From contig NZ_VSLD01000001.1 in the NCBI RefSeq assembly GCF_008107445.1, positions 806,001 to 870,000 on the forward strand: 64,000 nt of DNA. Reading direction: 5' to 3'. The first letter of the stretch is position 1. Each line of letters begins with the position of its first letter. A program made the translations under genes and the position numbers. Below the pieces are notes generated by a model. That model was not told the origin of the DNA. It saw only the letters and a list, made by a program, of their open reading frames with translations, and made no database searches. Positions 1 through 64,000 of the stretch are shown piece after piece. The DNA comes from Arthrobacter echini (GTDB lineage Bacteria > Actinomycetota > Actinomycetes > Actinomycetales > Micrococcaceae).

Positions 1-2313
1 GTGTTCTTCCAGAAGAACATCGACGACAACGCCCCGGACTGGGTGCCCCGCACCGACGTCCGGCACAGGGACCACACGAACAGCTATCCGCGGGTCGACG
101 ACCTCGCGACCCTGACCTGGCTGGGACAGATCGCGGCCCTGGAGATCCATGTGCCGCAGTGGCGCTTCGACGCCGACGGCGCCGCGGCCGCCCCCGACCG
201 CCTCGTGCTCGATCTCGATCCGGGGGAGGGGGCCGGCCTGGCCGAGTGCGCCGAGGTGGCGCTCCTGGCCCGGCCCATCCTGCAGGGCATGGGTCTCGAG
301 CCCTTCCCCGTGACGAGCGGAGCGAAGGGCCTCCACCTCTACTGTGCCCTGACCGGGGGCCAGAGCTCGGCACAGGTGTCCGCCGTCGCCCACGAGCTCG
401 CGCGGGCGCTCGAGGCGGACCACCCCGGACTCGCGGTCAGCGACATGAAGAAGACGCTCCGCTCCGGCAGGGTCCTGGTGGACTGGAGCCAGAACAGCGC
501 CACCAAGACCACCGTGGCCCCGTACTCCCTCCGCGGCGGGTTCGAACCCACCGTCGCGGCGCCGCGCTCGTGGGAGGAGCTCGAGGCGGGCGGGCTGGAC
601 CAGCTGGATCCCGCGGCGGTCATGGCCCGGATCGCAGCGTCCGGGGATCTCCTCGCCCCCGCCACGGTTCCCGTCGCGGTTCCCGTCCCGGCCGACGCCG
701 GCGGCGCCTCCGCCGGCGCGTCCGCCGGTGAAGCTCCCGCCGACCGGCTCTCCACCTACCGGAGCATGCGCGATGCGTCGAGGACACCCGAGCCCGTGCC
801 CGCGGCGACCGGCCCGGCCGGTGGGACCGGGTTCGTGATCCAGGAGCACCATGCACGCCGCCTCCACTGGGACTTCCGCCTCGAGCGCGAGGGTGTGCTG
901 GTGTCCTGGGCCCTCCCCAAGGGGCCTCCCCTGACACCGGACAGGAACCACCTGGCCGTCCAGACCGAGGACCACCCCCTCGAGTACGGGACCTTCGAAG
1001 GAGACATTCCGGCCGGGGAATATGGTGGCGGCCACGTCTCCATCTGGGATGCCGGAACCTACGAGCTGGAGAAGTGGAGGGACGGCAAGGAGGTCATCTG
1101 CACGCTCCACGGCCGGCCCGACGGCGGCCTGGCGCGCGCGGGAGCGGCCGTCCGCCGGTACGCGCTCATCAGCACGGGAGGCGTGAAGGGGAAGAACAAC
1201 TGGCTCATCCACCTCATGAAGGACCAGCCCGTGCAGCAGGAGGACGCGCCGACGGTCCGCACGGTGCCCCCCGACGGGGAGCACCCGGAGGAGAGGACGT
1301 CCGGCGGGTTCGTCCCTCCCATGCTCGCGACCCCGAGCGCGGCGCAGACCCTTCCGGACCCCGACGACTGGGCGTACGAGCTCAAGTGGGACGGGGTGCG
1401 CTGCATAGCCACCGTCTCGGAGGGAGGGCTCACGCTGTGGAGCCGGAACGGCGTGGACATCACGGCGGTCTACCCGGAACTCGGTGACCTGGCCGAGCAC
1501 GTCCGGGCCGACAGTGCCGTGCTCGACGGCGAGATCGTGGCGCTCGACCCGAGGGGCCGGCCGGACTTCGGGCTGCTCCAGCAGCGCATGACGCTGACCG
1601 GCGAGCAGGAGATCGAGGAGGCCCGTGGCATCACGCCGGTGCGCCTGGTGCTCTTCGATCTGCCGGCCCTCGAGGGGAACGACCTCACCGGATTCGAGTA
1701 CCGCCAGCGGCGCGAACTGCTCGAGCGGGCCGTCGACGAGGCCGGGGACCATCACGTGCAGGTGCCCGCGGCCCTGGACGCGACGTTCGAGGAGGCGGTC
1801 GTGGCGAGCAGGCAGCTGGGCCTCGAGGGCATCGTGGCCAAGCGGCTCTCCGGCGACTACCGACCGGGAACGCGCTCGCCGTCGTGGGTCAAGATCAGGC
1901 ACCTGCGGACGCAGGAGGTGGTGGTGGTGGGATGGCGTCCGGGCAACGGCGGCAGGGCCGCGACGCTCGGCTCCCTCCTGGTCGCCGTGCCTGACGGCGA
2001 CACGCTCCGCTATGTGGGCCGGGTGGGCTCCGGTCTCGGGGAGCGCGATCTCCGCGCCGCCCGGGAACGCGTGGACGGGCTGGCCCGCTCCACGGCGCCG
2101 CTCGACGACGTCCCGCCGGCGGAGGCCTCCGACGCCCACTGGGTGAGCCCCTCGCTCGTGGCCGAGGTCCGCTACAGCGGCCGGACGGGAGGCGGACGTC
2201 TCCGCCATCCCGTGTGGCGCGGCTGGCGCCCGGACAAGACACCGGACGACATCACCGACGACATCGCCGACGACGTCACGGACGTCCCATCGACGACCGA
2301 ACCAGTTCCATGA
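1..2313 (+). CDS. ligD: ATP-dependent DNA ligase LigD (Pol-PE-ligase), 5' end cut by the window
   Basis: Non-homologous end-joining ligase. About 770 residues are visible, in the mycobacterial order. A primase-polymerase domain comes first (residues 1-230, metal motif DLDP near 71). A phosphoesterase domain begins near 278 (FVIQEHHARRLHWDF, with H283, H284, H289 and D291). The ligase domain carries motif I KWDG with the nucleophilic lysine at 462. The first visible residues (FFQKN) normally lie well inside the polymerase domain, so the true start is upstream and the GTG at base 1 is probably an internal valine. A partner ku gene is not in the window. A Pro/Ala-rich linker (about 215-260) separates Pol from PE. 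The stop lies 14 bases before the phosphoketolase gene. Confidence 0.95.
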   Translation: MFFQKNIDDNAPDWVPRTDVRHRDHTNSYPRVDDLATLTWLGQIAALEIHVPQWRFDADGAAAAPDRLVLDLDPGEGAGLAECAEVALLARPILQGMGLEPFPVTSGAKGLHLYCALTGGQSSAQVSAVAHELARALEADHPGLAVSDMKKTLRSGRVLVDWSQNSATKTTVAPYSLRGGFEPTVAAPRSWEELEAGGLDQLDPAAVMARIAASGDLLAPATVPVAVPVPADAGGASAGASAGEAPADRLSTYRSMRDASRTPEPVPAATGPAGGTGFVIQEHHARRLHWDFRLEREGVLVSWALPKGPPLTPDRNHLAVQTEDHPLEYGTFEGDIPAGEYGGGHVSIWDAGTYELEKWRDGKEVICTLHGRPDGGLARAGAAVRRYALISTGGVKGKNNWLIHLMKDQPVQQEDAPTVRTVPPDGEHPEERTSGGFVPPMLATPSAAQTLPDPDDWAYELKWDGVRCIATVSEGGLTLWSRNGVDITAVYPELGDLAEHVRADSAVLDGEIVALDPRGRPDFGLLQQRMTLTGEQEIEEARGITPVRLVLFDLPALEGNDLTGFEYRQRRELLERAVDEAGDHHVQVPAALDATFEEAVVASRQLGLEGIVAKRLSGDYRPGTRSPSWVKIRHLRTQEVVVVGWRPGNGGRAATLGSLLVAVPDGDTLRYVGRVGSGLGERDLRAARERVDGLARSTAPLDDVPPAEASDAHWVSPSLVAEVRYSGRTGGGRLRHPVWRGWRPDKTPDDITDDIADDVTDVPSTTEPVP

Positions 2314-2327
2314 ACACGGAGGCATAG

Positions 2328-4709
2328 ATGAGTATCGACATCCAGGGTCTGCATGCGTGGTGGCGCGCCGCCAACTATCTGTCCGTCGGGCAGATCTACC
2401 TGCGGGACAACGCCCTGCTGACGCGATCCCTCAGGAGCGAGGACGTGAAGGAGCGCCTGCTCGGACACTGGGGGACCACCCCGGGCCTGAACTTCGTGTA
2501 CGCACACCTGAACCGGGTGATCGCGCAGCGGCAGCAGGAGATCCTCTTCGTCACCGGTCCGGGGCACGGCGGCCCGGCGAACGTGGCCAACGCGTGGCTG
2601 GAGGGGACCTACTCGGAGATCTACGGGAAGATCGGGTCCGACGACGCCGGGATGAACGCCCTGTTCAAGCAGTTCAGCTATCCCGGCGGCATCCCGTCCC
2701 ACGCAGCACCGGAGACCCCGGGCTCCATCCACGAGGGCGGGGAGCTCGGGTACTCCCTGGCCCACGCGTACGGCGCCGTCTTCGACAACCCCACGCTCAT
2801 CGCCGCCACGGTGGTGGGCGACGGCGAGGCCGAGACCGGTCCCCTCGCCGCGAGCTGGCACTCGAGCAGCTTCGTGGACCCCGCCGTCGACGGCGCGGTG
2901 CTGCCGATCCTGCACCTCAACGGCTACAAGATCGCCAATCCCACGGTGCTGGCCCGCATGCCCGAGGAACAGCTGCGGCAGCTCATGTACGGCTACGGCT
3001 ACGATCCCCGCTTCGTCACGGTGACCGATCCCGCCGCCACGGAGGCCGCGCACCAGGACTTCGCGGACGTCCTCGACGCGTGCATCGACGACATCCACGC
3101 CATCCAGGACCGGGCGCGGACCTCCCCCTCCGGACCCGGGGACCCCGCCGTGCGCTGGCCCATGATCGTGCTGCGCTCACCGAAGGGCTGGACCGGCCCC
3201 GCGGAGGTGGACGGCGCACCGGTGGAGGGTACCTGGCGGTCCCACCAGGTACCGCTGTCCGGGGTCCACACCGACGAGCGGCACCTGCAGCAGCTCGAGG
3301 AGTGGATGAGGTCCTACGACCCGGAGTCCCTCTTCACCGGCAACGGGGAACTGCGACCGGAGATCGCCGCCCTCGCGCCCGAGGGCGGTCTCCGGATGAG
3401 CGCGACACCCTATGCCAACGGCGGCTGGCTCCTGAAGGATCTCGTCCTGCCCTCCTACGCCGAGCACGCCGTGGCGGTCTCCCGTCCCGGGACGGAGAAG
3501 GTGAGTCCCATGATCACGGTGGGTGGCTACCTGCGCGACGTCATCGAGCTCAATCCGCACACGTTCCGCCTCTTCGGGCCGGACGAGACGGCCTCGAACC
3601 GGTTGTCGGCCGTCTACGAGGTGACGGACAAGGCCTGGCAGCCGCGCATCGAGGAGGTGGACGAGCACCTCGCGCGATCAGGGCGCGTGATGGAGGTGCT
3701 CAGCGAGCACCTGTGCCAGGGCTGGCTCGAGGGGTATCTGCTCACGGGGCGGCACGGTGTCTTCAACTGCTACGAGGCATTCGTGCACATCGTCGACTCG
3801 ATGTTCAACCAGTTCGCCAAGTGGCTGAAGGTCCACCGCATGCTGTCCTGGCGCAGGCCCATCGCCTCCTTCAACTACATGCTCTCCAGCCATGTCTGGC
3901 AGCAGGACCACAACGGGTTCTCCCACCAGGACCCCGGCTTCATGGACCACGTGGTGAACAAGACGGCCGACATCACCCGCGTGTACCTGCCACCGGATGC
4001 GAACACCATGCTCGCGGTGACCGAGCACTGCATGCGCACGCGTGACACCGTCAACGTGATCGTCACGGGCAAGCAGCCCACCCCCACGTGGTTCGGGCCG
4101 GAGGAGGCGCAGCTGCACACCGAGCGGGGCATCGGCATCCTCGATTTCGCCGGCAGCGAGGAGCCGGGCATGGAGCCCGACGTGGTCCTCGGCTGTGCCG
4201 GTGACGTGCCCACGCTCGAGGCCGTCGCGGCAGCAGGTCTCCTCAAGGCCGCTGTTCCCGGTCTGAAGATCCGCGTGGTGAACGTCGTGGACCTGATGCG
4301 CCTGCAGGACGACACCGAGCATCCGCACGGGCTCTCGTCGCGCGACTTCGATACGCTCTTCACCACGTCGAAGCCCGTGATCTTCGCGTTCCACGGCTAC
4401 CCGGCGCTCATCCACCGCCTCACCTACCGGAGGAACAACCACGGTAATCTGCACGTTCGGGGCTACAAGGAGGAAGGCACGACGACGACGCCGTTCGACA
4501 TGGCGATGCTGAACCAGATCGACCGGTTCCAGCTGGCCATGGACGTCATCGATCGCGTGCCGACCCTGGGCGCCTCGCAGGGCCGGTTCCGGCAGGACCT
4601 GCAGGACCAGCGGCAGCGTGCATGGCAGTACACGCGCGATGCCGGCAAGGACCTGGAAGCCATCACCGGCTGGACGCTCGACGAGTCCTCACCGGACGAC
4701 GCGCAGTAG
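2328..4709 (+). CDS. xfp: Xylulose-5-phosphate/fructose-6-phosphate phosphoketolase
   Basis: ThDP-dependent enzyme that cleaves xylulose-5-P or fructose-6-P with phosphate to acetyl phosphate plus glyceraldehyde-3-P or erythrose-4-P. The 793 residues match the usual family length. The N-terminal XFP domain begins with [17 protein letters not shown], and the ThDP/Mg segment [15 protein letters not shown] lies near 165. Family blocks GPGHGG and [12 protein letters not shown] are also present. A GGAGG ribosome site sits 5 bases before ATG 2328. No acetate kinase or phosphotransacetylase gene is nearby, so the route from acetyl phosphate must use genes elsewhere. Dual or single sugar specificity cannot be read from the sequence. 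Confidence 0.95.
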
Positions 4710-4743
4710 ACGGCGTCGTCCCCAACCAGAAGGAGAACGTTCC

Positions 4744-5208
4744 ATGGCAGAAACAAGCATTTCCGCAACTCGCACCATCGATGCACCCGCCGCCGCGATC
4801 TTCGAGATCCTCTCGAACCCGGAGCATCATGCCGCCCTGGACGGTTCGGGGATGGTGCAGTCCGACAGCAAGTCGGATCGCATCACCGCCGTCGGCCAGG
4901 TGTTCACCATGAACCAGCACTGGGACAAGATGGGCGGGGACTACCAGACCGACAACCACGTGGTGGGCTACGACCCGAACAAGCTGCTGGCCTGGAAGAC
5001 CGCTCCGGCCGGCGAGGTTCCCCCGGGATGGGAGTGGGTCTGGGAGCTCCAGCCCGACGGCCCCGATTCCACGCAGGTCTCGGTGACGTACGACTGGTCG
5101 GCCGTGACCGACAAGGAGCTCCTCAAGAAGGTCAGCTTCCCCGCCGTGCCCCAGGACGCCCTGGACACCACGCTCGGGAATCTCGCAGCGCAGGTCTCCG
5201 AGGCCTGA
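4744..5208 (+). CDS. SRPBCC (START/Bet v 1-like) family protein
   Basis: A 154-residue single-domain protein opening with ISATRTIDAPAAAIFEILSNPEHH, the typical N-terminal strand and helix of the polyketide cyclase/SRPBCC fold, which binds hydrophobic ligands. A Trp-rich middle (PPGWEWVWEL) and a C-terminal helix complete the fold. The start at 4744 is chosen for the AAGGAG site 8 bases upstream and because the domain begins there. An upstream in-frame ATG at 4618 would lie inside the phosphoketolase gene. It follows that gene by 34 bases and may be co-transcribed. The ligand is unknown. Confidence 0.85.
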   Translation: MAETSISATRTIDAPAAAIFEILSNPEHHAALDGSGMVQSDSKSDRITAVGQVFTMNQHWDKMGGDYQTDNHVVGYDPNKLLAWKTAPAGEVPPGWEWVWELQPDGPDSTQVSVTYDWSAVTDKELLKKVSFPAVPQDALDTTLGNLAAQVSEA

Positions 5209-5212
5209 TGCT

Positions 5213-5280
5213 CCGGGCCCGTTCCGCGGGCCCGGTCAGGACGGGAACGGCCGGTCACCGTCGAGGGGGCCGGCCGTTCC
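5213..5280 (+). terminator. Tandem stem-loop terminator after the SRPBCC gene
   Basis: Two perfect inverted repeats follow the stop codon. The first has 8-bp arms (5213-5220 and 5228-5235) with a 7-base loop. The second has 11-bp arms (5244-5254 and 5270-5280). There is no strong T-run, as is common in high-GC actinobacteria. Probably ends the ligD-xfp-SRPBCC transcript. Confidence 0.7.
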
Positions 5281-5313
5281 GCTGCCCGGGGCGAGCCCCC
5301 CGACCGACGATGG

Positions 5314-5352
5314 CCCTTCGCCGTAGCCCTTCGCCGTAGCCCTTCGCCGTGG
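5314..5352. repeat. Three tandem copies of a 13-bp unit
   Basis: CCCTTCGCCGTAG is repeated three times head to tail, the last copy ending in GTGG instead of GTAG. It lies between the terminator and the next gene. It looks like replication slippage; no binding function is evident. Confidence 0.8.
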
Positions 5353-5391
5353 TCCGGAGTACACTGGATGCCCCGATGAAGCAGGTGTGTG

Positions 5392-5817
5392 ATGGATACC
5401 CATCGAAGCCGACAGTCGCAGCAGCAGGATCCCATGGCGCAGCAGGACTCGGACGCGCAGCAGGACTCGACAGTGCCGCCCGATCCCACGCCGCAGCCCG
5501 ATCCGGCCGCCCGGCACAGGGCCGAGGACCTTCCGATGCCGCCGGAGTCCGGAACCGATCCCGGAACCGATCCCGGGATCGATCAGGGGACCGTCCCGAA
5601 GAAGCCGGGCAGGGGTCATGGCTCGATCTTCGACAGGATCGACTCCACCGTCCGGCTGTTCCTCGGACCGGCCGACCGGTCCGAGGGGGATCTGCCCGTG
5701 GTCCATCGGCACGACGAGGCAGAGGACTTCTCGGAGGAGACCCTGGGGTCCATCGAGATCCATGAGGACTCCCTCGGCCACCACTACGCCCAGCAGCGCC
5801 GGCAACCGGAGCAGTGA
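5392..5817 (+). CDS. Hypothetical Gln/Pro/Asp-rich soluble protein
   Basis: A protein of about 141 residues that I do not recognise. The N-terminal half is low complexity, rich in Gln, Asp and Pro, with a DPGTDPGTDPGI stretch written by near-identical codons. The C-terminal half (GSIFDRIDSTVRLFLGPADRSEGDLP onward) looks more structured and acidic. No signal peptide or membrane segment is seen. ATG 5392 is preceded directly by an in-frame GTG at 5389, and neither has a clear ribosome site. The coding call rests on an uninterrupted frame with GC-rich third positions and a non-random C-terminal sequence. Confidence 0.6.
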   Translation: MDTHRSRQSQQQDPMAQQDSDAQQDSTVPPDPTPQPDPAARHRAEDLPMPPESGTDPGTDPGIDQGTVPKKPGRGHGSIFDRIDSTVRLFLGPADRSEGDLPVVHRHDEAEDFSEETLGSIEIHEDSLGHHYAQQRRQPEQ

Positions 5818-5908
5818 GCGTGCACCGTCGGCTCCCGCAGCGCGCGGGCCGCGTGAGGCAAGCCGAACCTGTGTGGCCGGATGGCGCCGCCCGGTGTTTA
5901 CTGCAGGG

Positions 5909-6628
5909 ATGGCACACATCCCCGCGGGTCGCCCCGAGCCCCACGACAACGGCATAGCATCGCGCCTGAACTGGCTCCGCGCCGCCGTCCTGGGCGCGAA
6001 CGACGGAATCGTCTCGACGGCCGCCACCGTGATCGGCGTGGCGGGTGTGACCAATTCCGTCACCCCGATCCTGGTGGCCGGAACAGCAGCCGTGGTGGGC
6101 GGATCGGTGTCCATGGCGCTCGGAGAATATGTCTCGGTCAGCAGCCAGCGGGACAGCCAGGAGGCCCTGATCGAGAAGGAACGCCAGGAGCTCCGCGAGG
6201 ATCCCGAGGGCGAGCTCCTCGAACTCGCCGGGCTCTACGAGAAGAAGGGTCTCGCCCCGGACACCGCACACCGGGTGGCGGCGGAGCTGACCGAGCACGA
6301 TGCCCTGGCCGCCCATCTCTCCATCGAACTCAACATCGACGAACTCGAGGTGGCCAATCCGTGGCACGCCGCGTTCGCCTCGGCGGCGGCCTTCGCCGTG
6401 GGCGCCGTCCTGCCCCTGCTCACCATCCTCCTCGCACCCGCCGACATCCGGGTGCCGCTGACCTTCGTCGCCGTCCTGGTGGCCCTGGCCATCACGGGAG
6501 CGATCAGCGCCCGCGTGGGCGAGAGTTCGGTGGCCCGCGCCGTGACCCGCCTCATGATCGGCGGGGCCCTGGCCATGGCGTTCACCTACGCGGTGGGACT
6601 GCTGCTGGGAACGACCGGGGTGGCATAG
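5909..6628 (+). CDS. VIT1/CCC1-family metal (Fe2+/Mn2+) transporter
   Basis: A 239-residue membrane protein. The first helix carries LRAAVLGANDGIVSTAATVIGVAG, the family signature, and the second ends in SMALGEYVSVSSQRD. A charged cytoplasmic loop with metal-binding-type Glu residues follows (EALIEKERQELREDPEGELLEL), then three more helices. Family members move Fe2+ or Mn2+ across a membrane by proton antiport. The start was chosen where family homology begins; an in-frame GTG lies 15 bases upstream. It stands alone between the hypothetical gene and the converging GntR gene. Confidence 0.88.
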   Translation: MAHIPAGRPEPHDNGIASRLNWLRAAVLGANDGIVSTAATVIGVAGVTNSVTPILVAGTAAVVGGSVSMALGEYVSVSSQRDSQEALIEKERQELREDPEGELLELAGLYEKKGLAPDTAHRVAAELTEHDALAAHLSIELNIDELEVANPWHAAFASAAAFAVGAVLPLLTILLAPADIRVPLTFVAVLVALAITGAISARVGESSVARAVTRLMIGGALAMAFTYAVGLLLGTTGVA

Positions 6629-6673
6629 CGGCCCGCGCCAGGCGTATGTCGGCATCGACGGGCTACGTAGGCA

Positions 6674-7375
6674 CTACCTGAGCAGCGCGACATCCGAGAC
6701 GAGGTCGATGTGCTGCTGCATGGCGGCAGCGGCGGCAGCGGGATCGGCGGAGCGGACGGCGTCGGCGATCCTATGGTGCGAGGCGAGCGACTGCTCGGGT
6801 CGGCCCGGCTGCGCCAGGGACTCCAGGCGGGTCTCGAGCACCATCTCACCGATGAACGCCATCAGCTGGGCCAGCACGGGTGAGTGTGCGGCCGCCGTCA
6901 CCGCCTGGTGGAAGAGCTCGTCACCGTGCGCACCGCGGTCGCCGTCGTCGATCTCCGACTGCATGGTCCCCAGGGCGCTGTCGATCGCCGCGAGATCGTC
7001 GGCCGTCCGGCGTTCGGCGGCGAGGAACGCGAGCTTGACCTCCAGGGTGCTCCGGGCCTCGACGATGTCCGGGAGGCGACTCCGATGCTCGCGCAGCCCG
7101 CGGATGACGCTCGCGACACTCGCGCGGTGCCGCAGGACGGCCCCGGTACCGTGCTGCACATCGATCACGCCGAGCACCTCGAGGGCCACCAGGGCCTGCG
7201 CGAGGGTGGCACGGGACACCCCGAGCCGCTCGGCGAGATCACGCTCCGCCGGGAGCAGATCGCCCGGCCGGAGGCCCGCGGACTCGATGTACCCCAGCAG
7301 CTGTTCCACCAGCTGCTCGTACAGGCGTGGGCGAGCGAGCCGACCCAGCGCCGGCGGGATCTGGGCGTCGGTCAT
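6674..7375 (-). CDS. GntR/FadR-type transcriptional regulator
   Basis: A 233-residue regulator with an N-terminal winged helix (LRPGDLLPAERDLAERLGVSRATL, then an HGTGAVLRH wing) and a C-terminal all-helical FCD ligand domain (FHQAVTAAAHSPVLAQL and SHHRIADAVRSAD; His and Asp residues typically hold a metal that binds carboxylates). The start at MTDAQ is preferred because the longer version (GTG/ATG to 7438) adds residues outside the fold. It is divergent from the MatC/CoA-transferase/carboxyltransferase operon, which it most likely represses in the absence of a carboxylate ligand. An AACC-N6-GGTT dyad lies between them. Confidence 0.88.
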   Translation of the reverse strand: MTDAQIPPALGRLARPRLYEQLVEQLLGYIESAGLRPGDLLPAERDLAERLGVSRATLAQALVALEVLGVIDVQHGTGAVLRHRASVASVIRGLREHRSRLPDIVEARSTLEVKLAFLAAERRTADDLAAIDSALGTMQSEIDDGDRGAHGDELFHQAVTAAAHSPVLAQLMAFIGEMVLETRLESLAQPGRPEQSLASHHRIADAVRSADPAAAAAAMQQHIDLVSDVALLR

Positions 7376-7409
7376 CCTGGCTCTCCCCGTGTCGTGGTCC
7401 GCCCATGGT

Positions 7410-7450
7410 AACCGCGAATGGTTGACAGGGAGACCCACTCTCCTACAGGC
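7410..7450 (+). promoter_or_regulatory. Candidate promoter and GntR operator for the matC-like operon
   Basis: AACC (7410-7413) and GGTT (7420-7423) form a dyad with a 6-base spacer. It overlaps a consensus -35 box TTGACA at 7422-7427. A poor -10 (CAGGCT-like) follows about 18 bases later. An operator covering the -35 would block the rightward promoter, fitting a divergent GntR repressor. Inference only. Confidence 0.45.
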
Positions 7451-7515
7451 TAGGCCAGTGAACCTGTGCTGCGGGTCACATCTCCTACCCGTCCATGTCC
7501 CGCTGGAGGATCATG

Positions 7516-8880
7516 ATGTCCGCCCCACTCCTTTCGATCATCATCCTCGCGGCGATGTTCCTCATAGCCACCGTGCTGCCGATCAACATGGGCGCCCTGG
7601 CCTTCGTGGGCGCGTTCCTGCTCGGCGCCGTCTTCCTGGGCATGGAGACGGACGACATCATCGCCGAGTTCCCGGGCGGACTGTTCCTCACCCTGGTGGG
7701 TGTCACGTATCTGTTCGCGATCGCCCAGAACAACGGCACCATCGACCTGCTCGTGCAGGGGGCCGTGAAGCTCGTCCGGAACCGCGTGGCCCTCATCCCC
7801 TGGGTGATGTTCGCGATCACCGCCGTCATCACCGCCGTCGGTGCCCTGGGCCCGGCCGCGGTCGCCATCATGGCGCCGGTGGCGCTCGGATTCGCGGCGC
7901 GCCACAAGATCTCGCCGCTGCTGATGGGCATGATGGTGGTCCACGGTGCCCAGGCCGGCGGCTTCTCGCCCATCGCCGTGTACGGCGTGATCGTCAACGA
8001 CATCGTGGGGCAGACCGGGTTCGAGTCGAGCCCCCTCGCACTGTTCCTGGCCAGCTTCATCTTCAATCTGCTCATCGCCGTCGTCCTCTTCGTGGTCCTG
8101 GGCGGCCGCGCCCTCATGTCCACGCGGTTCTCCCACGTCGTCGAGGAGGCCGCCGAGGTGCGCCTGAACGCCAGCCCGGGCGCTCGCAGGGCCGATGTCG
8201 CCTACAAGGGCACCGGCAGCGGCACCTACGGACCGCGGGATCCCGCCGGCGACGACGCAGTTGCCCCGCGGTCCCGCGAGGACCGCGTCTCGCAGATCGC
8301 CACCATGCTCGGTCTGGTGGCCCTCGCGGTGATCGCGCTCGGATTCAGTGTGGACGTCGGCTTCGTCGCCATCACCATCGCCGTCGTGCTCGCACTGCTC
8401 TCACCGAAGGCCCAGAGCGGTGCGGTCAACAAGATCGCGTGGTCCACGGTGCTGCTCATCTGCGGCATGCTCACCTTCGTCGGCGTGCTGCAGGCGGCAG
8501 GCACCATCGAGTACGTGTCCGACGGCGTCGCCAGTCTCGGCATGCCCCTGCTGGCCGCGCTCCTCATCTGCTACATCGGTGCCGTGGTCTCGGCCTTCGC
8601 CTCCTCGACCGCCATCCTCGCCGCCCTGATCCCCCTCGCCATCCCGTTCCTGGAGACCGGGGCCGTGGGCGCCGTCGGTGTGGTGGCCGCACTCGCGGTG
8701 TCCTCCACCATCGTCGATGTCTCGCCGTTCTCCACCAACGGTGCCCTCGTCCTGGCGAACGCTCCCGAGGGCACCGACAAGGACCGCTTCTACAAGCAGA
8801 TCCTGGGATACGGTGCCATCGTCGTGGTGGCCGGACCGGTGATCGCCTGGCTCGTCCTGGTGGTCCCCGGCTGGCTCTGA
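7516..8880 (+). CDS. MatC-type dicarboxylate carrier (SLC13-like permease)
   Basis: A 454-residue multi-span permease starting with a MatC_N-type segment (LLSIIILAAMFLIATVLPINMGALAFVGAF). It has repeated hydrophobic helices, a central hydrophilic loop at about 210-260, and a second helix bundle with AFASSTAILAALIPLA and VSPFSTNGALVLANA re-entrant-type motifs. MatC relatives import malonate or other dicarboxylates. ATG 7516 lies 6 bases after a GGAGG at 7505-7509; ATG 7513 and 7495 are alternatives. It is first gene of an operon with a CoA transferase and a carboxyltransferase, which supports a dicarboxylate substrate such as malonate. Confidence 0.85.
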   Translation: MSAPLLSIIILAAMFLIATVLPINMGALAFVGAFLLGAVFLGMETDDIIAEFPGGLFLTLVGVTYLFAIAQNNGTIDLLVQGAVKLVRNRVALIPWVMFAITAVITAVGALGPAAVAIMAPVALGFAARHKISPLLMGMMVVHGAQAGGFSPIAVYGVIVNDIVGQTGFESSPLALFLASFIFNLLIAVVLFVVLGGRALMSTRFSHVVEEAAEVRLNASPGARRADVAYKGTGSGTYGPRDPAGDDAVAPRSREDRVSQIATMLGLVALAVIALGFSVDVGFVAITIAVVLALLSPKAQSGAVNKIAWSTVLLICGMLTFVGVLQAAGTIEYVSDGVASLGMPLLAALLICYIGAVVSAFASSTAILAALIPLAIPFLETGAVGAVGVVAALAVSSTIVDVSPFSTNGALVLANAPEGTDKDRFYKQILGYGAIVVVAGPVIAWLVLVVPGWL

Positions 8881-8966
8881 GCCGCACCTCGACCAGGCTG
8901 CCCTACCCGGCTGCCCGTCCCGACCGACCCCACGCGACTGATCGCGCCCGAACCTCCGGAGGAACC

Positions 8967-10181
8967 ATGAGCGCCGAGACACCGTCCCCTACGAGCGGAG
9001 ACCGCGGCGGCCCCCTCGCCGGCCGCCTGGTCGTCGATCTCAGCCGGGCGCTCGCCGGACCGCACGCGGGCATGATGCTCGGCGATCTCGGCGCCCGCGT
9101 GATCAAGGTGGAGACCCCCGGGACCGGCGACGACACGCGCGGCTGGGGGCCGCCGTTCGTGGGGCCGGAGGAGGACCGGCAGTCCACCTACTTCCTGTCC
9201 TGCAACCGCAACAAGGAGTCCATCGCCCTCGACCTCAAGAGCGACGACGGCAGGGACACGCTCACCGAGCTGCTGCGCCGCGCCGACGTCGTCGTGGAGA
9301 ACTTCCGCCCCGGCGTCCTCGACCGCCTCGGGTTCTCCACCGAGGCCATGCTGGAGCTGAACGCCGGCCTGGTGATCCTCTCCATCACCGGGTTCGGGCA
9401 CGACGGGCCGGAGGCCAGGCGCAGCGGCTACGACCAGATCGTCCAGGGCGAGGCGGGCCTCATGTCCCTCACGGGCCCCGATCCCGACCATCCCCAGCGC
9501 GTCGGCGTGCCGATCGCCGATCTGCTCTCGGGCATGTACGGGGCGTACGGGGCCGTCGCGGCACTGCTCGAGCGCGAGCGGACGGGCAAGGGCCAGGTGG
9601 TGCGGACGTCCCTGCTCGCCTCGATCATCGGTGTGCATGCGTTCCAGGGCACCCGGGCCACGGTGGCCGGCGAGGTGCCGCAGGCGCAGGGGAACCATCA
9701 CCCGTCGATCGCCCCCTACGGTCTCTTCACCTGCCGCGGAGGCAGGGTGCAGATCAGCGTGGGCAGCGAGAAGCTGTGGGCCACGTTCGCGGAGACCTTC
9801 GGCCTCGCGGCGGACGAGCCCCGGTTCGCCACCAACGCGGACCGCGTGCGGAACCGGGAGCAGCTGATCGGGGTGGTCGAGGACGCCTTCTCCGCGTACC
9901 AGGCCGAACCCCTCTTGAGGAAGCTCGAGGAGGCCGGCATCCCGGCCGGCAAGGTGCGCACGCTCGACGAGGTGTACGCCTGGGACCAGGTGCGGTCGCA
10001 GGGTCTGCTCCTCGACGTCGAGCACGCGCTGCTCGGGACCATCGCCCTCCCGGGACCCCCGCTGCGGTTCTTCGACGGCGCCGCCGAGACCACGCCCACC
10101 ACGCATGCCGCGCCCCCACTGCTCGACGGCGACGGCGAGGCCATCCGCGCCTGGCTCGCGGAGCCGGCGCCGGGCGCATGA
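8967..10181 (+). CDS. CaiB/BaiF-type (family III) CoA transferase
   Basis: A 404-residue enzyme moving CoA between carboxylic acids. Signature blocks are LAGRLVVDLSRALAGPHAGMMLGDLGA (N-terminal Rossmann part), RNKESIALDLKSDDGR, and VGVPIADLLSGMYGAYG, which holds the Asp that forms the acyl-anhydride. A GGAGGA ribosome site precedes ATG 8967. The stop overlaps the next start in ATGA, so the two are translationally coupled. With a MatC-like carrier before it and a carboxyltransferase after it, the likely job is activating the imported dicarboxylate to its CoA ester. The actual acid is not shown by sequence. Confidence 0.88.
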   Translation: MSAETPSPTSGDRGGPLAGRLVVDLSRALAGPHAGMMLGDLGARVIKVETPGTGDDTRGWGPPFVGPEEDRQSTYFLSCNRNKESIALDLKSDDGRDTLTELLRRADVVVENFRPGVLDRLGFSTEAMLELNAGLVILSITGFGHDGPEARRSGYDQIVQGEAGLMSLTGPDPDHPQRVGVPIADLLSGMYGAYGAVAALLERERTGKGQVVRTSLLASIIGVHAFQGTRATVAGEVPQAQGNHHPSIAPYGLFTCRGGRVQISVGSEKLWATFAETFGLAADEPRFATNADRVRNREQLIGVVEDAFSAYQAEPLLRKLEEAGIPAGKVRTLDEVYAWDQVRSQGLLLDVEHALLGTIALPGPPLRFFDGAAETTPTTHAAPPLLDGDGEAIRAWLAEPAPGA

Positions 10182-11707
10182 CCGCCGGAGCGCGGCACCT
10201 CACGGCGCGGGACCTCATCGACGAGGTGCTCGACGACGGTTCCTTCGCGTCCTGGGACAGTCCCGTCCCCGTCCCGTATCCGGGCGCGAGCCCGTCCTAC
10301 GAGGACGAGCTGCTGCGCGCTCGGCAGAGGAGTGGCGCGGACGAGTCCGTCCTGACGGGGGAGGGCCTCATCCACGGACGACGGGTGGCCGTCATCGTCT
10401 CGGAGTTCGCGTTCCTCGCCGGCTCGATCGGCAGCGCGGCCGCGCACCGCATCACCGCCGCCATCCAGAGGGCCACCCGCGAGCGGCTGCCCCTCCTGGC
10501 CGGGCCGGCGTCGGGCGGGACGCGCATGCAGGAGGGCACCCCGGCGTTCCTGTCCATGGTGGACATCACCGGTGCCGTGCGCGCCCACCGGCAGGCCGGT
10601 CTGCCCTATCTCGTCTATCTGCGTCATCCCACCACGGGTGGGGTGATGGCCTCCTGGGGCTCTCTGGGGCATCTCACCGTCGCCGAACCGGGGGCACTGC
10701 TCGGCTTCCTCGGGCCGCGCGTCTATGAGGCGCTCTACGACAGGCCCTTCCCTCCGGGGGTCCAGACCGCGGAGAATCTCTTCGACAAAGGACTCATCGA
10801 CGCCGTCGTCGCACCGGAACAGCTGGCGAGGATCGTCGACACGGCCCTCCGTGTACTGCTCGCCGACGCGACCGTCGGCCCGCCCGTGCCCGCCACAGCC
10901 TCCGTACCACCCGGCACCGGGAGCGCCTGGGAGTCCATCCTCGTCTCACGCGATCGACGCCGACCGGATCTCCGCCGGCTGCTCGCCCACGGCGCCCGGG
11001 ACGTCCTGCCGCTCAACGGCACCGGTCAGGGGGAGAAGGACCCTGGCCTCCTGCTCGCACTGGCCCGCTTCGGGGCGCAGCCCTGCATCGTGCTGGGGCA
11101 CCAGCGACCACGGGAGCCCGGGGACGCCGTCATGGGCCCGGCCTCCCTCCGGGAGGCGCGCCGCGGCATGAAGCTCGCCGAGGAACTGGGGCTGCCGCTG
11201 CTGACGGTCATCGACACCGCGGGCGCCGATCTGTCGAAGGAGGCGGAGGAGGGCGGACTGGCCGGGGAGATCGCCCGATCCCTGTACGACCTCATCGGGC
11301 TCGCGTCGTCGTCGGTCTCCGTGTTGCTCGGACAGGGCGCGGGCGGCGGTGCGCTCGCACTCCTGCCGGCCGACAGCACCATCGCCGCCGAGCACGCGTG
11401 GCTCTCACCCCTGCCGCCGGAGGGAGCGAGTGCCATCGTCCACCGGACCGTGGAGCGGGCGCCCGAGATGGCCGAGGCGCAGGGCGTGAAGATCGCCGCC
11501 CTCGTGGAGCGCGGCGTGGTCGACCACGTGGTGGACGAACGCCCCGACGCCGCCCGGGAGGGGCGCGCGTTCTGCGAGCGGATGGCCCTGGCGATCGAGT
11601 ACGAGCTGTCGCGGGTCAGGGCCATGCCGTCAGCGGACCGGCTGGTGCGGCGTGCGGGGAAGTACCGCGCGGCCGCCGGCGACGAGCCGCGTCAGGGATG
11701 CTGCTGA
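10178..11707 (+). CDS. Fused beta/alpha carboxyltransferase (AccD-AccA / MdcDE-like)
   Basis: A 509-residue protein with two crotonase-fold halves. The first half has GPASGGTRMQEGTPAFLSM, the AccD-type oxyanion region. The second has LPLLTVIDTAGADLSKEAEEGG and GAGGGALALLPAD, the AccA-type CoA-binding region. No N-terminal Cys4 zinc ribbon is present, unlike E. coli AccD. The architecture suits a malonyl-CoA or malonyl-thioester decarboxylase subunit, or an acyl-CoA carboxylase transferase. No biotin carboxylase or biotin carrier gene lies beside it, which favours a decarboxylase role in dicarboxylate breakdown, by inference. Its 3' end overlaps the converging gene by 16 bases. Confidence 0.85.
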   Translation: MTAGARHLTARDLIDEVLDDGSFASWDSPVPVPYPGASPSYEDELLRARQRSGADESVLTGEGLIHGRRVAVIVSEFAFLAGSIGSAAAHRITAAIQRATRERLPLLAGPASGGTRMQEGTPAFLSMVDITGAVRAHRQAGLPYLVYLRHPTTGGVMASWGSLGHLTVAEPGALLGFLGPRVYEALYDRPFPPGVQTAENLFDKGLIDAVVAPEQLARIVDTALRVLLADATVGPPVPATASVPPGTGSAWESILVSRDRRRPDLRRLLAHGARDVLPLNGTGQGEKDPGLLLALARFGAQPCIVLGHQRPREPGDAVMGPASLREARRGMKLAEELGLPLLTVIDTAGADLSKEAEEGGLAGEIARSLYDLIGLASSSVSVLLGQGAGGGALALLPADSTIAAEHAWLSPLPPEGASAIVHRTVERAPEMAEAQGVKIAALVERGVVDHVVDERPDAAREGRAFCERMALAIEYELSRVRAMPSADRLVRRAGKYRAAAGDEPRQGCC

Positions 11708-12795
11708 CGGTAGATCTCCATCTGCCGGTGCCTGCGCTGCAGGCTGTCCCGCCGGGGAGTGCTCTCGGCACTCTCGGGTTCGGCGGTGAGCTCGATGTGC
11801 GGATGGCCGTAGTGCCACAGCAACATGTCGTCGAGGAGACGGTCCGGGCCCGGTGAGTAGCGGTGGTCCAGGGCTTTCCGGACCGAGGTGATGGCCCCGG
11901 CCTGCAGCAGCGGCACCAGATCGAGCGTGGTCCTCAGGCCGTGGGCGGCCAGCAGCTCGGCGGCCCACGCCCAGTCGTCCCCGGACTTGCGGTCCACGTG
12001 GGGCAGGAGGGTCTGCCAGATGTGGCGGATCCGGTTGGGCGTCAGCGGAGCGCTGCCCTCGCCGTCCTCGTCCCAGAAACCGGTGATGGTCTCGTACCGC
12101 TCGTGCAGTTCGGCGAAGGTGGACTCCACGGTCTCCAGCATGGCCGCGGTGGCGGTGAACTGCCGGTCGAAGTAGGGGCTCCACGCCTTCGGGTTGGACG
12201 CCTTGAAACGCAGGTCGTGCTCGATCTCCGACCACGCATGGGCCAGGACCGTGCGTACCTGCACCTCGAACAGATAGCTGCCCGCGGCCTTCGTCTCCGG
12301 GTCGACGACCTGCTGGAAGGCACGGACCACGTCGCTGTGGATGGTCCGCATGATCAGATGACGGCTCGAATAGCCGTACGTGCCGGACTCGATCGAGCCG
12401 ATGTCCTTCTCGCGGTCGCCGCGGCAGTCGAACTCCCGGCGCTGGCGCTTGAGCATGTTCGCCGCGAGATCCACCTCGTGCGGGAGGGTGGTGATGATGC
12501 GCACGCCCACCAGGTCGATCAGATTACGCATCGGGTCGGGGAAGACGAGGGTGGGAAGCGCACCGGGCTCGGACGAGGGGAGGGTGCGCGAGGCCTTGTC
12601 GCGGAAGGACTCGACGGTCTTGGTGCGCGCCGTGACGAACAGGGGGCTCAGATCGGTGCCGTCGAAGATGGCCGCGATGCTCTCCCGCATAGCACTGGTG
12701 ACGCGGTCCAGGGCAGGGCGGACACGCTCGAACTCGCGCGTATGGGCCTCGACGGCAGGGCGCAGCCGGTCGTCGAGATCGTCCCACGCGCCCAT
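11692..12795 (-). CDS. RelA/SpoT-domain (p)ppGpp synthetase-like protein with long C-terminal extension
   Basis: A 367-residue protein with the nucleotidyl-transferase domain of alarmone synthetases. It shows RTKTVESFRDK (ATP-binding Arg/Lys/Ser), DLVGVRIIT (metal Asp), YGYSSRHLI (stacking Tyr) and FEVQVRTVLAHAWSEIEHDLRFK. No HD hydrolase, TGS or ACT domain is visible, so it is not a full-length Rel. After the synthetase part (to about 230) there is a helical region of about 135 residues not seen in minimal small alarmone synthetases. The start at ATG 12795 follows a purine-rich GGAAAGG; ATG 12825 is possible. It could be a housekeeping small synthetase or a toxic one. Confidence 0.82.
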   Translation of the reverse strand: MGAWDDLDDRLRPAVEAHTREFERVRPALDRVTSAMRESIAAIFDGTDLSPLFVTARTKTVESFRDKASRTLPSSEPGALPTLVFPDPMRNLIDLVGVRIITTLPHEVDLAANMLKRQRREFDCRGDREKDIGSIESGTYGYSSRHLIMRTIHSDVVRAFQQVVDPETKAAGSYLFEVQVRTVLAHAWSEIEHDLRFKASNPKAWSPYFDRQFTATAAMLETVESTFAELHERYETITGFWDEDGEGSAPLTPNRIRHIWQTLLPHVDRKSGDDWAWAAELLAAHGLRTTLDLVPLLQAGAITSVRKALDHRYSPGPDRLLDDMLLWHYGHPHIELTAEPESAESTPRRDSLQRRHRQMEIYRQQHP

Positions 12796-12847
12796 GCACA
12801 CTGCCTTTCCGAGGAGAAGTCCCATCGTAGCCAACGCTCCCGACGGT

Positions 12848-12853
12848 TAGGCT
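12848..12853 (+). promoter_or_regulatory. -10 box of a probable leaderless transcript
   Basis: TAGGCT ends 6 bases before GTG 12860, and no ribosome site is visible. This places the predicted transcription start at or next to the start codon, a common actinobacterial arrangement. No clear -35 box. Confidence 0.5.
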
Positions 12854-12859
12854 GCACGG

Positions 12860-13753
12860 GTGGATCCCGTACGACGACGCCCCCTCCTCGCCCTCGCCGC
12901 CGCAGCCGGCGCCGCGCTCCTGATCGGTGGTATCAGGGCCGCCGCGAAGCCCACAGCGGTGACGCCGCAGCGCTACGCCTACGGCGATGATCCGAGCCAG
13001 TTCGCGGAGCTCTACCTCCCGGCCACGGGGGCCGCCGTCCGGGGCGTCGTCGTGATCATCCACGGTGGCTACTGGCGCTCCACCTACGGCGCGGAACTCG
13101 GTGAGCCCCTCGCGCAGGATCTGGTGCGGCGCGGGTACGCCTGCTGGAACCTGGAGTACCGCCGGGCAGGGAACGGCGGCGGCTGGCCTGCCACCTTCGA
13201 CGACGTCGCCACCGGGATCGACCACCTCGCGGTGGCGGCCGCCGAGCACGGACTGGAGCTGCGTTCGACGACGGCGCTCGGGCACTCGGCGGGAGGTCAC
13301 CTCGCGGTGTGGGCGGCGGGCCGCAGCACCCTCCCGTCCGGAACCCCCGGCGCCGGTGTGCCGGTGGTGCCGCTCCCGGCGGTGGTCAGCCAGGCAGGCG
13401 TCCTGGATCTGCGGCAGGCACGCGAGCTGCGGCTCGGCGACGACGCCGTCGAGAACTTTCTCCGGGCACCCGGCGATCCCGAGCGCTATCGTCTCGCGGA
13501 TCCGATGAGCGCCGTCCCACTCGGTGTTCCGGTTTACGTTGTGCACGGGACGAAGGACACCGCGGTGCCGCTCTCGCAGTCCGAGAGCTATGTGGCCGCC
13601 GCGACGGCACGGGGCGCGACTGCTGAGCTCACGATCGTGCCGGGGGACCACTTCGCCGTCATCACCCCCGGATCGAAGGCATGGGAGTCCGTGGTGGAGG
13701 CGCTGGGACGGGCCGCGGACACGGCGAACCCCGTCCCGCCCGTGACGGGCTGA
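12860..13753 (+). CDS. Secreted or membrane-tethered alpha/beta hydrolase (esterase/kynurenine-formamidase-like)
   Basis: A 297-residue hydrolase. The N-terminus (RRRPLLALAAAAGAALLIGG) is a signal or anchor helix. The oxyanion motif HGGYWR lies near 70, the nucleophile elbow GHSAGGH near 140, an Asp in VHGTKDTAVPL and a His in VPGDHFAVI. The HGGYWR form is typical of the HSL/kynurenine formamidase branch. It starts with GTG 12860 without a ribosome site. Substrate unknown; acting outside the membrane is inferred from the leader. Confidence 0.85.
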   Translation: MDPVRRRPLLALAAAAGAALLIGGIRAAAKPTAVTPQRYAYGDDPSQFAELYLPATGAAVRGVVVIIHGGYWRSTYGAELGEPLAQDLVRRGYACWNLEYRRAGNGGGWPATFDDVATGIDHLAVAAAEHGLELRSTTALGHSAGGHLAVWAAGRSTLPSGTPGAGVPVVPLPAVVSQAGVLDLRQARELRLGDDAVENFLRAPGDPERYRLADPMSAVPLGVPVYVVHGTKDTAVPLSQSESYVAAATARGATAELTIVPGDHFAVITPGSKAWESVVEALGRAADTANPVPPVTG

Positions 13754-13775
13754 CCGGGGTTCGTGGGGCAGTCCC

Positions 13776-14573
13776 CTAGTTCAGGGGACGGGTGCCCCCG
13801 GGCAGGGCGCCTCCCGCGTACAGCTCGGCGGCCGAGTCCGCCAGCGCGGTCAGGGCCACACGCTGCGTCCACGGTCCGTAGGAGATCCGGGCCACGCCGA
13901 GCTCCTGCAGCCGGGCCGGAGCGAGACTGCCCGGCACGTTGATGACGCTCAGGCGCTGCGGGCCGAAGGCCTCCACGAGGGTGCTCACGGCGTGCTCGTC
14001 GAGCAGGCCGGGAACGAAGACGTTCGTGGCGCCGATCGCGAGGAAGGCCTTGCCGCGCTCCACGGCGTCGCTGAGGACCTCCGCCGGATCACGGTCACCG
14101 GCCCTCACGAACGCGTCGGTGCGGGCATTGAGGACGAAGTCGATGCCCTCGCCCTGGCCGGCCTTCATGGCCGCTTCCATCTGCGCCACGGCGTCGGCGA
14201 GCGGGCGCATCTGGTCCTCGATGTTGGCGCCCACGATCCCGACGCCGATCGCCCGGCGCACGGTGTCCTCCGGGTCGCCGTAGCCCGACTCTAGATCGGC
14301 GGAGACCGGCAGGTCCGTGGCCGCGGCAATCCGCCCGATCGCCGCGATCATCTCCTCCAGGGGGATGTTCTCGCCGTCCTCGTAGCCGAGGGACGCGGCG
14401 ATCGAGTGGCTCGCCGTGGCGAGGGCCTTCGTGCCGGGTACATCGGCGACGGTCGTCGCGCTGATGACGTCCCAGACGTTGACCACCTGCAGGATCTCGG
14501 GGGCGGAGTGCAGCTCGGCGAATGCGGTCGCCCTGGCGGCGAGGCCGCCGTGCTCCGTGTGTGCGTCAGTCAT
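13776..14573 (-). CDS. Isocitrate lyase/PEP mutase family protein
   Basis: A 265-residue TIM-barrel enzyme of the ICL/PEPM superfamily. Characteristic pieces are VNVWDVISA, the metal segment DLESGYGDPE, GANIEDQ and LNARTDAFVRAG. The family includes PEP mutases, oxaloacetate hydrolases and methylisocitrate lyases. This short form lacks the KKCGH loop of true isocitrate or methylisocitrate lyases, so the reaction is open. ATG 14573 is preceded by GGAAGG. It overlaps the end of the upstream esterase gene by 8 bases and forms an operon with it and the ring-cleaving dioxygenase. Confidence 0.85.
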   Translation of the reverse strand: MTDAHTEHGGLAARATAFAELHSAPEILQVVNVWDVISATTVADVPGTKALATASHSIAASLGYEDGENIPLEEMIAAIGRIAAATDLPVSADLESGYGDPEDTVRRAIGVGIVGANIEDQMRPLADAVAQMEAAMKAGQGEGIDFVLNARTDAFVRAGDRDPAEVLSDAVERGKAFLAIGATNVFVPGLLDEHAVSTLVEAFGPQRLSVINVPGSLAPARLQELGVARISYGPWTQRVALTALADSAAELYAGGALPGGTRPLN

Positions 14574-15207
14574 GTGAAACCTTCCGGGTGAGCGAGGCGA
14601 TCCACGCTGCTGCGCCGTCGATCTCGCTGGGATGGATACCGTGCCCGCCCTCGCGGACGGCCCGGTGTACTTCGGCGCCGCGGCTCTCGAGGATCGACCC
14701 GAGGCGGACCACGCTGTCGATCGGTGCCATGGCATCCGCCTTCCCATTGAACAGGGCGATCGAGGATCCGGACAGGTCCGCCTCGACCGGCCGTCCGTCC
14801 AGCGGGTACATCCCCGAGAACGCGACGGCGTCTGCCACCGAACCCGGGTGCAGCAGGGCCGTGGCGAGCGCGATGTTCGCGCCGTTCGAGAAGCCCACGG
14901 CCACGAGCCTGCGCTCCCCGATCCCGTAGTGGTCCCTGGCCCACGCAATGAAGTCGGCCAGCTCACCGGAGCGGCGGATTACGTCGTCGACGTCGAAGTT
15001 GCCCTCCCCGAACCGGCGGAACCAGCGGTTCATGCCGTGTTCCTGTACGGGCCCGCGGGGTGCGAGATACCCTGCCTCCGGTGCGAGCTCCTTCACGAGC
15101 GGCAGGAGATCGTGCTCGGTCCCTCCAGTGCCGTGCAGCAGCAGCAGCACCGGGGCGTCCGCCGCGCCGGCGTGGAACAGGTGGGGCCAGTCATGCGTGA
15201 TGGTCAT
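14566..15207 (-). CDS. Phospholipase/carboxylesterase-type hydrolase (MhqD-like)
   Basis: A 213-residue alpha/beta hydrolase of the carboxylesterase (YP_phospholipase/MhqD) type. It has LLLLHGTGGTEHDLLPL (oxyanion loop), the nucleophile elbow GFSNGANIA, an Asp in GKADAMAPI and a His in EGGHGIHPSEI. In Bacillus the MhqD esterase works beside the ring-cleaving dioxygenase MhqO/MhqA in quinone and azo-compound resistance. The gene here lies 9 bases after the dioxygenase on the same strand, matching that pairing. The function is inferred from homology and context. Confidence 0.85.
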   Translation of the reverse strand: MTITHDWPHLFHAGAADAPVLLLLHGTGGTEHDLLPLVKELAPEAGYLAPRGPVQEHGMNRWFRRFGEGNFDVDDVIRRSGELADFIAWARDHYGIGERRLVAVGFSNGANIALATALLHPGSVADAVAFSGMYPLDGRPVEADLSGSSIALFNGKADAMAPIDSVVRLGSILESRGAEVHRAVREGGHGIHPSEIDGAAAWIASLTRKVSHD

Positions 15208-15216
15208 GGTGCGCTC

Positions 15217-16194
15217 CTACTTCAGGAAGGACTGGACGGCGGGGTTGTTCTCGCCCGGCACGTCGATCTTCGCGACGGCGTGGGCGATGGCCTCGCGGTT
15301 GGGCTCGAGCCACGGCGGCAGCTTCAGCGAGCGGCCCAGTTCCAGCAGGGGCTCGTCGACGTCGAAGCCCGGTGTGTCCGTGGCGATCTCGAGCAGTGTT
15401 CCACCGGGCTCACGGAAGTAGATCGAGGTGAAGTACTGGCGGTCGAGGATCGCCGTCACCCCGTAACCGCGCTCTGCCAGCTCGCGGCGCCACAGCTCCT
15501 GGGTCTCCTGGTCGGGGACGCGGAACGCGATGTGGTGCACGGTGCCGCCGGCCACGAGTCCGCGCTGGCCGCGCGGGTCGGTGACCACGTCCACCACTGT
15601 GCCGGGGGCGCCGTCGTGCGTGCTCAGGCGGTAGCGGCCGTCCTTCTCGCTGAGGATGTTCATGCCGAGGTCACGCGTGAAGGTCTCGAGGGTGTGGGTG
15701 GGATCCTGCACCGTCAGCACCGACGAGTGCTGACCGCGCACGGCGTACTCGGCGGGGACGGAGGCGGAGTCCCACGGGTTGCGCGGATCGGAGATGGAGG
15801 AGGCCACGAGGTCGATCTGCAGGCCGTCGGGATCGCGCAGCGAGAGGCGCTCCTCCTCGGACGACGCACGCGAGATGCTGGACTCGACGCCGATCGCCTT
15901 GAAGTGCTCCTGCCACCAGCCGAGTGTGCCCTGCGGGACGGAGAAGGCCGTGGTGGTGGACTGGCCGCTGCCCACCCGGCCGCTGCGGATGCCCTGCCAG
16001 GGGAAGAAGGTCAGGAGGGACCCGGGATTGCCGGACTCGTCGCCGTAGTACAAGTGGTAGGTGCCGGGATCGTCGAAGTTCACCGTCTTCTTGACCAGGC
16101 GCAGACCCAGGCCCTTGATGTAGAAGTCGATGTTCTTCTGCGGGTCCCCGGCGATCGCGGTGACGTGGTGAAGACCTTCTGTCTGGATGGTCAT
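15217..16194 (-). CDS. Ring-cleaving dioxygenase, VOC/glyoxalase family (MhqO/MhqA-like)
   Basis: A 325-residue protein of two glyoxalase-fold halves. The metal-binding residues are visible as HHVTAIAGDP (His, N-terminal), GTVHHIAFRVPD (His) and GTLLEIATDTPGF (Glu). It is an extradiol-type dioxygenase expected to open hydroquinone-like rings. ATG 16194 has a strong AAGGAGGA site. First gene of a three-gene minus-strand operon (dioxygenase, esterase, ICL/PEPM protein). A 24-bp tandem repeat and an ATGC-N4-GCAT dyad lie just upstream and may take part in control. Confidence 0.88.
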   Translation of the reverse strand: MTIQTEGLHHVTAIAGDPQKNIDFYIKGLGLRLVKKTVNFDDPGTYHLYYGDESGNPGSLLTFFPWQGIRSGRVGSGQSTTTAFSVPQGTLGWWQEHFKAIGVESSISRASSEEERLSLRDPDGLQIDLVASSISDPRNPWDSASVPAEYAVRGQHSSVLTVQDPTHTLETFTRDLGMNILSEKDGRYRLSTHDGAPGTVVDVVTDPRGQRGLVAGGTVHHIAFRVPDQETQELWRRELAERGYGVTAILDRQYFTSIYFREPGGTLLEIATDTPGFDVDEPLLELGRSLKLPPWLEPNREAIAHAVAKIDVPGENNPAVQSFLK

Positions 16195-16207
16195 GCCGTC
16201 CTCCTTC

Positions 16208-16274
16208 ATTGGGCTGGCGTCTCTCGACTTCATAGGGCTGGCGTCTTTCGACCAGCATATCAATGCAAACGCAT
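16208..16274 (-). promoter_or_regulatory. Control region of the dioxygenase operon: tandem repeat and dyad
   Basis: Two copies of GGGCTGGCGTCTYTCGA (16211-16227 and 16235-16251) sit 24 bases apart. An inverted repeat ATGC-AAAC-GCAT lies at 16263-16274 in a locally AT-rich stretch. MarR-type repressors control mhq operons in Bacillus through short dyads, so this could be an equivalent operator. No regulator gene is adjacent. Confidence 0.4.
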
Positions 16275-16371
16275 GAAGTTTTCCATTCATTCCCGTGCTG
16301 GCGACCTTCGCTGGGCGGGCAGGCCGTCCGGTCGACCGGCTCCGCCCTGCATCCTGTGACATCCTGTGTGC

Positions 16372-16854
16372 ATGGCAGCAAGAGGGCGGGTCTCAGGGTG
16401 GATCCGCCGCACCGGCATCGAGGTGCTCGGCTGGACCCTGGTGGTGCTGGGGCTCGCGGCCCTGGTGCTTCCCGGCCCGGGACTGCTGATGCTCGCCGCC
16501 GGTCTCGCGGTCCTCTCGCAGCAGTACCACTGGGCCCGCCGCTTCCTCAAACCGCTCAAGGGCAACGCCTTCCACGCGGCAGCGCTCGGGGTGCAGACCG
16601 TGCCCCGGATCGCCCTGAGCTGCGCCAGCGCCCTGGTGATCATGGGCCTCGGCGTGGTCTGGGTGCTCCAGCCCCGGGTGCCGGGCTGGTGGTTCCTCGG
16701 CGAGGGACTATGGCTCCCCGGAGGTGTGGGGACGGGGATCAGCCTCATTGCCTCGTCGCTGATCGCCCTCGCCCTGATCGCGTACAGCGTGCACCGCTTC
16801 CGCGGCCACCCGTTGCCGCCCAGGGTGCCGCTGTTCCGCAAGAACGCCCTCTAG
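16372..16854 (+). CDS. PGPGW-type (TIGR02611) small membrane protein
   Basis: A 160-residue membrane protein. The first helix carries LVVLGLAALVLPGPGLLMLAAGLAVL, including the conserved PGPG kink that defines the family. It is followed by the basic FLKPLKGN loop and three further hydrophobic segments. The function of this family is unknown; members are common in actinobacteria. ATG 16372 has an in-frame GTG six bases upstream and no obvious ribosome site. Confidence 0.8.
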   Translation: MAARGRVSGWIRRTGIEVLGWTLVVLGLAALVLPGPGLLMLAAGLAVLSQQYHWARRFLKPLKGNAFHAAALGVQTVPRIALSCASALVIMGLGVVWVLQPRVPGWWFLGEGLWLPGGVGTGISLIASSLIALALIAYSVHRFRGHPLPPRVPLFRKNAL

Positions 16855-16894
16855 CGGTACCGGACCGGCACGGCCCCGTCGCAGGTACGACTGA

Positions 16895-16900
16895 TACCTT
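16895..16900 (+). promoter_or_regulatory. -10 box for a leaderless sugar-kinase transcript
   Basis: TACCTT ends 6 bases before GTG 16907. The spacing to the start codon is the same as at 12848, so translation from a leaderless mRNA is likely. Confidence 0.45.
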
Positions 16901-16906
16901 GAAGGC

Positions 16907-17830
16907 GTGCTCACCGTGATCGGGGAAACCCTCATCGACGAAGTCGTCAGCGACATCGCCCCCATGCGCGCCCACGTGGGTGGCAGCCCCATGAACGTGG
17001 CCGTGGGGATCGCTCGGCTGGGGCATCCCGCGCAGTTCGTGGGCCGGTACGGCGACGACGACTACGGGCGCCTGATCCAGCAGCACCTCCGCGACAATTC
17101 CGTCCCGTTCCCCATCGGCCCCGACGACTCCCCGACGAGTGTGGCCACCGCGCGACTCGATCCGGCGGGCGGGGCGGCCTACGATTTCCAGCTGGTCTGG
17201 GACCTGCCGGGCCTGGCCGAGCGCCGCGAGGAGCTGCTCGACGGCACCACGCTCCTGCACACCGGGTCCATCGCCACGATGCTCATGCCCGGCGCCGACG
17301 ACGTCCTGGCCCTGGTGCGGGCGGCGCATCCGGGCAGCACCATCACCTACGACCCCAACTGCAGGCCGACCATCATCCGGGACCGGGATCTCGCCCGCGA
17401 CCAGGCCGAGGCGTTCGTGGCGCTCGCGGATCTCGTGAAGGCCTCCGACGAGGATCTGCGCTGGCTCTACCCGGACCGGAGCCCGGAGGAGACCGCACGT
17501 GCCTGGCTCGAGGCCGGGCCCGCCGTCGTCGTCGTGACCCGTGGTTCCAGGGGGCCGTGGGCGGTGTGCCGCGCCGGCGAGAGCGCCGTGCCTGCGCTGT
17601 CCATCAGCGTGGTGGACTCGGTGGGTGCCGGGGACTCCTTCATGGCAGCGCTCATCGGCTCGCTCGTGGATCTGGGACTGGACGGCGCGCAGCGTCGGGA
17701 GGACCTGCGCGCCGTCACGCTCGACCAGCTGACCGGGATGCTGCAGTACGCAGCCCGGGCAGCAGCCATCACCGTCTCCCGCCCCGGCGCGGATCCGCCC
17801 TCGCGTGCCGAGATGATCCACGGTCTCTGA
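16907..17830 (+). CDS. PfkB-family carbohydrate kinase (fructokinase-like)
   Basis: A 307-residue ribokinase-fold sugar kinase. The N-terminal substrate motif is GGSPMNVAVGIARLG, and the C-terminal ATP/anion-hole motif is VDSVGAGDSFMAALIGSL with the catalytic Asp in GAGD. Length and motifs fit fructokinase or a close relative. Sugar specificity cannot be fixed. The neighbours (PEBP, HAD, GDPD) do not form a clear sugar operon. Confidence 0.88.
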   Translation: MLTVIGETLIDEVVSDIAPMRAHVGGSPMNVAVGIARLGHPAQFVGRYGDDDYGRLIQQHLRDNSVPFPIGPDDSPTSVATARLDPAGGAAYDFQLVWDLPGLAERREELLDGTTLLHTGSIATMLMPGADDVLALVRAAHPGSTITYDPNCRPTIIRDRDLARDQAEAFVALADLVKASDEDLRWLYPDRSPEETARAWLEAGPAVVVVTRGSRGPWAVCRAGESAVPALSISVVDSVGAGDSFMAALIGSLVDLGLDGAQRREDLRAVTLDQLTGMLQYAARAAAITVSRPGADPPSRAEMIHGL

Positions 17831-17863
17831 CCCGTCCTGCCGACTACCAGAAGGAGCACTCCC

Positions 17864-18400
17864 ATGTCCCGCGACCCGTACGCCGACCTGCCCCAGGTCC
17901 CCGAGTTCGAGCTCACCAGCGAGAGCATCACCCACCACGAACCCCTCGCCACCGCGCAGGTCTCGGGACGGATGGGGCCGGGCGGCGACGACGAATCACC
18001 GCAGCTCTCGTGGAGCGGCTTCCCCGAGGGGACCAAGAGCTTCGCCGTCACCGTGTACGATCCCGACGCCCCGACCGCCAGCGGTTTCTGGCACTGGGCG
18101 CTGGTGGACGTGGACCTCGCCACCACCTCGCTTCCCGCGGGTGCGGGGAGCGAGGACTCGGACCTGCTGCCCAGGGGTGCCTTCCAGCTGCGGAACGACG
18201 GCGGCTTTGCCGGCTTCGTGGGTGCCGCGCCGCCTCCCGGCCACGGCCCGCACGAGTACCACGTGGTGGTCCACGCCGTCGACGTCGAGTCACTCGGTAT
18301 CCCCGCCGACGCCTCACCGGCGTATCTGGGCTTCAATCTGTTCTCCCACACTCTGGGCCGCGCACGGCTGATCGGGACCTTCGAGGTACCCGGGGAGTGA
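17864..18400 (+). CDS. YbhB/YbcL-type Raf kinase inhibitor-like (PEBP) protein
   Basis: A 178-residue phosphatidylethanolamine-binding-protein fold. The two anion-pocket motifs are [17 protein letters not shown] and [15 protein letters not shown]. Bacterial members are cytoplasmic or periplasmic proteins of unclear role. No signal peptide is present, so it is probably cytoplasmic. An AGAAGGAG site precedes ATG 17864. It is 33 bases after the sugar kinase and may share its transcript. Confidence 0.9.
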
Positions 18401-18414
18401 GACCGCTGCGCCGG

Positions 18415-18420
18415 TAATCT
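18415..18420 (+). promoter_or_regulatory. -10 box upstream of the Cof-type HAD gene
   Basis: TAATCT lies 29 bases before ATG 18449, which has its own GAAGGAG site, so this would be a normal leadered transcript covering the HAD and GDPD genes. No convincing -35. Confidence 0.35.
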
Positions 18421-18448
18421 GAAGGATCAAGGACCGAAGGAGACAGCG

Positions 18449-19258
18449 ATGCGCCTCGTGGCGAGCGACATGGACGGGACCGTCGTGGGCCATGACGGGA
18501 AGATGAGCGGACGCACGGTCAGGGCCTTCGAGGCGTGCATCGAGGCGGGGATCCACGTGGTCTTCGTCACCGGGCGTCCGCCCCGCTGGCTCCACCCCCT
18601 GCGCGACCAGCTCGGGCACCGGGGAACCGTCATCTGCTCCAACGGCGCGCTCACCTATGATCTCGCCACCGAGACCGTGCTCAGCTCGAAGCTCCTCGAA
18701 CCGGTCGATGTGTATGCGGCACGCGACATCATCCGCGGCCTCTTCCCCGCGGCAACCTTCGCGGCGGAGACGATCGCGGGTTTCACGATCGAGCCGGGCT
18801 TCGGGGACGCCGCGGCCTCGGAGCTCCTGGGCGACATCACCGCCCAGCCGTTCGAGGAGACCCTGCCAGGGGAGGAGATCGTGAAGTTCCTCGCCCGGCT
18901 GACGGACATCTCCCCGGACGAGTTCCTCGCGACCGTCAGGCCCGCCGTCGCGCATCTCGTCTCCACGACTCACTCGGCTCCGAGCGTGGCGCTCCTCGAG
19001 ATGGCGCGGCCGAACATCGACAAGTCCGTGACGCTCGCGCAGTACGCCGCCGAGCTGGGGGTGGACAGGGCCGACGTCGTGGCCTTCGGCGACATGCCCA
19101 ACGACGTGCAGATGCTCGGCTGGGCCGGCCACGGGTATGCGATGGCTTCCGGCCACCCGGATGCGCTCGCGGCAGCGAATCTGGTGGCACCTCCGTTCGA
19201 GGAGGACGGCGTGGCGCAGATCCTGGAGGAACGCCTTGCGGCGCTCCGCACGGCCTGA
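18449..19258 (+). CDS. Cof-type HAD hydrolase
   Basis: A 269-residue HAD phosphatase of the Cof (IIB cap) group. Motif I is SDMDGTVVG with nucleophile and acid Asp. Motif II is the Thr of FVTGRPP. The Lys of NIDKSVTL and motif IV GDMPNDVQML follow. Such enzymes dephosphorylate sugar phosphates or cofactors such as FMN or PLP. A GAAGGAG site precedes the start. The downstream GDPD gene overlaps its end, which suggests coupled expression. Confidence 0.9.
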   Translation: MRLVASDMDGTVVGHDGKMSGRTVRAFEACIEAGIHVVFVTGRPPRWLHPLRDQLGHRGTVICSNGALTYDLATETVLSSKLLEPVDVYAARDIIRGLFPAATFAAETIAGFTIEPGFGDAAASELLGDITAQPFEETLPGEEIVKFLARLTDISPDEFLATVRPAVAHLVSTTHSAPSVALLEMARPNIDKSVTLAQYAAELGVDRADVVAFGDMPNDVQMLGWAGHGYAMASGHPDALAAANLVAPPFEEDGVAQILEERLAALRTA

Positions 19259-20072
19259 TCCGCAGCGGTTCCCCTATCTCGACGCCGCAACCGGGGCCGG
19301 CGCCGGGAGCGGGGTGCTTGCAGGGCGCGCGCCCCTCGCCCTCGCCCACCGGGGCTTTGCGCCTGACGGCGGCGAGAACACCATGGACGCGATCGAGCGC
19401 GCCGTCAGACTCGGCTTCCGGTACGTGGAGATCGACGTCAGGGCCTCGTCCGACGGCGTGGTGATGGTCTTCCACGACGAGCACCTGGATCGCGTGACGG
19501 ATGCCCGTGGGCCCCTCGTGGAGCGCTCCGCTGCGGAGCTCGGCGCCGTCTCCGTGGAGGGTCACGGCGGCATCCCGACGCTCGAGGCGGTGTTGCTGCG
19601 CTGGCCGGAGCTGCGCCTGAACATCGACATCAAAACGGACGACGCCGTGCGGCCGTTCGCGGAGCTGATCAATCGCCTGCGGGCCCACGACCGGGTGCTC
19701 GTGGCGTCGTTCTCGGATCGCCGCCGCCGTCAGGTGCTGCGCCTGCTCGAGAGGCCGACGGCGTCGTCGGCCGGGATGCGGGTCAATGCCGGGGTGAAAG
19801 TGGCGGGACCCCTGGGTCTGGCGGGGATCGTCGCTCGGCGTGCAGGCGTCCAGGCCCTGCAGGTGCCCGAGACCTACCGGGGGATCCGGGTGGTGACGCC
19901 CCGCTTCGTGGCCGCCTGCCACGCCGCCGGTCTGCAGGTGCACGTGTGGACCATCAATCGACGCGAGGACATGGACCGGCTGCTGGATCTGGGCGTCGAC
20001 GGTCTGGTCTCGGACGCGGGAGATGTTCTTGCGGAGTGTCTTGCGGGGCGCTCGACGCCGCCCCTGGACTGA
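19236..20072 (+). CDS. Glycerophosphodiester phosphodiesterase
   Basis: A 278-residue GDPD TIM barrel that hydrolyses glycerophosphodiesters to glycerol-3-P and an alcohol. Motifs are ALAHRGFAPDGGENTMDAIERA (HR and EN), EIDVRASSDGVVMVFHDEHLDRVT (EID and HD) and the lysine of NIDIKTDD. No signal peptide, so the enzyme is cytoplasmic. The TTG start at 19236 is chosen because GGAGGA sits 5 bases before it and the protein begins shortly after. This overlaps the HAD gene by 23 bases. No ATG or GTG start fits without a much longer overlap. Confidence 0.85.
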   Translation: MRRSARPDPQRFPYLDAATGAGAGSGVLAGRAPLALAHRGFAPDGGENTMDAIERAVRLGFRYVEIDVRASSDGVVMVFHDEHLDRVTDARGPLVERSAAELGAVSVEGHGGIPTLEAVLLRWPELRLNIDIKTDDAVRPFAELINRLRAHDRVLVASFSDRRRRQVLRLLERPTASSAGMRVNAGVKVAGPLGLAGIVARRAGVQALQVPETYRGIRVVTPRFVAACHAAGLQVHVWTINRREDMDRLLDLGVDGLVSDAGDVLAECLAGRSTPPLD

Positions 20073-20203
20073 CGCCGCTACGCCGCCCTCGTGGTGATCG
20101 GGTCCAGCAGGACATGGCTCCGGTCTCCTGGGTTTGGGTGGCCCCGAGGGTGCAGCGTTCCGGCCTCGTCCCGAGAAGTTGCCTCGGCGCACGGTGACGA
20201 TTG

Positions 20204-20265
20204 TTGACTGGGTCACACTTCTCCCGTAGCTTCCTTCGGAGACTGATATATCAATCGTCGACGAT
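20204..20265 (+). promoter_or_regulatory. Promoter and palindromes upstream of the YkvI-type gene
   Basis: A good promoter is visible: TTGACT at 20204-20209, 17-base spacer, TAGCTT at 20227-20232. Two perfect palindromes follow inside the expected leader: TGATATATCA (20244-20253) and ATCGTCGACGAT (20254-20265), back to back. They are placed like repressor sites just after the transcription start. Confidence 0.55.
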
Positions 20266-20297
20266 GACAACTGACATTCTGTGGAAGAAGGCACCCT

Positions 20298-21422
20298 TTG
20301 GCTCAAAACGCACCCACGCGGGCGCACCTGCACACGACCGAGAAGGTGAGCGTCCTCCGAGTCCTCACCTATGCGGGCGCGATCATGGCCTTCCTCATCG
20401 GATCCGGATTCGCGACCGGCCAGGAAATCCTGCAGTACTTCACCTCGTACGGTTACTGGGGTGTGTTCGGGACCGGAGCGCTGGTTCTGGTCCTCATGAC
20501 CTACGTGGCCATGGAGTTCTTCGTGGTCGGGGAGGCGAAGAAGTTCGATCGTCCCTCGCGGATCTTCCATTACTACTGCGGCAAGTACCTGGGGACGTTC
20601 TTCGACTTCTTCTCCATCCTCTTCGTGTTCCTGAGCTTCACCGTGATGGTGGCCGGTGCCGGCGCCGTGTTCGAAGAGCATCACGGTATCTCGCGGTACA
20701 TCGGCGGCGTCGGCCTGGCCGTCGCGGTCGGCATCAGTGTGTGGTTCGGTCTGAAGAGCCTGGTCGACGTCATCGGCAAGATCGGCCCGATCATCGTGGT
20801 GGTCGCCATAGCGCTCGGGCTGCTGGGAATCTTCCGCAATCCGGGCGGAATTTCTGCCGGCAATGCGATTCTTCCCACCCTCGATCTGACCCAGGCGTCC
20901 ACGAACTGGTTCCTGGCCGGGCTGTCCTACGTGGGCTTCTGCATGCTGTGGCTGGCGGCCTTCCTGACGGCGCTCGGCAAGACGGCGCACAGCCGCAAGG
21001 AAGCCGCCGCCGGCGGCTCGATCGGAGCCATCGCTTTCTCCGTCGCATGCATCATCGTCGGCCTGGGCCTGCTCGCGAATGTGGCCAAGGTCGGAGGGGC
21101 CGAGATCCCGATGCTCGTGCTGGCCAGAGATGTCAGCCCTGTGCTTGCCGCGGGTATCTCGGTCATGATCCTCACCGGGATCTACACGACAGCCGTGCCG
21201 CTGCTGTGGACCGTGTCCTCGCGGTTCTTCCTGGACAGGACGCTCCGCTTCAAGGTGCTGACGATCGTCCTCGCGGTGGTCGGGACGGTGATCGGCCTGC
21301 TCCTGCCGTTCTCCCAGATGGTCAACATCGTGTACGTGATCAACGGCTATGTGGGCATTCTGCTGCTGGTGCTCATGCTCGTGAAGACCGGAACGCGTAT
21401 TGTCCGGAGGCAACCGGTCTGA
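20298..21422 (+). CDS. YkvI-type membrane transporter-like protein
   Basis: A 374-residue protein with about ten hydrophobic helices. The first helix has YAGAIMAFLIGSGFATGQEILQYF, where the unwound SGFATGQE resembles the substrate loop of LeuT/APC-fold transporters and matches the YkvI family. Substrate unknown. The TTG start at 20298 is preceded by GAAGAAGG and places a short hydrophilic N-terminus before the first helix; the next Met would fall inside that helix. It has its own promoter with palindromes, so it is probably regulated alone. Confidence 0.8.
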   Translation: MAQNAPTRAHLHTTEKVSVLRVLTYAGAIMAFLIGSGFATGQEILQYFTSYGYWGVFGTGALVLVLMTYVAMEFFVVGEAKKFDRPSRIFHYYCGKYLGTFFDFFSILFVFLSFTVMVAGAGAVFEEHHGISRYIGGVGLAVAVGISVWFGLKSLVDVIGKIGPIIVVVAIALGLLGIFRNPGGISAGNAILPTLDLTQASTNWFLAGLSYVGFCMLWLAAFLTALGKTAHSRKEAAAGGSIGAIAFSVACIIVGLGLLANVAKVGGAEIPMLVLARDVSPVLAAGISVMILTGIYTTAVPLLWTVSSRFFLDRTLRFKVLTIVLAVVGTVIGLLLPFSQMVNIVYVINGYVGILLLVLMLVKTGTRIVRRQPV

Positions 21423-21453
21423 GCGGGAGCCGAGGAGGCGGGAGGAGCCTGCA

Positions 21454-21999
21454 TCAGAAGAGGTCTACTGAGGGCGGTTCAGAGCTTGAGCTTCCTGCAG
21501 CGAAGACGAGGGAATCGCTCCACTGTCCTCCTACGAACCTGTCCCTCGGGCGCACTCCCGTGAAGGTCATGCCGATCTTCTCGAGGACCCTCGCCGATGC
21601 CATATTGGCCGGCCGGCACGTGGCTTCGATCAGATCCAACTCCAAGGTGTTGTGGGCGTGGGCCAAGAGGCAGGTCGCCGCTTCTGTGGCATAGCCCCTT
21701 CCCCAGTGGTCGACCCCGACGACGTAGCCAAGATGACCACGCTGCTGCTCGTCGAGGGTCAGCCCGACGGAGCCCACGGGCCTACCACCGGGTAGCGCGA
21801 TTGCCAGGGCGAACACTGTGCGGGGAGAGGCTTCCTGAGCGGCGATGCATCCTTCGAGATAGGCGCGGGTGTCGTCCTCGGTGTTGGGCCCCCAGTCCAC
21901 GAACCGGGCAATTCTCGGGTCAGAGGCGAAGGAATGGACGGCGCCAAAGTCCTCGAGGACATACTCACGAAGCACCAGTCGTTCGGTGTGTAGTTCCAG
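21454..21999 (-). CDS. GNAT acetyltransferase (RimJ/RimL-like) with a non-canonical start
   Basis: A GNAT-fold acetyltransferase with acetyl-CoA loop HWGRGYATEAATCLLAHA and the SARVLEKIGM segment of the RimJ/RimL type. The first usable ATG/GTG/TTG codon is GTG 21975, but the usual N-terminal strand (TERLVLREY) begins upstream of it in the same frame. A CTG at 21997-21999, 7 bases after GGAG, would restore a full N-terminus (about 181 residues), so I extend to it. Either the gene uses CTG or it has lost its start. Substrate unknown. Confidence 0.65.
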   Translation of the reverse strand: MELHTERLVLREYVLEDFGAVHSFASDPRIARFVDWGPNTEDDTRAYLEGCIAAQEASPRTVFALAIALPGGRPVGSVGLTLDEQQRGHLGYVVGVDHWGRGYATEAATCLLAHAHNTLELDLIEATCRPANMASARVLEKIGMTFTGVRPRDRFVGGQWSDSLVFAAGSSSSEPPSVDLF

Positions 22000-22108
22000 G
22001 GTCCAGCTCCAAGGTGATTGGACGGCTTCGCGGTGATTGAAATCGGTGCAACGTGTTCAGGGGCTGCATCCTGTTCGGTCCCGCACCCTTGGGGCGCTGC
22101 AGCATGCC

Positions 22109-22696
22109 CTAGGTTTCTTGTTCGAGCATAGGTGCTCGCGGACGGAGTCGGTCCGACGCGTGAGCTACCAAAATCCCGGTTCTCCGGCCGCCGTCCACCG
22201 TCTCCTCGATCCGAACGAACCCGAGGCTTTCCAGGAGAGCCAGCGAGGGTGTGTTCTCGGTGTCCACGGTCGCGAACACTGCCCGAAGCCGGAGAGTGTC
22301 GAAGCCGTAGCGGGTGACCAGTGCGGCCACTGCGCGGCCGTACCCTCGGCGCCAGTGAGAGCGCTGGATGGCGTACACGAGTTCCCAGCCCTCGATGTCA
22401 TCGCGGGGCGAGGGCTTGAGTTCGGCGTGTCCGATGAGCAAGCCGCCAGCGACGACAGCCCAGACTGCGAACTTGTTCGTCGGGTAGACCCGGGTGAAGA
22501 CGCGGTGGAAAAGCTCGCGATCGGCTGCCTCGGTCTCCAACCCGTCACCGACATAGCGGACGACCTCCGGGTCCTGGAACAAGGCGACGAAGAATTCTTC
22601 GTCTGCTCTTGTGTAGGGCCGTAGCTCGATGAGGCCGTCGCGCAGAACGGGTGAAGAAGATCCGGTGATGCTCACGCCAGCTAGTCTGCCTGACAT
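22109..22696 (-). CDS. GNAT acetyltransferase (RimJ/RimL-like)
   Basis: About 195 residues. The fold opens with LIELRPYTRADEEFFVALFQDPEVVRYVG, followed by acetyl-CoA loop RSHWRRGYGRAVAALV and LLESLGFVRIEE. It is a second RimJ/RimL-like acetyltransferase near the one at 21.5-22.0 kb, but different enough not to be a recent copy. Start is uncertain: ATG 22696, ATG 22705 or a GTG some 27 bases further in, and none has a good ribosome site. Substrate unknown. Confidence 0.72.
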   Translation of the reverse strand: MSGRLAGVSITGSSSPVLRDGLIELRPYTRADEEFFVALFQDPEVVRYVGDGLETEAADRELFHRVFTRVYPTNKFAVWAVVAGGLLIGHAELKPSPRDDIEGWELVYAIQRSHWRRGYGRAVAALVTRYGFDTLRLRAVFATVDTENTPSLALLESLGFVRIEETVDGGRRTGILVAHASDRLRPRAPMLEQET

Positions 22697-23007
22697 GGCA
22701 CTCATTAATGGTCTTTCGTCGGCGCCCGGCGGCCGGGCCGATGTGAATCTGGACGGGCATGCGAACCGATCTCGAGCTCCAGCGCGAGCTTATGGATCGA
22801 CGGCGATCCTCCCGTATCTCAGCGCCGTCGGATAGCCATCGATGGCCGCCCGAGGTTGGATGGTGTCGACGATTGGATCCGTCGAGGAGAACCCGATTCC
22901 TCCTGAACCTTCTGACCGCAGAGCCAGGAGACAGCGGCAATGCTGTTCGGGGAGTACCTCACCTGGCAAGGTGTGCTTGAACAATCGGACTTCAGAGACA
23001 AGGCGGT
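22697..23007. other. Gene-poor stretch upstream of the RES gene
   Basis: No convincing gene. Short open frames occur on both strands, including a 37-codon one from ATG 22939, but none resembles the DUF2384/Xre antitoxin that usually precedes RES toxins. Confidence 0.4.
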
Positions 23008-23562
23008 GTGGTGCAGCAGAGCCAACCGATCGTCAGCGGCGACGATCCGCTGATGCGATCAGTACGAGGATCATTTTTCCGCGCAATAGATCCCTCGTAT
23101 CGCGCCGACGCGCTGACCGGGTCGCGGTCTGCCGGCCGGTATTCCCCAGAGGGCGTACCGACGCTGTACCTCAGCTCCTCGCGTGAAGGGGTGGCAGCCG
23201 CGATGATCGCTCATACCGACGATCGCACTCCTGACCTCGAAGTGCTGCAGTTCGAGGTAGGAGCCGATCGCATCGTCGACCTTCGCTCGCAGCAGGCCTT
23301 GAGGTCCATCGGTATCGACCCGGCGGATGCCGCAGCGGACTGGCAGGAACCTCTCGCACGAGGTGAACGGCCTCGTCCCTGGCGAGTACGAGAAGCCCTT
23401 GAGGATCTGGGCGCCCACGGCCTGATCGACCCCTCCCGCAAGCAGCCTCATCTTTGGCACCTAACCCTTTTCGCCTGGAACAGCGAGGGGACTCCTCGCG
23501 TGGTCGACCCCGCGATCAGGAGGGCGCCACCTCCCTGCGGGGCGAGAGGCCACCTCTGCTGA
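23008..23562 (+). CDS. RES-domain protein (putative NAD+-degrading toxin), no antitoxin seen
   Basis: About 184 residues with the RES fold. The Arg of RGSFFRAID, the GRYSPEG turn, and the TLYLSSSREGVAAAM block with Arg, Glu and Ser are the conserved polar positions. RES toxins such as MbcT and Res degrade NAD+. The C-terminal HLWHLTLFAWNSEGTP fits the end of the domain; the last residues are unusual and may reflect a frameshift near the stop. Start GTG 23008 or 23011, weak ribosome site. No partner gene is visible on either side. Activity without an antitoxin is doubtful, so it may be an inactive or immune remnant. Confidence 0.65.
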   Translation: MVQQSQPIVSGDDPLMRSVRGSFFRAIDPSYRADALTGSRSAGRYSPEGVPTLYLSSSREGVAAAMIAHTDDRTPDLEVLQFEVGADRIVDLRSQQALRSIGIDPADAAADWQEPLARGERPRPWRVREALEDLGAHGLIDPSRKQPHLWHLTLFAWNSEGTPRVVDPAIRRAPPPCGARGHLC

Positions 23563-23806
23563 AGCTATTGGGTTGCGCGCTGGGCGCCAGTTCCTGTTTA
23601 GCCCGTGTTTCCCCCGCTCCATCGATCACGCGCGTGGGGATTGCGGGTCGAAGACTCCCAGGAACGAGAAGCGAAACCTCGCCGGGTCGAGATTGCGCAG
23701 CTCGCCGTTGCTACCGTTGCCATTGGTCGCGTAGGAGCCCCAGCGTTGTCGGATGCCCCCGGACCGCTTGCCTGGCCAACTTATCGGCGACGTCGAACTC
23801 CGGTTC

Positions 23807-23831
23807 CTCGCCACGTGCAGCACGTGGCGAG
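23807..23831. terminator. Perfect 11-bp hairpin
   Basis: CTCGCCACGTG (23807-23817), loop CAG, CACGTGGCGAG (23821-23831). It lies between the RES gene (plus) and the broken DUF1648-type gene (minus), so it could terminate both. The rest of 23563-23867 shows no gene. Confidence 0.55.
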
Positions 23832-23867
23832 TCGGAATTCCTCAGGGTAGGGCATGGGCATGCTGAC

Positions 23868-24458
23868 TTAGAGCCGGAACATCTGCAGGGTGAAAAACGT
23901 AGTCGAGCTCAGAAGTAGTGCCAGTCCGAACCAGGTCGCCGGAAAAATTAGCCAATCCCCTGCGATGCCGCCGAAGCCAATGATCTGCAGCACTGTCACG
24001 CTGAAGGTAGTCCAGATCATCATCTGAACGCCGTTCTTATAGTGGCCTGGATGTTCTTCTCGGTGACTTCCCAACGCCATAGTTGTAGATCCTGGGGTAG
24101 CTGGTCAGGATCGCGAGTCCGATGATGGTCGCCAGGACTATGGAAGCAGGGATCAGTAGCTCCCAAGAGGGACCGTAACGACTGACTGAGCCATCGGCGG
24201 AAACTGCATCGGAACCTGCGCCGGCATCGACGGGATACGGGCGGCAATCCAGATGGTGTAACCGATGGAGGCGGCGAGGCTGCCGATGCGCAGGAATTGA
24301 TGCAGCGGGTCAAGGACGAATGCCGGCTGCGGACGGCTGCGCATCGTCGGATGATGAAGCACGCCCGCCTCGTCACGGAACGGTACGTCACGGCGTAGAG
24401 CGTCAACGTAGTTGCTGACCGGCTCACGATGTTTATCGTGCTGACTACTTTTGGGCAT
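23868..24458 (-). pseudogene. DUF1648-type membrane protein broken by about three frameshifts
   Basis: ATG 24458 has a strong AGGAGG site and opens MPKSSQHDKH. The frame runs through one helix to PAQVPMQF, then stops at 24153. Reading shifts near 24200 into another frame give ADGSVSRYGPSWELLIPASI, which restores the DUF1648 consensus (VP-x-HF-x-A-x-G-x-x-x-R-Y-G). A second shift near 24075 gives WEVTE. A third near 24060 gives EEHPGHYKNGVQMMIW and two final helices to the stop at 23868. The pieces read as one continuous protein, so this is a decayed gene or an assembly error in this stretch. Confidence 0.7.
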
Positions 24459-24597
24459 CTGCGTCCTCCTGGGGGCGCCGTCCTCGACCTGCATCACAGT
24501 TCCCTGGCTAGCGCTGTCGAGCCACTGACGGGCTAGCTAAGTTTCCAAGGAACGTTCTCTGAGCGGGCCGTCCCGTTTAGGGAACGGCTACAGTGCT

Positions 24598-24807
24598 CTA
24601 GGCAAGGCTCTCGAACACCATGGTCGCCTGGATGCGGTTGCCGCCACCGATTCCTTTGCTCCCGCTGCTCGAGGTGGTGATGGTGTGGAGCCGGTAGCCC
24701 TTCGCGGCTTGATCGTTAATAGCTTTCTCCTGGGAGGTCAGGTTGCCCGAACCAGTTCCCAGCAACTTTTCTTTGAGGATCACCTGTAAATCGACGTAGT
24801 GCGGCAT
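24598..24807 (-). CDS. DUF4177-like small protein
   Basis: A 69-residue protein. YVDLQVILKEKLLGTGSGNLTSQEKAINDQAAKGYRLHTI matches the DUF4177 pattern: an initial strand, then a helix with the alanine and glycine before a Tyr/Trp-x-Leu strand, ending MVFESL. The function is unknown. ATG 24807 follows GAGAGGA. It sits between two decayed loci, so it may be one of the few intact genes of this stretch. Confidence 0.7.
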   Translation of the reverse strand: MPHYVDLQVILKEKLLGTGSGNLTSQEKAINDQAAKGYRLHTITTSSSGSKGIGGGNRIQATMVFESLA

Positions 24808-25140
24808 TGAATAAGATCCTCTCGTTGTTGGCTAATTGGGATCATGTTACTTGGTACTGCGGTACCTTTCGTGGGGCAATGATGCCGTGGCGAGATATCG
24901 ATCCGCTAAAAGCCGGTCCTCCGCTGACGCGCTTGCTGCCGACGTCGGATGAATTCCTTCCTCGTACTTGTGCTTAGTCTGCACGATTCCCGGTTGCCCG
25001 CTTGAGGAGATGCCCAGTGCGGCCTTTATAAGGAATGTCCGTGGACGATCCTTCAACAGGAAGAATAGGCGAGCTCCTATCCGGTCAACGCGTTGTCAGC
25101 TTCGACGAGAGATTCTGTGTCTCTGGTTTGCCGGCTCTTC
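24808..25140. other. Intergenic stretch before the ISL3 fragment
   Basis: Nothing firm. A minus-strand open frame of about 69 codons (24847-25056, TTG start) has no ribosome site and no recognisable domain; I do not call it a gene. Confidence 0.4.
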
Positions 25141-25262
25141 TTACTTGAGGTGGGAGTGGCTGAGTCCGCCGCCGATGAGGAGCATGCGCAGCCGGTAGTT
25201 GTTCCGGTTTCTGAAGCCTCTAGCGAGGGGGCGGTGGAGCTCGATGAGTCCGTTCACGGCTT
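25141..25262 (-). pseudogene. C-terminal scrap of an ISL3-family transposase
   Basis: On the minus strand, reading from 25262 to the stop at 25141, the sequence is AVNGLIELHRPLARGFRNRNNYRLRMLL and a short tail. This is the conserved C-terminus of ISL3-type transposases (NG-x-x-x-x-x-x-x-x-GFRN-x-x-NYRLR). The N-terminal part is cut off exactly where the IS256 inverted repeat begins at 25263, so the later insertion or a deletion removed it. Confidence 0.7.
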
Positions 25263-26281
25263 GGGACTGTCAGAAAAACGGTGTGTGAGAGTCTGGCCTG
25301 ATCCGAGAGGAGATGGCCGTGAACGACTTCACGACCGAAGTATCAGAGGCGATGATCGATCCTGTGACGGAAGAGATCATTAATCAGAAGGACCCTGCCG
25401 AACGGCTGCTGGCCCAGGCCAAGGCACAGGGCGTGAGCCTTGTCGGTCCGGGTGGCTTGCTGAGTCAGCTGACGAAGAGCGTGCTGGAGACCGCGCTGGA
25501 GGCGGAGCTGACCGAGCATCTCGGGCACGACCACGGGCAGACGCCCATTGCGGCGAACATGCGCAACGGGACGAGATCGAAAACGGTGTTGACGGAGATC
25601 GGCCCGGTCGAGATCGAAGTGCCCAGGGACCGCGACGGATCCTTAGAGCCGGTCATCGTGCCCAAACGGAAGCGTCGTCTGGATGGCATTGATGAGATCG
25701 TGCTCTCGCTGTCCGCCCGCGGACTGACCACGGGAGAAGTAGCGGCGCATTTCGAGGAGGTCTACGGCGCCAGGGTCTCCAAGGACACCATCTCGAGGAT
25801 CACCTCAGAAGGTCGCAGGTGAGCTGGCCGAGTGGTCTTCTCGTCCGCTGGACCCGCTCTACCCTGTGCTCTTCGTGGACGCGATCGTCGTGAAAGTCCG
25901 GGACGGGCAGGTACGGAACACACCGTTCTACGTCGTCATGGGCGTCACCGTGAATGGGGAGCGTGACATTCTGGGGATCTGGGCCGGCGACGGGGGTGAA
26001 GGTGCCCGGTTCTGGTTGAGGTCTTCTCCGAGCTAAAGAACCGCGGCGTCGAGGACGTGCTCATCGCTGTCTGCGACTGGCTCAAAGGGCTGCCGGAGGC
26101 GATCAACACGACGTGGGAGCGCACGGTGGTGCAGCAGTGCGTCGTGCATCTGATCCGCAACAGCTTCCGCTACGCCGGCCGGCGGCACCGCGACGGGATC
26201 GTCAGGGCCCTCAAACCGGTCTATACGGCCCCGTCCGAAGCCGCCGCGAAGGACCGGTTTCAGGTGTTCGCTGCGGAGTGT
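25263..26281 (+). mobile_element. IS256-family element, copy 1 (right end missing)
   Basis: The left inverted repeat begins GGGACTGTCAGAAAAACGG at 25263 and matches the left end of copy 3 (32397). Similarity to copy 3 continues to about 26281, after which unrelated sequence follows, so about 360 bp including the right end are lost. Same orientation as copy 3. Confidence 0.8.
25313..26281 (+). pseudogene. IS256 transposase, two frameshifts and 3' truncation
   Basis: Mutator-type DDE transposase. The first 163 residues agree closely with copy 3. An extra base near 25803 shifts the frame after SKDTISRIT, giving an early stop. A lost base near 26015 (TTGAGG against TTGCAGG in copy 3) shifts it again. 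The remaining RGVEDVLIAVCD to KDRFQVFAAE then ends at the truncation. The catalytic Asp residues lie in different frames and the final Glu is absent, so the protein cannot be functional. Confidence 0.85.
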
Positions 26282-26321
26282 GTCAATGCCGACTGAAAAG
26301 TGACCCTTTTTCGCTGATTGA
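26282..26321. other. Possible IS21-type terminal sequence remnant
   Basis: TGTCAATGCCGACTGAAAAG and the following GTGACCC resemble ends of actinobacterial IS21-family elements from memory. Only 40 bases remain between IS256 copy 1 and copy 2. Confidence 0.25.
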
Positions 26322-27654
26322 GGAACTGTCCTGAATTCGGTGTTTCTGGCCTGACACGTCGGGCGTGAGTCTGGCGGGGAAGGTGCCGTGATGACGACAC
26401 TGGATGCTGTGAAGAGAAACAAGCCGGAGTCCTCTGCGGAGGAGCTAGCTGCTAAGGAACTGGTCCGGATGGCGGCCGAGCGGGGCCTGTCCCTGACCGG
26501 TCCCGATGGGCTGTTAAAGCAGTTCACGAAAACGGTCCTCGAGACGGCGCTGAACGAGGAAATGACCGAGCATGTCGGTCATGACAAACACCATGCTGAA
26601 CCCGATCGTGGGACCTCGAACGTCCGGAACGGGTCCCGGTCGAAAACGGTCCTGACCGAGCCGCCTCACCGGCGTCGATGAGATGGTCCTGTCCCTCTAT
26701 GCCCACGAGCTGACGACCGGGGAGATCAGTGCGCACTTCGCGCAGATCTATGGAGCGCAGGTCTCAAAGGAGACGATCTCGAGGATCACCGACAAGGTAT
26801 CCGAGGAGATGGCGAGCTGGGCGAATCGTCCTCTCGATAGCGTCTACGCAGCGATCTTCATCGTCCCCCACTTCGTGGGAGGTGCCCCCATCGATCGTGG
26901 TCAAGATCCGCGACGGTCAATATCGCGAACCGACCCATCTATGCCGCGATCGGGGTCTCCCTGGAGGGCGAGAAGGACGTGCTGGGCTTGTGGGCTGGGA
27001 CCGGTGGTGAGGGGGTGAAGTTCTGGATGGGCGTCCTGACTGACATCAAAAACCGCGGTGTTCAGGACACGTTCTTCCTCGTCTGCGATGGCCTCAAAGG
27101 TCTGCCGGACGTCGTGTCGAACGTGTGGCCCCTCACCGCCGTTCAAACCTGCATCATCCATTTGATCCGCAACACGTTCCGGCTCGCGTCGAAGAAGGAC
27201 TGGGACGCCCTCAAGAAAGACGTCCGCCCGATCGACACGGCCCCGAACGCGGCCGCAGCAAAAATGGCACTGGAGGAGCTCAAGGAGAAATGGGGCCGGC
27301 AGTACGGGGCGATCATCCGGTTGTGGGAGAACGCGTGGGAAGAGTTCGCACCCTTCCTCTCCTACGACGTTGAGATCCGTACCGTGATCTGCTCCACGAA
27401 CGCGATCGAGTCCCTCAACGCGCGCTACCGGCGGGCCGTGAGAGCCAGGGGACACTTTCCAACCGAGGCCGCCGCGCTCAAGTGCCTCTACCTGGTGACC
27501 CGGTCCCTTGACCCGACAGGTGCGGGCAGGACACGCTGGACAGTGCGGTGGAAGCCGGCCTTGAACGCGTTCGCGATCACCTTCGCCGACCGCTAGCCAG
27601 CAGCCGAAACCTACTAACCAAAAATGCCGGAAACACCGAAAACGTTACAGACCC
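26322..27654 (+). mobile_element. IS256-family element, copy 2 (different subtype)
   Basis: 29-bp imperfect inverted repeats bound it: left GGAACTGTCCTGAATTCGG onward at 26322-26350, right at 27626-27654 (reads GGGTCTGTAACGTTTTCGG on the minus strand). Both share TTCGGTGTTTC. No target duplication is evident in the flanks (GATTGA against TAGCTA). Sequence differs clearly from copies 1 and 3. Confidence 0.8.
26388..27596 (+). pseudogene. IS256 transposase, internally deleted and frameshifted
   Basis: Three pieces of one Mutator-type transposase. Residues up to KTVLTE end at 26681, where about 80-90 bp of the usual sequence (the PRDR-x-G region) are missing. A second piece runs VDEMVLSLYAHELTTGEIS to YAAIFI, where extra bases near 26870 containing a small CCCAC/GTGGG hairpin replace the first catalytic Asp segment. 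From about 26905 the frame resumes with GEKDVLGLWAGTGGEG to LNAFAITFADR, including the NAIESLNARYRR Glu motif. Not functional. Confidence 0.85.
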
Positions 27655-27730
27655 TAGCTAGTTGGTTTGCTGAATCCAGTTTGCCCAGTATGCCGACAGT
27701 TTTCTGCGACACTGACCAGCATCAATACCG

Positions 27731-27784
27731 CCCCCTTTTGGCCTTGCCACTAAGGGAAATCTGAGGAGCGAGGCCAAAAGGGGG
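27731..27784. terminator. 14-bp perfect inverted repeat
   Basis: CCCCCTTTTGGCCT (27731-27744) and AGGCCAAAAGGGGG (27771-27784) with a 26-base loop. It lies 67 bases beyond the stop of the GMC gene on the minus strand and may act as its terminator. It could also be an end of a lost mobile element. Confidence 0.5.
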
Positions 27785-27850
27785 TACTACCTGCTTCTGC
27801 TGCCGGTCAGCGTTCGCCTGCCAGTGTGCAGCTGACACCTGCTCGCTAGG

Positions 27851-29440
27851 TCAAGTTGTCACCGAAGCGGTTGTAGTTCCGGTAGCTTCCCCTTGGGCGC
27901 CCGGTGTGGAGTTGACGAGAACTGCGGCGGCGCGTTCGGCGATCATGATGGTCGGCGCGTTGGTGTTGCCCGTGGGCACGAGCGGCATGATGGACGCGTC
28001 GGCGATCCGCACTCCGTCGAGGCCGTGTACCCGAAAATTCTGGGGGTCGACGACGGCCAGTTCATCCTGGCCCATTCTGCACGTACCAACCTGGTGGTGG
28101 TAGGTCACGACAGACTCGCGCACGTATGTTTCCAGGTCCTCATCCGCGATCGACGGACCGGGGTAAACCTCTTCAACACCCCAGGGGGTGAGTGCCGCGG
28201 TCCGGCCGATCTCCCTGCACTGCTTCACCGAAGCGACAAGTGCGTCGATGTCGGCCTGCTCAGTCAGGGCGCCGAGATCGATGCGGATGGGGTCCTCGGG
28301 GTTCGGGCCACTGAGCGTGACTTCTCCGCGGCTTTGCGGCCGCACGAGTCCGCCGAGCATCGAGAAACCGCCGTCAGCCCCGCTCATCGGGCCTTGCGCA
28401 TAGCCTTCCGAGTACATGGGTACGGAGAAGAAGATCGGCTGGGTGTCGGCCACAGGCAGTTCGGGGTGGCTTTTCCAGAACAAGTGCACCTCGGCGGGGG
28501 CTACGTCACCGACCGGCACTGGTTCCGTTGTTGAGAAGATGACTGGTGACAGCAGGTGGTCCTGTAGGTTCTTGCCGACTCCTGGCAGATCATGCACTGG
28601 CTCGATGCCTGCCTGCCTTAGCTCCGCAGCGGGGCCGATCCCGGAGCGCAGCAGAAGCTCGGCTGAATTAAGTGCTCCAGCGCAGAGGATCGTTTCACCG
28701 GCGCGCACTGTCCTGGTTTCACCGTCCTGCTCGAACTCGATGCCTGCCACTGTTCCGTCCTCGACGATCAGCCGACGTACGTGGGCCCCCGTGAGCAGAG
28801 TCAGGTTCGAGTTGTCGACGACAGGTCGCAGGTAGGCGTGCCAGGTGTTGAATCGCTTACCGTCACGGACGTTGAGTTGCATGCGAGAGACACCCTCGAC
28901 GTCGCCCGAGTTGTAGTCCTCGTTGAGTTTGACGCCGACTTCCACGGCTCCTTCGAGCATCGCCTCCTGGAGGGGGTTGCGGCTGAAGTTCTGGACCACG
29001 TCCAGCAACCCCGCCTCCCCACGCGTGTCCGAGGCGCCGCCGTCATAGTTCTCGATCGCTTTGAACACGGGAAGGACATCTTTCCACCCCCAGCCGGGGC
29101 ATCCGGCTTCGGCCCAGCCGTCGTAGTCCGACCGGTCGCCTCGGACCCAGATGGTGGCGTTCAGCGCGTGGGACCCGCCCATGACCTTGCCACGGGGCAG
29201 GTGGATCCGCCGGCCGGCACATCCGGATTGTTCGGTGGTGAAGTAGTCCCAGTCCTGTGGGCTGTGCCAGAGGGCCCCAAGGTTGTAGAGGTGCTCGATG
29301 TTCGGGTTGATGTCCTGATCGCCTGCTTCGAGGACGGCAACCCGCTTGCCGGCGTCCACGAGCCGGCGGGCGATGACGTTGCCGGAAGATCCGGCGCCGA
29401 CGACGATGTAGTCGAAATCCTGATGTGTCTGAGGTGTCAT
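27851..29440 (-). CDS. GMC-family FAD alcohol/choline-type oxidoreductase
   Basis: A 529-residue GMC oxidoreductase. The FAD-binding loop is [17 protein letters not shown] (residues 11-27) and VLEAG. The family signatures [26 protein letters not shown] and [16 protein letters not shown] follow. The C-terminal catalytic part has [14 protein letters not shown] (His) and [17 protein letters not shown] (Asn). It oxidises primary alcohols to aldehydes; the substrate may be choline, an aliphatic alcohol or a polyol. It lies 53 bases downstream of an aldehyde dehydrogenase, so the pair would convert alcohol to acid. Both genes appear intact despite lying among damaged IS elements. Confidence 0.92.
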
Positions 29441-29493
29441 GGCTGGCTTTCGGTTTGATTGGCGCTGCTTTTGCGGGAGGACGGAGGACGGAG

Positions 29494-30927
29494 TCAGCCG
29501 CTGATGACCTGCGGGGACCCAAGGCCTTTAAGGCCTTCAATGCCGAATTCCAGGCCGTAGCCGGACTGCTTGGCGCCACCGAAGGGCATGCGGGGATCGA
29601 CGGCCCCATGCTTGTTGATCCACACGGTTCCCGCCTCAATGCGCGCTGCCACTTCTCGTGCCTGCGCCGGATCCGCGGACCAGACAGACGCGCCCAGGCC
29701 GACATCGAGTGCGTTTGCCATAGCGATGGCCTCATCGACATTGGAGTACTTGATGATGGGAAGCGCCGGCCCGAATTGCTCCTCGGTCACCAACGGGTTG
29801 TTATTGTCGATGTCCGCGATGAGGGTGGTCGGGTAGAAGTAACCTGGTTGATCCGCTCGCGGGTTGGCCCCGACGACGACCCGGGCTCCTGCGTCCGTGG
29901 CAGCCCGCACGAGGTTGGCGACGATGTCATATTGAGCTTTGTTCTGCAGGGGTCCCAGGACATTGTTTTCATCCAGGCCCACCCCCATGGGCATTGCTTC
30001 GGCGACGCCGGCCAGGGCTACAACAACATCCTCGTAGATGTTCTCGTGGACGTAGAGCCGCTTCAGTGCCGCGCATGTTTGCCCAGTATTGATGAACGCC
30101 CCCCAAAAGAGGTCCTCGGCGATCGCTTTCGGGTCGGCATCAGGTAGTACGATCCCCGCATCATTGCCGCCCAATTCAAGCGTCAGGCGCTTCACCGTGT
30201 CTGCGCTGGAGCGGATGATGGCCTTTCCGGTAGCGGTGGAGCCGGTGAACATGATCTTGTCGACATGAGGATGGGAAGCGAGGGCTTCGCCGACTTCCCG
30301 GCCACCGGATACGACGTGGAGCACATCTGCCGGCATCGCCGTATTCAGGACGTGGGCAAGAGCGAGAACAGATAACGGGGTGTATTCGGAAGGCTTCATC
30401 ACCACCGTGTTGCCCATGCGCAGGGCAGGAGCCAACTGCCAGACGCTGATCATCATCGGCCAGTTCCATGGACCGATCGCGCCTACTACGCCGAGCGGGC
30501 GGTAATGAAGCTCGGCGAGCCCGCCCTCGTCGTCGACGAGCACCTCAGGTTCCAATTCGAACGAGGCGGTGGCGCGCAACCACGCGGCGCAGGCGCCGAC
30601 TTCGAAACGGGCGTTCGGCCCATTCAAGGGCTTGCCCTGCTCGCGGGACAGGAGCACCGCCAATGGCTCGGCATGAGCTTCGACGGCATCAGCGGCAAGG
30701 TTCAGGTAGTGAGAGCGCTGGGAGTGAGTCAGTGCCCCCCATCCGGGCTGAACCGCTCGCGCAGCGGCCACCGCTGCGTCGAGGTCCGCGGCAGTGTGCT
30801 CGGGGGCCCTGCCAACGACCTCCCCTGTAGCCGGATCCTCGATCTCCCTACCACCCTCCAGCGGTCGGACGGCGGCGAGTAGGTCCTCTACGGTTGTGAT
30901 GGCACTTCGCGTGGTTTCGGTGGTCAT
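29494..30927 (-). CDS. NAD(P)-dependent aldehyde dehydrogenase
   Basis: A 477-residue ALDH-superfamily protein. Motifs are GVVGAIGPWNWPMM (catalytic Asn of the oxyanion hole), KPSEYTPL (cofactor Lys), FTGSTATGK (Rossmann), LELGGND (general-base Glu), INTGQTCAALKR (nucleophile Cys) and EEQFGPALP (cofactor Glu). ATG 30927 is chosen for the GGAGA site 5 bases upstream; ATG 30939 and 30948 are in frame. It is first gene of the operon with the GMC oxidoreductase and divergent from an AraC-type regulator. Likely substrate is the aldehyde made by the GMC enzyme. Confidence 0.92.
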   Translation of the reverse strand: MTTETTRSAITTVEDLLAAVRPLEGGREIEDPATGEVVGRAPEHTAADLDAAVAAARAVQPGWGALTHSQRSHYLNLAADAVEAHAEPLAVLLSREQGKPLNGPNARFEVGACAAWLRATASFELEPEVLVDDEGGLAELHYRPLGVVGAIGPWNWPMMISVWQLAPALRMGNTVVMKPSEYTPLSVLALAHVLNTAMPADVLHVVSGGREVGEALASHPHVDKIMFTGSTATGKAIIRSSADTVKRLTLELGGNDAGIVLPDADPKAIAEDLFWGAFINTGQTCAALKRLYVHENIYEDVVVALAGVAEAMPMGVGLDENNVLGPLQNKAQYDIVANLVRAATDAGARVVVGANPRADQPGYFYPTTLIADIDNNNPLVTEEQFGPALPIIKYSNVDEAIAMANALDVGLGASVWSADPAQAREVAARIEAGTVWINKHGAVDPRMPFGGAKQSGYGLEFGIEGLKGLGSPQVISG

Positions 30928-31117
30928 GGCGTTCTCCATGTTCGTCAATGAAATGTGGAGCTGAATGAGGCGGTTGGCACTGCACAGCAGGACGTGGAGC
31001 TAAGAGCCCCGTTGCACAATTCCCTGACCACTAGACAGGGATGAATCCTGGTCGCTGCTGATTTGCTTAGCACCAGGGCAGAGCCCAGCATCGCGGGGTA
31101 ATCAGGAAGAAGTCCGG

Positions 31118-31133
31118 GACCACATATGTGGTC
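31118..31133. promoter_or_regulatory. 16-bp perfect palindrome in the ALDH-AraC divergent region
   Basis: GACCACATATGTGGTC, perfectly self-complementary, sits near the middle of the 409-bp region between the divergent ALDH and regulator genes (30928-31336). A symmetric site suits a dimeric repressor better than a typical AraC direct repeat. The rest of the region shows no gene. Confidence 0.45.
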
Positions 31134-31336
31134 TGGTCGACCCACTCGTGACCCGCCCAAGCTTCCCTCCTCGAAAACAGCTGACTTCTGTCCTCACCAG
31201 TGTTCTCGCTCAACCGGAACTATCCCTTGGCTTCACATGCACACCCGTTGTCATTACGCGCACAGTTGTGTCCTGCGTCACTGATCCCCAGCTAGGCGTG
31301 GTTGACTAGCACCGGAGTTTCACAGGGAGGTGAGCC

Positions 31337-32356
31337 GTGGCTGGAGGAAACGTTCTCGCGCTGCCCGACATCCACGACGGGGCGGGTCTTACCTGCAGTG
31401 AGAAGTTCGACGCGTGGAGAGATGCGGTGAACACCGCCTTCGTTCCTCTTGAGGCATCGACCGTGCACACCGCCGCCTTCGATGGTCATCTCATCAGCCA
31501 GAATCTGGGGGACATTCAGCTCTGTGAAGTTGCCGGTTCCCCCCTGCAGGTCAGCCGCACGACCAGGATGATCGCCCAAAGTGACCCGAATATGATCAAA
31601 CTCGGGTTGCAACTGCGCGGTTACTGCCTCGTCGCCCAAGACGGCCGTGAAGCCGCACTAACGCCCGGCGACTTCGCCGTGTATGACACCAGCAGACCCT
31701 ACGACCTCTACTTCGATGATTCCTTCCGAATGCTAGTTCTCATGTTTCCGGCTTCCAGTCTTGACCTGAGCCGCGACGCCCTCCAGAAAGTCACCGCCGC
31801 CCGCATTTCCGGACGCAAAGGCCTCGGCGCGATGACATCGGCTCTGTTGACCTCCATGGACCAGGAGCTCAATACCGGCGGAGCTCCCTATAATTTCGCG
31901 GCGTCTGAAGCACTTCTAGGTCTCATCTCAGCAACCATCGCTCACACCATTGAACCCACTACTTCGCCGACAGCAAACCGCGAGGTGCTCTTCGAGCACG
32001 TCAAGCAATTCATTCTGAATCACCTCACCGACCCCTCCCTCACCGTCGAATCGATAGCCGAGGATAATAACGTTTCGGTCCGGTTCCTACAGAGACTGTT
32101 CGCAGACCATGACGAAACAGTCAGCGGATGGATTCGCCACCAGCGCCTGCACCAATGCCGCCGAGAACTGGCCAACCCCCTGCTCCGCGGACGAACGGTC
32201 TCGGCCGTCGCCGCTCACTGGGGTTTCGGTGACGCGGCGAACTTCACCCGCACCTTCAAAAGCGCATTCGGTTACACTCCCACCGAGTTCCGCTACTCCT
32301 ACCAACCCGCCGGCCAGGTCAACGGCCTCACCGCCCGCCCGCTGGCTACAGAATGA
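31337..32356 (+). CDS. AraC-family regulator with AraC-binding-like N-terminal domain
   Basis: A 339-residue regulator. The N-terminal domain (CSEKFDAWRDAVNTAFVPL, later LTPGDFAVYDTSRPYDLYFDDSF) resembles the AraC-binding-like domain of NphR/FeaR-type activators. Two helix-turn-helix motifs form the C-terminal domain: LTVESIAEDNNVSVRFLQRLF and VSAVAAHWGFGDAANFTRTFKSAFGYTP. GTG 31337 follows GGGAGGTGA. FeaR- and NphR-type proteins activate aldehyde or phenol oxidation genes, so this protein probably activates the divergent ALDH-GMC operon. It ends 40 bases before IS256 copy 3. Confidence 0.9.
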   Translation: MAGGNVLALPDIHDGAGLTCSEKFDAWRDAVNTAFVPLEASTVHTAAFDGHLISQNLGDIQLCEVAGSPLQVSRTTRMIAQSDPNMIKLGLQLRGYCLVAQDGREAALTPGDFAVYDTSRPYDLYFDDSFRMLVLMFPASSLDLSRDALQKVTAARISGRKGLGAMTSALLTSMDQELNTGGAPYNFAASEALLGLISATIAHTIEPTTSPTANREVLFEHVKQFILNHLTDPSLTVESIAEDNNVSVRFLQRLFADHDETVSGWIRHQRLHQCRRELANPLLRGRTVSAVAAHWGFGDAANFTRTFKSAFGYTPTEFRYSYQPAGQVNGLTARPLATE

Positions 32357-32396
32357 AGCATCGGTCGGAGCTCGTTTGCACCTTGCTGTTCAAAGA

Positions 32397-33776
32397 GGGA
32401 CTGTAAGAAAAACGGTGTGTGAGGGTCCGGCCTGATCCGAAAGGAGATGGCCGTGAACGACTTCACGACCGAAGCAACAGAGACGATGATCGATCCTGTG
32501 ACAGGAGAAATCATCGACCGGAAGGAAATCGCCGAGCAGCTACTCGCCCAAGCTAAGGCACAGGGTGTGAGCTTAATCGGGCCCGGCGGGCTGTTGAACC
32601 AGCTCACGAAGAACGTCCTCGAGACAGCGCTCGAGGCGGAGCTGACCGAGCACCTCGGACACGAGCACGGCGGGACGCCGATCGCGGCAAACATGCGCAA
32701 CGGGACGCGGCCGAAAACCGTGTTGACCGAGATCGGTCCGGTCGAGATTGAAGTCCCGCGGGACCGTGACGGATCGTTCGAACCGGTCATCGTGCCCAAA
32801 CGGAAGCGGCGCCTGGACGGCATCGATGAGATCGTCCTCTCCCTGTCCGCCCGCGGGCTGACCACGGGTGAGATCGCGGCGCACTTCGAAGAGGTCTATG
32901 GGGCGAGGGTCTCGAAGGACACGATCTCGAGGATCACGGAGAAGGTCGCCGGTGAGCTGGCCGAGTGGTCCGCCCGGCCGCTGGACCCGCTCTACCCGGT
33001 CCTGTTCGTGGACGCGATTGTGGTGAAAGTCCGCGACGGGCAGGTACGGAACACTCCGTTCTACGTGGTCATGGGCGTCACCACGAATGGGGAACGGGAC
33101 ATCCTCGGGATCTGGGCCGGCGACGGAGGCGAAGGTGCGAGGTTCTGGTTGCAGGTCTTCTCCGAGCTGAAGAACCGCGGCGTCGAAGACGTCCTCAGCG
33201 CCGTCTGCGACGGACTCAAGGGCCTGCCGGAGGCGATCACGACGACGTGGCAGCGAACGGTCGTGCAGCAATGCGTCGTGCACCTGATCCGCAACAGCTT
33301 CCGTTACGCCGGTCGCCAGCACCGCGACGGCATCGTGAAAGCCCTTAAGCCTGTTTACACGGCTCCGTCCGAGGCTGCGGCGAAGGACCGGTTCGAGGAG
33401 TTTGCCGCGGAGTGGGGTGCCAAGTATCCGGCGATCGTGAAGCTCTGGGAATCCGCGTGGGCGGAATTCGTGCCGTTCCTCGAATACGACGTGGAGATTC
33501 GCTTAGGTGATCTGCACGACGAACGCGATCGAGTCGATCAACGCCCGCTACCGGCGGGCCGTCAGAGCCAGGGGCCACTTCCCGAACGAGCAGGCAGCGC
33601 TGAAGTGTTTGTATCTCGTGACCCGGTCTCTTGACCCGACCGGCGGCGGCAGAGCACGCTGGGTCATCAGGTGGAAGCTGGCGCTAAACGCCTTCGCGAT
33701 CACCTTCGCGAACCGGTTCGAACGAACCAACCACTAATGAAACGCCGGACCCACACACCGTTTATCGGACAGACCC
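32397..33776 (+). mobile_element. IS256-family element, copy 3 (full length)
   Basis: About 1380 bp with imperfect inverted repeats of about 27 bp: left GGGACTGTAAGAAAAACGG from 32397, right end at 33776 reading GGGTCTGTCCGATAAACGG on the minus strand. No target duplication is seen (flanks TTCAAAGA and CGCTCTTC), so one flank has probably been rearranged. It has truncated the neighbouring minus-strand gene at 33777. Confidence 0.85.
32447..33737 (+). pseudogene. IS256 transposase with one frameshift before the catalytic Glu
   Basis: Mutator-type DDE transposase, complete apart from one shift. Frame 1 runs from ATG 32447 (or GTG 32453, better spaced from AAGGAG) through LFVDAIVVKVRDG (first Asp) and AVCDGLKGLPEA (second Asp) to DVEIR near 33500. 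There one extra base in CGCTTAGGTG moves VICTTNAIESINARYRR, which has the catalytic Glu, into another frame that continues to the stop at 33737. No slippery heptamer is present and IS256 elements do not normally use frameshifting, so the copy is presumably dead. A single reversion would repair it. Confidence 0.85.
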
Positions 33777-34170
33777 CGCTCTTCAGGGCGGTGAAGGGGG
33801 GTGTGCTTATGAGCCAGTGCAGTGCGTCGTCGTAGGAGGAGAAGTACTTGGCGTGGGTGGGGGAGCGGAGGAAAAAAGCAGCAAGGACTTTGTCCATGAG
33901 GGTTGAGCCAATGACCGCTACGGGTGTGGGGTGGGTGTAGAGGCTCAGCTTTTCCCGGACGGTGAGACTGACACCGGTAATGGCTCCCATATGGATGAGG
34001 ACCGGCTTTTTCTCCCACCCGTTGATCGCCCGTAGGGCGGTGCGGAAGCTCACCAAACCTGCTTCATCGACGTAGAGGCCGTCGTCCAGGTGGGCTTCGA
34101 TCAGGTGATTATGGTTTTGCATGACGAAGCCGCCATCATCACCGGATGATGCCGGATCCACCGGGCGCAT
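33777..34170 (-). pseudogene. STAS/DUF7793-like protein truncated by IS256
   Basis: ATG 34170 has AAGGGG upstream. About 130 residues remain: YVDEAGLVSFRTALRAIN, PVLIHMGAITGVSLTVREKL, then PVAVIGSTLMDKVLAAFFLRS and YFSSYDDALHWLIS. The order of strands and the closing Ala-x-x-Trp-Leu helix resemble small STAS-like (DUF7793) proteins of actinobacteria, a tentative match. Reading passes into the IS256 right end at 33776, so the natural C-terminus has been replaced. The family's function is unknown. Confidence 0.55.
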
Positions 34171-34241
34171 CAAAGCCCCTTTGAGGCTGTGGGTGTCATT
34201 GGCCGAGCATAACCGCGGTTGGGCCCGCCGTCCTTAGAAAG

Positions 34242-34262
34242 TGTGGTTGTCCTGCTACCACA
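34242..34262. other. Small dyad between the truncated gene and the recombinase
   Basis: TGTGGT (34242-34247) and ACCACA (34257-34262), 9-base spacer; a further TGTGGTGGTAG lies at about 34313. It could be part of a recombination site or terminator; weak. Confidence 0.25.
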
Positions 34263-34353
34263 TAGATTACGTCGTGATCCGGTCCACCTCGGACGGCCTC
34301 CTATAAGAAAGACTGTGGTGGTAGAAAATTTGCAGGGTGGTGTCCATGGTGTG

Positions 34354-35037
34354 TCACTGGTCAGCAGGTGAGACACTGACTGGTTCTGATGGTCCAGGAT
34401 CGGCGACGTCCTGAAGAGGTGAAGGAATCGGTACGGGGTGGGTAGCTAGCCAGTCTCGGGCTTCCAGGTTGTTGATACGCCGGTAGAGGGTGGCCCTGGA
34501 CATGCCGAGATCCCGGGCCACGTGGGAGGCGGGTTGGCCTTGTTCGATAAGCCGGCGGGCGTTGCTGATCTGACTATCGGAGAACGTTTCCCGGCGTCCT
34601 CCCAAATCCATGCCGGCGGCGCGGCGTTTGGTGTTGGAGTCGTTGACGCGTTCTCGTTTGATCTCGAGTTCCATCTGGGCCAGGGCGGCCATGACGGTGA
34701 AGACCATGGACCCCATCGGGGTTCCGGTGTCGACGTTCCCGCCCCCTAGATTCAGCACCCGCAGGTTGATGTCTTGTCCGCGGAAGGTGTCGGCGAGGGT
34801 GAGCATGTTCGCCGTCGACCTGCCCAACCGGTCCAGGGTCGTCACGACCAGAGTGTCAGCCTCGTGGAGGGCTTCGAGGGCCCGGTCGAACTGCGGACGT
34901 CGGGAGAGCCCGCCGCTGATCCCGTGGTCGACATACACGTCATCGCGGCGGACCCCTGCTGCGATGAGGTCCTTGACCTGCCGGTCCGTGTCCTGCACTC
35001 GGGTCGATACTCTGGCGTATCCGATTAACCTACCCAC
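34354..35037 (-). CDS. Serine recombinase (resolvase/invertase family)
   Basis: A 227-residue small serine recombinase. The catalytic domain opens GRLIGYARVST with nucleophile S11, then YVDHGISGGLSRRPQFDRAL and VTTLDRLGRSTANM (catalytic Arg residues). A long helix follows, then a C-terminal helix-turn-helix QPASHVARDLGMSRATLYRRI. GTG 35037 follows AAGGAG by 5 bases. Size and layout fit a transposon resolvase or DNA invertase. No cognate transposase remains beside it. It is divergent from the SIR2-HerA operon and may be left over from the element that brought that operon. Confidence 0.92.
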   Translation of the reverse strand: MGRLIGYARVSTRVQDTDRQVKDLIAAGVRRDDVYVDHGISGGLSRRPQFDRALEALHEADTLVVTTLDRLGRSTANMLTLADTFRGQDINLRVLNLGGGNVDTGTPMGSMVFTVMAALAQMELEIKRERVNDSNTKRRAAGMDLGGRRETFSDSQISNARRLIEQGQPASHVARDLGMSRATLYRRINNLEARDWLATHPVPIPSPLQDVADPGPSEPVSVSPADQ

Positions 35038-35239
35038 ACGTACTCCTTCACCTATTAATGCACGACAACCCCAGAAGTGGTTGCCGAAAGTAACCGAAAC
35101 GCTCGGGTGAGATTAATGAGCCCATATCTGTCTTGCAACCAACCGTGACATCAACTTTCTGGGCTTCCACTTATGGAGCATGGTAGCAAGACAGGGACCA
35201 AGCTGAAACGGTGGGGGAGTTGCGGTGTCTCGACTAGGT

Positions 35240-35265
35240 GTATCGCGTACCTACGGTTGCGATAC
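35240..35265. promoter_or_regulatory. Dyad upstream of the SIR2-HerA operon
   Basis: GTATCGC (35240-35246) and GCGATAC (35259-35265) form perfect 7-bp arms with a 12-base spacer. An inner ACC-TAC-GGT extends the stem with small bulges. It lies 39 bases before the SIR2 start and could be an operator or a hairpin in the leader. The rest of 35038-35304 shows no gene. Confidence 0.4.
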
Positions 35266-35304
35266 GCCAGTCCCTGTCTTCGGAAATAAGCTACGGTCTG
35301 TTTT

Positions 35305-36453
35305 ATGCTCTCTCACGACGTCGCGTATTTTGCCGGTGGTCTCAGCGCTAAATTGGCTACAAGGTCGCGGCATGTCTGCACCTTCTTTGGTGCCGGAACT
35401 TCTAAAGCATGCGGCCTACCAGATGTTGCGCTCCTCACCACCAAGATCTTGGCTGGCCTGGAAGGTGAACAACTCGAGGCTTTCAAGCGCATCACCTCGT
35501 CCCGCAATCTTGAGCAGGCGCTGAGTCGGCTCAGGAGGGTTCAAGCTGTTGTCGAGGGGGCGGATGTTATCGACGGCCTCACTGGCGCTCAGGCTAAGGC
35601 GCTGGATGTAGCGATTTGTAAGCTCATCATTCAGGAGCTGTCGTCGGCTAAGGCTCACTTGGGTCCAGTCGACAAGTTGGTAGCTTGGGTCGAGCGCGCT
35701 GACTACGCACGGCCGGTCGAGCTTTTTACCGTCAATTACGATTGTCTTATAGAAACAGCACTGGAAGCGCGCGGAGTTCCATATTTCGATGGATTCGTAG
35801 GGTCTCTGAGAGCTCGATTTCGCACGGACATGGTCGAAGCCACGCAACTTGACTCTGACGTCTTACTGCCATCGTTTTACGCAAGACTTTGGAAGCTGCA
35901 CGGCTCCGTGAACTGGGCTTGGGATCAAACCCACCCAGCCGGCCAGGTTTTGAGATTAGGGAACCCCGTTCCTACCAATCAAATTGCCGCCATTTTTCCT
36001 TCCGACGCAAAATATGAGGAGTCGCGACGAATGCCTTTCGTTGTACTTCAAGATCGGTTGCGACGTGCACTTAATGAGCCGGAAACTCTGTTCCTCGTGT
36101 CGGGCTACTCTTGGGCAGATGAACATCTCAACGAGCTGTTCTTCGACGCAGCCGCGCGACGCCCACGCTCAGAGTTCATAGCCTTCTGCTATTCGGAAAT
36201 TCCTGCAGAACTTGCAGAAAAGGCCCGAAAGACGCCGAATCTTCAGGTCGTCACGCAAACCGAGGCCATCATCGGAGGTCTCCAGGCGCCCTGGGCAGAG
36301 CCGACAGAGGGCATAGCGCTGCCCCCCGACATTTGGGATGGCACTACTTGTCAACTAGGCGATTTTAGGCAATTAGCAGGCTTTTTAGCGCGCAGTTCTC
36401 CTGCCTGGAGCGTCGAGGAACAAGCAGGACTCAGCGGTCTAAATGTCAACTAG
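35305..36453 (+). CDS. SIR2-domain defence protein (SIR2-HerA system, NADase candidate)
   Basis: A 382-residue SIR2_2-type protein. The NAD-binding loop is FFGAGTSKACGLPD (residues 27-40). FTVNYDCLIETAL carries N144 and D146, and LWKLHGSVNW carries the catalytic-type H199. The C-terminal LVSGYSWADEHLNELFFDA is the usual closing block. In characterised defence systems such SIR2 proteins degrade NAD+ when partnered with an ATPase. The end overlaps herA by 11 bases. Codon use is less GC-rich than in the flanking core genes, indicating acquisition. ATG 35305 has no clear ribosome site. Confidence in fold is high; NADase activity is inferred. Confidence 0.88.
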   Translation: MLSHDVAYFAGGLSAKLATRSRHVCTFFGAGTSKACGLPDVALLTTKILAGLEGEQLEAFKRITSSRNLEQALSRLRRVQAVVEGADVIDGLTGAQAKALDVAICKLIIQELSSAKAHLGPVDKLVAWVERADYARPVELFTVNYDCLIETALEARGVPYFDGFVGSLRARFRTDMVEATQLDSDVLLPSFYARLWKLHGSVNWAWDQTHPAGQVLRLGNPVPTNQIAAIFPSDAKYEESRRMPFVVLQDRLRRALNEPETLFLVSGYSWADEHLNELFFDAAARRPRSEFIAFCYSEIPAELAEKARKTPNLQVVTQTEAIIGGLQAPWAEPTEGIALPPDIWDGTTCQLGDFRQLAGFLARSSPAWSVEEQAGLSGLNVN

Positions 36454-38206
36454 ACAAGAAACGTTTGTCGGGCGGGTCAAGCATGTGCTTGGCTCTCAAA
36501 TAACCGTGGAACTTGATCCTGGCCTTGCTGGGATTGCCCCAATTTATCGAGGACAACTCCAACAAATCGGGCAAATTGGCTCTCTGGTTCGGTTGCCTCA
36601 GGGGATGGTTGACCTGATCGCCACCGTCACTTTAGTTGGTATATCTGAACTGACGCCCGGTCCCGGCCCTCAAGATTTGTCGCCAGCGGGCGAAAGATGG
36701 TTGCAAGTTCAACTTCTCGGTGAGGTAGACAAGGGTACAAAGCAATTTAGGCGAGGTGTCGGCTCATATCCTGGTTTGGATGATCCAGTGCATTTCGCTC
36801 GCACTGAAGAACTGCAGGCGGTCTACCCTCACCCCTCGACATCACACATTCGCGTGGGCCGGTTGTCCGCTTCCGAAGCAGTTCCAGTTGCTCTCGACGT
36901 AAACAAACTAGTTGTTCGTCATTCGGCGGTAGTTGGTTCAACAGGATCAGGTAAGACCAGTGCAGTGGCTTCACTACTACAGAATTTCGCACAAGGGCAC
37001 TGGCCTGCGGCCAACATCGTAGTCATCGACAGTCACGGAGAGTACTCCCATGCACTCGCCAATCATGCATCGGTGAAGTCCGTACTTGGGGGAGAGAATG
37101 AGCGGCTCAACGTACCTTACTGGGCCCTTCCTGCCGAGGATATTTTACGAGCCTTCGCTGGTTCCACAGGCGGTCCTACGACTCAAAAAACGTGGTCAAC
37201 TTTGGTTGCTGAGGCAAGACGGCAGTTCAGTTTCGCGGCTTCATGGCTCCATCTCGATCCTGACGCAATTACCGCGGACACCCCTGTGCCCTTCGACATC
37301 TACGAAGTTTGGCTTCGTCTGGACTCAGAAAATAGGGAGACTCGACGAGCCAAGGGGGATGCCCTATCAGCGTGCATCGAGACCACCGGAGATGCCGCGA
37401 CACTAACTCCTGCTAGGTATACCCCTCACGGGCCGGCGGGAAGCCCGCCGATGCAGGGTCCGTGTTTCGGCCTGCATGGCAATACTCCGGAGCTACTTCG
37501 ACTCGGATTACTTGACCCTCGTCTAGCTTTTCTGCGAGAGCCATCAGGGACTATCGACGGACCCGATCCGCTTGTTGCGGCTGTGGATGCTTGGATTGGA
37601 GGAATACGTCCGGTTTCAGTCCTTGATTTCAATGGTGTTCCAGATACGGCTGCCGAACTTGCAATCGGAGTAATCTTAAAACTCCTCTTTGATGTGGCCA
37701 TAAGGACGCCGAACGGAACCGAAGGAATCGGCCGGCCCAGTCCCATTCTCGTTGTGTTGGAGGAGGCTCACCGATACCTCGGAGATAAAGCGGCCCCAAT
37801 TGCGCGTGACGCAGTCAATCGAATAGCTCGCGAAGGACGAAAGTATGGTGTTGGGCTCATGCTCGTTACCCAACGCCCCTCCGATCTTCCCGACACAGCC
37901 ATGGCGCAATGCGGCACAATCATTGCCCTGCGCTTAAGCAATAGCGCTGATCAGAGTAAGATTCGCACTGCTCTTCCAGACACTGTTGCAGGGCTGGCAG
38001 AAACGCTTCCATCTTTGAGGACAGGAGAGGCCATCATCAGCGGGGAAGCACTAGTGCTGCCGACGCGAGCTCTCCTCAATAGACCGGATCCACTTCCACT
38101 TGCTGAAGACCCGTCCCTTGATGCGTGGCGATCCCTTTGTGGCACAAGAGATGTACGACCAGCACTTGCCAAATGGCGAGGCATCTACGAGCAGGAGACA
38201 AAGTGA
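36443..38206 (+). CDS. HerA-family ATPase/translocase (SIR2-HerA system)
   Basis: A 587-residue FtsK/HerA-superfamily ATPase. An N-terminal beta-barrel HAS-like domain (ETFVGRVKHVLGSQITVEL) is followed by Walker A GSTGSGKTS (K171), VVIDSHGEY, Walker B ILVVLEEAHRYL (E440/E441) and REGRKYGVGLMLVTQRPSDL (sensor and Arg region). HerA rings move along DNA and, with SIR2 or nuclease partners, form large anti-phage complexes. The 11-base overlap with SIR2 and a GTGA overlap with the KTSC gene show a tightly coupled operon. No nurA gene is present, so this is not the repair-type HerA. Confidence 0.92.
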   Translation: MSTRQETFVGRVKHVLGSQITVELDPGLAGIAPIYRGQLQQIGQIGSLVRLPQGMVDLIATVTLVGISELTPGPGPQDLSPAGERWLQVQLLGEVDKGTKQFRRGVGSYPGLDDPVHFARTEELQAVYPHPSTSHIRVGRLSASEAVPVALDVNKLVVRHSAVVGSTGSGKTSAVASLLQNFAQGHWPAANIVVIDSHGEYSHALANHASVKSVLGGENERLNVPYWALPAEDILRAFAGSTGGPTTQKTWSTLVAEARRQFSFAASWLHLDPDAITADTPVPFDIYEVWLRLDSENRETRRAKGDALSACIETTGDAATLTPARYTPHGPAGSPPMQGPCFGLHGNTPELLRLGLLDPRLAFLREPSGTIDGPDPLVAAVDAWIGGIRPVSVLDFNGVPDTAAELAIGVILKLLFDVAIRTPNGTEGIGRPSPILVVLEEAHRYLGDKAAPIARDAVNRIAREGRKYGVGLMLVTQRPSDLPDTAMAQCGTIIALRLSNSADQSKIRTALPDTVAGLAETLPSLRTGEAIISGEALVLPTRALLNRPDPLPLAEDPSLDAWRSLCGTRDVRPALAKWRGIYEQETK

Positions 38207-38424
38207 CCCTAGACTGGCAGCCCGTGAATTCAAGTCGGATCGTTGCGGAAGCGTATGACTCGGAAGCAGAGACTATTTACGTGGAATTCCCGAAGGGAGG
38301 TGTTCAGTGGTGGTATGCGGCTTGCCCGCCGGAAGTTTGGGAACAGTTCACGGCTATTAATCAGTCCCGAGGCCAGTTCATTCACCAAATCCTTGACGCA
38401 AAGCCGAATGGTCGTTTCGCGTAA
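38203..38424 (+). CDS. KTSC-domain small protein, third gene of the SIR2-HerA operon
   Basis: A 73-residue protein made up almost entirely of a KTSC domain: PVNSSRIVAEAYDSEAET, YVEFPKGGVQWWYAACPPEVWEQF, and INQSRGQFIHQIL (the usual Ser-x-Gly-x-Phe-x-x-x-Ile end). KTSC domains are small, of unknown function, and sometimes linked to nucleic-acid proteins. GTG 38203 overlaps the herA stop (GTGA), with AGGAG at 38192-38196. Because it is coupled to herA it may modulate the complex, act as sensor, or limit toxicity. No role for KTSC in SIR2-HerA defence is known to me. Confidence 0.85.
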   Translation: MTLDWQPVNSSRIVAEAYDSEAETIYVEFPKGGVQWWYAACPPEVWEQFTAINQSRGQFIHQILDAKPNGRFA

Positions 38425-38756
38425 TATCACATAGGGCGAGCTGGATTTTTTCCTATAGCCATATTTTGGGAGTGTCTTACAATTCTGGTGTCTTGAATCC
38501 CACAGGTTTCGAGCGACGGACCGCGGAACAGTTACACTCGTGCGGTTTAGGACACTTATTGCACTGGGTACACCCCACTGCGACTGTGCAGAAGGGCTCG
38601 AATCGCGTTGTTGTGGGGTTCTTTTGGGGCTTTCGCAACGGAGTTGTGCGGTGGTCTAGGCATCGTGCAACGTCACGTCGATGCGCGGACGCTAAAGGGA
38701 TGTCTCGCGGGTAACTCGTTATTCGGGATGGTGCAGGCTTGCGGTTGTGGAGGCTG
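38425..38756. other. Intergenic stretch after the defence operon
   Basis: No supported gene. A TTTTTT run at about 38444 follows the KTSC stop and may assist termination. A minus-strand open frame (38477-38800) is Arg/Pro/Cys-rich, overlaps the channel gene and has no recognisable domain. Confidence 0.4.
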
Positions 38757-39503
38757 TCAGCTCGGTGTTTTCTCGCTGGTCGTGGTCCTGTTGCTCTCAA
38801 GTAGGAGTCGGAGTTGTTCCTTCACCTCGGCGAGTTCGTTTTGCAGAGCCTGGTCGCCGGATTCCACTTCAGCTGTTGTCTCCGCGGCGACAGATTCGAC
38901 GAGCCAGGATGCGAGAGTAGCGGTGACGACGCCGAGCACCGCGATACCTCCGATCATCAAAGCTGTTGCGATCAATCGGCCGACGATGGTGACCGGATAG
39001 AAGTCCCCGTATCCGACGGTAGTGATTGTCGCCATCGCCCACCACAGTGCGTCTCCCATCGAGGTGATGTTAGCGCCCGGCTCCATGCGTTCGATGTCCA
39101 GCACTGTCAGAGCCGCGACATAAGACAGGATCGCGACGGATCCGATGACATAGGTGACCAATCGTCCGCGTAAGGCGTGCCCGCCAACCTTGTGAAGGGT
39201 GCGTAGGAGTGTGATCAGACGCAGTAGACGCAGTGGACGAAGCATCGGCAATGCAACGATGAGCAGTTCGTGGATGTTACGGATGAACCAGCGGCGACGA
39301 TGCTCAGCCAGGTACAGGCGGACAGCATAGTCAACGAGGAATACGACCCAGATGATCCAGATGACAGTTAGGAGGATCACCGCCCAGGTGCCGTTGGGTT
39401 GCCCGATCACCTGCATGGAGTAGACAACCAGAAAGAGGATGGCTGCTCCGGCCAAGGGCCATTCGGCCCGGGCCTCCCACGACGCTTGACTCATGAGGGG
39501 CAT
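38757..39503 (-). CDS. Voltage-gated-type potassium channel
   Basis: A 248-residue six-helix ion channel. The S4-like helix RPLRLLRLITLLRTL has Arg at every third or fourth position. The pore helix and filter are WWAMATITTVGYGDFYP, the K+ selectivity signature. The C-terminal tail (GDQALQNELAEVKEQLRLLLES) is predicted to be a coiled coil that helps tetramers form. It moves K+ across the cytoplasmic membrane. ATG 39503 or the in-frame ATG three codons on could be used. It stands between the defence operon and the GIY-YIG gene, transcribed towards the operon. Confidence 0.9.
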   Translation of the reverse strand: MPLMSQASWEARAEWPLAGAAILFLVVYSMQVIGQPNGTWAVILLTVIWIIWVVFLVDYAVRLYLAEHRRRWFIRNIHELLIVALPMLRPLRLLRLITLLRTLHKVGGHALRGRLVTYVIGSVAILSYVAALTVLDIERMEPGANITSMGDALWWAMATITTVGYGDFYPVTIVGRLIATALMIGGIAVLGVVTATLASWLVESVAAETTAEVESGDQALQNELAEVKEQLRLLLESNRTTTSEKTPS

Positions 39504-39704
39504 CCTATGCGAGCGATTCCTGCTACCTGCCAGCTAGGGGAAGCTCCCTCGTGCAACTCGGTCGCTATGCGGGTGGAGTGCACGAGCGTCGGATGCGCGG
39601 ATAACCTCGCCGAGTAGCTGCGCAGCGCTTCCTACGATGTTCTTCGCCAAACGCTGGGTAGGCCTTTTAGTGAATTGAAGGCATGAACATGAGAATGACG
39701 GGTC

Positions 39705-39723
39705 CTGGAGCATCCGGCTCCAG
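39705..39723. other. Hairpin in the channel/GIY-YIG intergenic region
   Basis: CTGGAGC (39705-39711), loop ATCCG, GCTCCAG (39717-39723). A perfect palindrome CGAGACGTCTCG lies at 39747-39758. No gene is seen in 39504-39829. Confidence 0.4.
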
Positions 39724-39786
39724 CGACAGGACGCGGAGTCCTAGGACGAGACGTCTCGTATCGCCACGATTACGGGATAGCAGACA

Positions 39787-39820
39787 TGGGAGGGCTTGAC
39801 GCTAGGCCCATGCCCTCCCA
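39787..39820 (-). terminator. Terminator of the GIY-YIG gene
   Basis: TGGGAGGGC (39787-39795) and GCCCTCCCA (39812-39820), 9-bp perfect stem with a 16-base loop, beginning 10 bases beyond the stop of the minus-strand gene. Confidence 0.6.
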
Positions 39821-39829
39821 CCTGCTTCG

Positions 39830-41347
39830 TCAAGCTGTAGTGAGCTGAAGCGCCTTCCGTAGTTCGTTAGAAGTACTGAACTCGTCTGCCGGTGCGGCTT
39901 CTTGGTATTCGACGAGTTCGACTTGGTGCTCGACGAGGGCCTCTCGAACGGATGCGGGTGTTGCGTAGAAGTACTCACGGCGTAAGTTCACGAGATTGAC
40001 GCGTTGCGTCGCGAAGTGCTGGTGAAGCATCGTCTCGATTCCGACAGCGTCCTTTGAGAAGAAAAGCGCGTGAACGTCGAACAGGAAGGGGACAGATGCA
40101 TCGCCTAGTTCGCGCACGCGCTCCATGGGGTTCAGCCGTCGTGTCATGCCGATCTTCACGACGCCGTCACCGAATGCACCGAGATTTGAGATGACGTACA
40201 CATAGCCTGCTCGTGTGTTGAGGGCGTTGTCCTCGGCATCGGCGAGTTTTGCTTCTGCTTCTTCGAGCTGTTCCTGGACACGATGGACGCCTTCAAGATC
40301 GCCGGTGGCTTGAAGCTGGGCGAGGACGTTGGAGTAGTGATCTACTTCCTTCTTTTGCTTTGCCTTGAGTGCCTCCCATTCACGCTGAGCCTTCGCTGTC
40401 TCGCGTGCTTCAGCGCGTGCTTCGGCTTCAACCTGCTTCTGAATAGCCAATGCCTCGAGATGCCGGGCGGCCAGCTCTACTTCCTGCTCTCGAAGTCGAT
40501 GAAAGGCGCTGGTGATCTGCAACCCGATCATGGTTCCTCGCTTTGCTATCTGCTCACGTGACTTCTCGAGTCGGGCGCGAGCAGTGTCGAGGTTCCCTGC
40601 TTTGACGGTTTTGACGCAGTTCTCGGCCTCAGCGTTGTAGGCCCTTAGCAGCAGCGCAGAAAGGTCGCGCACAAACTTATCGCCCTCCCGGGCTGATCCG
40701 TTGAACGTGAACCCGGAGACCGTGGTCACGGCGGTCTTCTCACGCAGCTTGTTCTTGATGTGAGCACGGACGGTAGCTAGTTCGTCGGCAAGCTTCACGG
40801 ACGTCTCGGCCGGGTGTTCATAATCGTAGAAACCGACGTTGTGCCGCTTTGCTACCTGGCGAACGTCTAGTACGTCGTTGCGCACGACAGCGAGCTGGGC
40901 TTCCGCGGCGGCTAAGTCTCGCTTAGCTTTGGCGATACTAGCGGTCAGTTCCGCGTCGTGGCGTTCTTTGGCCAAGCTGTCCATGACGCCGTACCGATTG
41001 AGGTCGGCAAGCATCTGGGCATTGGCGCGGTACACCTCATCGGCGTACTGCTTCAGTCCCTTCGCCGGAACAGGAGGTGCGCCCATGTTTGTCCGATAAG
41101 TCTTCTCAGCGCTCACACTGGTTGATTCGGCGGATACACCAAAGGCTTGCCGGTACTGCTTAACGACGTTCAAAAGGATCCAGATCACGCCTGCGGCAAG
41201 CAACAGACTGAAAAGGAACCCTTTCGTGGGTAGGAGCGCGATGAGAAGAAGTAACGCGCAAGCCACCCAGACATGGCGAGTGAATCCCGCGGGTCGCTTT
41301 TTTGGCTGAGCGGGTTCGGGCGACGCACCGGATGAGAAGTTGGACAT
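39830..41347 (-). CDS. Membrane-anchored DUF4041/GIY-YIG (T5orf172) protein
   Basis: A 505-residue protein. Two hydrophobic helices lie at about 28-63 (HVWVACALLLLIALLPTKGFLF and LLLAAGVIWILLNVV). A long charged coiled-coil region with a DUF4041-like part follows (AYNAEAENCVKTVKAGNLDTA; HLEALAIQKQVEAEARAEARE). The C-terminal GIY-YIG-type domain has YVYVISNLG, VVKIGMTRRLNPMERV, a Glu in GIETMLHQHF and the REYFYATP end. DUF4041-T5orf172 proteins are common in prophages and defence islands. Joining a nuclease-like domain to membrane helices suggests DNA contact at the membrane, by inference. ATG 41347 follows GGGGGAA. Confidence 0.85.
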   Translation of the reverse strand: MSNFSSGASPEPAQPKKRPAGFTRHVWVACALLLLIALLPTKGFLFSLLLAAGVIWILLNVVKQYRQAFGVSAESTSVSAEKTYRTNMGAPPVPAKGLKQYADEVYRANAQMLADLNRYGVMDSLAKERHDAELTASIAKAKRDLAAAEAQLAVVRNDVLDVRQVAKRHNVGFYDYEHPAETSVKLADELATVRAHIKNKLREKTAVTTVSGFTFNGSAREGDKFVRDLSALLLRAYNAEAENCVKTVKAGNLDTARARLEKSREQIAKRGTMIGLQITSAFHRLREQEVELAARHLEALAIQKQVEAEARAEARETAKAQREWEALKAKQKKEVDHYSNVLAQLQATGDLEGVHRVQEQLEEAEAKLADAEDNALNTRAGYVYVISNLGAFGDGVVKIGMTRRLNPMERVRELGDASVPFLFDVHALFFSKDAVGIETMLHQHFATQRVNLVNLRREYFYATPASVREALVEHQVELVEYQEAAPADEFSTSNELRKALQLTTA

Positions 41348-41414
41348 AATTCCCCCAGATTTCAGTGATGATGCCCGAACGGTAACAGCTCCTACCGCCA
41401 GTCATCGCTTAAGT

Positions 41415-41505
41415 GCTGCCGACCCGGGACTTGAACCGCCCGGAGTGTGGCGGAGACAGAGGCAAAAATGCCAGTAAGCCAGTGCGCCTCCGATATACCG
41501 ACAGC
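41415..41505 (-). other. tRNA-like remnant (possible attachment site)
   Basis: The minus strand has a T-arm-like end (GGTTCAAGTCCCGGG) followed by GGCAGC, which pairs with GCTGTCGG at the other end of the 91-base stretch over 8 bp with wobbles. A long internal hairpin region resembles a tRNA with a large variable arm. The T-stem pairs poorly and no clear anticodon loop can be assigned, so I do not call it a working tRNA. Partial tRNAs of this sort often mark integration sites. Confidence 0.35.
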
Positions 41506-41788
41506 CTGCCGTGAGCTGGCCACGTCGACCTACTCACGGCACGCGCCTCAATTTCCGTAAGTCCGTTCGATTTAATGCCCGGTGCACGTCCAGATGTGAA
41601 ACATGGAAACGAACCGGCGCCCACTTCGAGTGCCTCATAACCTACAGGTTTCCGAGACAGGCATTCATCTCCGTCGAAGCCGAAGAGCTTCCGCTAGGTA
41701 TAGGGGCGTCGACTGTCTCAGAAAGTCGCCTCACCGTGAAGTGTCTCAGCGCTCCTGTCGCTAGGACTTTGTGGGACGGATCGCTGAG

Positions 41789-41860
41789 ATGGGGCACACG
41801 GGCTACACCCGCGTGAGTGCATCGTCCTGGGACGCGAAGATGCAGCCCGACGCACTCGTG
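41789..41860 (+). pseudogene. N-terminal scrap of a serine recombinase
   Basis: From ATG 41789 the frame reads GHTGYTRVSASSWDAKMQPDALV. This matches the start of small serine recombinases (GYTRVS with the catalytic Ser, then a Gln-x-x-Ala-Leu). Similarity stops after about 24 residues and nothing of the rest of the enzyme is present. It is a remnant of another mobile element. Confidence 0.55.
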
Positions 41861-41898
41861 CCACCGGCGTCCGAAAACGAGCCATTTTTGCCGGTGGC
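41860..41898 (-). terminator. Terminator after the membrane-protein gene
   Basis: GCCACCGGC (41860-41868) and GCCGGTGGC (41890-41898), 9-bp perfect stem, 25 bases beyond the stop of the minus-strand gene at 41923. Confidence 0.6.
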
Positions 41899-41922
41899 CG
41901 TCCAGGGTGCCGACCTCTGGTT

Positions 41923-42606
41923 TCAGTCGCGTGAGGTGATGTCGCCGCTGATGAGGATCATGAAGGTGTGGTCCTCGGTGAGAATATTGACGAAGCCCGA
42001 ATCGACGCTCAGGACGTAGCCGGTGATGGTGCCGTCGGTGGTGCCGATCTGTTCCTCGGGTACCCAGGGCGTCTGGACGAGGGCCGCGACGAAGAGGACG
42101 GCGACGCCGGTGACCCAGCCGACGCTGGTCATTGCGCTGGAGAAGATGCGTCGCATACTGCTTTCCTCCGGAAGGATGCGGATGAGGGCGAACATCCCGA
42201 ACACGGCCGCTGCCGAAATGGGCAGCCACACGATCTGGAAGCTCACGGTCAGGGCGATCATGGTCACCGCGGCCAGGACGGTGGAGAGCACGACGACGGC
42301 CTGACGCCCGCGGGACGACCACACGAGGGTGGCGACCAGCAGCGGGAGGACCCCGATCAGGAGAATCGCCACCAGCAGGTATCCGGCCATGAGCGTCCCG
42401 ACCAGAAGGGCGAGCCCATCGCTGAAGCTGATGGTGGTGCTCACCGCGAATGCGGTGTTCCAGTCGTAGCCGGAGACGGCCAGGATTCGCAGGAGCAGGA
42501 AGACGAACGCCCACGCCGCCGCCGGTGCAACGGCGCCGGCGAAGCGGGCAGCTGTCCCCGGGGAGTCGTCGGAGTCGGGGTTGGTCGTCTTCGCATGGGC
42601 GCTCAC
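41923..42606 (-). CDS. Hypothetical multi-span membrane protein
   Basis: About 227 residues, not recognised. A short charged N-terminus precedes about five hydrophobic helices (AAWAFVFLLLRILAVSG; LVAILLIGVLPLLVATLVW; VVVLSTVLAAVTMIALTVSF; VGWVTGVAVLFVAALV). A C-terminal domain of about 45 residues follows, rich in Thr, Asp and Ile, predicted to lie outside the membrane. The start is GTG 42606. Base composition is back to core-like values here, so the accessory region probably ends just before this gene. It is divergent from the DUF2975-type gene. Confidence 0.7.
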   Translation of the reverse strand: MSAHAKTTNPDSDDSPGTAARFAGAVAPAAAWAFVFLLLRILAVSGYDWNTAFAVSTTISFSDGLALLVGTLMAGYLLVAILLIGVLPLLVATLVWSSRGRQAVVVLSTVLAAVTMIALTVSFQIVWLPISAAAVFGMFALIRILPEESSMRRIFSSAMTSVGWVTGVAVLFVAALVQTPWVPEEQIGTTDGTITGYVLSVDSGFVNILTEDHTFMILISGDITSRD

Positions 42607-42714
42607 GAGACGAGGCTACTGGTCCCAGGGGCACGGTCTCATTCGGGAGAGCACGGCGGTCGGGAAAGTAGGCACCCTGTTGACCGACGTCAGCCGGAGG
42701 ACGAGGATCGCGAC

Positions 42715-43206
42715 ATGACCAGGCAGGAAGCACTTCCCCTCCGTTTCTTCCTCGGGCTATGGACCGTCGCAGCCCTGCTGGTTCAGGTTGTGGTCATTCC
42801 ACGGGCCGGCTCCAGTGTGGCCGGCGCCTACCCGGAAGTCGCACACCTGGCACCCCCGACCATCGCGGTCCTCATAATCGCAGTGATCGGGTTCGAACTG
42901 GCGATCGTGGCAGCCTGGTACCTCGTCTCGATCGCTGTGGCCAGCAAGGCGTTGACCGGCGAGGCGCGGCGCTGGGCCGACGTCATTGCGGCGTCGCTCA
43001 CTGGCATGGCCGTACTCGGCGCCGGAGTGTGTGCATACATGGGTTTCGTCGCGAATATCGGAGGACCCGCAATGCTTTTCGGGCTGCTCGCCTCCCTCGC
43101 CCTGATCCCGATCGCCGTCGCGCTGCGGGCCTGGGTGATGAACTGGTTCGACCGAAGCGCCTCCGCCAGGAGCTCCGGGCTGCCCGTCCTGCCGACGATA
43201 GCCTAG
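42715..43206 (+). CDS. DUF2975-type membrane protein
   Basis: A 163-residue protein with four hydrophobic helices: LRFFLGLWTVAALLVQVVVIP, PPTIAVLIIAVIGFELAIVAAWYLVSI, WADVIAASLTGMAVLGAGVCAYMGFV and MLFGLLASLALIPIAVALRAWV. This is the DUF2975 layout. Such proteins usually sit beside a small Cro/C1-type regulator, absent here. GGAGGA precedes ATG 42715. Its last codons (VLPTIA, stop) belong to a 63-bp repeat found again after tenA, showing that its original downstream neighbour was the phosphotransferase gene now 3.5 kb away. Confidence 0.8.
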   Translation: MTRQEALPLRFFLGLWTVAALLVQVVVIPRAGSSVAGAYPEVAHLAPPTIAVLIIAVIGFELAIVAAWYLVSIAVASKALTGEARRWADVIAASLTGMAVLGAGVCAYMGFVANIGGPAMLFGLLASLALIPIAVALRAWVMNWFDRSASARSSGLPVLPTIA

Positions 43207-43247
43207 AACCGCGCAGGATCTAGAGCACCGGGTCACCCAGCGTCCGC
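43185..43247. repeat. 63-bp direct repeat, left copy
   Basis: Matches 46701-46763 at 59 of 63 positions in direct orientation. It holds the end of the DUF2975-type gene (plus) and a duplicate of the last codons of the phosphotransferase gene (LGDPVL, stop, minus), here leading nowhere. 43248-43532, between it and the riboswitch promoter, shows no gene. Confidence 0.9.
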
Positions 43248-43532
43248 TGGTCGTTGAGCGACCGAGCCGGGGGCTGGACCAAGGGGCAGGTCTGCCGGAT
43301 GACCGTGGCCTGGTTGGCCGAGGAGGCCCGTAGACCGGGGTCCTACACCTGGCCCTCGGGGCCCGCCGTGATTTCAGGATGCAGCTCGTGAGCACCAAGA
43401 CGGGACAGGGCGAGCTGCAATCCACCGCCGGATGAGGGCGGGTCGGGTACGCGAGTGCAGGCCCACTCCCCGTCAGCCTGCGGGCCGTTGCCCGACGACG
43501 ACCGCTCTCCGAAGTGTCGTGTGTGCAGGCCA

Positions 43533-43562
43533 TTGTGTCGGAAGTGGTCTCATTGCTACGCT
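43533..43562 (+). promoter_or_regulatory. Candidate promoter of the thiamine operon
   Basis: TTGTGT (43533-43538), 18-base spacer, TACGCT (43557-43562), placing the transcription start at the 5' edge of the riboswitch. Confidence 0.45.
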
Positions 43563-43569
43563 GCCGAGT

Positions 43570-43646
43570 GACGCGGGGTGTCGTGCTGCACGACTGAGAT
43601 CAAACCCGTTGAACCTGATCTAGGTCGTACTAGCGAAGGGAACGTC
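43570..43646 (+). promoter_or_regulatory. TPP riboswitch (THI element)
   Basis: Conserved TPP aptamer blocks are present in order: GCGGGGTG, CTGAGATCAAACCC, GAACCTGATCTAGGTC, TACTAGCGAAGGGA. P1 is formed by GACG (43570) and CGTC (43646). The conserved 3' GAAGGGA (43635-43641) also serves as the ribosome site of thiM, 9 bases before its ATG. TPP binding would therefore hide it and stop translation of the thiM-thiE-thiD-tenA mRNA. Confidence 0.92.
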
Positions 43647-43650
43647 GCCC

Positions 43651-44478
43651 ATGTCGGCACCTCGTTCTGTCCATGCTGTCCGGTTCTCCGCTGCCGCTGT
43701 GGGGGAGCAACTGACCGCGATGCGCGGGCATGCTCCGCTGGTGCAGTGTCTGACGAACATCGTCGTCGCTCAGTGGACGGCGAATGTCCTGCTCGCTGCG
43801 GGAGCGAGCCCGGCGATGGTGGACAACCCGGAGGAATCCGGACCGTTCGCCGCTGTCGCCGATGCGGTCCTCGTCAATCTCGGCACGCCCCAGGAGGAGA
43901 CGGTGGCTGCCATGCACGGCGTGGTGCGAGCGGCCGCAGTGGCCGGCACCCCCTGGGTGCTCGACCCTGTCGGGGTCGGCGGACTCCTCTGGCGTACACG
44001 GATCGCCTCCGACCTCCTTGCGCTCGCCGCTCCGGCTCTCATCCGCGGCAATCCCTCAGAAATTCTCGCGCTGTCCGGTGTGGGCGGCGGCGGGCGAGGC
44101 CCGGAGAGCGTCGACACCGCCGAGGACGCCGTCGATGTCGCGATGTCGCTCGCACAGCAGCACGGCACTGTGGTCGCGGTCTCCGGAGCGGTGGATCACC
44201 TCACCGACGGTACTCGCCTGGTGCGCGTGGCCAACGGACATCCGTGGCTCACCAAAGTCACTGGTGGCGGGTGCGCATTGGGTGCGCTCATGGCTGCTTT
44301 CGCCGCCACTGCCGACGACCCACTGTTGGCTGCCACGGCCGCGACCGCGACGTACACGGTGGCCGCCGATATCGCGGCCGAACGTGTGGCTGGACCGGGG
44401 AGCTTCGCCGTGGCCTTGCTGGATTCCCTCGCCTCTCTTGACCCGCAGGAGCTGGTCGACAGGGTGGTGCTCCGATGA
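43651..44478 (+). CDS. thiM: Hydroxyethylthiazole kinase
   Basis: A 275-residue ribokinase-like kinase that phosphorylates 4-methyl-5-(2-hydroxyethyl)thiazole with ATP. Family blocks are PLVQCLTNIVVAQWTANVLLAAGASPAM, WVLDPVGVGG, LIRGNPSEILAL and KVTGGGCALGALMAAF (ATP/anion hole with the conserved Cys). It is first gene of the salvage operon, directly under the riboswitch. The stop overlaps thiE in ATGA. Confidence 0.95.
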   Translation: MSAPRSVHAVRFSAAAVGEQLTAMRGHAPLVQCLTNIVVAQWTANVLLAAGASPAMVDNPEESGPFAAVADAVLVNLGTPQEETVAAMHGVVRAAAVAGTPWVLDPVGVGGLLWRTRIASDLLALAAPALIRGNPSEILALSGVGGGGRGPESVDTAEDAVDVAMSLAQQHGTVVAVSGAVDHLTDGTRLVRVANGHPWLTKVTGGGCALGALMAAFAATADDPLLAATAATATYTVAADIAAERVAGPGSFAVALLDSLASLDPQELVDRVVLR

Positions 44479-45122
44479 CCGCCCGGCCGCTGGATCTCAG
44501 CCTCTACCTCGTCACCGACACTGGTTTGTGTGGCCCGCGGGGGGTGCCTGCGACGGTGGAGGCCGCGGTCGCCGGCGGGGTCACGTTGGTGCAGCTGCGT
44601 GATCCGGGCGCCACCGACGCGGACTTCGTCGCACTCGGCCTGGCAGTGCGTCAGGTGTTGGCGGGGACAGGGGTGCCGCTGATCATCGATGACCGGGTCC
44701 ACCTCGTCCGGGCCATCGGCGCCGACGGTGTCCATGTCGGTCAGCGCGACCTGCCGCCCGACCGGGCCCGGCATCTGCTGGGCCCTGACGCCATCGTGGG
44801 GTTGTCGGTCAGCACGATCGAGCACGTCGGCGCCGCCCGGGAGTTCGACGACGGCGTTGTTGACTACCTCGGCGTCGGACCGGTCCGGCCGACACGTACC
44901 AAGCCCGACCACGGCCCTGTGACCGGTCTCGGCGGAGCCGCCGCGGTGGCTGCCGCGAGCCCGTGGCCGGTCGTCGCGATCGGCGGTCTCACCGCGAGAG
45001 ATGCCGGTGCGTTGCGCCGGAGTGGGATGGCCGGCGTGGCAGTGGTGTCAGCGGTGTGCTCCGCTCAGGACCCAGCGGGTGCCGCATCGGACATCCGGTC
45101 GGCCTGGGACGGCCGGCCATGA
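44475..45122 (+). CDS. thiE: Thiamine-phosphate synthase
   Basis: A 215-residue TIM-barrel enzyme that joins HMP-PP and thiazole phosphate to thiamine phosphate. Motifs are [52 protein letters not shown] (metal and diphosphate binding), [24 protein letters not shown] and [10 protein letters not shown]. It overlaps thiM and thiD by 4 bases each. Confidence 0.95.
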
Positions 45123-45964
45123 ACTTCCGCCCACCTGTCGTCCTGACGATTGCCGGCTCGGACCCCTCCGGCGGGGCCGGCGTCCAGGGCGATCTGAAGA
45201 CCTTCTCCGCACTCGGCGCCTACGGCACCGCGGTCCTCACGTCGCTGACTGCCCAGTCCACCCGGGGAGTCACCGGTGTCCATACAGTCCCCGCCGACTT
45301 CGTCCGCGCTCAACTGGACACTCTCGTCGACGACATCGCGCTCGACGCCGCCAAGATCGGCATGCTCGCCTCCGCGGCCACCATCAGAACCATCCTGGAC
45401 TTTCTCGAGGAGCGCGCCGACACCGTGCCGGTCCTCGTCCTCGACCCCGTCATGGTCTCCACCGCCGGTTCCCGGTTACTGGCAGAGGACGCCATCGGAC
45501 CGATGCGTCGACTGATACCGCACGTCTCCCTGATCACCCCCAATCTCCCCGAAGCCGCCGTCCTGCTCGATACCGACCCCGCCGAGGACCTCGACACCAT
45601 GCGGGCCCAGGCTGCAACGCTCCAGGGAATGGGCGCTTCCCGGGTGCTGGTCAAGGGCGGTCACCTCGGTAGCGACACCCACGCCACCGACGTCTGGCTC
45701 GACGACGAGGGCGAGCAAATGTTGACAGCCCCACGGATCCCTACAGCCAACAGCCACGGCACTGGGTGCGCCCTCTCCTCCGCGATCGCCGCACTGGCAC
45801 CGTCCACCGATTCCCTCCTGGAGGCCACACGCCAAGCTAAGATCTGGCTCACCGGCACCCTGCAGGCCGCGGACGCGCTCCGCATCGGACACGGCCCCGG
45901 CCCTGTGCACCACTGCCACGACATCTGGAGGAACCAGCACCACAGGAAGGACATCGTCCGATGA
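45119..45964 (+). CDS. thiD: HMP / HMP-phosphate kinase
   Basis: A 281-residue ribokinase-fold kinase making HMP-PP from HMP in two steps. Motifs are [57 protein letters not shown] and [19 protein letters not shown] 45119 is set by the ATGA overlap with thiE. The C-terminal tail HHCHDIWR is normal for stand-alone ThiD. It overlaps tenA by 4 bases. Confidence 0.95.
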
Positions 45965-46662
45965 GCAGCCTGCACACCATGGCCGAGACCATCATCCGCG
46001 CCGGCGAGGACCCCGCCGTGTTCAGCGCCGTGGCATGGCATCGCACCGCAGGGGTCCGCGAGGCGATCGACGCGCTGCCGTTCCTGCGTCAGCTGGCCGA
46101 CGCCACCCTGCCGGAAGAAATCTTCAGCCACTACCTCGCCCAGGATGCGCTGTACCTGGCCGAGTACGGCCGGGTGTTGGCCGCGGCAGCCGCTCAGGCC
46201 CAGTCGTCGCAGGAGATGGTCTTTTGGGCCCGATCCACGCGGGAAGTGATCGACGTCGAACGGCAGCTGCACGCCAACCACATCGGCGATCTTGCCGTCG
46301 TCGAGCCTTCACCGACCACGGTCGCCTACACCTCCTACCTGCTGAGCCTCGCGGCATCGGGGAGCTACCCGGTCCTCGCGGCCGGCCTCCTGCCGTGCTT
46401 CTGGATCTACGACGACATCGGCAGCCGGCTCAGAGCCGTTGCCGGTGACCTCGGTACGCATCCTTACGGAGACTGGATCGGCGCCTACGACGATCCGGAC
46501 TTCACCGCCGCCACCGACACCGCCCGCACCATCGTGGATCACCTCGCCGGCCTGGCCGACCCCAGCACGGTGACGCGCATGCATGCGGCATTCCACCGGG
46601 CCACCCAGTACGAGTGGATGTTCTGGGATGCTGCCTACCGGCAGGAGACCTGGCCGGTCTGA
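45961..46662 (+). CDS. tenA: Aminopyrimidine aminohydrolase / thiaminase II
   Basis: A 233-residue all-helical TenA protein. It hydrolyses aminomethylpyrimidine from degraded thiamine to HMP. Conserved parts are LPEEIFSHYLAQDALYLAEYGR, the nucleophile region GLLPCFWIYDDIG (catalytic Cys), PYGDWIGAYDDPDF and YEWMFWDAAY. With thiM, thiD and thiE it completes a pure salvage route; thiC and thiG are not in this window. Confidence 0.94.
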   Translation: MSSLHTMAETIIRAGEDPAVFSAVAWHRTAGVREAIDALPFLRQLADATLPEEIFSHYLAQDALYLAEYGRVLAAAAAQAQSSQEMVFWARSTREVIDVERQLHANHIGDLAVVEPSPTTVAYTSYLLSLAASGSYPVLAAGLLPCFWIYDDIGSRLRAVAGDLGTHPYGDWIGAYDDPDFTAATDTARTIVDHLAGLADPSTVTRMHAAFHRATQYEWMFWDAAYRQETWPV

Positions 46663-46666
46663 AGGA

Positions 46667-46689
46667 CTCCTGCGTGCGCCGCACAGGAG
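46667..46689 (+). terminator. Terminator of the thiamine operon
   Basis: CTCCTG (46667-46672) and CAGGAG (46684-46689), with extra GTGC/GCAC pairing inside and a 2-base bulge, 4 bases after the tenA stop. Confidence 0.6.
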
Positions 46690-46700
46690 CACCCCACCTC

Positions 46701-46763
46701 CGTCCTGCCGACAACAGCGTAGAACCGCGCAGGACCTAGAGCACCGGGTCACCCAGCGTCCGC
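46701..46763. repeat. 63-bp direct repeat, right copy
   Basis: Right partner of 43185-43247 (four mismatches). It contains the true 3' end of the phosphotransferase gene (minus) preceded by a relic of the DUF2975 gene's last codons (VLPTTA, stop, plus) with no gene attached. Confidence 0.9.
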
Positions 46764-47725
46764 AGATGCCGCAGTGCCGTCGGTGCGTATTCACGCAGGG
46801 ATTCCTCGTCGGCGTGCACGAGCAGGCGCAGCCACGAGGCATACCGATGCACCCCGGCCAGCGCAAGGGCGGGCTCGACGGCGGCGCGCAGCTGCGGCAG
46901 CGGTGCATGGTCCGTCCACCGCTCGAGGTACGACGTGACGACCGCGTCGATCCGCGGATCGTCCGGCGTCGTCCCCCACTGCTCGCGCATCTGCATGATC
47001 GGCACGAGCAGCGCGCTGAACGGATGCGCCCAGTAGGAGTCCGCGAAGTCCAGGAAGCGCAGCGGCTCCTCGCCGGTTCCCGGGAGGAAGCAGTTGCCAC
47101 CGTGCAGGTCGTTGTGGTCGAGCGAGAGCGGCACGGGCACGGAGCGCAGCACGTCCACGGCCGCGGCGATCGCCGGGAGGCGCGCGACGACGTCGGCCGC
47201 CTCCTCCACGGACAGGTGCATCGGGTGCCCGGCCGGAATGCTCGTGTGGAGCTGCAGCTGGTTCTGGACGAAGTCCACGGCCACCTCGGGGTTCATGATG
47301 ACCAGCCCTGCCCCGGCGAGCTGGTCCCCGTGGGGTGCGACGATCCGCTGCAGCTCGGCGAAGTCCACCGCGATCCGCGCCCAGAGGGCAGGATCGGACG
47401 GACCGAGACTGTCCACGGTGACCCCGTAGTCCGCGGTGAGCATCCACCCTCGGGAGGCCTCGATGACCAGCGGGGCAGCCACGCGGTCCGGTGCGAGGTC
47501 GCCGAGGACCGACAGGATAGAGGCCTCGGCGAGCTGTCCGGGGTTGTTCTCCTTGAACCACAGCGTGCCGTGATCCGTGGGCACCGCGAGCTGGGTGGAC
47601 CAGAATCTGATGCGCGGCTGCTCGGCGGGCCCGGTGCGCCGCACCTCGAGGGCCCCGAGCGCGGTGTCGATCCACTGCTCGGCCTCCCGACGCCAGGCGG
47701 AGGAGGCCCAGAGTTCACTGGTCAT
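46736..47725 (-). CDS. Aminoglycoside-phosphotransferase-family (APH/ChoK-like) kinase
   Basis: A 329-residue protein of the APH fold. FWSTQLAVPTDHGTLWFKENN holds the ATP-binding Lys. The Brenner loop LSLDHNDLHGGNCFLPG has the catalytic Asp and Asn, and FLDFADSYWAHPFSALL replaces the DFG-type metal Asp motif. Similar actinobacterial proteins are annotated as generic phosphotransferases; small-molecule or antibiotic substrates are both possible. ATG 47725. Its 3' end lies inside a repeat shared with 43.2 kb. Confidence 0.82.
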   Translation of the reverse strand: MTSELWASSAWRREAEQWIDTALGALEVRRTGPAEQPRIRFWSTQLAVPTDHGTLWFKENNPGQLAEASILSVLGDLAPDRVAAPLVIEASRGWMLTADYGVTVDSLGPSDPALWARIAVDFAELQRIVAPHGDQLAGAGLVIMNPEVAVDFVQNQLQLHTSIPAGHPMHLSVEEAADVVARLPAIAAAVDVLRSVPVPLSLDHNDLHGGNCFLPGTGEEPLRFLDFADSYWAHPFSALLVPIMQMREQWGTTPDDPRIDAVVTSYLERWTDHAPLPQLRAAVEPALALAGVHRYASWLRLLVHADEESLREYAPTALRHLRTLGDPVL

Positions 47726-47795
47726 GGGCGCTGCTCATGAAACACCGGGCAGGGCGGGAAGGCACAGCATGCGGCTCATTGTTCCACGCAGCCGG

Positions 47796-49124
47796 TCAGC
47801 CGAGCTTCGAGGGTCTGCTGCCGTGGTCGCTCGATTCGAGCTCCTCGGGACCGGCGACGTGCTCGCTGCCGCGGATCCGGGCGATCGCCGTCATGCCGTG
47901 GAAGATCAGCAGCGCAGCCGCCGTCCCGAGGGCGATCCCGGCGAACGTCAGCTCGCCGATCACCCACGTGAAGTCCGCGATGCCGATCACCAGCGCCACG
48001 CCGGCCGTGGACAGATTGATCGGATTCGAGAAGTCCACCTGGTTCTGCACCCATATGCGCACCCCGAGGATCCCGATCATCCCGTAGAGGACCACGCCCG
48101 CACCGCCCAGCACCCCGGGAGGGACGGTGGCGATCAGCGCACCGAACTTGGGGAACAGGCTCAGCAGGATCGCGACGATGCCGGCCACCCAGTACGCGGC
48201 GGTGGAATACACGCGCGAAGCCGCCATGACGCCGATGTTCTCGGCGTAGGTGGTGGTGCCGGAGCCTCCACCGGCGCCGGCGATCATGGTGGCCAGCCCG
48301 TCCGCCATGAGGGCCCGGCCGGTCAGGGGATCCAGGTCGCGGCCGGTCATCGCGGCCACCGACTTCACATGACCGATGTTCTCCGCCACGAGGACGAGGA
48401 CCACGGGGATGAACAGCCCGACGACGGAGAGATGGAACTCGGGAGCAGCGAAGTCCGGCAGGCCGATCCAGGCCGCGGCGCCGATCGCGGCGAGATCCAC
48501 CTCCCCGCGGAGCAGGGCGACGGCGTACCCGGCGAGCACGCCGACGAGGATCGACAGCCGCCCGAGAATGCCCTTGAACAGGACGGTCACGAGCAGGATC
48601 GCGAGCACCGTGACCAGTGCGGTGAGGGGTGCCTGGTCGAAGCTGGCCTTGGCCGTGGGCGCCAGGTTGAGGCCGATCAGGGCCACGATGGAGCCCGTCA
48701 CGATGGGGGGCATGGCCACCTGGATCCATCGGGCGCCGGCGGTGTGCACGATGAACCCGATCACGGCCAGGGCGGCGCCGGCCATGATGATGCCGCCCAG
48801 GGCGCCCGCGGCCCCGTGCTGGGACTGGGCTGCGGCGATCGGGGCGATGAAGGCGAAGCTCGAGCCGAGATAGCTGGGGATCCGCCCTGCCGTGATGACG
48901 AGGAACAGGAGCGTGCCGATGCCGGAGAACAGGAGCGTGGTGGAGGGCGGGAAGCCGGTGATCAGCGGGACGAGGAAGGTGGCCCCGAACATCGCCACCA
49001 CGTGCTGCGCGCCGATACCGATGGTCCGGGGCCAGCTCAGGCGCTCGTCGGGAGCCACGAACCCGCCTGCCCGCACGTTCCGGCCGTCCCCGTGGAGAGT
49101 CCAGCCGATACCTCGTATGCTCAT
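47796..49124 (-). CDS. Uracil/xanthine permease, NCS2 family
   Basis: A 442-residue NCS2 transporter with about 14 spans. The TM1 QH motif is IGIGAQHVVAMFGATFLVPL. TM8 carries VLVLVAENIGHVKSV (substrate-binding Glu). The SGTTTYAENIGVMAASRVYS and GGAGVVLYGMIGILGVRIWV (TM10-12) blocks follow. Most such proteins with AENIGH and TTTYAENIG import uracil with protons. GGAAGG precedes ATG 49124. No pyrimidine gene is adjacent. Confidence 0.92.
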   Translation of the reverse strand: MSIRGIGWTLHGDGRNVRAGGFVAPDERLSWPRTIGIGAQHVVAMFGATFLVPLITGFPPSTTLLFSGIGTLLFLVITAGRIPSYLGSSFAFIAPIAAAQSQHGAAGALGGIIMAGAALAVIGFIVHTAGARWIQVAMPPIVTGSIVALIGLNLAPTAKASFDQAPLTALVTVLAILLVTVLFKGILGRLSILVGVLAGYAVALLRGEVDLAAIGAAAWIGLPDFAAPEFHLSVVGLFIPVVLVLVAENIGHVKSVAAMTGRDLDPLTGRALMADGLATMIAGAGGGSGTTTYAENIGVMAASRVYSTAAYWVAGIVAILLSLFPKFGALIATVPPGVLGGAGVVLYGMIGILGVRIWVQNQVDFSNPINLSTAGVALVIGIADFTWVIGELTFAGIALGTAAALLIFHGMTAIARIRGSEHVAGPEELESSDHGSRPSKLG

Positions 49125-49226
49125 GGGTCTGCCTTCCGAAGGCGATCGCGGGGGTCCCGGGAAATCCTACCGGCAGCGCGCGGGCTTCGATGCTACGTTG
49201 CAGAACAGCCAGAGAAAGGGCAGATG

Positions 49227-50081
49227 ATGACATTCAGCATCACGGCACGGACCGTCCTGGTCACCGGAGCGGGCCGCGGTATGGGCAGGCTCTACGTGGA
49301 ACGCGCCATCCAGGAGGGAGCTGCCGCCGTCGTCCTGTGGGACGTGGACGGGAACGCCCTGGAGGACGTGGTGACCTCCCTGACCTCGACGGCGACCGCG
49401 CTGCACAGCTACGTGGTGGACGTCGCGTCCCTCGAGTCGATCCAGGCAGCGGCGCAGTCGGTCCTGAACGACGTCGGGGTGCCCGACATGCTCGTCAACA
49501 ACGCGGGGATAGTCCGTGGCAAGTACTTCTGGGAGCACGATCACACCACCGACATCGACGCCACCCTGGACATCAATCTCGGTGGACCGATGCACGTGAC
49601 GCGGGCCTTCCTCCCGGCCATGATCGAACGCGGCACCCCGGGCAGCATCCTGAACATCGCGTCGGCCTCGGGAACCCTGGCCGTCCCGCGGATGAGCGTG
49701 TACGCGGCCACCAAGTGGGCCATGATCGGGTGGAGCGACTCGCTGCGCCTGGAGCTGGTCGAGGCCGGTCACCCCATCGCCGTCACCACCCTGATCCCCA
49801 GCTACATCAAGACCGGGATGTTCGAGGGGGCGCGCGGCCCGCTCATGACGCCGCTCATGGAACCCGAGTACGTGGTGGACAAGGCCTGGCGCGGAGCCCT
49901 CGAGGGCAGGGCCCGCGTACAGCTGCCCTGGACCGTCCAGCTCGCCGGCACCCTGCGCAATCTCCTGCCGCAGCCGGTGTGGGACGTCGTTGCCGGCCGC
50001 GTCTTCCGGGTCTACAGCTCCATGGAGAAGTTCACCGGGCGCCCGGTGAGCACCAGCACCGATCAGAAGGCAGACCGATGA
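49227..50081 (+). CDS. Short-chain dehydrogenase/reductase
   Basis: A 284-residue classical SDR. It has the cofactor loop VLVTGAGRGMGRLYVERA, an Asp in LWDVDGNAL favouring NAD(H), NNAGIVRGKYF, the catalytic Ser of LNIASASGTLAV and YAATKWAMIGWSDSLRLEL (catalytic Tyr and Lys). ATG 49227 follows AGAAAGGG; ATG 49224 is possible. The C-terminal extension (QLPWTVQLAGTLRNLLPQP) is amphipathic and may lie at the membrane. It overlaps the aldehyde dehydrogenase start in ATGA, so an alcohol-aldehyde-acid lipid pathway is likely. Confidence 0.9.
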   Translation: MTFSITARTVLVTGAGRGMGRLYVERAIQEGAAAVVLWDVDGNALEDVVTSLTSTATALHSYVVDVASLESIQAAAQSVLNDVGVPDMLVNNAGIVRGKYFWEHDHTTDIDATLDINLGGPMHVTRAFLPAMIERGTPGSILNIASASGTLAVPRMSVYAATKWAMIGWSDSLRLELVEAGHPIAVTTLIPSYIKTGMFEGARGPLMTPLMEPEYVVDKAWRGALEGRARVQLPWTVQLAGTLRNLLPQPVWDVVAGRVFRVYSSMEKFTGRPVSTSTDQKADR

Positions 50082-51445
50082 ACGCCGCAACACTCCTCGC
50101 CGACCACCGCCGGTTCTTCGACACCGGCGCCACTCGTCCCGTCGAGTGGCGCCGGGGGCAGCTCGAGGCCTTCCTGCGCCTGCTCTCCGAAAAAGAGGAC
50201 GAGCTGACCGGCGCCCTCGAGGAGGATCTCGGCAAGAGCCGCACGGAGGGCTTCCTCTCCGAGGTGGCCGTGGTGCGGGCCGAACTGGACTTCGCCCTCA
50301 AGCACCTGGACTCCTGGATGGAACCCGAGAAGGTCTCCGTCCCGGGCGGGCTGCGCCCTGCGCGGGCCTGGACCCAGGCGAGGCCGCTCGGCGTCGTGCT
50401 GATCATCGGACCCTGGAACTACCCCATGCAGCTGGTCCTGGCCCCGCTCGTCGGCGCCCTTGCCGCGGGCAACGCCGCGGTGATCAAGCCCAGCGAGCTG
50501 GCTCCGGCCACGTCGACGGCGCTCGCGCGCCTGGTGCCGCTCTACCTCGACCGTTCGGCGGTGTCCGTCGTCGAGGGCGGGGTCGAGGTGAGCACCGACC
50601 TGCTGGCGCAGGCCTGGGACCACATCTTCTACACGGGGGGCGAGCGTGTGGGGAAGATCGTGATGAAGGCCGCGGCCGAGCACCTGACGCCCGTCACCCT
50701 CGAACTCGGCGGCAAGTCTCCCGCCGTCGTCCTGGACGGCGATCTGCGCACCATGGCCAGGCGCCTCGCGCACGGCAAGTTCATGAACGCCGCGCAGACC
50801 TGTGTGGCTCCCGACTACGTCCTGACGACGCCGGACCGGGCGCCCGCGCTCGCCGAGGCGCTGGCCGAGGCGGTGCGGGAGTTCTACGGCAGCGATCCCC
50901 GGGAGTCGGGCGACTACGGGCGGATCATCACGGACGACCACTTCGACCGGCTCGTGAAGCTGCTGCCCGACGGCAGGATCGTCTCCGGCGGCAGGCACGA
51001 GCGCGCCGAGCGGTACCTCGAGCCGACCATCCTGCGCGAGGTGGACCCGGGGTCGGCGCTCATGCAGGAGGAGATCTTCGGGCCGCTCCTGCCCATCCTC
51101 GAGGTGGTGGATCTCGACGCGGCCATCGAGTTCATCGCCGCGCGCCCGCACCCTCTGGCGGCGTACCTGTTCAGTGACAGCGGGGAGCACCTGACCGAAT
51201 TCACGCAGCGGGTCCAGGCCGGCGGACTGGCCCACAACGTGAGCACCATCCAGCTCGCGGTCCCGGGTCTGCCGTTCGGCGGCGTCGGCACGAGCGGGAT
51301 GGGCAGCTACCACGGGTACGAGTCCTTCCGGACGTTCAGCCACCGGCAGTCCGTGTTCTCCAAGCCCACCAGGATGGACACGCTCCGCCTCGCGTACCCG
51401 CCCTTCGGTCCGATCAAGCGGAAGCTGCTGCGCAAGCTCCTCTGA
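50078..51445 (+). CDS. Aldehyde dehydrogenase, class 3 (fatty aldehyde) type
   Basis: A 455-residue ALDH3-like enzyme, shorter than the usual 480-500. Motifs are GVVLIIGPWNYPMQLVLAPLVGALAAGNA, KPSELAPAT, FYTGGERVGKIVM, LELGGKSPAVV, FMNAAQTCVAPDYV (nucleophile Cys) and EEIFGPLLPIL. PFGGVGTSGMGSYHGYESFRTFSH is typical of ALDH3. The C-terminus ends in a basic, hydrophobic tail (PFGPIKRKLLRKLL) that could touch the membrane. Coupled to the SDR; likely substrates are long-chain aldehydes. Confidence 0.92.
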   Translation: MNAATLLADHRRFFDTGATRPVEWRRGQLEAFLRLLSEKEDELTGALEEDLGKSRTEGFLSEVAVVRAELDFALKHLDSWMEPEKVSVPGGLRPARAWTQARPLGVVLIIGPWNYPMQLVLAPLVGALAAGNAAVIKPSELAPATSTALARLVPLYLDRSAVSVVEGGVEVSTDLLAQAWDHIFYTGGERVGKIVMKAAAEHLTPVTLELGGKSPAVVLDGDLRTMARRLAHGKFMNAAQTCVAPDYVLTTPDRAPALAEALAEAVREFYGSDPRESGDYGRIITDDHFDRLVKLLPDGRIVSGGRHERAERYLEPTILREVDPGSALMQEEIFGPLLPILEVVDLDAAIEFIAARPHPLAAYLFSDSGEHLTEFTQRVQAGGLAHNVSTIQLAVPGLPFGGVGTSGMGSYHGYESFRTFSHRQSVFSKPTRMDTLRLAYPPFGPIKRKLLRKLL

Positions 51446-51465
51446 GGAGCGGGCGACGTCGCGCG

Positions 51466-53097
<1,632 letters not shown>

Positions 53098-53178
53098 GGC
53101 CCCAGCATGTCAAAGAACAGGTCCGATTACACCCGTAGGCCCGCTGCGTCTTCCCCCGAGCGCCCCGACCGCTCCGGC

Positions 53179-53206
53179 TTGCCGGGGCAATGATCGTCAG
53201 TAAGCT
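53179..53206 (+). promoter_or_regulatory. Promoter of the small acidic gene at 53256
   Basis: TTGCCG (53179-53184), 16-base spacer ending GATCGTCAG, then TAAGCT (53201-53206). The same spacer end and -10 occur before the gene at 60749 (60675-60702). Confidence 0.55.
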
Positions 53207-53255
53207 GAGGATCAGCCCCCGACCAGGGAGCGGACGCCGCACGGAAGGTACCGAG

Positions 53256-53420
53256 ATGAGCGAGAACCAGAGCGAGACCCCCGACAACGATCCCGGCGAG
53301 CAGGGCGCGGAGCAGGCCGGCGGGCTCGATGAGCAGACCGAGGGCGGCTACGGCGGACCGGACCCCGAGGAAGAGGTGGCCCCCGGCTTCGAGGCGGACA
53401 ACAAGGGTTCCGAAGCCTGA
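53256..53420 (+). CDS. Small acidic hypothetical protein
   Basis: 54 residues, strongly acidic and Gly/Glu/Asp-rich (SENQSETPDNDPGEQGAEQAG; GGPDPEEEVAPGFEADNKG), with no hydrophobic segment; probably disordered. I recognise no family. ATG 53256 follows GGAAGG. It has its own promoter, which nearly matches that of another small acidic gene at 60749, and is followed by strong tandem hairpins. Both facts support a real transcript. Its role may be stress-related, a guess from promoter sharing and composition. Confidence 0.65.
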   Translation: MSENQSETPDNDPGEQGAEQAGGLDEQTEGGYGGPDPEEEVAPGFEADNKGSEA

Positions 53421-53480
53421 TCCACCGCTTCACGACCCGGCCGCCGGGCAGGTGATCCCCGCCGCGGTACCCGCCGCGCT

Positions 53481-53539
53481 GAGGCCGGGGAGTCGCCCCC
53501 TCCCCGGCCTCGCTCCTCCCGGCAGGAACCCTGCCGGGA
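53481..53539. terminator. Two strong stem-loops between converging genes
   Basis: The first has 12-bp perfect arms (53481-53492 and 53500-53511) with a 7-base loop. The second has 10-bp perfect arms (53517-53526 and 53530-53539) with a 3-base loop. They serve the small acidic gene on the plus strand and the acyl-CoA ligase on the minus strand. Confidence 0.8.
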
Positions 53540-53551
53540 AGAGCGTCTCGA

Positions 53552-55075
53552 CTAGACCGCGATCTCGCGCTTGAGGATCTTGCCCGTGGGGCCCTTGGGC
53601 AAGGCGTCGACGATCACGACGCGGCGCGGGTACTTGTACGCGGCCACCCGGTCCTTGGCGAACGCGATGATCTCGTTCGAGAGGGCCTCGGCCGCGGTAT
53701 CGTCGGCGGGGGCATGCTCAGCCCTGAGGCCGATGACTGCCACGATCTCCTCGCCGTGCAGCTCGTCCGGCACACCGATGACGGCGGCCTCGGCCACGGC
53801 CGGGTGCTCGTAGAGCACTTCCTCCACCTCCCGCGGGTAGACGTTGTACCCGCCGCGCAGGATCACTTCCTTCTTGCGGTCGACGATGAAGATCAGACCG
53901 TCCTCGTCGAAGCGCGCCAGATCGCCCGTGCGGAACCAGCCGTCGGGGATCGCGGTCTTCGTGGCCTCCTCGTTCTCCCAGTAGCCCTTCATCACGCAGT
54001 GGCCGCGTACGGAGAGCTCGCCGACGTCGCCCTGGGGTACGTCGTTGCCCTCGCCGTCGAGCATGCGGACCTCCACGCCCTCCACGGGGGTTCCGATGGA
54101 GCCGGGCTTGCGCAGCTCCCCCACGCGGTTGAAGCTCACGATCGGGGAGGTCTCGGACAGGCCGTAGCCCTCGAGCAGATCGGCCTTGAACACCCGCTCG
54201 AACTCGTGCAGTACCTCGACGGGTAGTGCGGAACCGCCGGAGACGGCCACCCGGACGGAGGAGAGATCGGTGGAGGAGACGCTGGGGGTGCGCAGCATCG
54301 CCACGTACATGGTGGGCACGCCCTCGAAGATGGTCACGTGATCGCGCGCGATGATCTCCAGTGCCTTGCCCGGCTCGAACCGCGGCAGGAGGGTCACGGT
54401 GGCGCCGGTGAGGACGGAGGCGTTCAGGGCGCACGTCTGACCGAAGATGTGGAAGAAGGGCAGGCCCCCGAAGAGCACTTCGCCCTCCTTGATCCCCATC
54501 AGGTCCCGGGAGATCTCGGCATTCCGCGAAAGATTGGTGTGGGAGAGAGTGGCACCCTTCGGCCGACCGGTGGTCCCGGAGGTGAACAGCACCACGGCGG
54601 TGTCGTCGCCGTCGAGGTCCACGACCTCCGGTGCCGGCTCGGCCGCCGAGACGCGCTGCATGAAGGCGCCGCTGTCCACGGTCACCACGTCCACTCCGGA
54701 ATCGCTCTCCTCGGCGGAGGCCTCGGCGCCGGCGGTCGCCTCGGCGATGACGCCCTCCCAGGCGAAGACGAGCTTCGCGCCCGAGTTCGTCAGGTGGTAG
54801 GCCACCTCGCGGCCCTTCAGCAGGGGATTCAGGGGAACGACCACGGCCCCGGTCCGCAGCACGCCGTAGTAGACGAAGGCCATCTGCGGGATGTTCGGCA
54901 TCATCAGCGCTACGCGATCGCCCCGCTGGACACCGTACTCGCCGAGGATCGTCGCGACCTTCTGGCTGAGCTGCTCCAGCGCGCCGAAGGTGACCTCGAC
55001 GTCGTCGAGCTTGATGGCCACCGCGGAGGGGCTCCTCGTTGCGGTGGACACCAGGTTGTTGGCGAGGTTCGTCAC
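53552..55075 (-). CDS. Long-chain fatty-acid-CoA ligase (AMP-forming)
   Basis: A 507-residue ANL-superfamily enzyme. The P-loop is VVLFTSGTTGRPKGATLSH. GYGLSETSPIVSFN (adenine motif), DGWFRTGDLARFDEDG (ribose Asp), RKKEVILRGGYNVYPREVE (hinge) and LPKGPTGKILKREI (catalytic Lys) follow. It activates carboxylic acids, probably fatty acids, to CoA thioesters. GTG 55075 is preferred because GAAGGAGA sits 4 bases before it; ATG 55093 would place that site inside the gene. An acidic insertion (AEASAEESDSG) near 120-130 is unusual. Confidence 0.9.
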   Translation of the reverse strand: MTNLANNLVSTATRSPSAVAIKLDDVEVTFGALEQLSQKVATILGEYGVQRGDRVALMMPNIPQMAFVYYGVLRTGAVVVPLNPLLKGREVAYHLTNSGAKLVFAWEGVIAEATAGAEASAEESDSGVDVVTVDSGAFMQRVSAAEPAPEVVDLDGDDTAVVLFTSGTTGRPKGATLSHTNLSRNAEISRDLMGIKEGEVLFGGLPFFHIFGQTCALNASVLTGATVTLLPRFEPGKALEIIARDHVTIFEGVPTMYVAMLRTPSVSSTDLSSVRVAVSGGSALPVEVLHEFERVFKADLLEGYGLSETSPIVSFNRVGELRKPGSIGTPVEGVEVRMLDGEGNDVPQGDVGELSVRGHCVMKGYWENEEATKTAIPDGWFRTGDLARFDEDGLIFIVDRKKEVILRGGYNVYPREVEEVLYEHPAVAEAAVIGVPDELHGEEIVAVIGLRAEHAPADDTAAEALSNEIIAFAKDRVAAYKYPRRVVIVDALPKGPTGKILKREIAV

Positions 55076-55277
55076 TCGATCTCCTTCGATCATGCGTAGC
55101 GCGGCAGCGGCCGGTCACGATGTTACCGGTGGGTAGAAGTCTGTGGGATCACGGGCGGTCACGCAACAGGGCACATTGGCCTGGCCTGCTCAGTGGATAG
55201 GGGAGCCGTTCCGGTCCTGGTGGGCGGCGGGACAGGGCGACGTCGGTGCAGATCCGGGGTCTTCGAGGGAAGCCAGG

Positions 55278-56741
<1,464 letters not shown>

Positions 56742-56786
56742 TCGTTCCATGGTGCCGCCCGTCACCGGGCGAAGCAAGCGTGCCGG

Positions 56787-58181
56787 CTACCCGCGCACCG
56801 CCTCGAGCTGGGCGGTCAGGGCGAGCAGCTCCGCCTCCTCGCCCGGGCGGCCGATGAGCTGCACGCTCATCGAGAGCCCGTCGGGGAGGGTCAGGATGGG
56901 TACCGTCACGGCCGGGAGCCCGCAGACGTTGACCATCGAGGTGAATGGGGAGTACTGGCACTGGCGCACATAGTCCGTGTCGCCGTCGGCATCCGTGTAC
57001 CAGCCGATGGAGCGCGGCGTCATGGCGAGCGCCGGCGTCAGGATCATGTCGTACGCCGAGTACTGGCGGATGGTGTCGTGCTCGAAGGCGCGCAGGACGT
57101 CGATCGCACCTGCCAGCTCGGCCGCGCTCCGGCCGAGGGCGCGATGGCGGAGAACCCGTGTGAGGTCCGTCAGTCGGTGCTCCCGATCGGAGGGGATCGG
57201 CAGTGTGGCCAGTCCTGCGGTCCAGACGAGCTGGAACGCCTCGTGGTACCGGGAGTCGTAGGTCAGATCGGTGTCGACGACGTCGTGGCCCGCATTCTGC
57301 AGCAGCTGGATCCCGGAGCGCAGGGCGTCCACCGCGGCGCTGTCCAGGTCGATGTCCATCGCTGCGGAGAACGGGGACGCGGTGCTGACGCCGATCCGGA
57401 AGCGTCCCTCGGCACGCAGGGCGGCATCGGTGAAGGAACCCGGATGCCGTGAGGCCGCGCTCGTCGGCCGGTAGTTCGGCTCACGCACCAGGGCGTCGAG
57501 CAGCAGGCCCGCGTCCACCGCGGAGTGGGCGAGGGGCCCGGCGACGACGAACTGGCCCAGATCGGCCTGTCCCGACCCCGAGGGCACACGGCCGCGATTC
57601 GGTTTGAGCCCCACCAGCCCGGTCGCGGCCGCGGGAATGCGGACCGAGCCGCCGCCGTCGGTCCCGGGTGCGAACGGGAGCATCCCGGCGGCCACCGCGG
57701 CGGCGCTGCCTCCCGAGGAGCCGCCGGGGCTCCGGCGACGGTCGAGCGGATTGCGGGCCGGCGGCGCCAGGCGGTTCTCGCTGTAGGAGCTCAGACCGAA
57801 CTCGGGTACCTGCGTCTTGCCGAGACTGATGGCCCCGGCGCGGCGCAGCACAGCGGCGAGCGGGGCATCCTTCGGTGCGATGGTCGGATCGAGCGCCGCG
57901 GTCCCGAGGGTGGTCCGCACACCGGCGACGTCGGTGAGATCCTTGTGCGCCAGGGGCATGCCGTGCAGTGGACCCAGCTCCACCCCGGACGAGCGCAGCC
58001 GATCCGCGTGGTCGGCAGCGCGCAGGGCGTCGTCGTGCGTGATGGTGATGAACGAGCCCAGCTCCGGGTTCAGGGCGTCGATGCGGCGCAGGAAGTGCTC
58101 CGTCACCTCGCGGGCGCTGAGCGCCCCACGGGCCAGGGCGTCCTGGAGGGACAGTGCGGAGAGTTCGTGCGGATCGCTCAT
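56787..58181 (-). CDS. Amidase signature family enzyme
   Basis: A 464-residue amidase. The catalytic triad is Lys in PLAHKDLTD, cis-Ser in the Gly/Ser-rich [19 protein letters not shown] and nucleophile Ser in [22 protein letters not shown]. It hydrolyses amide bonds; substrate unknown, possibly aryl or aliphatic amides. It is not GatA: no gatB or gatC lies nearby and the C-terminal region differs. It is followed 45 bases later by the peptide transporter gene on the same strand, hinting at a scavenging role for both. Confidence 0.9.
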
Positions 58182-58345
58182 GGGGCTCCAGTGGGAGGCG
58201 GGCAGTCACGGGACCCGCCGTGCCACGGGCCCTGCGGGAGACAAGCACCACTATAGGAGCCAGCGGGTCAGGGGAGGCGCCGGGCGGGGTCGGGGCACCA
58301 CGGCGCGTCTGGCGGCACCCCGGCGGGTCGTGAAAAGGTGGGTCC

Positions 58346-58672
58346 ATGAGTGAACTCCAGAATGTACCGGTGACCGCTGTTCCGAAGGATGCCCGCATCC
58401 TCGACGTCCGAGAGGACTACGAGTGGGAGGCCGGGCACATCGACGGCGCCCTGCACATCCCGCTGGACGACCTCCCCGCGCGAGTGGATGAACTCGATCC
58501 TGACGAGGACCTCCATGTGATCTGCCGTTCGGGCGGGCGCTCGCAGCGGGCAGCGGAGTGGCTCGAGGGCAACGGCTACACCGCCATCAATGTTACGGGC
58601 GGCATGGGTTCGTGGCTCGAGGAGGGCAAGCCGATGGTGTCCGAGGGGGACAACGAGCCGACCGTCCTGTGA
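58346..58672 (+). CDS. Single-domain rhodanese
   Basis: A 108-residue rhodanese-like sulfurtransferase. ILDVREDYEWEAGHIDGALHIPL forms the first half and the active loop is CRSGGR (C60 to R65), followed by WLEGNGYTAINVTGGMGSW. C60 would carry the persulfide. AAAGGTGG precedes ATG 58346. The stop overlaps pheA in GTGA, so the two are coupled although no pathway link is known. Possible donor of sulfur to thiols or cyanide. Confidence 0.92.
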   Translation: MSELQNVPVTAVPKDARILDVREDYEWEAGHIDGALHIPLDDLPARVDELDPDEDLHVICRSGGRSQRAAEWLEGNGYTAINVTGGMGSWLEEGKPMVSEGDNEPTVL

Positions 58673-59634
58673 CCGGCAGCACCTCCTACGCCTACCTGGG
58701 CCCCGAGGGCACCTTCACCGAGACGGCCCTGCTCCAGGTGCCCGGGGCCGACGCCGCGCGCCGCGTCCCGGCATCGACCGTGGGTTCCGCGCTCGACGCC
58801 GTCCGGTCCGGAGCCGTCGATGCCGCCATGGTGCCCATCGAGAACTCGGTGGAGGGCGGTGTGAGTGCCACCCTCGATGCCATCGCCGTCGGTGATCCGC
58901 TGCGGATCGTCCGTGAGGAACTCGTGCCGATCACCTTCGTCCTGGTGGCCAGGGCGGGTACCGCCCTGGCGGATGTCCGCCGCATCGCGACCCATGGCCA
59001 TGCCTGGGCCCAGTGCCGGGCCTGGGCGGACAAGCATGTACGCGACGCGGAATACATTCCGTCGACGTCGACCGCCGCCGCGGCCGCAGGCCTCGCCGAC
59101 GGGGAGGACTCCTTCGACGCCGCCATCTGCTCGCCGCTGCTGGCCGACCGGCTGGGTCTGACCGTCCTGGCGGAGGACATCGGCGACGTCTCCGACGCCG
59201 TCACCCGCTTCGTCCTCGTGGGCGGACCGGATGCCCTGACACCGCGCACGGGAGCCGACAAGACCACCCTCGTGATCCCCCTGCCGGTGGACCACCCGGG
59301 TGCCCTCATGCAGATCCTCGATCAGTTCGCGGCCCGCGGGGTGAATCTCAGCCGGATCGAATCCCGGCCCACCGGGCAGTTCCTCGGCGACTACTTCTTC
59401 AGCGTGGACGCCGACGGCCACATCGAGGACGCGAGGGTGGCGGACGCCCTCAAGGGGCTGCACCGGATCAGTCCGGGCCTGCGCTTCCTCGGGTCCTACG
59501 CCCGCGCCGACCGCCGCTCGTCCCCGATCGGGCGCCATACCTCCGACGCCGCTTTCGACGCGGCCGGAGCCTGGCTCGGCGGGATCCTCCGGGGCGCCGG
59601 AACCGGCCGGTCGGAGGGCACGCAAGCACAGTAG
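58669..59634 (+). CDS. pheA: Prephenate dehydratase
   Basis: A 321-residue stand-alone prephenate dehydratase: prephenate to phenylpyruvate in phenylalanine synthesis. The N-terminal part is YAYLGPEGTFTETALLQV and VPIENSVEGGVSATLDAI. The catalytic DAVTRFVLVG (TRF) follows. The ACT domain has HPGALMQILDQFAARGVNLSRIESRPT, whose ESRP residues sense phenylalanine. No chorismate mutase domain is present. The GTG start is fixed by the overlap with the rhodanese stop. A C-terminal tail of about 40 residues is low complexity. Confidence 0.94.
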   Translation: MTGSTSYAYLGPEGTFTETALLQVPGADAARRVPASTVGSALDAVRSGAVDAAMVPIENSVEGGVSATLDAIAVGDPLRIVREELVPITFVLVARAGTALADVRRIATHGHAWAQCRAWADKHVRDAEYIPSTSTAAAAAGLADGEDSFDAAICSPLLADRLGLTVLAEDIGDVSDAVTRFVLVGGPDALTPRTGADKTTLVIPLPVDHPGALMQILDQFAARGVNLSRIESRPTGQFLGDYFFSVDADGHIEDARVADALKGLHRISPGLRFLGSYARADRRSSPIGRHTSDAAFDAAGAWLGGILRGAGTGRSEGTQAQ

Positions 59635-59678
59635 GCTTACGATCGACCACCACCCCGACCCGGAAGGCCGGTTCCCCG

Positions 59679-60653
59679 ATGGCTCGATTGCGCCGGAGCA
59701 ACACGCGTAGGCCCGGGGTCACCCGTCGCCGCCACGGCAAGGGCTTCAGCTATCGCGCTCCGGACGGAAGTCTCCTCCAGGACAAGGACGAGATCGAGCG
59801 CATCAAGGACCTCGTGATCCCACCTGCGTGGCGGGAGGTCTGGATAGCCCCGTACCCGAACGGGCACGTCCAGGCGATCGGCAAGGACGAGGCGGGCCGG
59901 CGGCAGTATCTGTACCACCCGTCCTGGCGTGAGCAGAAGGACCGCGAGAAGTTCGACCGCGCCCTCGATTTCGGAGCCAAACTGACCAGCGCCCGCCGCG
60001 TCATCACGCAGCACCTGCGCAGCGACGGCGTGGGCCGTGAGCGGGCCTTCGCGGCGGCCCTGAGAATCGTCGACTCCGGTGCCCTGAGGATCGGTTCGGC
60101 GCAGTATGCGGAGACCAACGGCTCCTTCGGCGTGACCACACTGCTCGTGGAGCACTGCACGGTCGAGGCGGACGTAATCACCTTCGACTTCCCGGGCAAG
60201 AGCGGCCAGCACTGGGACACGCGCCTGGAGGACGACGATCTGGCGACGGCGTTGCGCCCCATGCTCGAGCGCGAGGGCGCCGACACCGTGCTCGCGTGGC
60301 AGTCGGAGGACGGGTCCTGGCACCATGTGGACGGCTCACAGCTCAACGAGTTCCTGCGCCAGGTCACGGGCGGACCCTTCACGGCGAAGGATTTCCGGAC
60401 CTGGCAGGCCACGGTCGTCGCCGCCATGGCCCTCGCCAAGGAGGATCTGAAGGCCACCAGCCGCACCGCGCGCCAGAAGGCCGTGTCCAGCACCATGCGG
60501 GCCGTCGCCGACCATCTCGGGAACACGCCCACCGTGGCCAGGAGCTCCTATGTGGACCCACGCCTCGTGGACCGCTTCATGAGCGGGGAGGTCATCCCGA
60601 TCGCCACGTACTCGGCCTCGGAGAAAGCGGTGCAGGAACTCCTGCGTGACTGA
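59679..60653 (+). CDS. Poxvirus-type DNA topoisomerase IB
   Basis: A 324-residue type IB topoisomerase. The N-terminal domain opens TRRRHGKGFSYRAPDGSLLQDKDEIERIKDLVIPPAWREVWIAP. The catalytic pentad is spread over LRIGSAQYAETNGSFGVTTL (Arg), LRQVTGGPFTAKDFRTW (Lys/Arg/His region) and the tyrosine Y291 in ARSSYVDPRLVD. It relaxes supercoils by 3'-phosphotyrosyl cleavage. ATG 59679 follows GGAAGG; a TAGGCT -10 box lies at 59632-59637 inside the end of pheA. Confidence 0.94.
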   Translation: MARLRRSNTRRPGVTRRRHGKGFSYRAPDGSLLQDKDEIERIKDLVIPPAWREVWIAPYPNGHVQAIGKDEAGRRQYLYHPSWREQKDREKFDRALDFGAKLTSARRVITQHLRSDGVGRERAFAAALRIVDSGALRIGSAQYAETNGSFGVTTLLVEHCTVEADVITFDFPGKSGQHWDTRLEDDDLATALRPMLEREGADTVLAWQSEDGSWHHVDGSQLNEFLRQVTGGPFTAKDFRTWQATVVAAMALAKEDLKATSRTARQKAVSSTMRAVADHLGNTPTVARSSYVDPRLVDRFMSGEVIPIATYSASEKAVQELLRD

Positions 60654-60674
60654 GCGATGGACCGGCGCCCGCCT

Positions 60675-60702
60675 TTGTCGCCGCCCCGATCGTCAGTACG
60701 CT
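60675..60702 (+). promoter_or_regulatory. Promoter of the small acidic gene at 60749
   Basis: TTGTCG (60675-60680), 16-base spacer ending GATCGTCAG, then TACGCT (60697-60702). 14 of the 15 bases from GATCGTCAG through the -10 match the promoter at 53192-53206. Confidence 0.55.
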
Positions 60703-60748
60703 TGGCATGGGCGCTCACGCAGCGCATCCTCCGATGAAAGGCAGCATG

Positions 60749-61063
60749 ATGACCGAGAACAGTCATGACGGACACATTGTGAACCCCGACGCGGGCCGCG
60801 CCTCCACGTCGGACCCCAACCGTCCAGGCGACGCCGGCGACCAGGGCAACGACCTGCGCTTCGCGGAGGAGCAGCAGCTCATCAGCGAGCAGGCCGATCC
60901 GGTGGACGACCAGGGCGACTACACCAGCGCCGAACCCCAGGGCCGCTCCGGTGGCTACACCTCCGCCCAGGACCCCGCCGAGGAGGGCGCGTACACCGAC
61001 AAGGACGCGCCGCTCGTCGACGAGCCCGAGGGACAGGGCGAGTACACGGACAGCGAGGGCTAG
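60749..61063 (+). CDS. Acidic hypothetical protein with YT(S/D) repeats
   Basis: 104 residues, hydrophilic and acidic, probably disordered. The second half has four spaced repeats of Gly-x-Tyr-Thr-Ser/Asp ([32 protein letters not shown]). No family is recognised. ATG 60749 lies 7 bases after GAAAGG; ATG 60746 is also possible. It shares a promoter pattern with the acidic protein at 53256, so the two may be co-regulated. The end overlaps the converging lipid kinase gene by 4 bases. Confidence 0.7.
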   Translation: MTENSHDGHIVNPDAGRASTSDPNRPGDAGDQGNDLRFAEEQQLISEQADPVDDQGDYTSAEPQGRSGGYTSAQDPAEEGAYTDKDAPLVDEPEGQGEYTDSEG

Positions 61064-62196
61064 GACCGGCGCAGCAATCCTCGCCGGTCCTGCCGCGACA
61101 CGCGTCGCGCCTGCACGGCGGTGGACCCCGATGGTCCGGGAGCCGGTGACGGCACCCGGACCATCAGTGCGTCCGGATCGACCCGGGACGTCAGCGAGGT
61201 GGCGAATCCGGACGGATCGCCGTCGAGCTGCGTGGCGATCGGCTCCGCCGACCACACGGTGATCTCCCGCACGCGGTAGTAGCTGATCACCGGGATGCCG
61301 CCGCGATGACGCAGGAGGATCTTCGCGGCCATCCACGTCCAGCCGAGCAGGCTGCGGGGGCTGAGCACCACCACGTCCAGGTAGCCGTCGTCGATCACGG
61401 CGTCGGGCACGAAGTCCACTCCCGCCGGGAGCTTGCCGCAGTTGGCCACGAGCAGGCTCCGCACCTTGCGGGTCTGTGGGGGCCGGCCGTCGAGGCTGAT
61501 CGAGATGCGTCGACGTCGGCCCGGCAGGTGCCGCACACCGGCCTCACTGTAGGCGAGCCACCCGAATTTCTCCTTGAGGTCCTGCCTCGCCTCGGTGACA
61601 ACTGTCGCATCGAATCCGGCGCCGCCCATGACGAGGAAGAGATGCTCGGAGCTGGACTGCGTACGGTCGTTGCGGATCGTGGTCAGACCCAGGTCGATGC
61701 GCCGCTCGTAGCCGTGGAGCGCCAGTTCGAGGCAGCCGGCTATGTCGTTGTACGGCAGTCCCAGATTCCGTACCAGCAGATTGCCCGTACCCAGCGGGAG
61801 CAGGCCGAGGGCGGCGGGGCTGTGCGCCAGGGCCCGCGCCACGGCCCGCACCGTCCCGTCGCCGCCCGCAGCGAGCACGACGTCGGCCCCCGCGTCCAGC
61901 GCGTGCTCGGCCTGGCCTGTGCCGGGATCCCCGATCGTGGTCTCGAGGATCAGCGGAGGCTCCCAGCCCGCCGCGGCGCAGGCGTCCACCACGAGTCGGC
62001 GCGTGGTGTCGGCCTGCAGCTTGGACGGATTCACGATCAGGGCCACGCGGGTGGGGCCCTCCGCGACCGGCATCGGCCGGTTCACGGACGCTGTGGCTTC
62101 GCGGGTCTGCCGGAGTCGTCTCACGGACCAGTACGACCGGAGGGATGCTGCGGCCGCGGAGGCGGCGGCCGTTCCGGCAAGCAGTTTACGGCCCAT
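61060..62196 (-). CDS. Diacylglycerol/sphingosine-type lipid kinase
   Basis: A 378-residue DAGK-catalytic-domain protein. The N-terminus ([21 protein letters not shown]) is a weak membrane-associating helix. Domain motifs are [17 protein letters not shown], the nucleotide loop [34 protein letters not shown] and, in the second domain, [13 protein letters not shown] and QLDGDPSG. It phosphorylates diacylglycerol or a similar lipid with ATP. The fold is clear; the lipid is not. Confidence 0.9.
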
Positions 62197-62250
62197 GGTC
62201 TTCCACCCTAGCGGCAGTACCGCCGCGGCCGCCGGTCCCGGCGCATTCGG

Positions 62251-62256
62251 TAGGCT
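62251..62256 (+). promoter_or_regulatory. -10 box for a leaderless serS transcript
   Basis: TAGGCT ends 7 bases before GTG 62264, with no ribosome site between. Same sequence and nearly the same spacing as at 12848. Confidence 0.5.
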
Positions 62257-62263
62257 TCATGGT

Positions 62264-63544
62264 GTGATCGACGTCAACGACCTCCGCCAGCATCCCGAGC
62301 AGTACCGAGCCTCGCAGCGCGCCCGCCGGGCGGACGAGTCGATCGTCGACGCCGTGCTGGCCGCGGACACCCGCCGCCGCGAGGCCGTCACGTCCTCCGA
62401 GAACCTCCGGGCCGAGCAGAACGCCTTCGGCAAGCGCGTGGCCCAGGCGTCAGGGGAGGAGAAGCAGGCCCTCCTGGCCGAGGTCAGGGACCTGGCCGCC
62501 GCGGTGAGGACGGCGGCCGCGGACGCGGATGAGGCCTCGGCGGAGCAGGACGCCCTGCTGCGCGCGCTGCCGAACCTGATCCAGGACGGCACTCCCGAGG
62601 GGCTGGAAAAGGACTTCGTGGTGGTCAAGACCGTCGGTGCTCCGCGCGATTTCGCCGCCGAGGGGTTCGAGCCGCGTGATCACCTGGAGCTCGGCGAGCT
62701 CATCGGTGCCATCGACATGGAACGCGGGGCGAAGGTCTCGGGCTCGCGCTTCTACTTCTTGAAGGGTGTCGGAGCACGGCTCGAGCTGGCGCTGCTCCGC
62801 ATGGCGCTCGACCAGGCGATCGAGGCCGGCTTCACACCCATGATCACCCCCACGCTCGTACGCCCTGAGATCATGCAGGGCACCGGTTTCGACGTGGCGC
62901 ACGACGCCGAGATCTATCGGCTCGCCGAGGACGACCTGTATCTCGTGGGAACCTCGGAGGTGGCGCTGGCCGGGTATCACTCCGACGAGATCATCGATCT
63001 CACCGCCGGCCCCGTCCGGTACGCGGGCTGGTCCTCCTGCTATCGCCGGGAGGCCGGATCCCACGGGAAGGACACCCGCGGGATCATCAGGGTCCACCAG
63101 TTCAACAAGGTGGAGATGTTCACCTACACCACGGTGGAGGACGCGGCCGCGGAGCACGAGCGCATGCTCGCCTGGGAGGAGGAGATGCTCGCGAAGGTGG
63201 AGCTTCCCTACCGTGTCATCGACACGGCCGCCGGTGACCTCGGGATGTCCGCGGCCCGCAAGTTCGACTGCGAGGCGTGGGTCCCCACCCAGGGCGACTA
63301 CCGCGAGCTCACGTCCACCTCGAACTGCACCACGTTCCAGGCCCGGCGCCTGAACATCCGTGAACGGCAGGACGGCGAAGGCCGGAAGAGCACACGGGCC
63401 GTCGCCACGCTCAACGGCACGCTCGCGACGACACGCTGGATCGTGGCGATCCTGGAGCATCACCAGAACGCCGACGGATCGATCACGGTGCCCGCCGCGC
63501 TGCGTCCGTACCTGAACGGACTGGAAATCCTCCCTGTCCTCTAG
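62264..63544 (+). CDS. serS: Seryl-tRNA synthetase
   Basis: A 426-residue class II synthetase. The N-terminal antiparallel coiled coil (about 25-105) that holds the tRNA-Ser long arm is rich in Arg, Glu and Ala. Motif 1 lies around [21 protein letters not shown]. Motif 2 is [28 protein letters not shown]. Motif 3 contains [29 protein letters not shown] and [16 protein letters not shown] are the serine and ATP pocket blocks. Length is normal; GTG start without a leader. Confidence 0.96.
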
Positions 63545-63586
63545 GCCGCCCGCCCCGGGCGTCGGTGGTGTCTGGTTCACTGGAGT

Positions 63587-64000
63587 ATGACCACTTTGAC
63601 CAGTGCTGGCAACGACGACCAGCAGGAGACCACCCGTAGGCACCTCGTCGCCCTGGATGTCGACGGCACGCTCGTGGACCACGACGGGTCGATGACGGAC
63701 GAGGTGCGCGCCGCCGCCCGGGCCGTCGTCGAGGCGGGACACGACGTCATCATCGCCACCGGACGCTCCCTCGGAGCCACCCTTCCGGTAATCCGTCTGC
63801 TCGGCATCACACGGGGATTCGCCGTGTGCTCGAACGGCGGAGTCACGCTGCGTCTCGACGCCGGCCTCCCAGGCGGTTTCGAGGTTCTCGAACGCATCAC
63901 CTTCGACCCGAAGCCCGCACTGACGGCGCTACGCGAGAGGCTGCCCACGGCCAAGTACGCCCTCGAGGACGACCGCGGCAGATTCCTCGCCACCGAGAGT
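63587..64000 (+). CDS. Cof-type HAD hydrolase, 3' end cut by the window
   Basis: 138 codons are visible from ATG 63587 and the frame is open to the last base. Motif I is LVALDVDGTLVDHDGSM, motif II the Thr of VIIATGRSLG, and FAVCSNGGVTLRL follows as in Cof/YbiV-like phosphatases. GGAG lies just before the start. It is probably about 270 residues when complete. It lies 42 bases after serS, as in many actinobacteria, and may be co-transcribed. Confidence 0.9.
   Translation, partial: MTTLTSAGNDDQQETTRRHLVALDVDGTLVDHDGSMTDEVRAAARAVVEAGHDVIIATGRSLGATLPVIRLLGITRGFAVCSNGGVTLRLDAGLPGGFEVLERITFDPKPALTALRERLPTAKYALEDDRGRFLATES

Follow-up and report, generated by a model that had tools for sequence, protein, structure and literature searches.

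The window analysed here, a stretch of 64,000 nucleotides of Arthrobacter echini DNA, contains a compact operon of three plus-strand genes lying beside a serine recombinase gene:

34354-35037, minus strand, serine recombinase, beside the operon
35305-36453, plus strand, SIR2-family NADase, 382 aa (ATG start at 35305; GAGTS, N144-Y-D146, KLHG with H199)
36443-38206, plus strand, HerA ATPase/translocase, 587 aa (intact Walker A with K171 and Walker B with E440/E441; DUF87 and HerA_C)
38193-38197, plus strand, AGGAG inside herA, ribosome-binding-site-like as read from the sequence, 5 bases before the GTG of the KTSC gene
38203-38424, plus strand, KTSC-domain protein, 73 aa, the third gene (GTG start at 38203; GTGA overlap with herA)

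The SIR2 and HerA genes are joined by an 11-base overlap and the HerA and KTSC genes by GTGA, as an earlier note had described from its reading of the open reading frames; the end which it gave for the operon, 38424, fits, but the start it gave, 35240, precedes the ATG of SIR2 by 65 bases. An alternative, longer in-frame start of the KTSC gene exists at 38125. The catalytic motifs named in that note are present and intact, with GAGTS at residues 29–33 of the window's SIR2 protein, and N144, Y145, D146 and H199 of SIR2 together with K171, E440 and E441 of HerA are identical in 91 of 91 aligned loci. Pfam models match the first gene as SIR2_2 (PF13289; 53.3 bits, cut-off 24.5), the second as DUF87 (102 bits, cut-off 23.2) and HerA_C (51.6 bits, cut-off 22), and the third as KTSC (PF13619), again in agreement with the note, at 29.9 bits over a gathering cut-off of 25, a modest score because the KTSC branch of the window is divergent. 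The window's KTSC protein, the single KTSC found in the whole A. echini genome, is 70, 67 and 63% identical to the KTSC genes found at the corresponding position of three plasmid relatives (L010, L011, and L012); in the last of these, from Natrinema zhouii, two ADP-ribosylglycohydrolase open reading frames come after the KTSC gene (L012:5762-6854). PADLOC models recognize SIR2 (PDLC04093, 362.6 bits) and HerA (PDLC04105, 425 bits), and no model of PADLOC-DB 2.0.0 matches the KTSC protein of the window, so that scans with this database would list the system as two genes. The window's SIR2 misses the cut-off of the NCBIfam family SIR2_antiphage (NF042942, 50.9 versus 500 bits) and its HerA those of HerA_antiphage (NF042943, 175.1 versus 800 bits; NF042944, 207.4 versus 850 bits). 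The SIR2-HerA-KTSC operon with intact catalytic residues is confirmed as real, and the earlier note was right to describe it as a defence operon of SIR2 and HerA to which a KTSC gene is coupled.

The operon is AT-richer than the surrounding DNA, as previously remarked, with a GC content of 0.54–0.56 at 35–39 kb versus about 0.66–0.73 outside 20–42 kb. In a close relative (G010), which is 95% identical to the window over 17–20 kb, the conserved flanks stop at window position 23929 and resume at 41644, and the slot between them carries different cargo, amounting in G010 to about 11 kb of other genes (L183:1674-12908), among them an rve-type transposase, an Rce1-like protein, SdpA, an HTTM-like protein, and a resolvase. 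The same variable slot of the window holds a second defence-like gene, encoding a T5orf172/DUF4041 protein (39830–41347, minus strand; PADLOC PD-Lambda-1, 327 bits), and the suggestion of mobile defence in the earlier note, which had also pointed to the adjacent recombinase, is supported by the slot and by this gene. The PD-Lambda-1-like gene was rejected as a part of the operon, being on the opposite strand with a potassium-channel-like gene (Ion_trans_2, 57 bits; 38757–39503, minus strand) intervening. The island neighbours were likewise rejected as extra parts of the system, nine open reading frames at 18.9–42.6 kb having no PADLOC match. A Mutator-family transposase (32447–33737, plus strand) seems to be frameshifted, its end appearing by eye to continue in an open reading frame at 33507–33737. 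The segment 43247–46679 of the window, which includes thi genes, is also without a match in G010.

The association of KTSC with HerA was surveyed with KTSC and HerA profiles built from 11 loci; against genome contigs the HerA profile found at least 566 relatives, and the survey retained the 80 best of them. KTSC is present at HerA in 79 of these best 80 loci, as the next gene in 74 and fused to the HerA C-terminus in five, and the lone exception among the 80 (L043) has a truncated HerA, its end replaced by unrelated sequence, in a genome without KTSC. Pfam's KTSC model concurs in 29 of the 30 genomes given to it from the best 80 of at least 566, and within 765 kb of these 80 genome loci all 79 KTSC matches sit at HerA. 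SIR2 lies directly upstream in all 73 of the KTSC-bearing loci in the same set of 80 that have enough upstream DNA, with no non-SIR2 effector of a HerA-KTSC pair among the 73. Across 100 KTSC-bearing loci, KTSC is fused in six (L033, L036, L037, L040, L069, and L104), every time to the HerA C-terminus and in none of the six to SIR2, and the 94 unfused pairs are spaced by −29 to +42 bases, with 36 of them overlapping or abutting. The linkage extends, among the loci surveyed, over ten named bacterial phyla and one haloarchaeal plasmid. On plasmids, KTSC accompanies 12 of 13 SIR2-HerA loci, the remaining one being split, and the ten best-ranked plasmid relatives all have a KTSC gene right behind HerA; KTSC is present at the Paracoccus zhejiangensis plasmid locus, and in an unannotated Tritonibacter record the KTSC match begins 93 bases past the HerA match. 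In Agrobacterium pusense, a short HerA beside SIR2 lies about 10 kb from a second, ATP-binding-protein fragment that is immediately followed by KTSC; the interval contains an IS481 transposase and a recombinase, and we take the arrangement for an operon that an insertion has split. KTSC is not annotated at two distant plasmid HerA genes that lack SIR2, and the plasmid operon of E. coli C5, checked for carriage in E. coli, matches one of 5,426 genomes, which is itself.

Across the window's phylum, 15 of 396 genomes contain a KTSC of any kind, and it lies directly after HerA in six of these 15, so the count of KTSC genes behind herA proposed in the earlier note (79 of the best 80 of at least 566 loci) comes out far above chance. 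In a second phylum KTSC occurs in 39 of 299 genomes, and among 30 loci listed five are HerA-linked, including that of G559, a genome chosen because it carries the system. KTSC is a near-constant component of one branch of SIR2-HerA. That it merely hitchhikes beside HerA with no role in defence is barely credible, because the linkage is near-constant, spans this range of phyla and includes fusions.

Viral HerA loci mark the edge of the branch. KTSC is present in 11 of 60 (one fused, L104), in all of which HerA scores at least 720 bits to the profile, and the other 49 encode a more distant HerA (below 400 bits) with no adjoining KTSC, 20 of the 49 having SIR2; Pfam's KTSC model gave a single match in these 49 whole viral records, in L145, on the other strand and about 3 kb from HerA. 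In a tree of 79 HerAs, in which the KTSC-less rows are all viral, a single branch (SH-aLRT 99) sets the 36 KTSC-bearing rows apart from all others, versus a mean of 26 changes in the shuffled control, and four KTSC-less SIR2-HerA loci are the nearest rows to the KTSC branch. Two cellular KTSC negatives (G147 and G293) have weak SIR2 matches and no KTSC.

The closest solved chains are 8w9l for SIR2 (172.7 bits, next 49.4) and 8wiv for HerA (365 bits, next 194.7), and PDB entries 8wld, 8woc, 8wod, and 8wof contain both the 8wiv-type HerA and this SIR2. In the 8wiv HerA, residues 628–696 match the KTSC profile drawn from 11 genes with an E-value of 1.7e-26; since this chain has 696 residues, of which 7–606 match the HerA profile, a KTSC domain forms its end. 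By sequence comparison, the window operon is thus assigned to the known SIR2-HerA anti-phage kind, in the branch of 8wld, and would be expected to deplete NAD and to protect against phage. This complex is the closest solved likeness of the SIR2 and HerA of the window, KTSC included, and differs in that KTSC is fused to HerA in 8wiv whereas it is a separate overlapping gene in the window. We take the 8w9l/8wiv/8wld series to be the Sir2-HerA of Paenibacillus sp. 453MF from Liao 2024, the abstract of which reportedly describes HerA as a split spiral stabilized by a C-terminal extension. Other solved HerA chains (8j4u, 8ziq, 9c1m, 8xau, and 8yho) give no KTSC match at E-values up to 10; along with DUF4297-HerA (PMC11291478), they resemble the 8wld complex in that a hexamer of HerA and an effector ring form a stack, but the HerAs of these five are more distant from that of the window. 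The KTSC gene was not as undescribed as the earlier note had supposed, for the 8wiv HerA ends in this domain and a 2022 paper (PMC9503650) mentions HerA coupled to a KTSC gene in a variant in which an endoDNase replaces the sirtuin. That variant shares with the window the coupling of HerA with a KTSC gene and differs in its effector, which in the window is SIR2, as in its 73 of 73 relatives with enough upstream DNA.

KTSC has been called DNA-binding in PMC9503650 and RNA-binding in PMC7824862. The net charge of HerA-linked KTSCs has a median of −2 and is positive in 5 of 100, and in two phylum samples 11 HerA-linked KTSCs have a median of −4 (one positive) versus +3 for 33 unlinked ones (27 positive; Mann-Whitney p 1.3e-5, kinship ignored). 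In the KTSC tree, which is built on short sequences and in which some of the forks concerned are weakly supported, the unlinked member is the more positive in four of four side-by-side placements with linked ones (L194 by L037; L190 by L042; L165 by L073; and L160 with L196 by L105, L019, and L186). The acidity of HerA-linked KTSCs, as compared with mostly basic unlinked ones, argues against plain nucleic-acid binding, and they are probably not general nucleic-acid binders; of the roles proposed earlier, DNA or RNA sensing is weakened by this result and gating of the complex is favoured. Their charge also bears on the proposal for HerA-sirtuin loci, made in PMC9503650, that SIR2 might ADP-ribosylate DNA rather than deplete NAD, with KTSC delivering the DNA in a restriction-like manner. 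This is very improbable: the KTSC of the window is acidic, and N-Y-D and H, intact in 91 of 91 loci, are residues of the type whose NADase role was shown by mutation in the related SIR2 protein DSR2, according to PMC11263360.

In the same KTSC tree the HerA-linked members do not form one group; the tree requires 10 switches between linked and unlinked, of which supported branches force at least four, and KTSC may therefore have been exchanged repeatedly for copies from elsewhere. The idea that KTSC was recruited just once agrees with the HerA tree and is contradicted by the short KTSC tree, and was dropped. The mixing of linked and unlinked members, as might be expected of an exchangeable recognition part, a varied KTSC sequence (mean column identity 36%), the nucleic-acid-binding labels, and the presence of a KTSC homologue in 43 of 50,697 phage records, which could act as trigger or decoy, all favour KTSC as a sensor that would trigger HerA-SIR2 on binding either a protein of the phage or some unusual nucleic acid. 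We regard such a sensor as unlikely, the basic charge typical of unlinked KTSCs being lost in the HerA-linked ones, and its fuller form, in which the HerA ring would carry KTSC as an interchangeable sensing module and KTSC proteins of phages would be its trigger or decoy, as distinctly doubtful.

KTSC also occurs in other settings. In a haloarchaeal plasmid operon (L176:180-3213), another conflict-like setting, an overlapping KTSC gene accompanies E2/UBC and ThiF, and ThiF overlaps a KTSC match on two further plasmids. The KTSC gene of Caulobacter phage Seuss lies near rIIA/rIIB (L175:2501-2713), and a 564-aa open frame ending in KTSC has no other Pfam match (L160:1-1692).

The explanation that we favour, with rather better than even confidence, places KTSC on the C-terminal face of the HerA hexamer as a subunit in 1:1 ratio, where it would help to set the shape of the ring and the entry of DNA in a SIR2-HerA complex that depletes NAD. 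SIR2 would be the NADase of an abortive-infection system, switched on by the docked HerA, a hexameric DNA motor, and KTSC would be a subunit of HerA and not a separate effector. Since the genes overlap or are fused, KTSC is presumably made 1:1 with HerA, giving six copies per hexamer. Its position is borrowed from DUF4297-HerA, in which, according to PMC11291478, N-terminal HAS domains bind the effector, the HerA ring admits DNA through its open base, HerA on its own adopts the form of an idle split spiral, and a C-terminal hook grips the adjacent subunit. By this analogy, KTSC would sit on the C-terminal ring face, away from SIR2 and near the DNA entry, where it could staple adjacent HerA subunits and so govern the switch between idle and active rings, and/or narrow the entry; the fusions solely to HerA fit an action between ring subunits. 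Against the staple counts the statement, in a 2025 review citing Liao 2024 (PMC12198126), that a C-terminal hook like that of DUF4297-HerA was not seen in Sir2-HerA, and the scatter of HerA-linked members over the KTSC tree counts against this explanation as a whole.

Co-variation was explored as evidence for HerA as the partner of KTSC. All three proteins are co-inherited (r 0.65–0.88; none of 2000 permutations as high), and over all 82 loci a distance-matrix test gave KTSC a partial r of 0.51 with HerA versus −0.05 with SIR2. The values become 0.15 and 0.22, respectively, when the window's branch is left out, and the test was dropped as proof because the signal vanishes in this way, being driven by one deep split. 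Within the window's branch (n = 12) KTSC distances follow SIR2 more than HerA (partial r 0.54 versus −0.23, with very wide subset ranges), which, together with the translation of KTSC along with a toxic pair, would suit an antitoxin-like inhibitor that restrains NAD loss by SIR2. Such a restraint is nevertheless quite improbable, given that all six fusions are to HerA and none to SIR2, that ktsc comes last in the operon, and that the solved complex forms from SIR2 and a HerA with fused KTSC.

The interpretation given in the earlier note is thus partly supported. In a literature search, with subscription papers outside its reach, SIR2-HerA-KTSC was nowhere described as a system of three parts. 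What is new is that one branch has KTSC almost without exception, that this protein is the same domain as the one at the C-terminus of the solved HerA, and that it is acidic. The 2025 review (PMC12198126) counts the activation of SIR2-HerA among the unclear points, and KTSC, by its constancy and occasional fusion to HerA, is a ready candidate regulator. If KTSC were the doubtful sensor module, the two-gene picture of this SIR2-HerA branch would have overlooked a subunit for recognition, which the solved member conceals in the guise of a C-terminal domain. Expressing sir2 and herA alone from members with a separate ktsc would omit a subunit.
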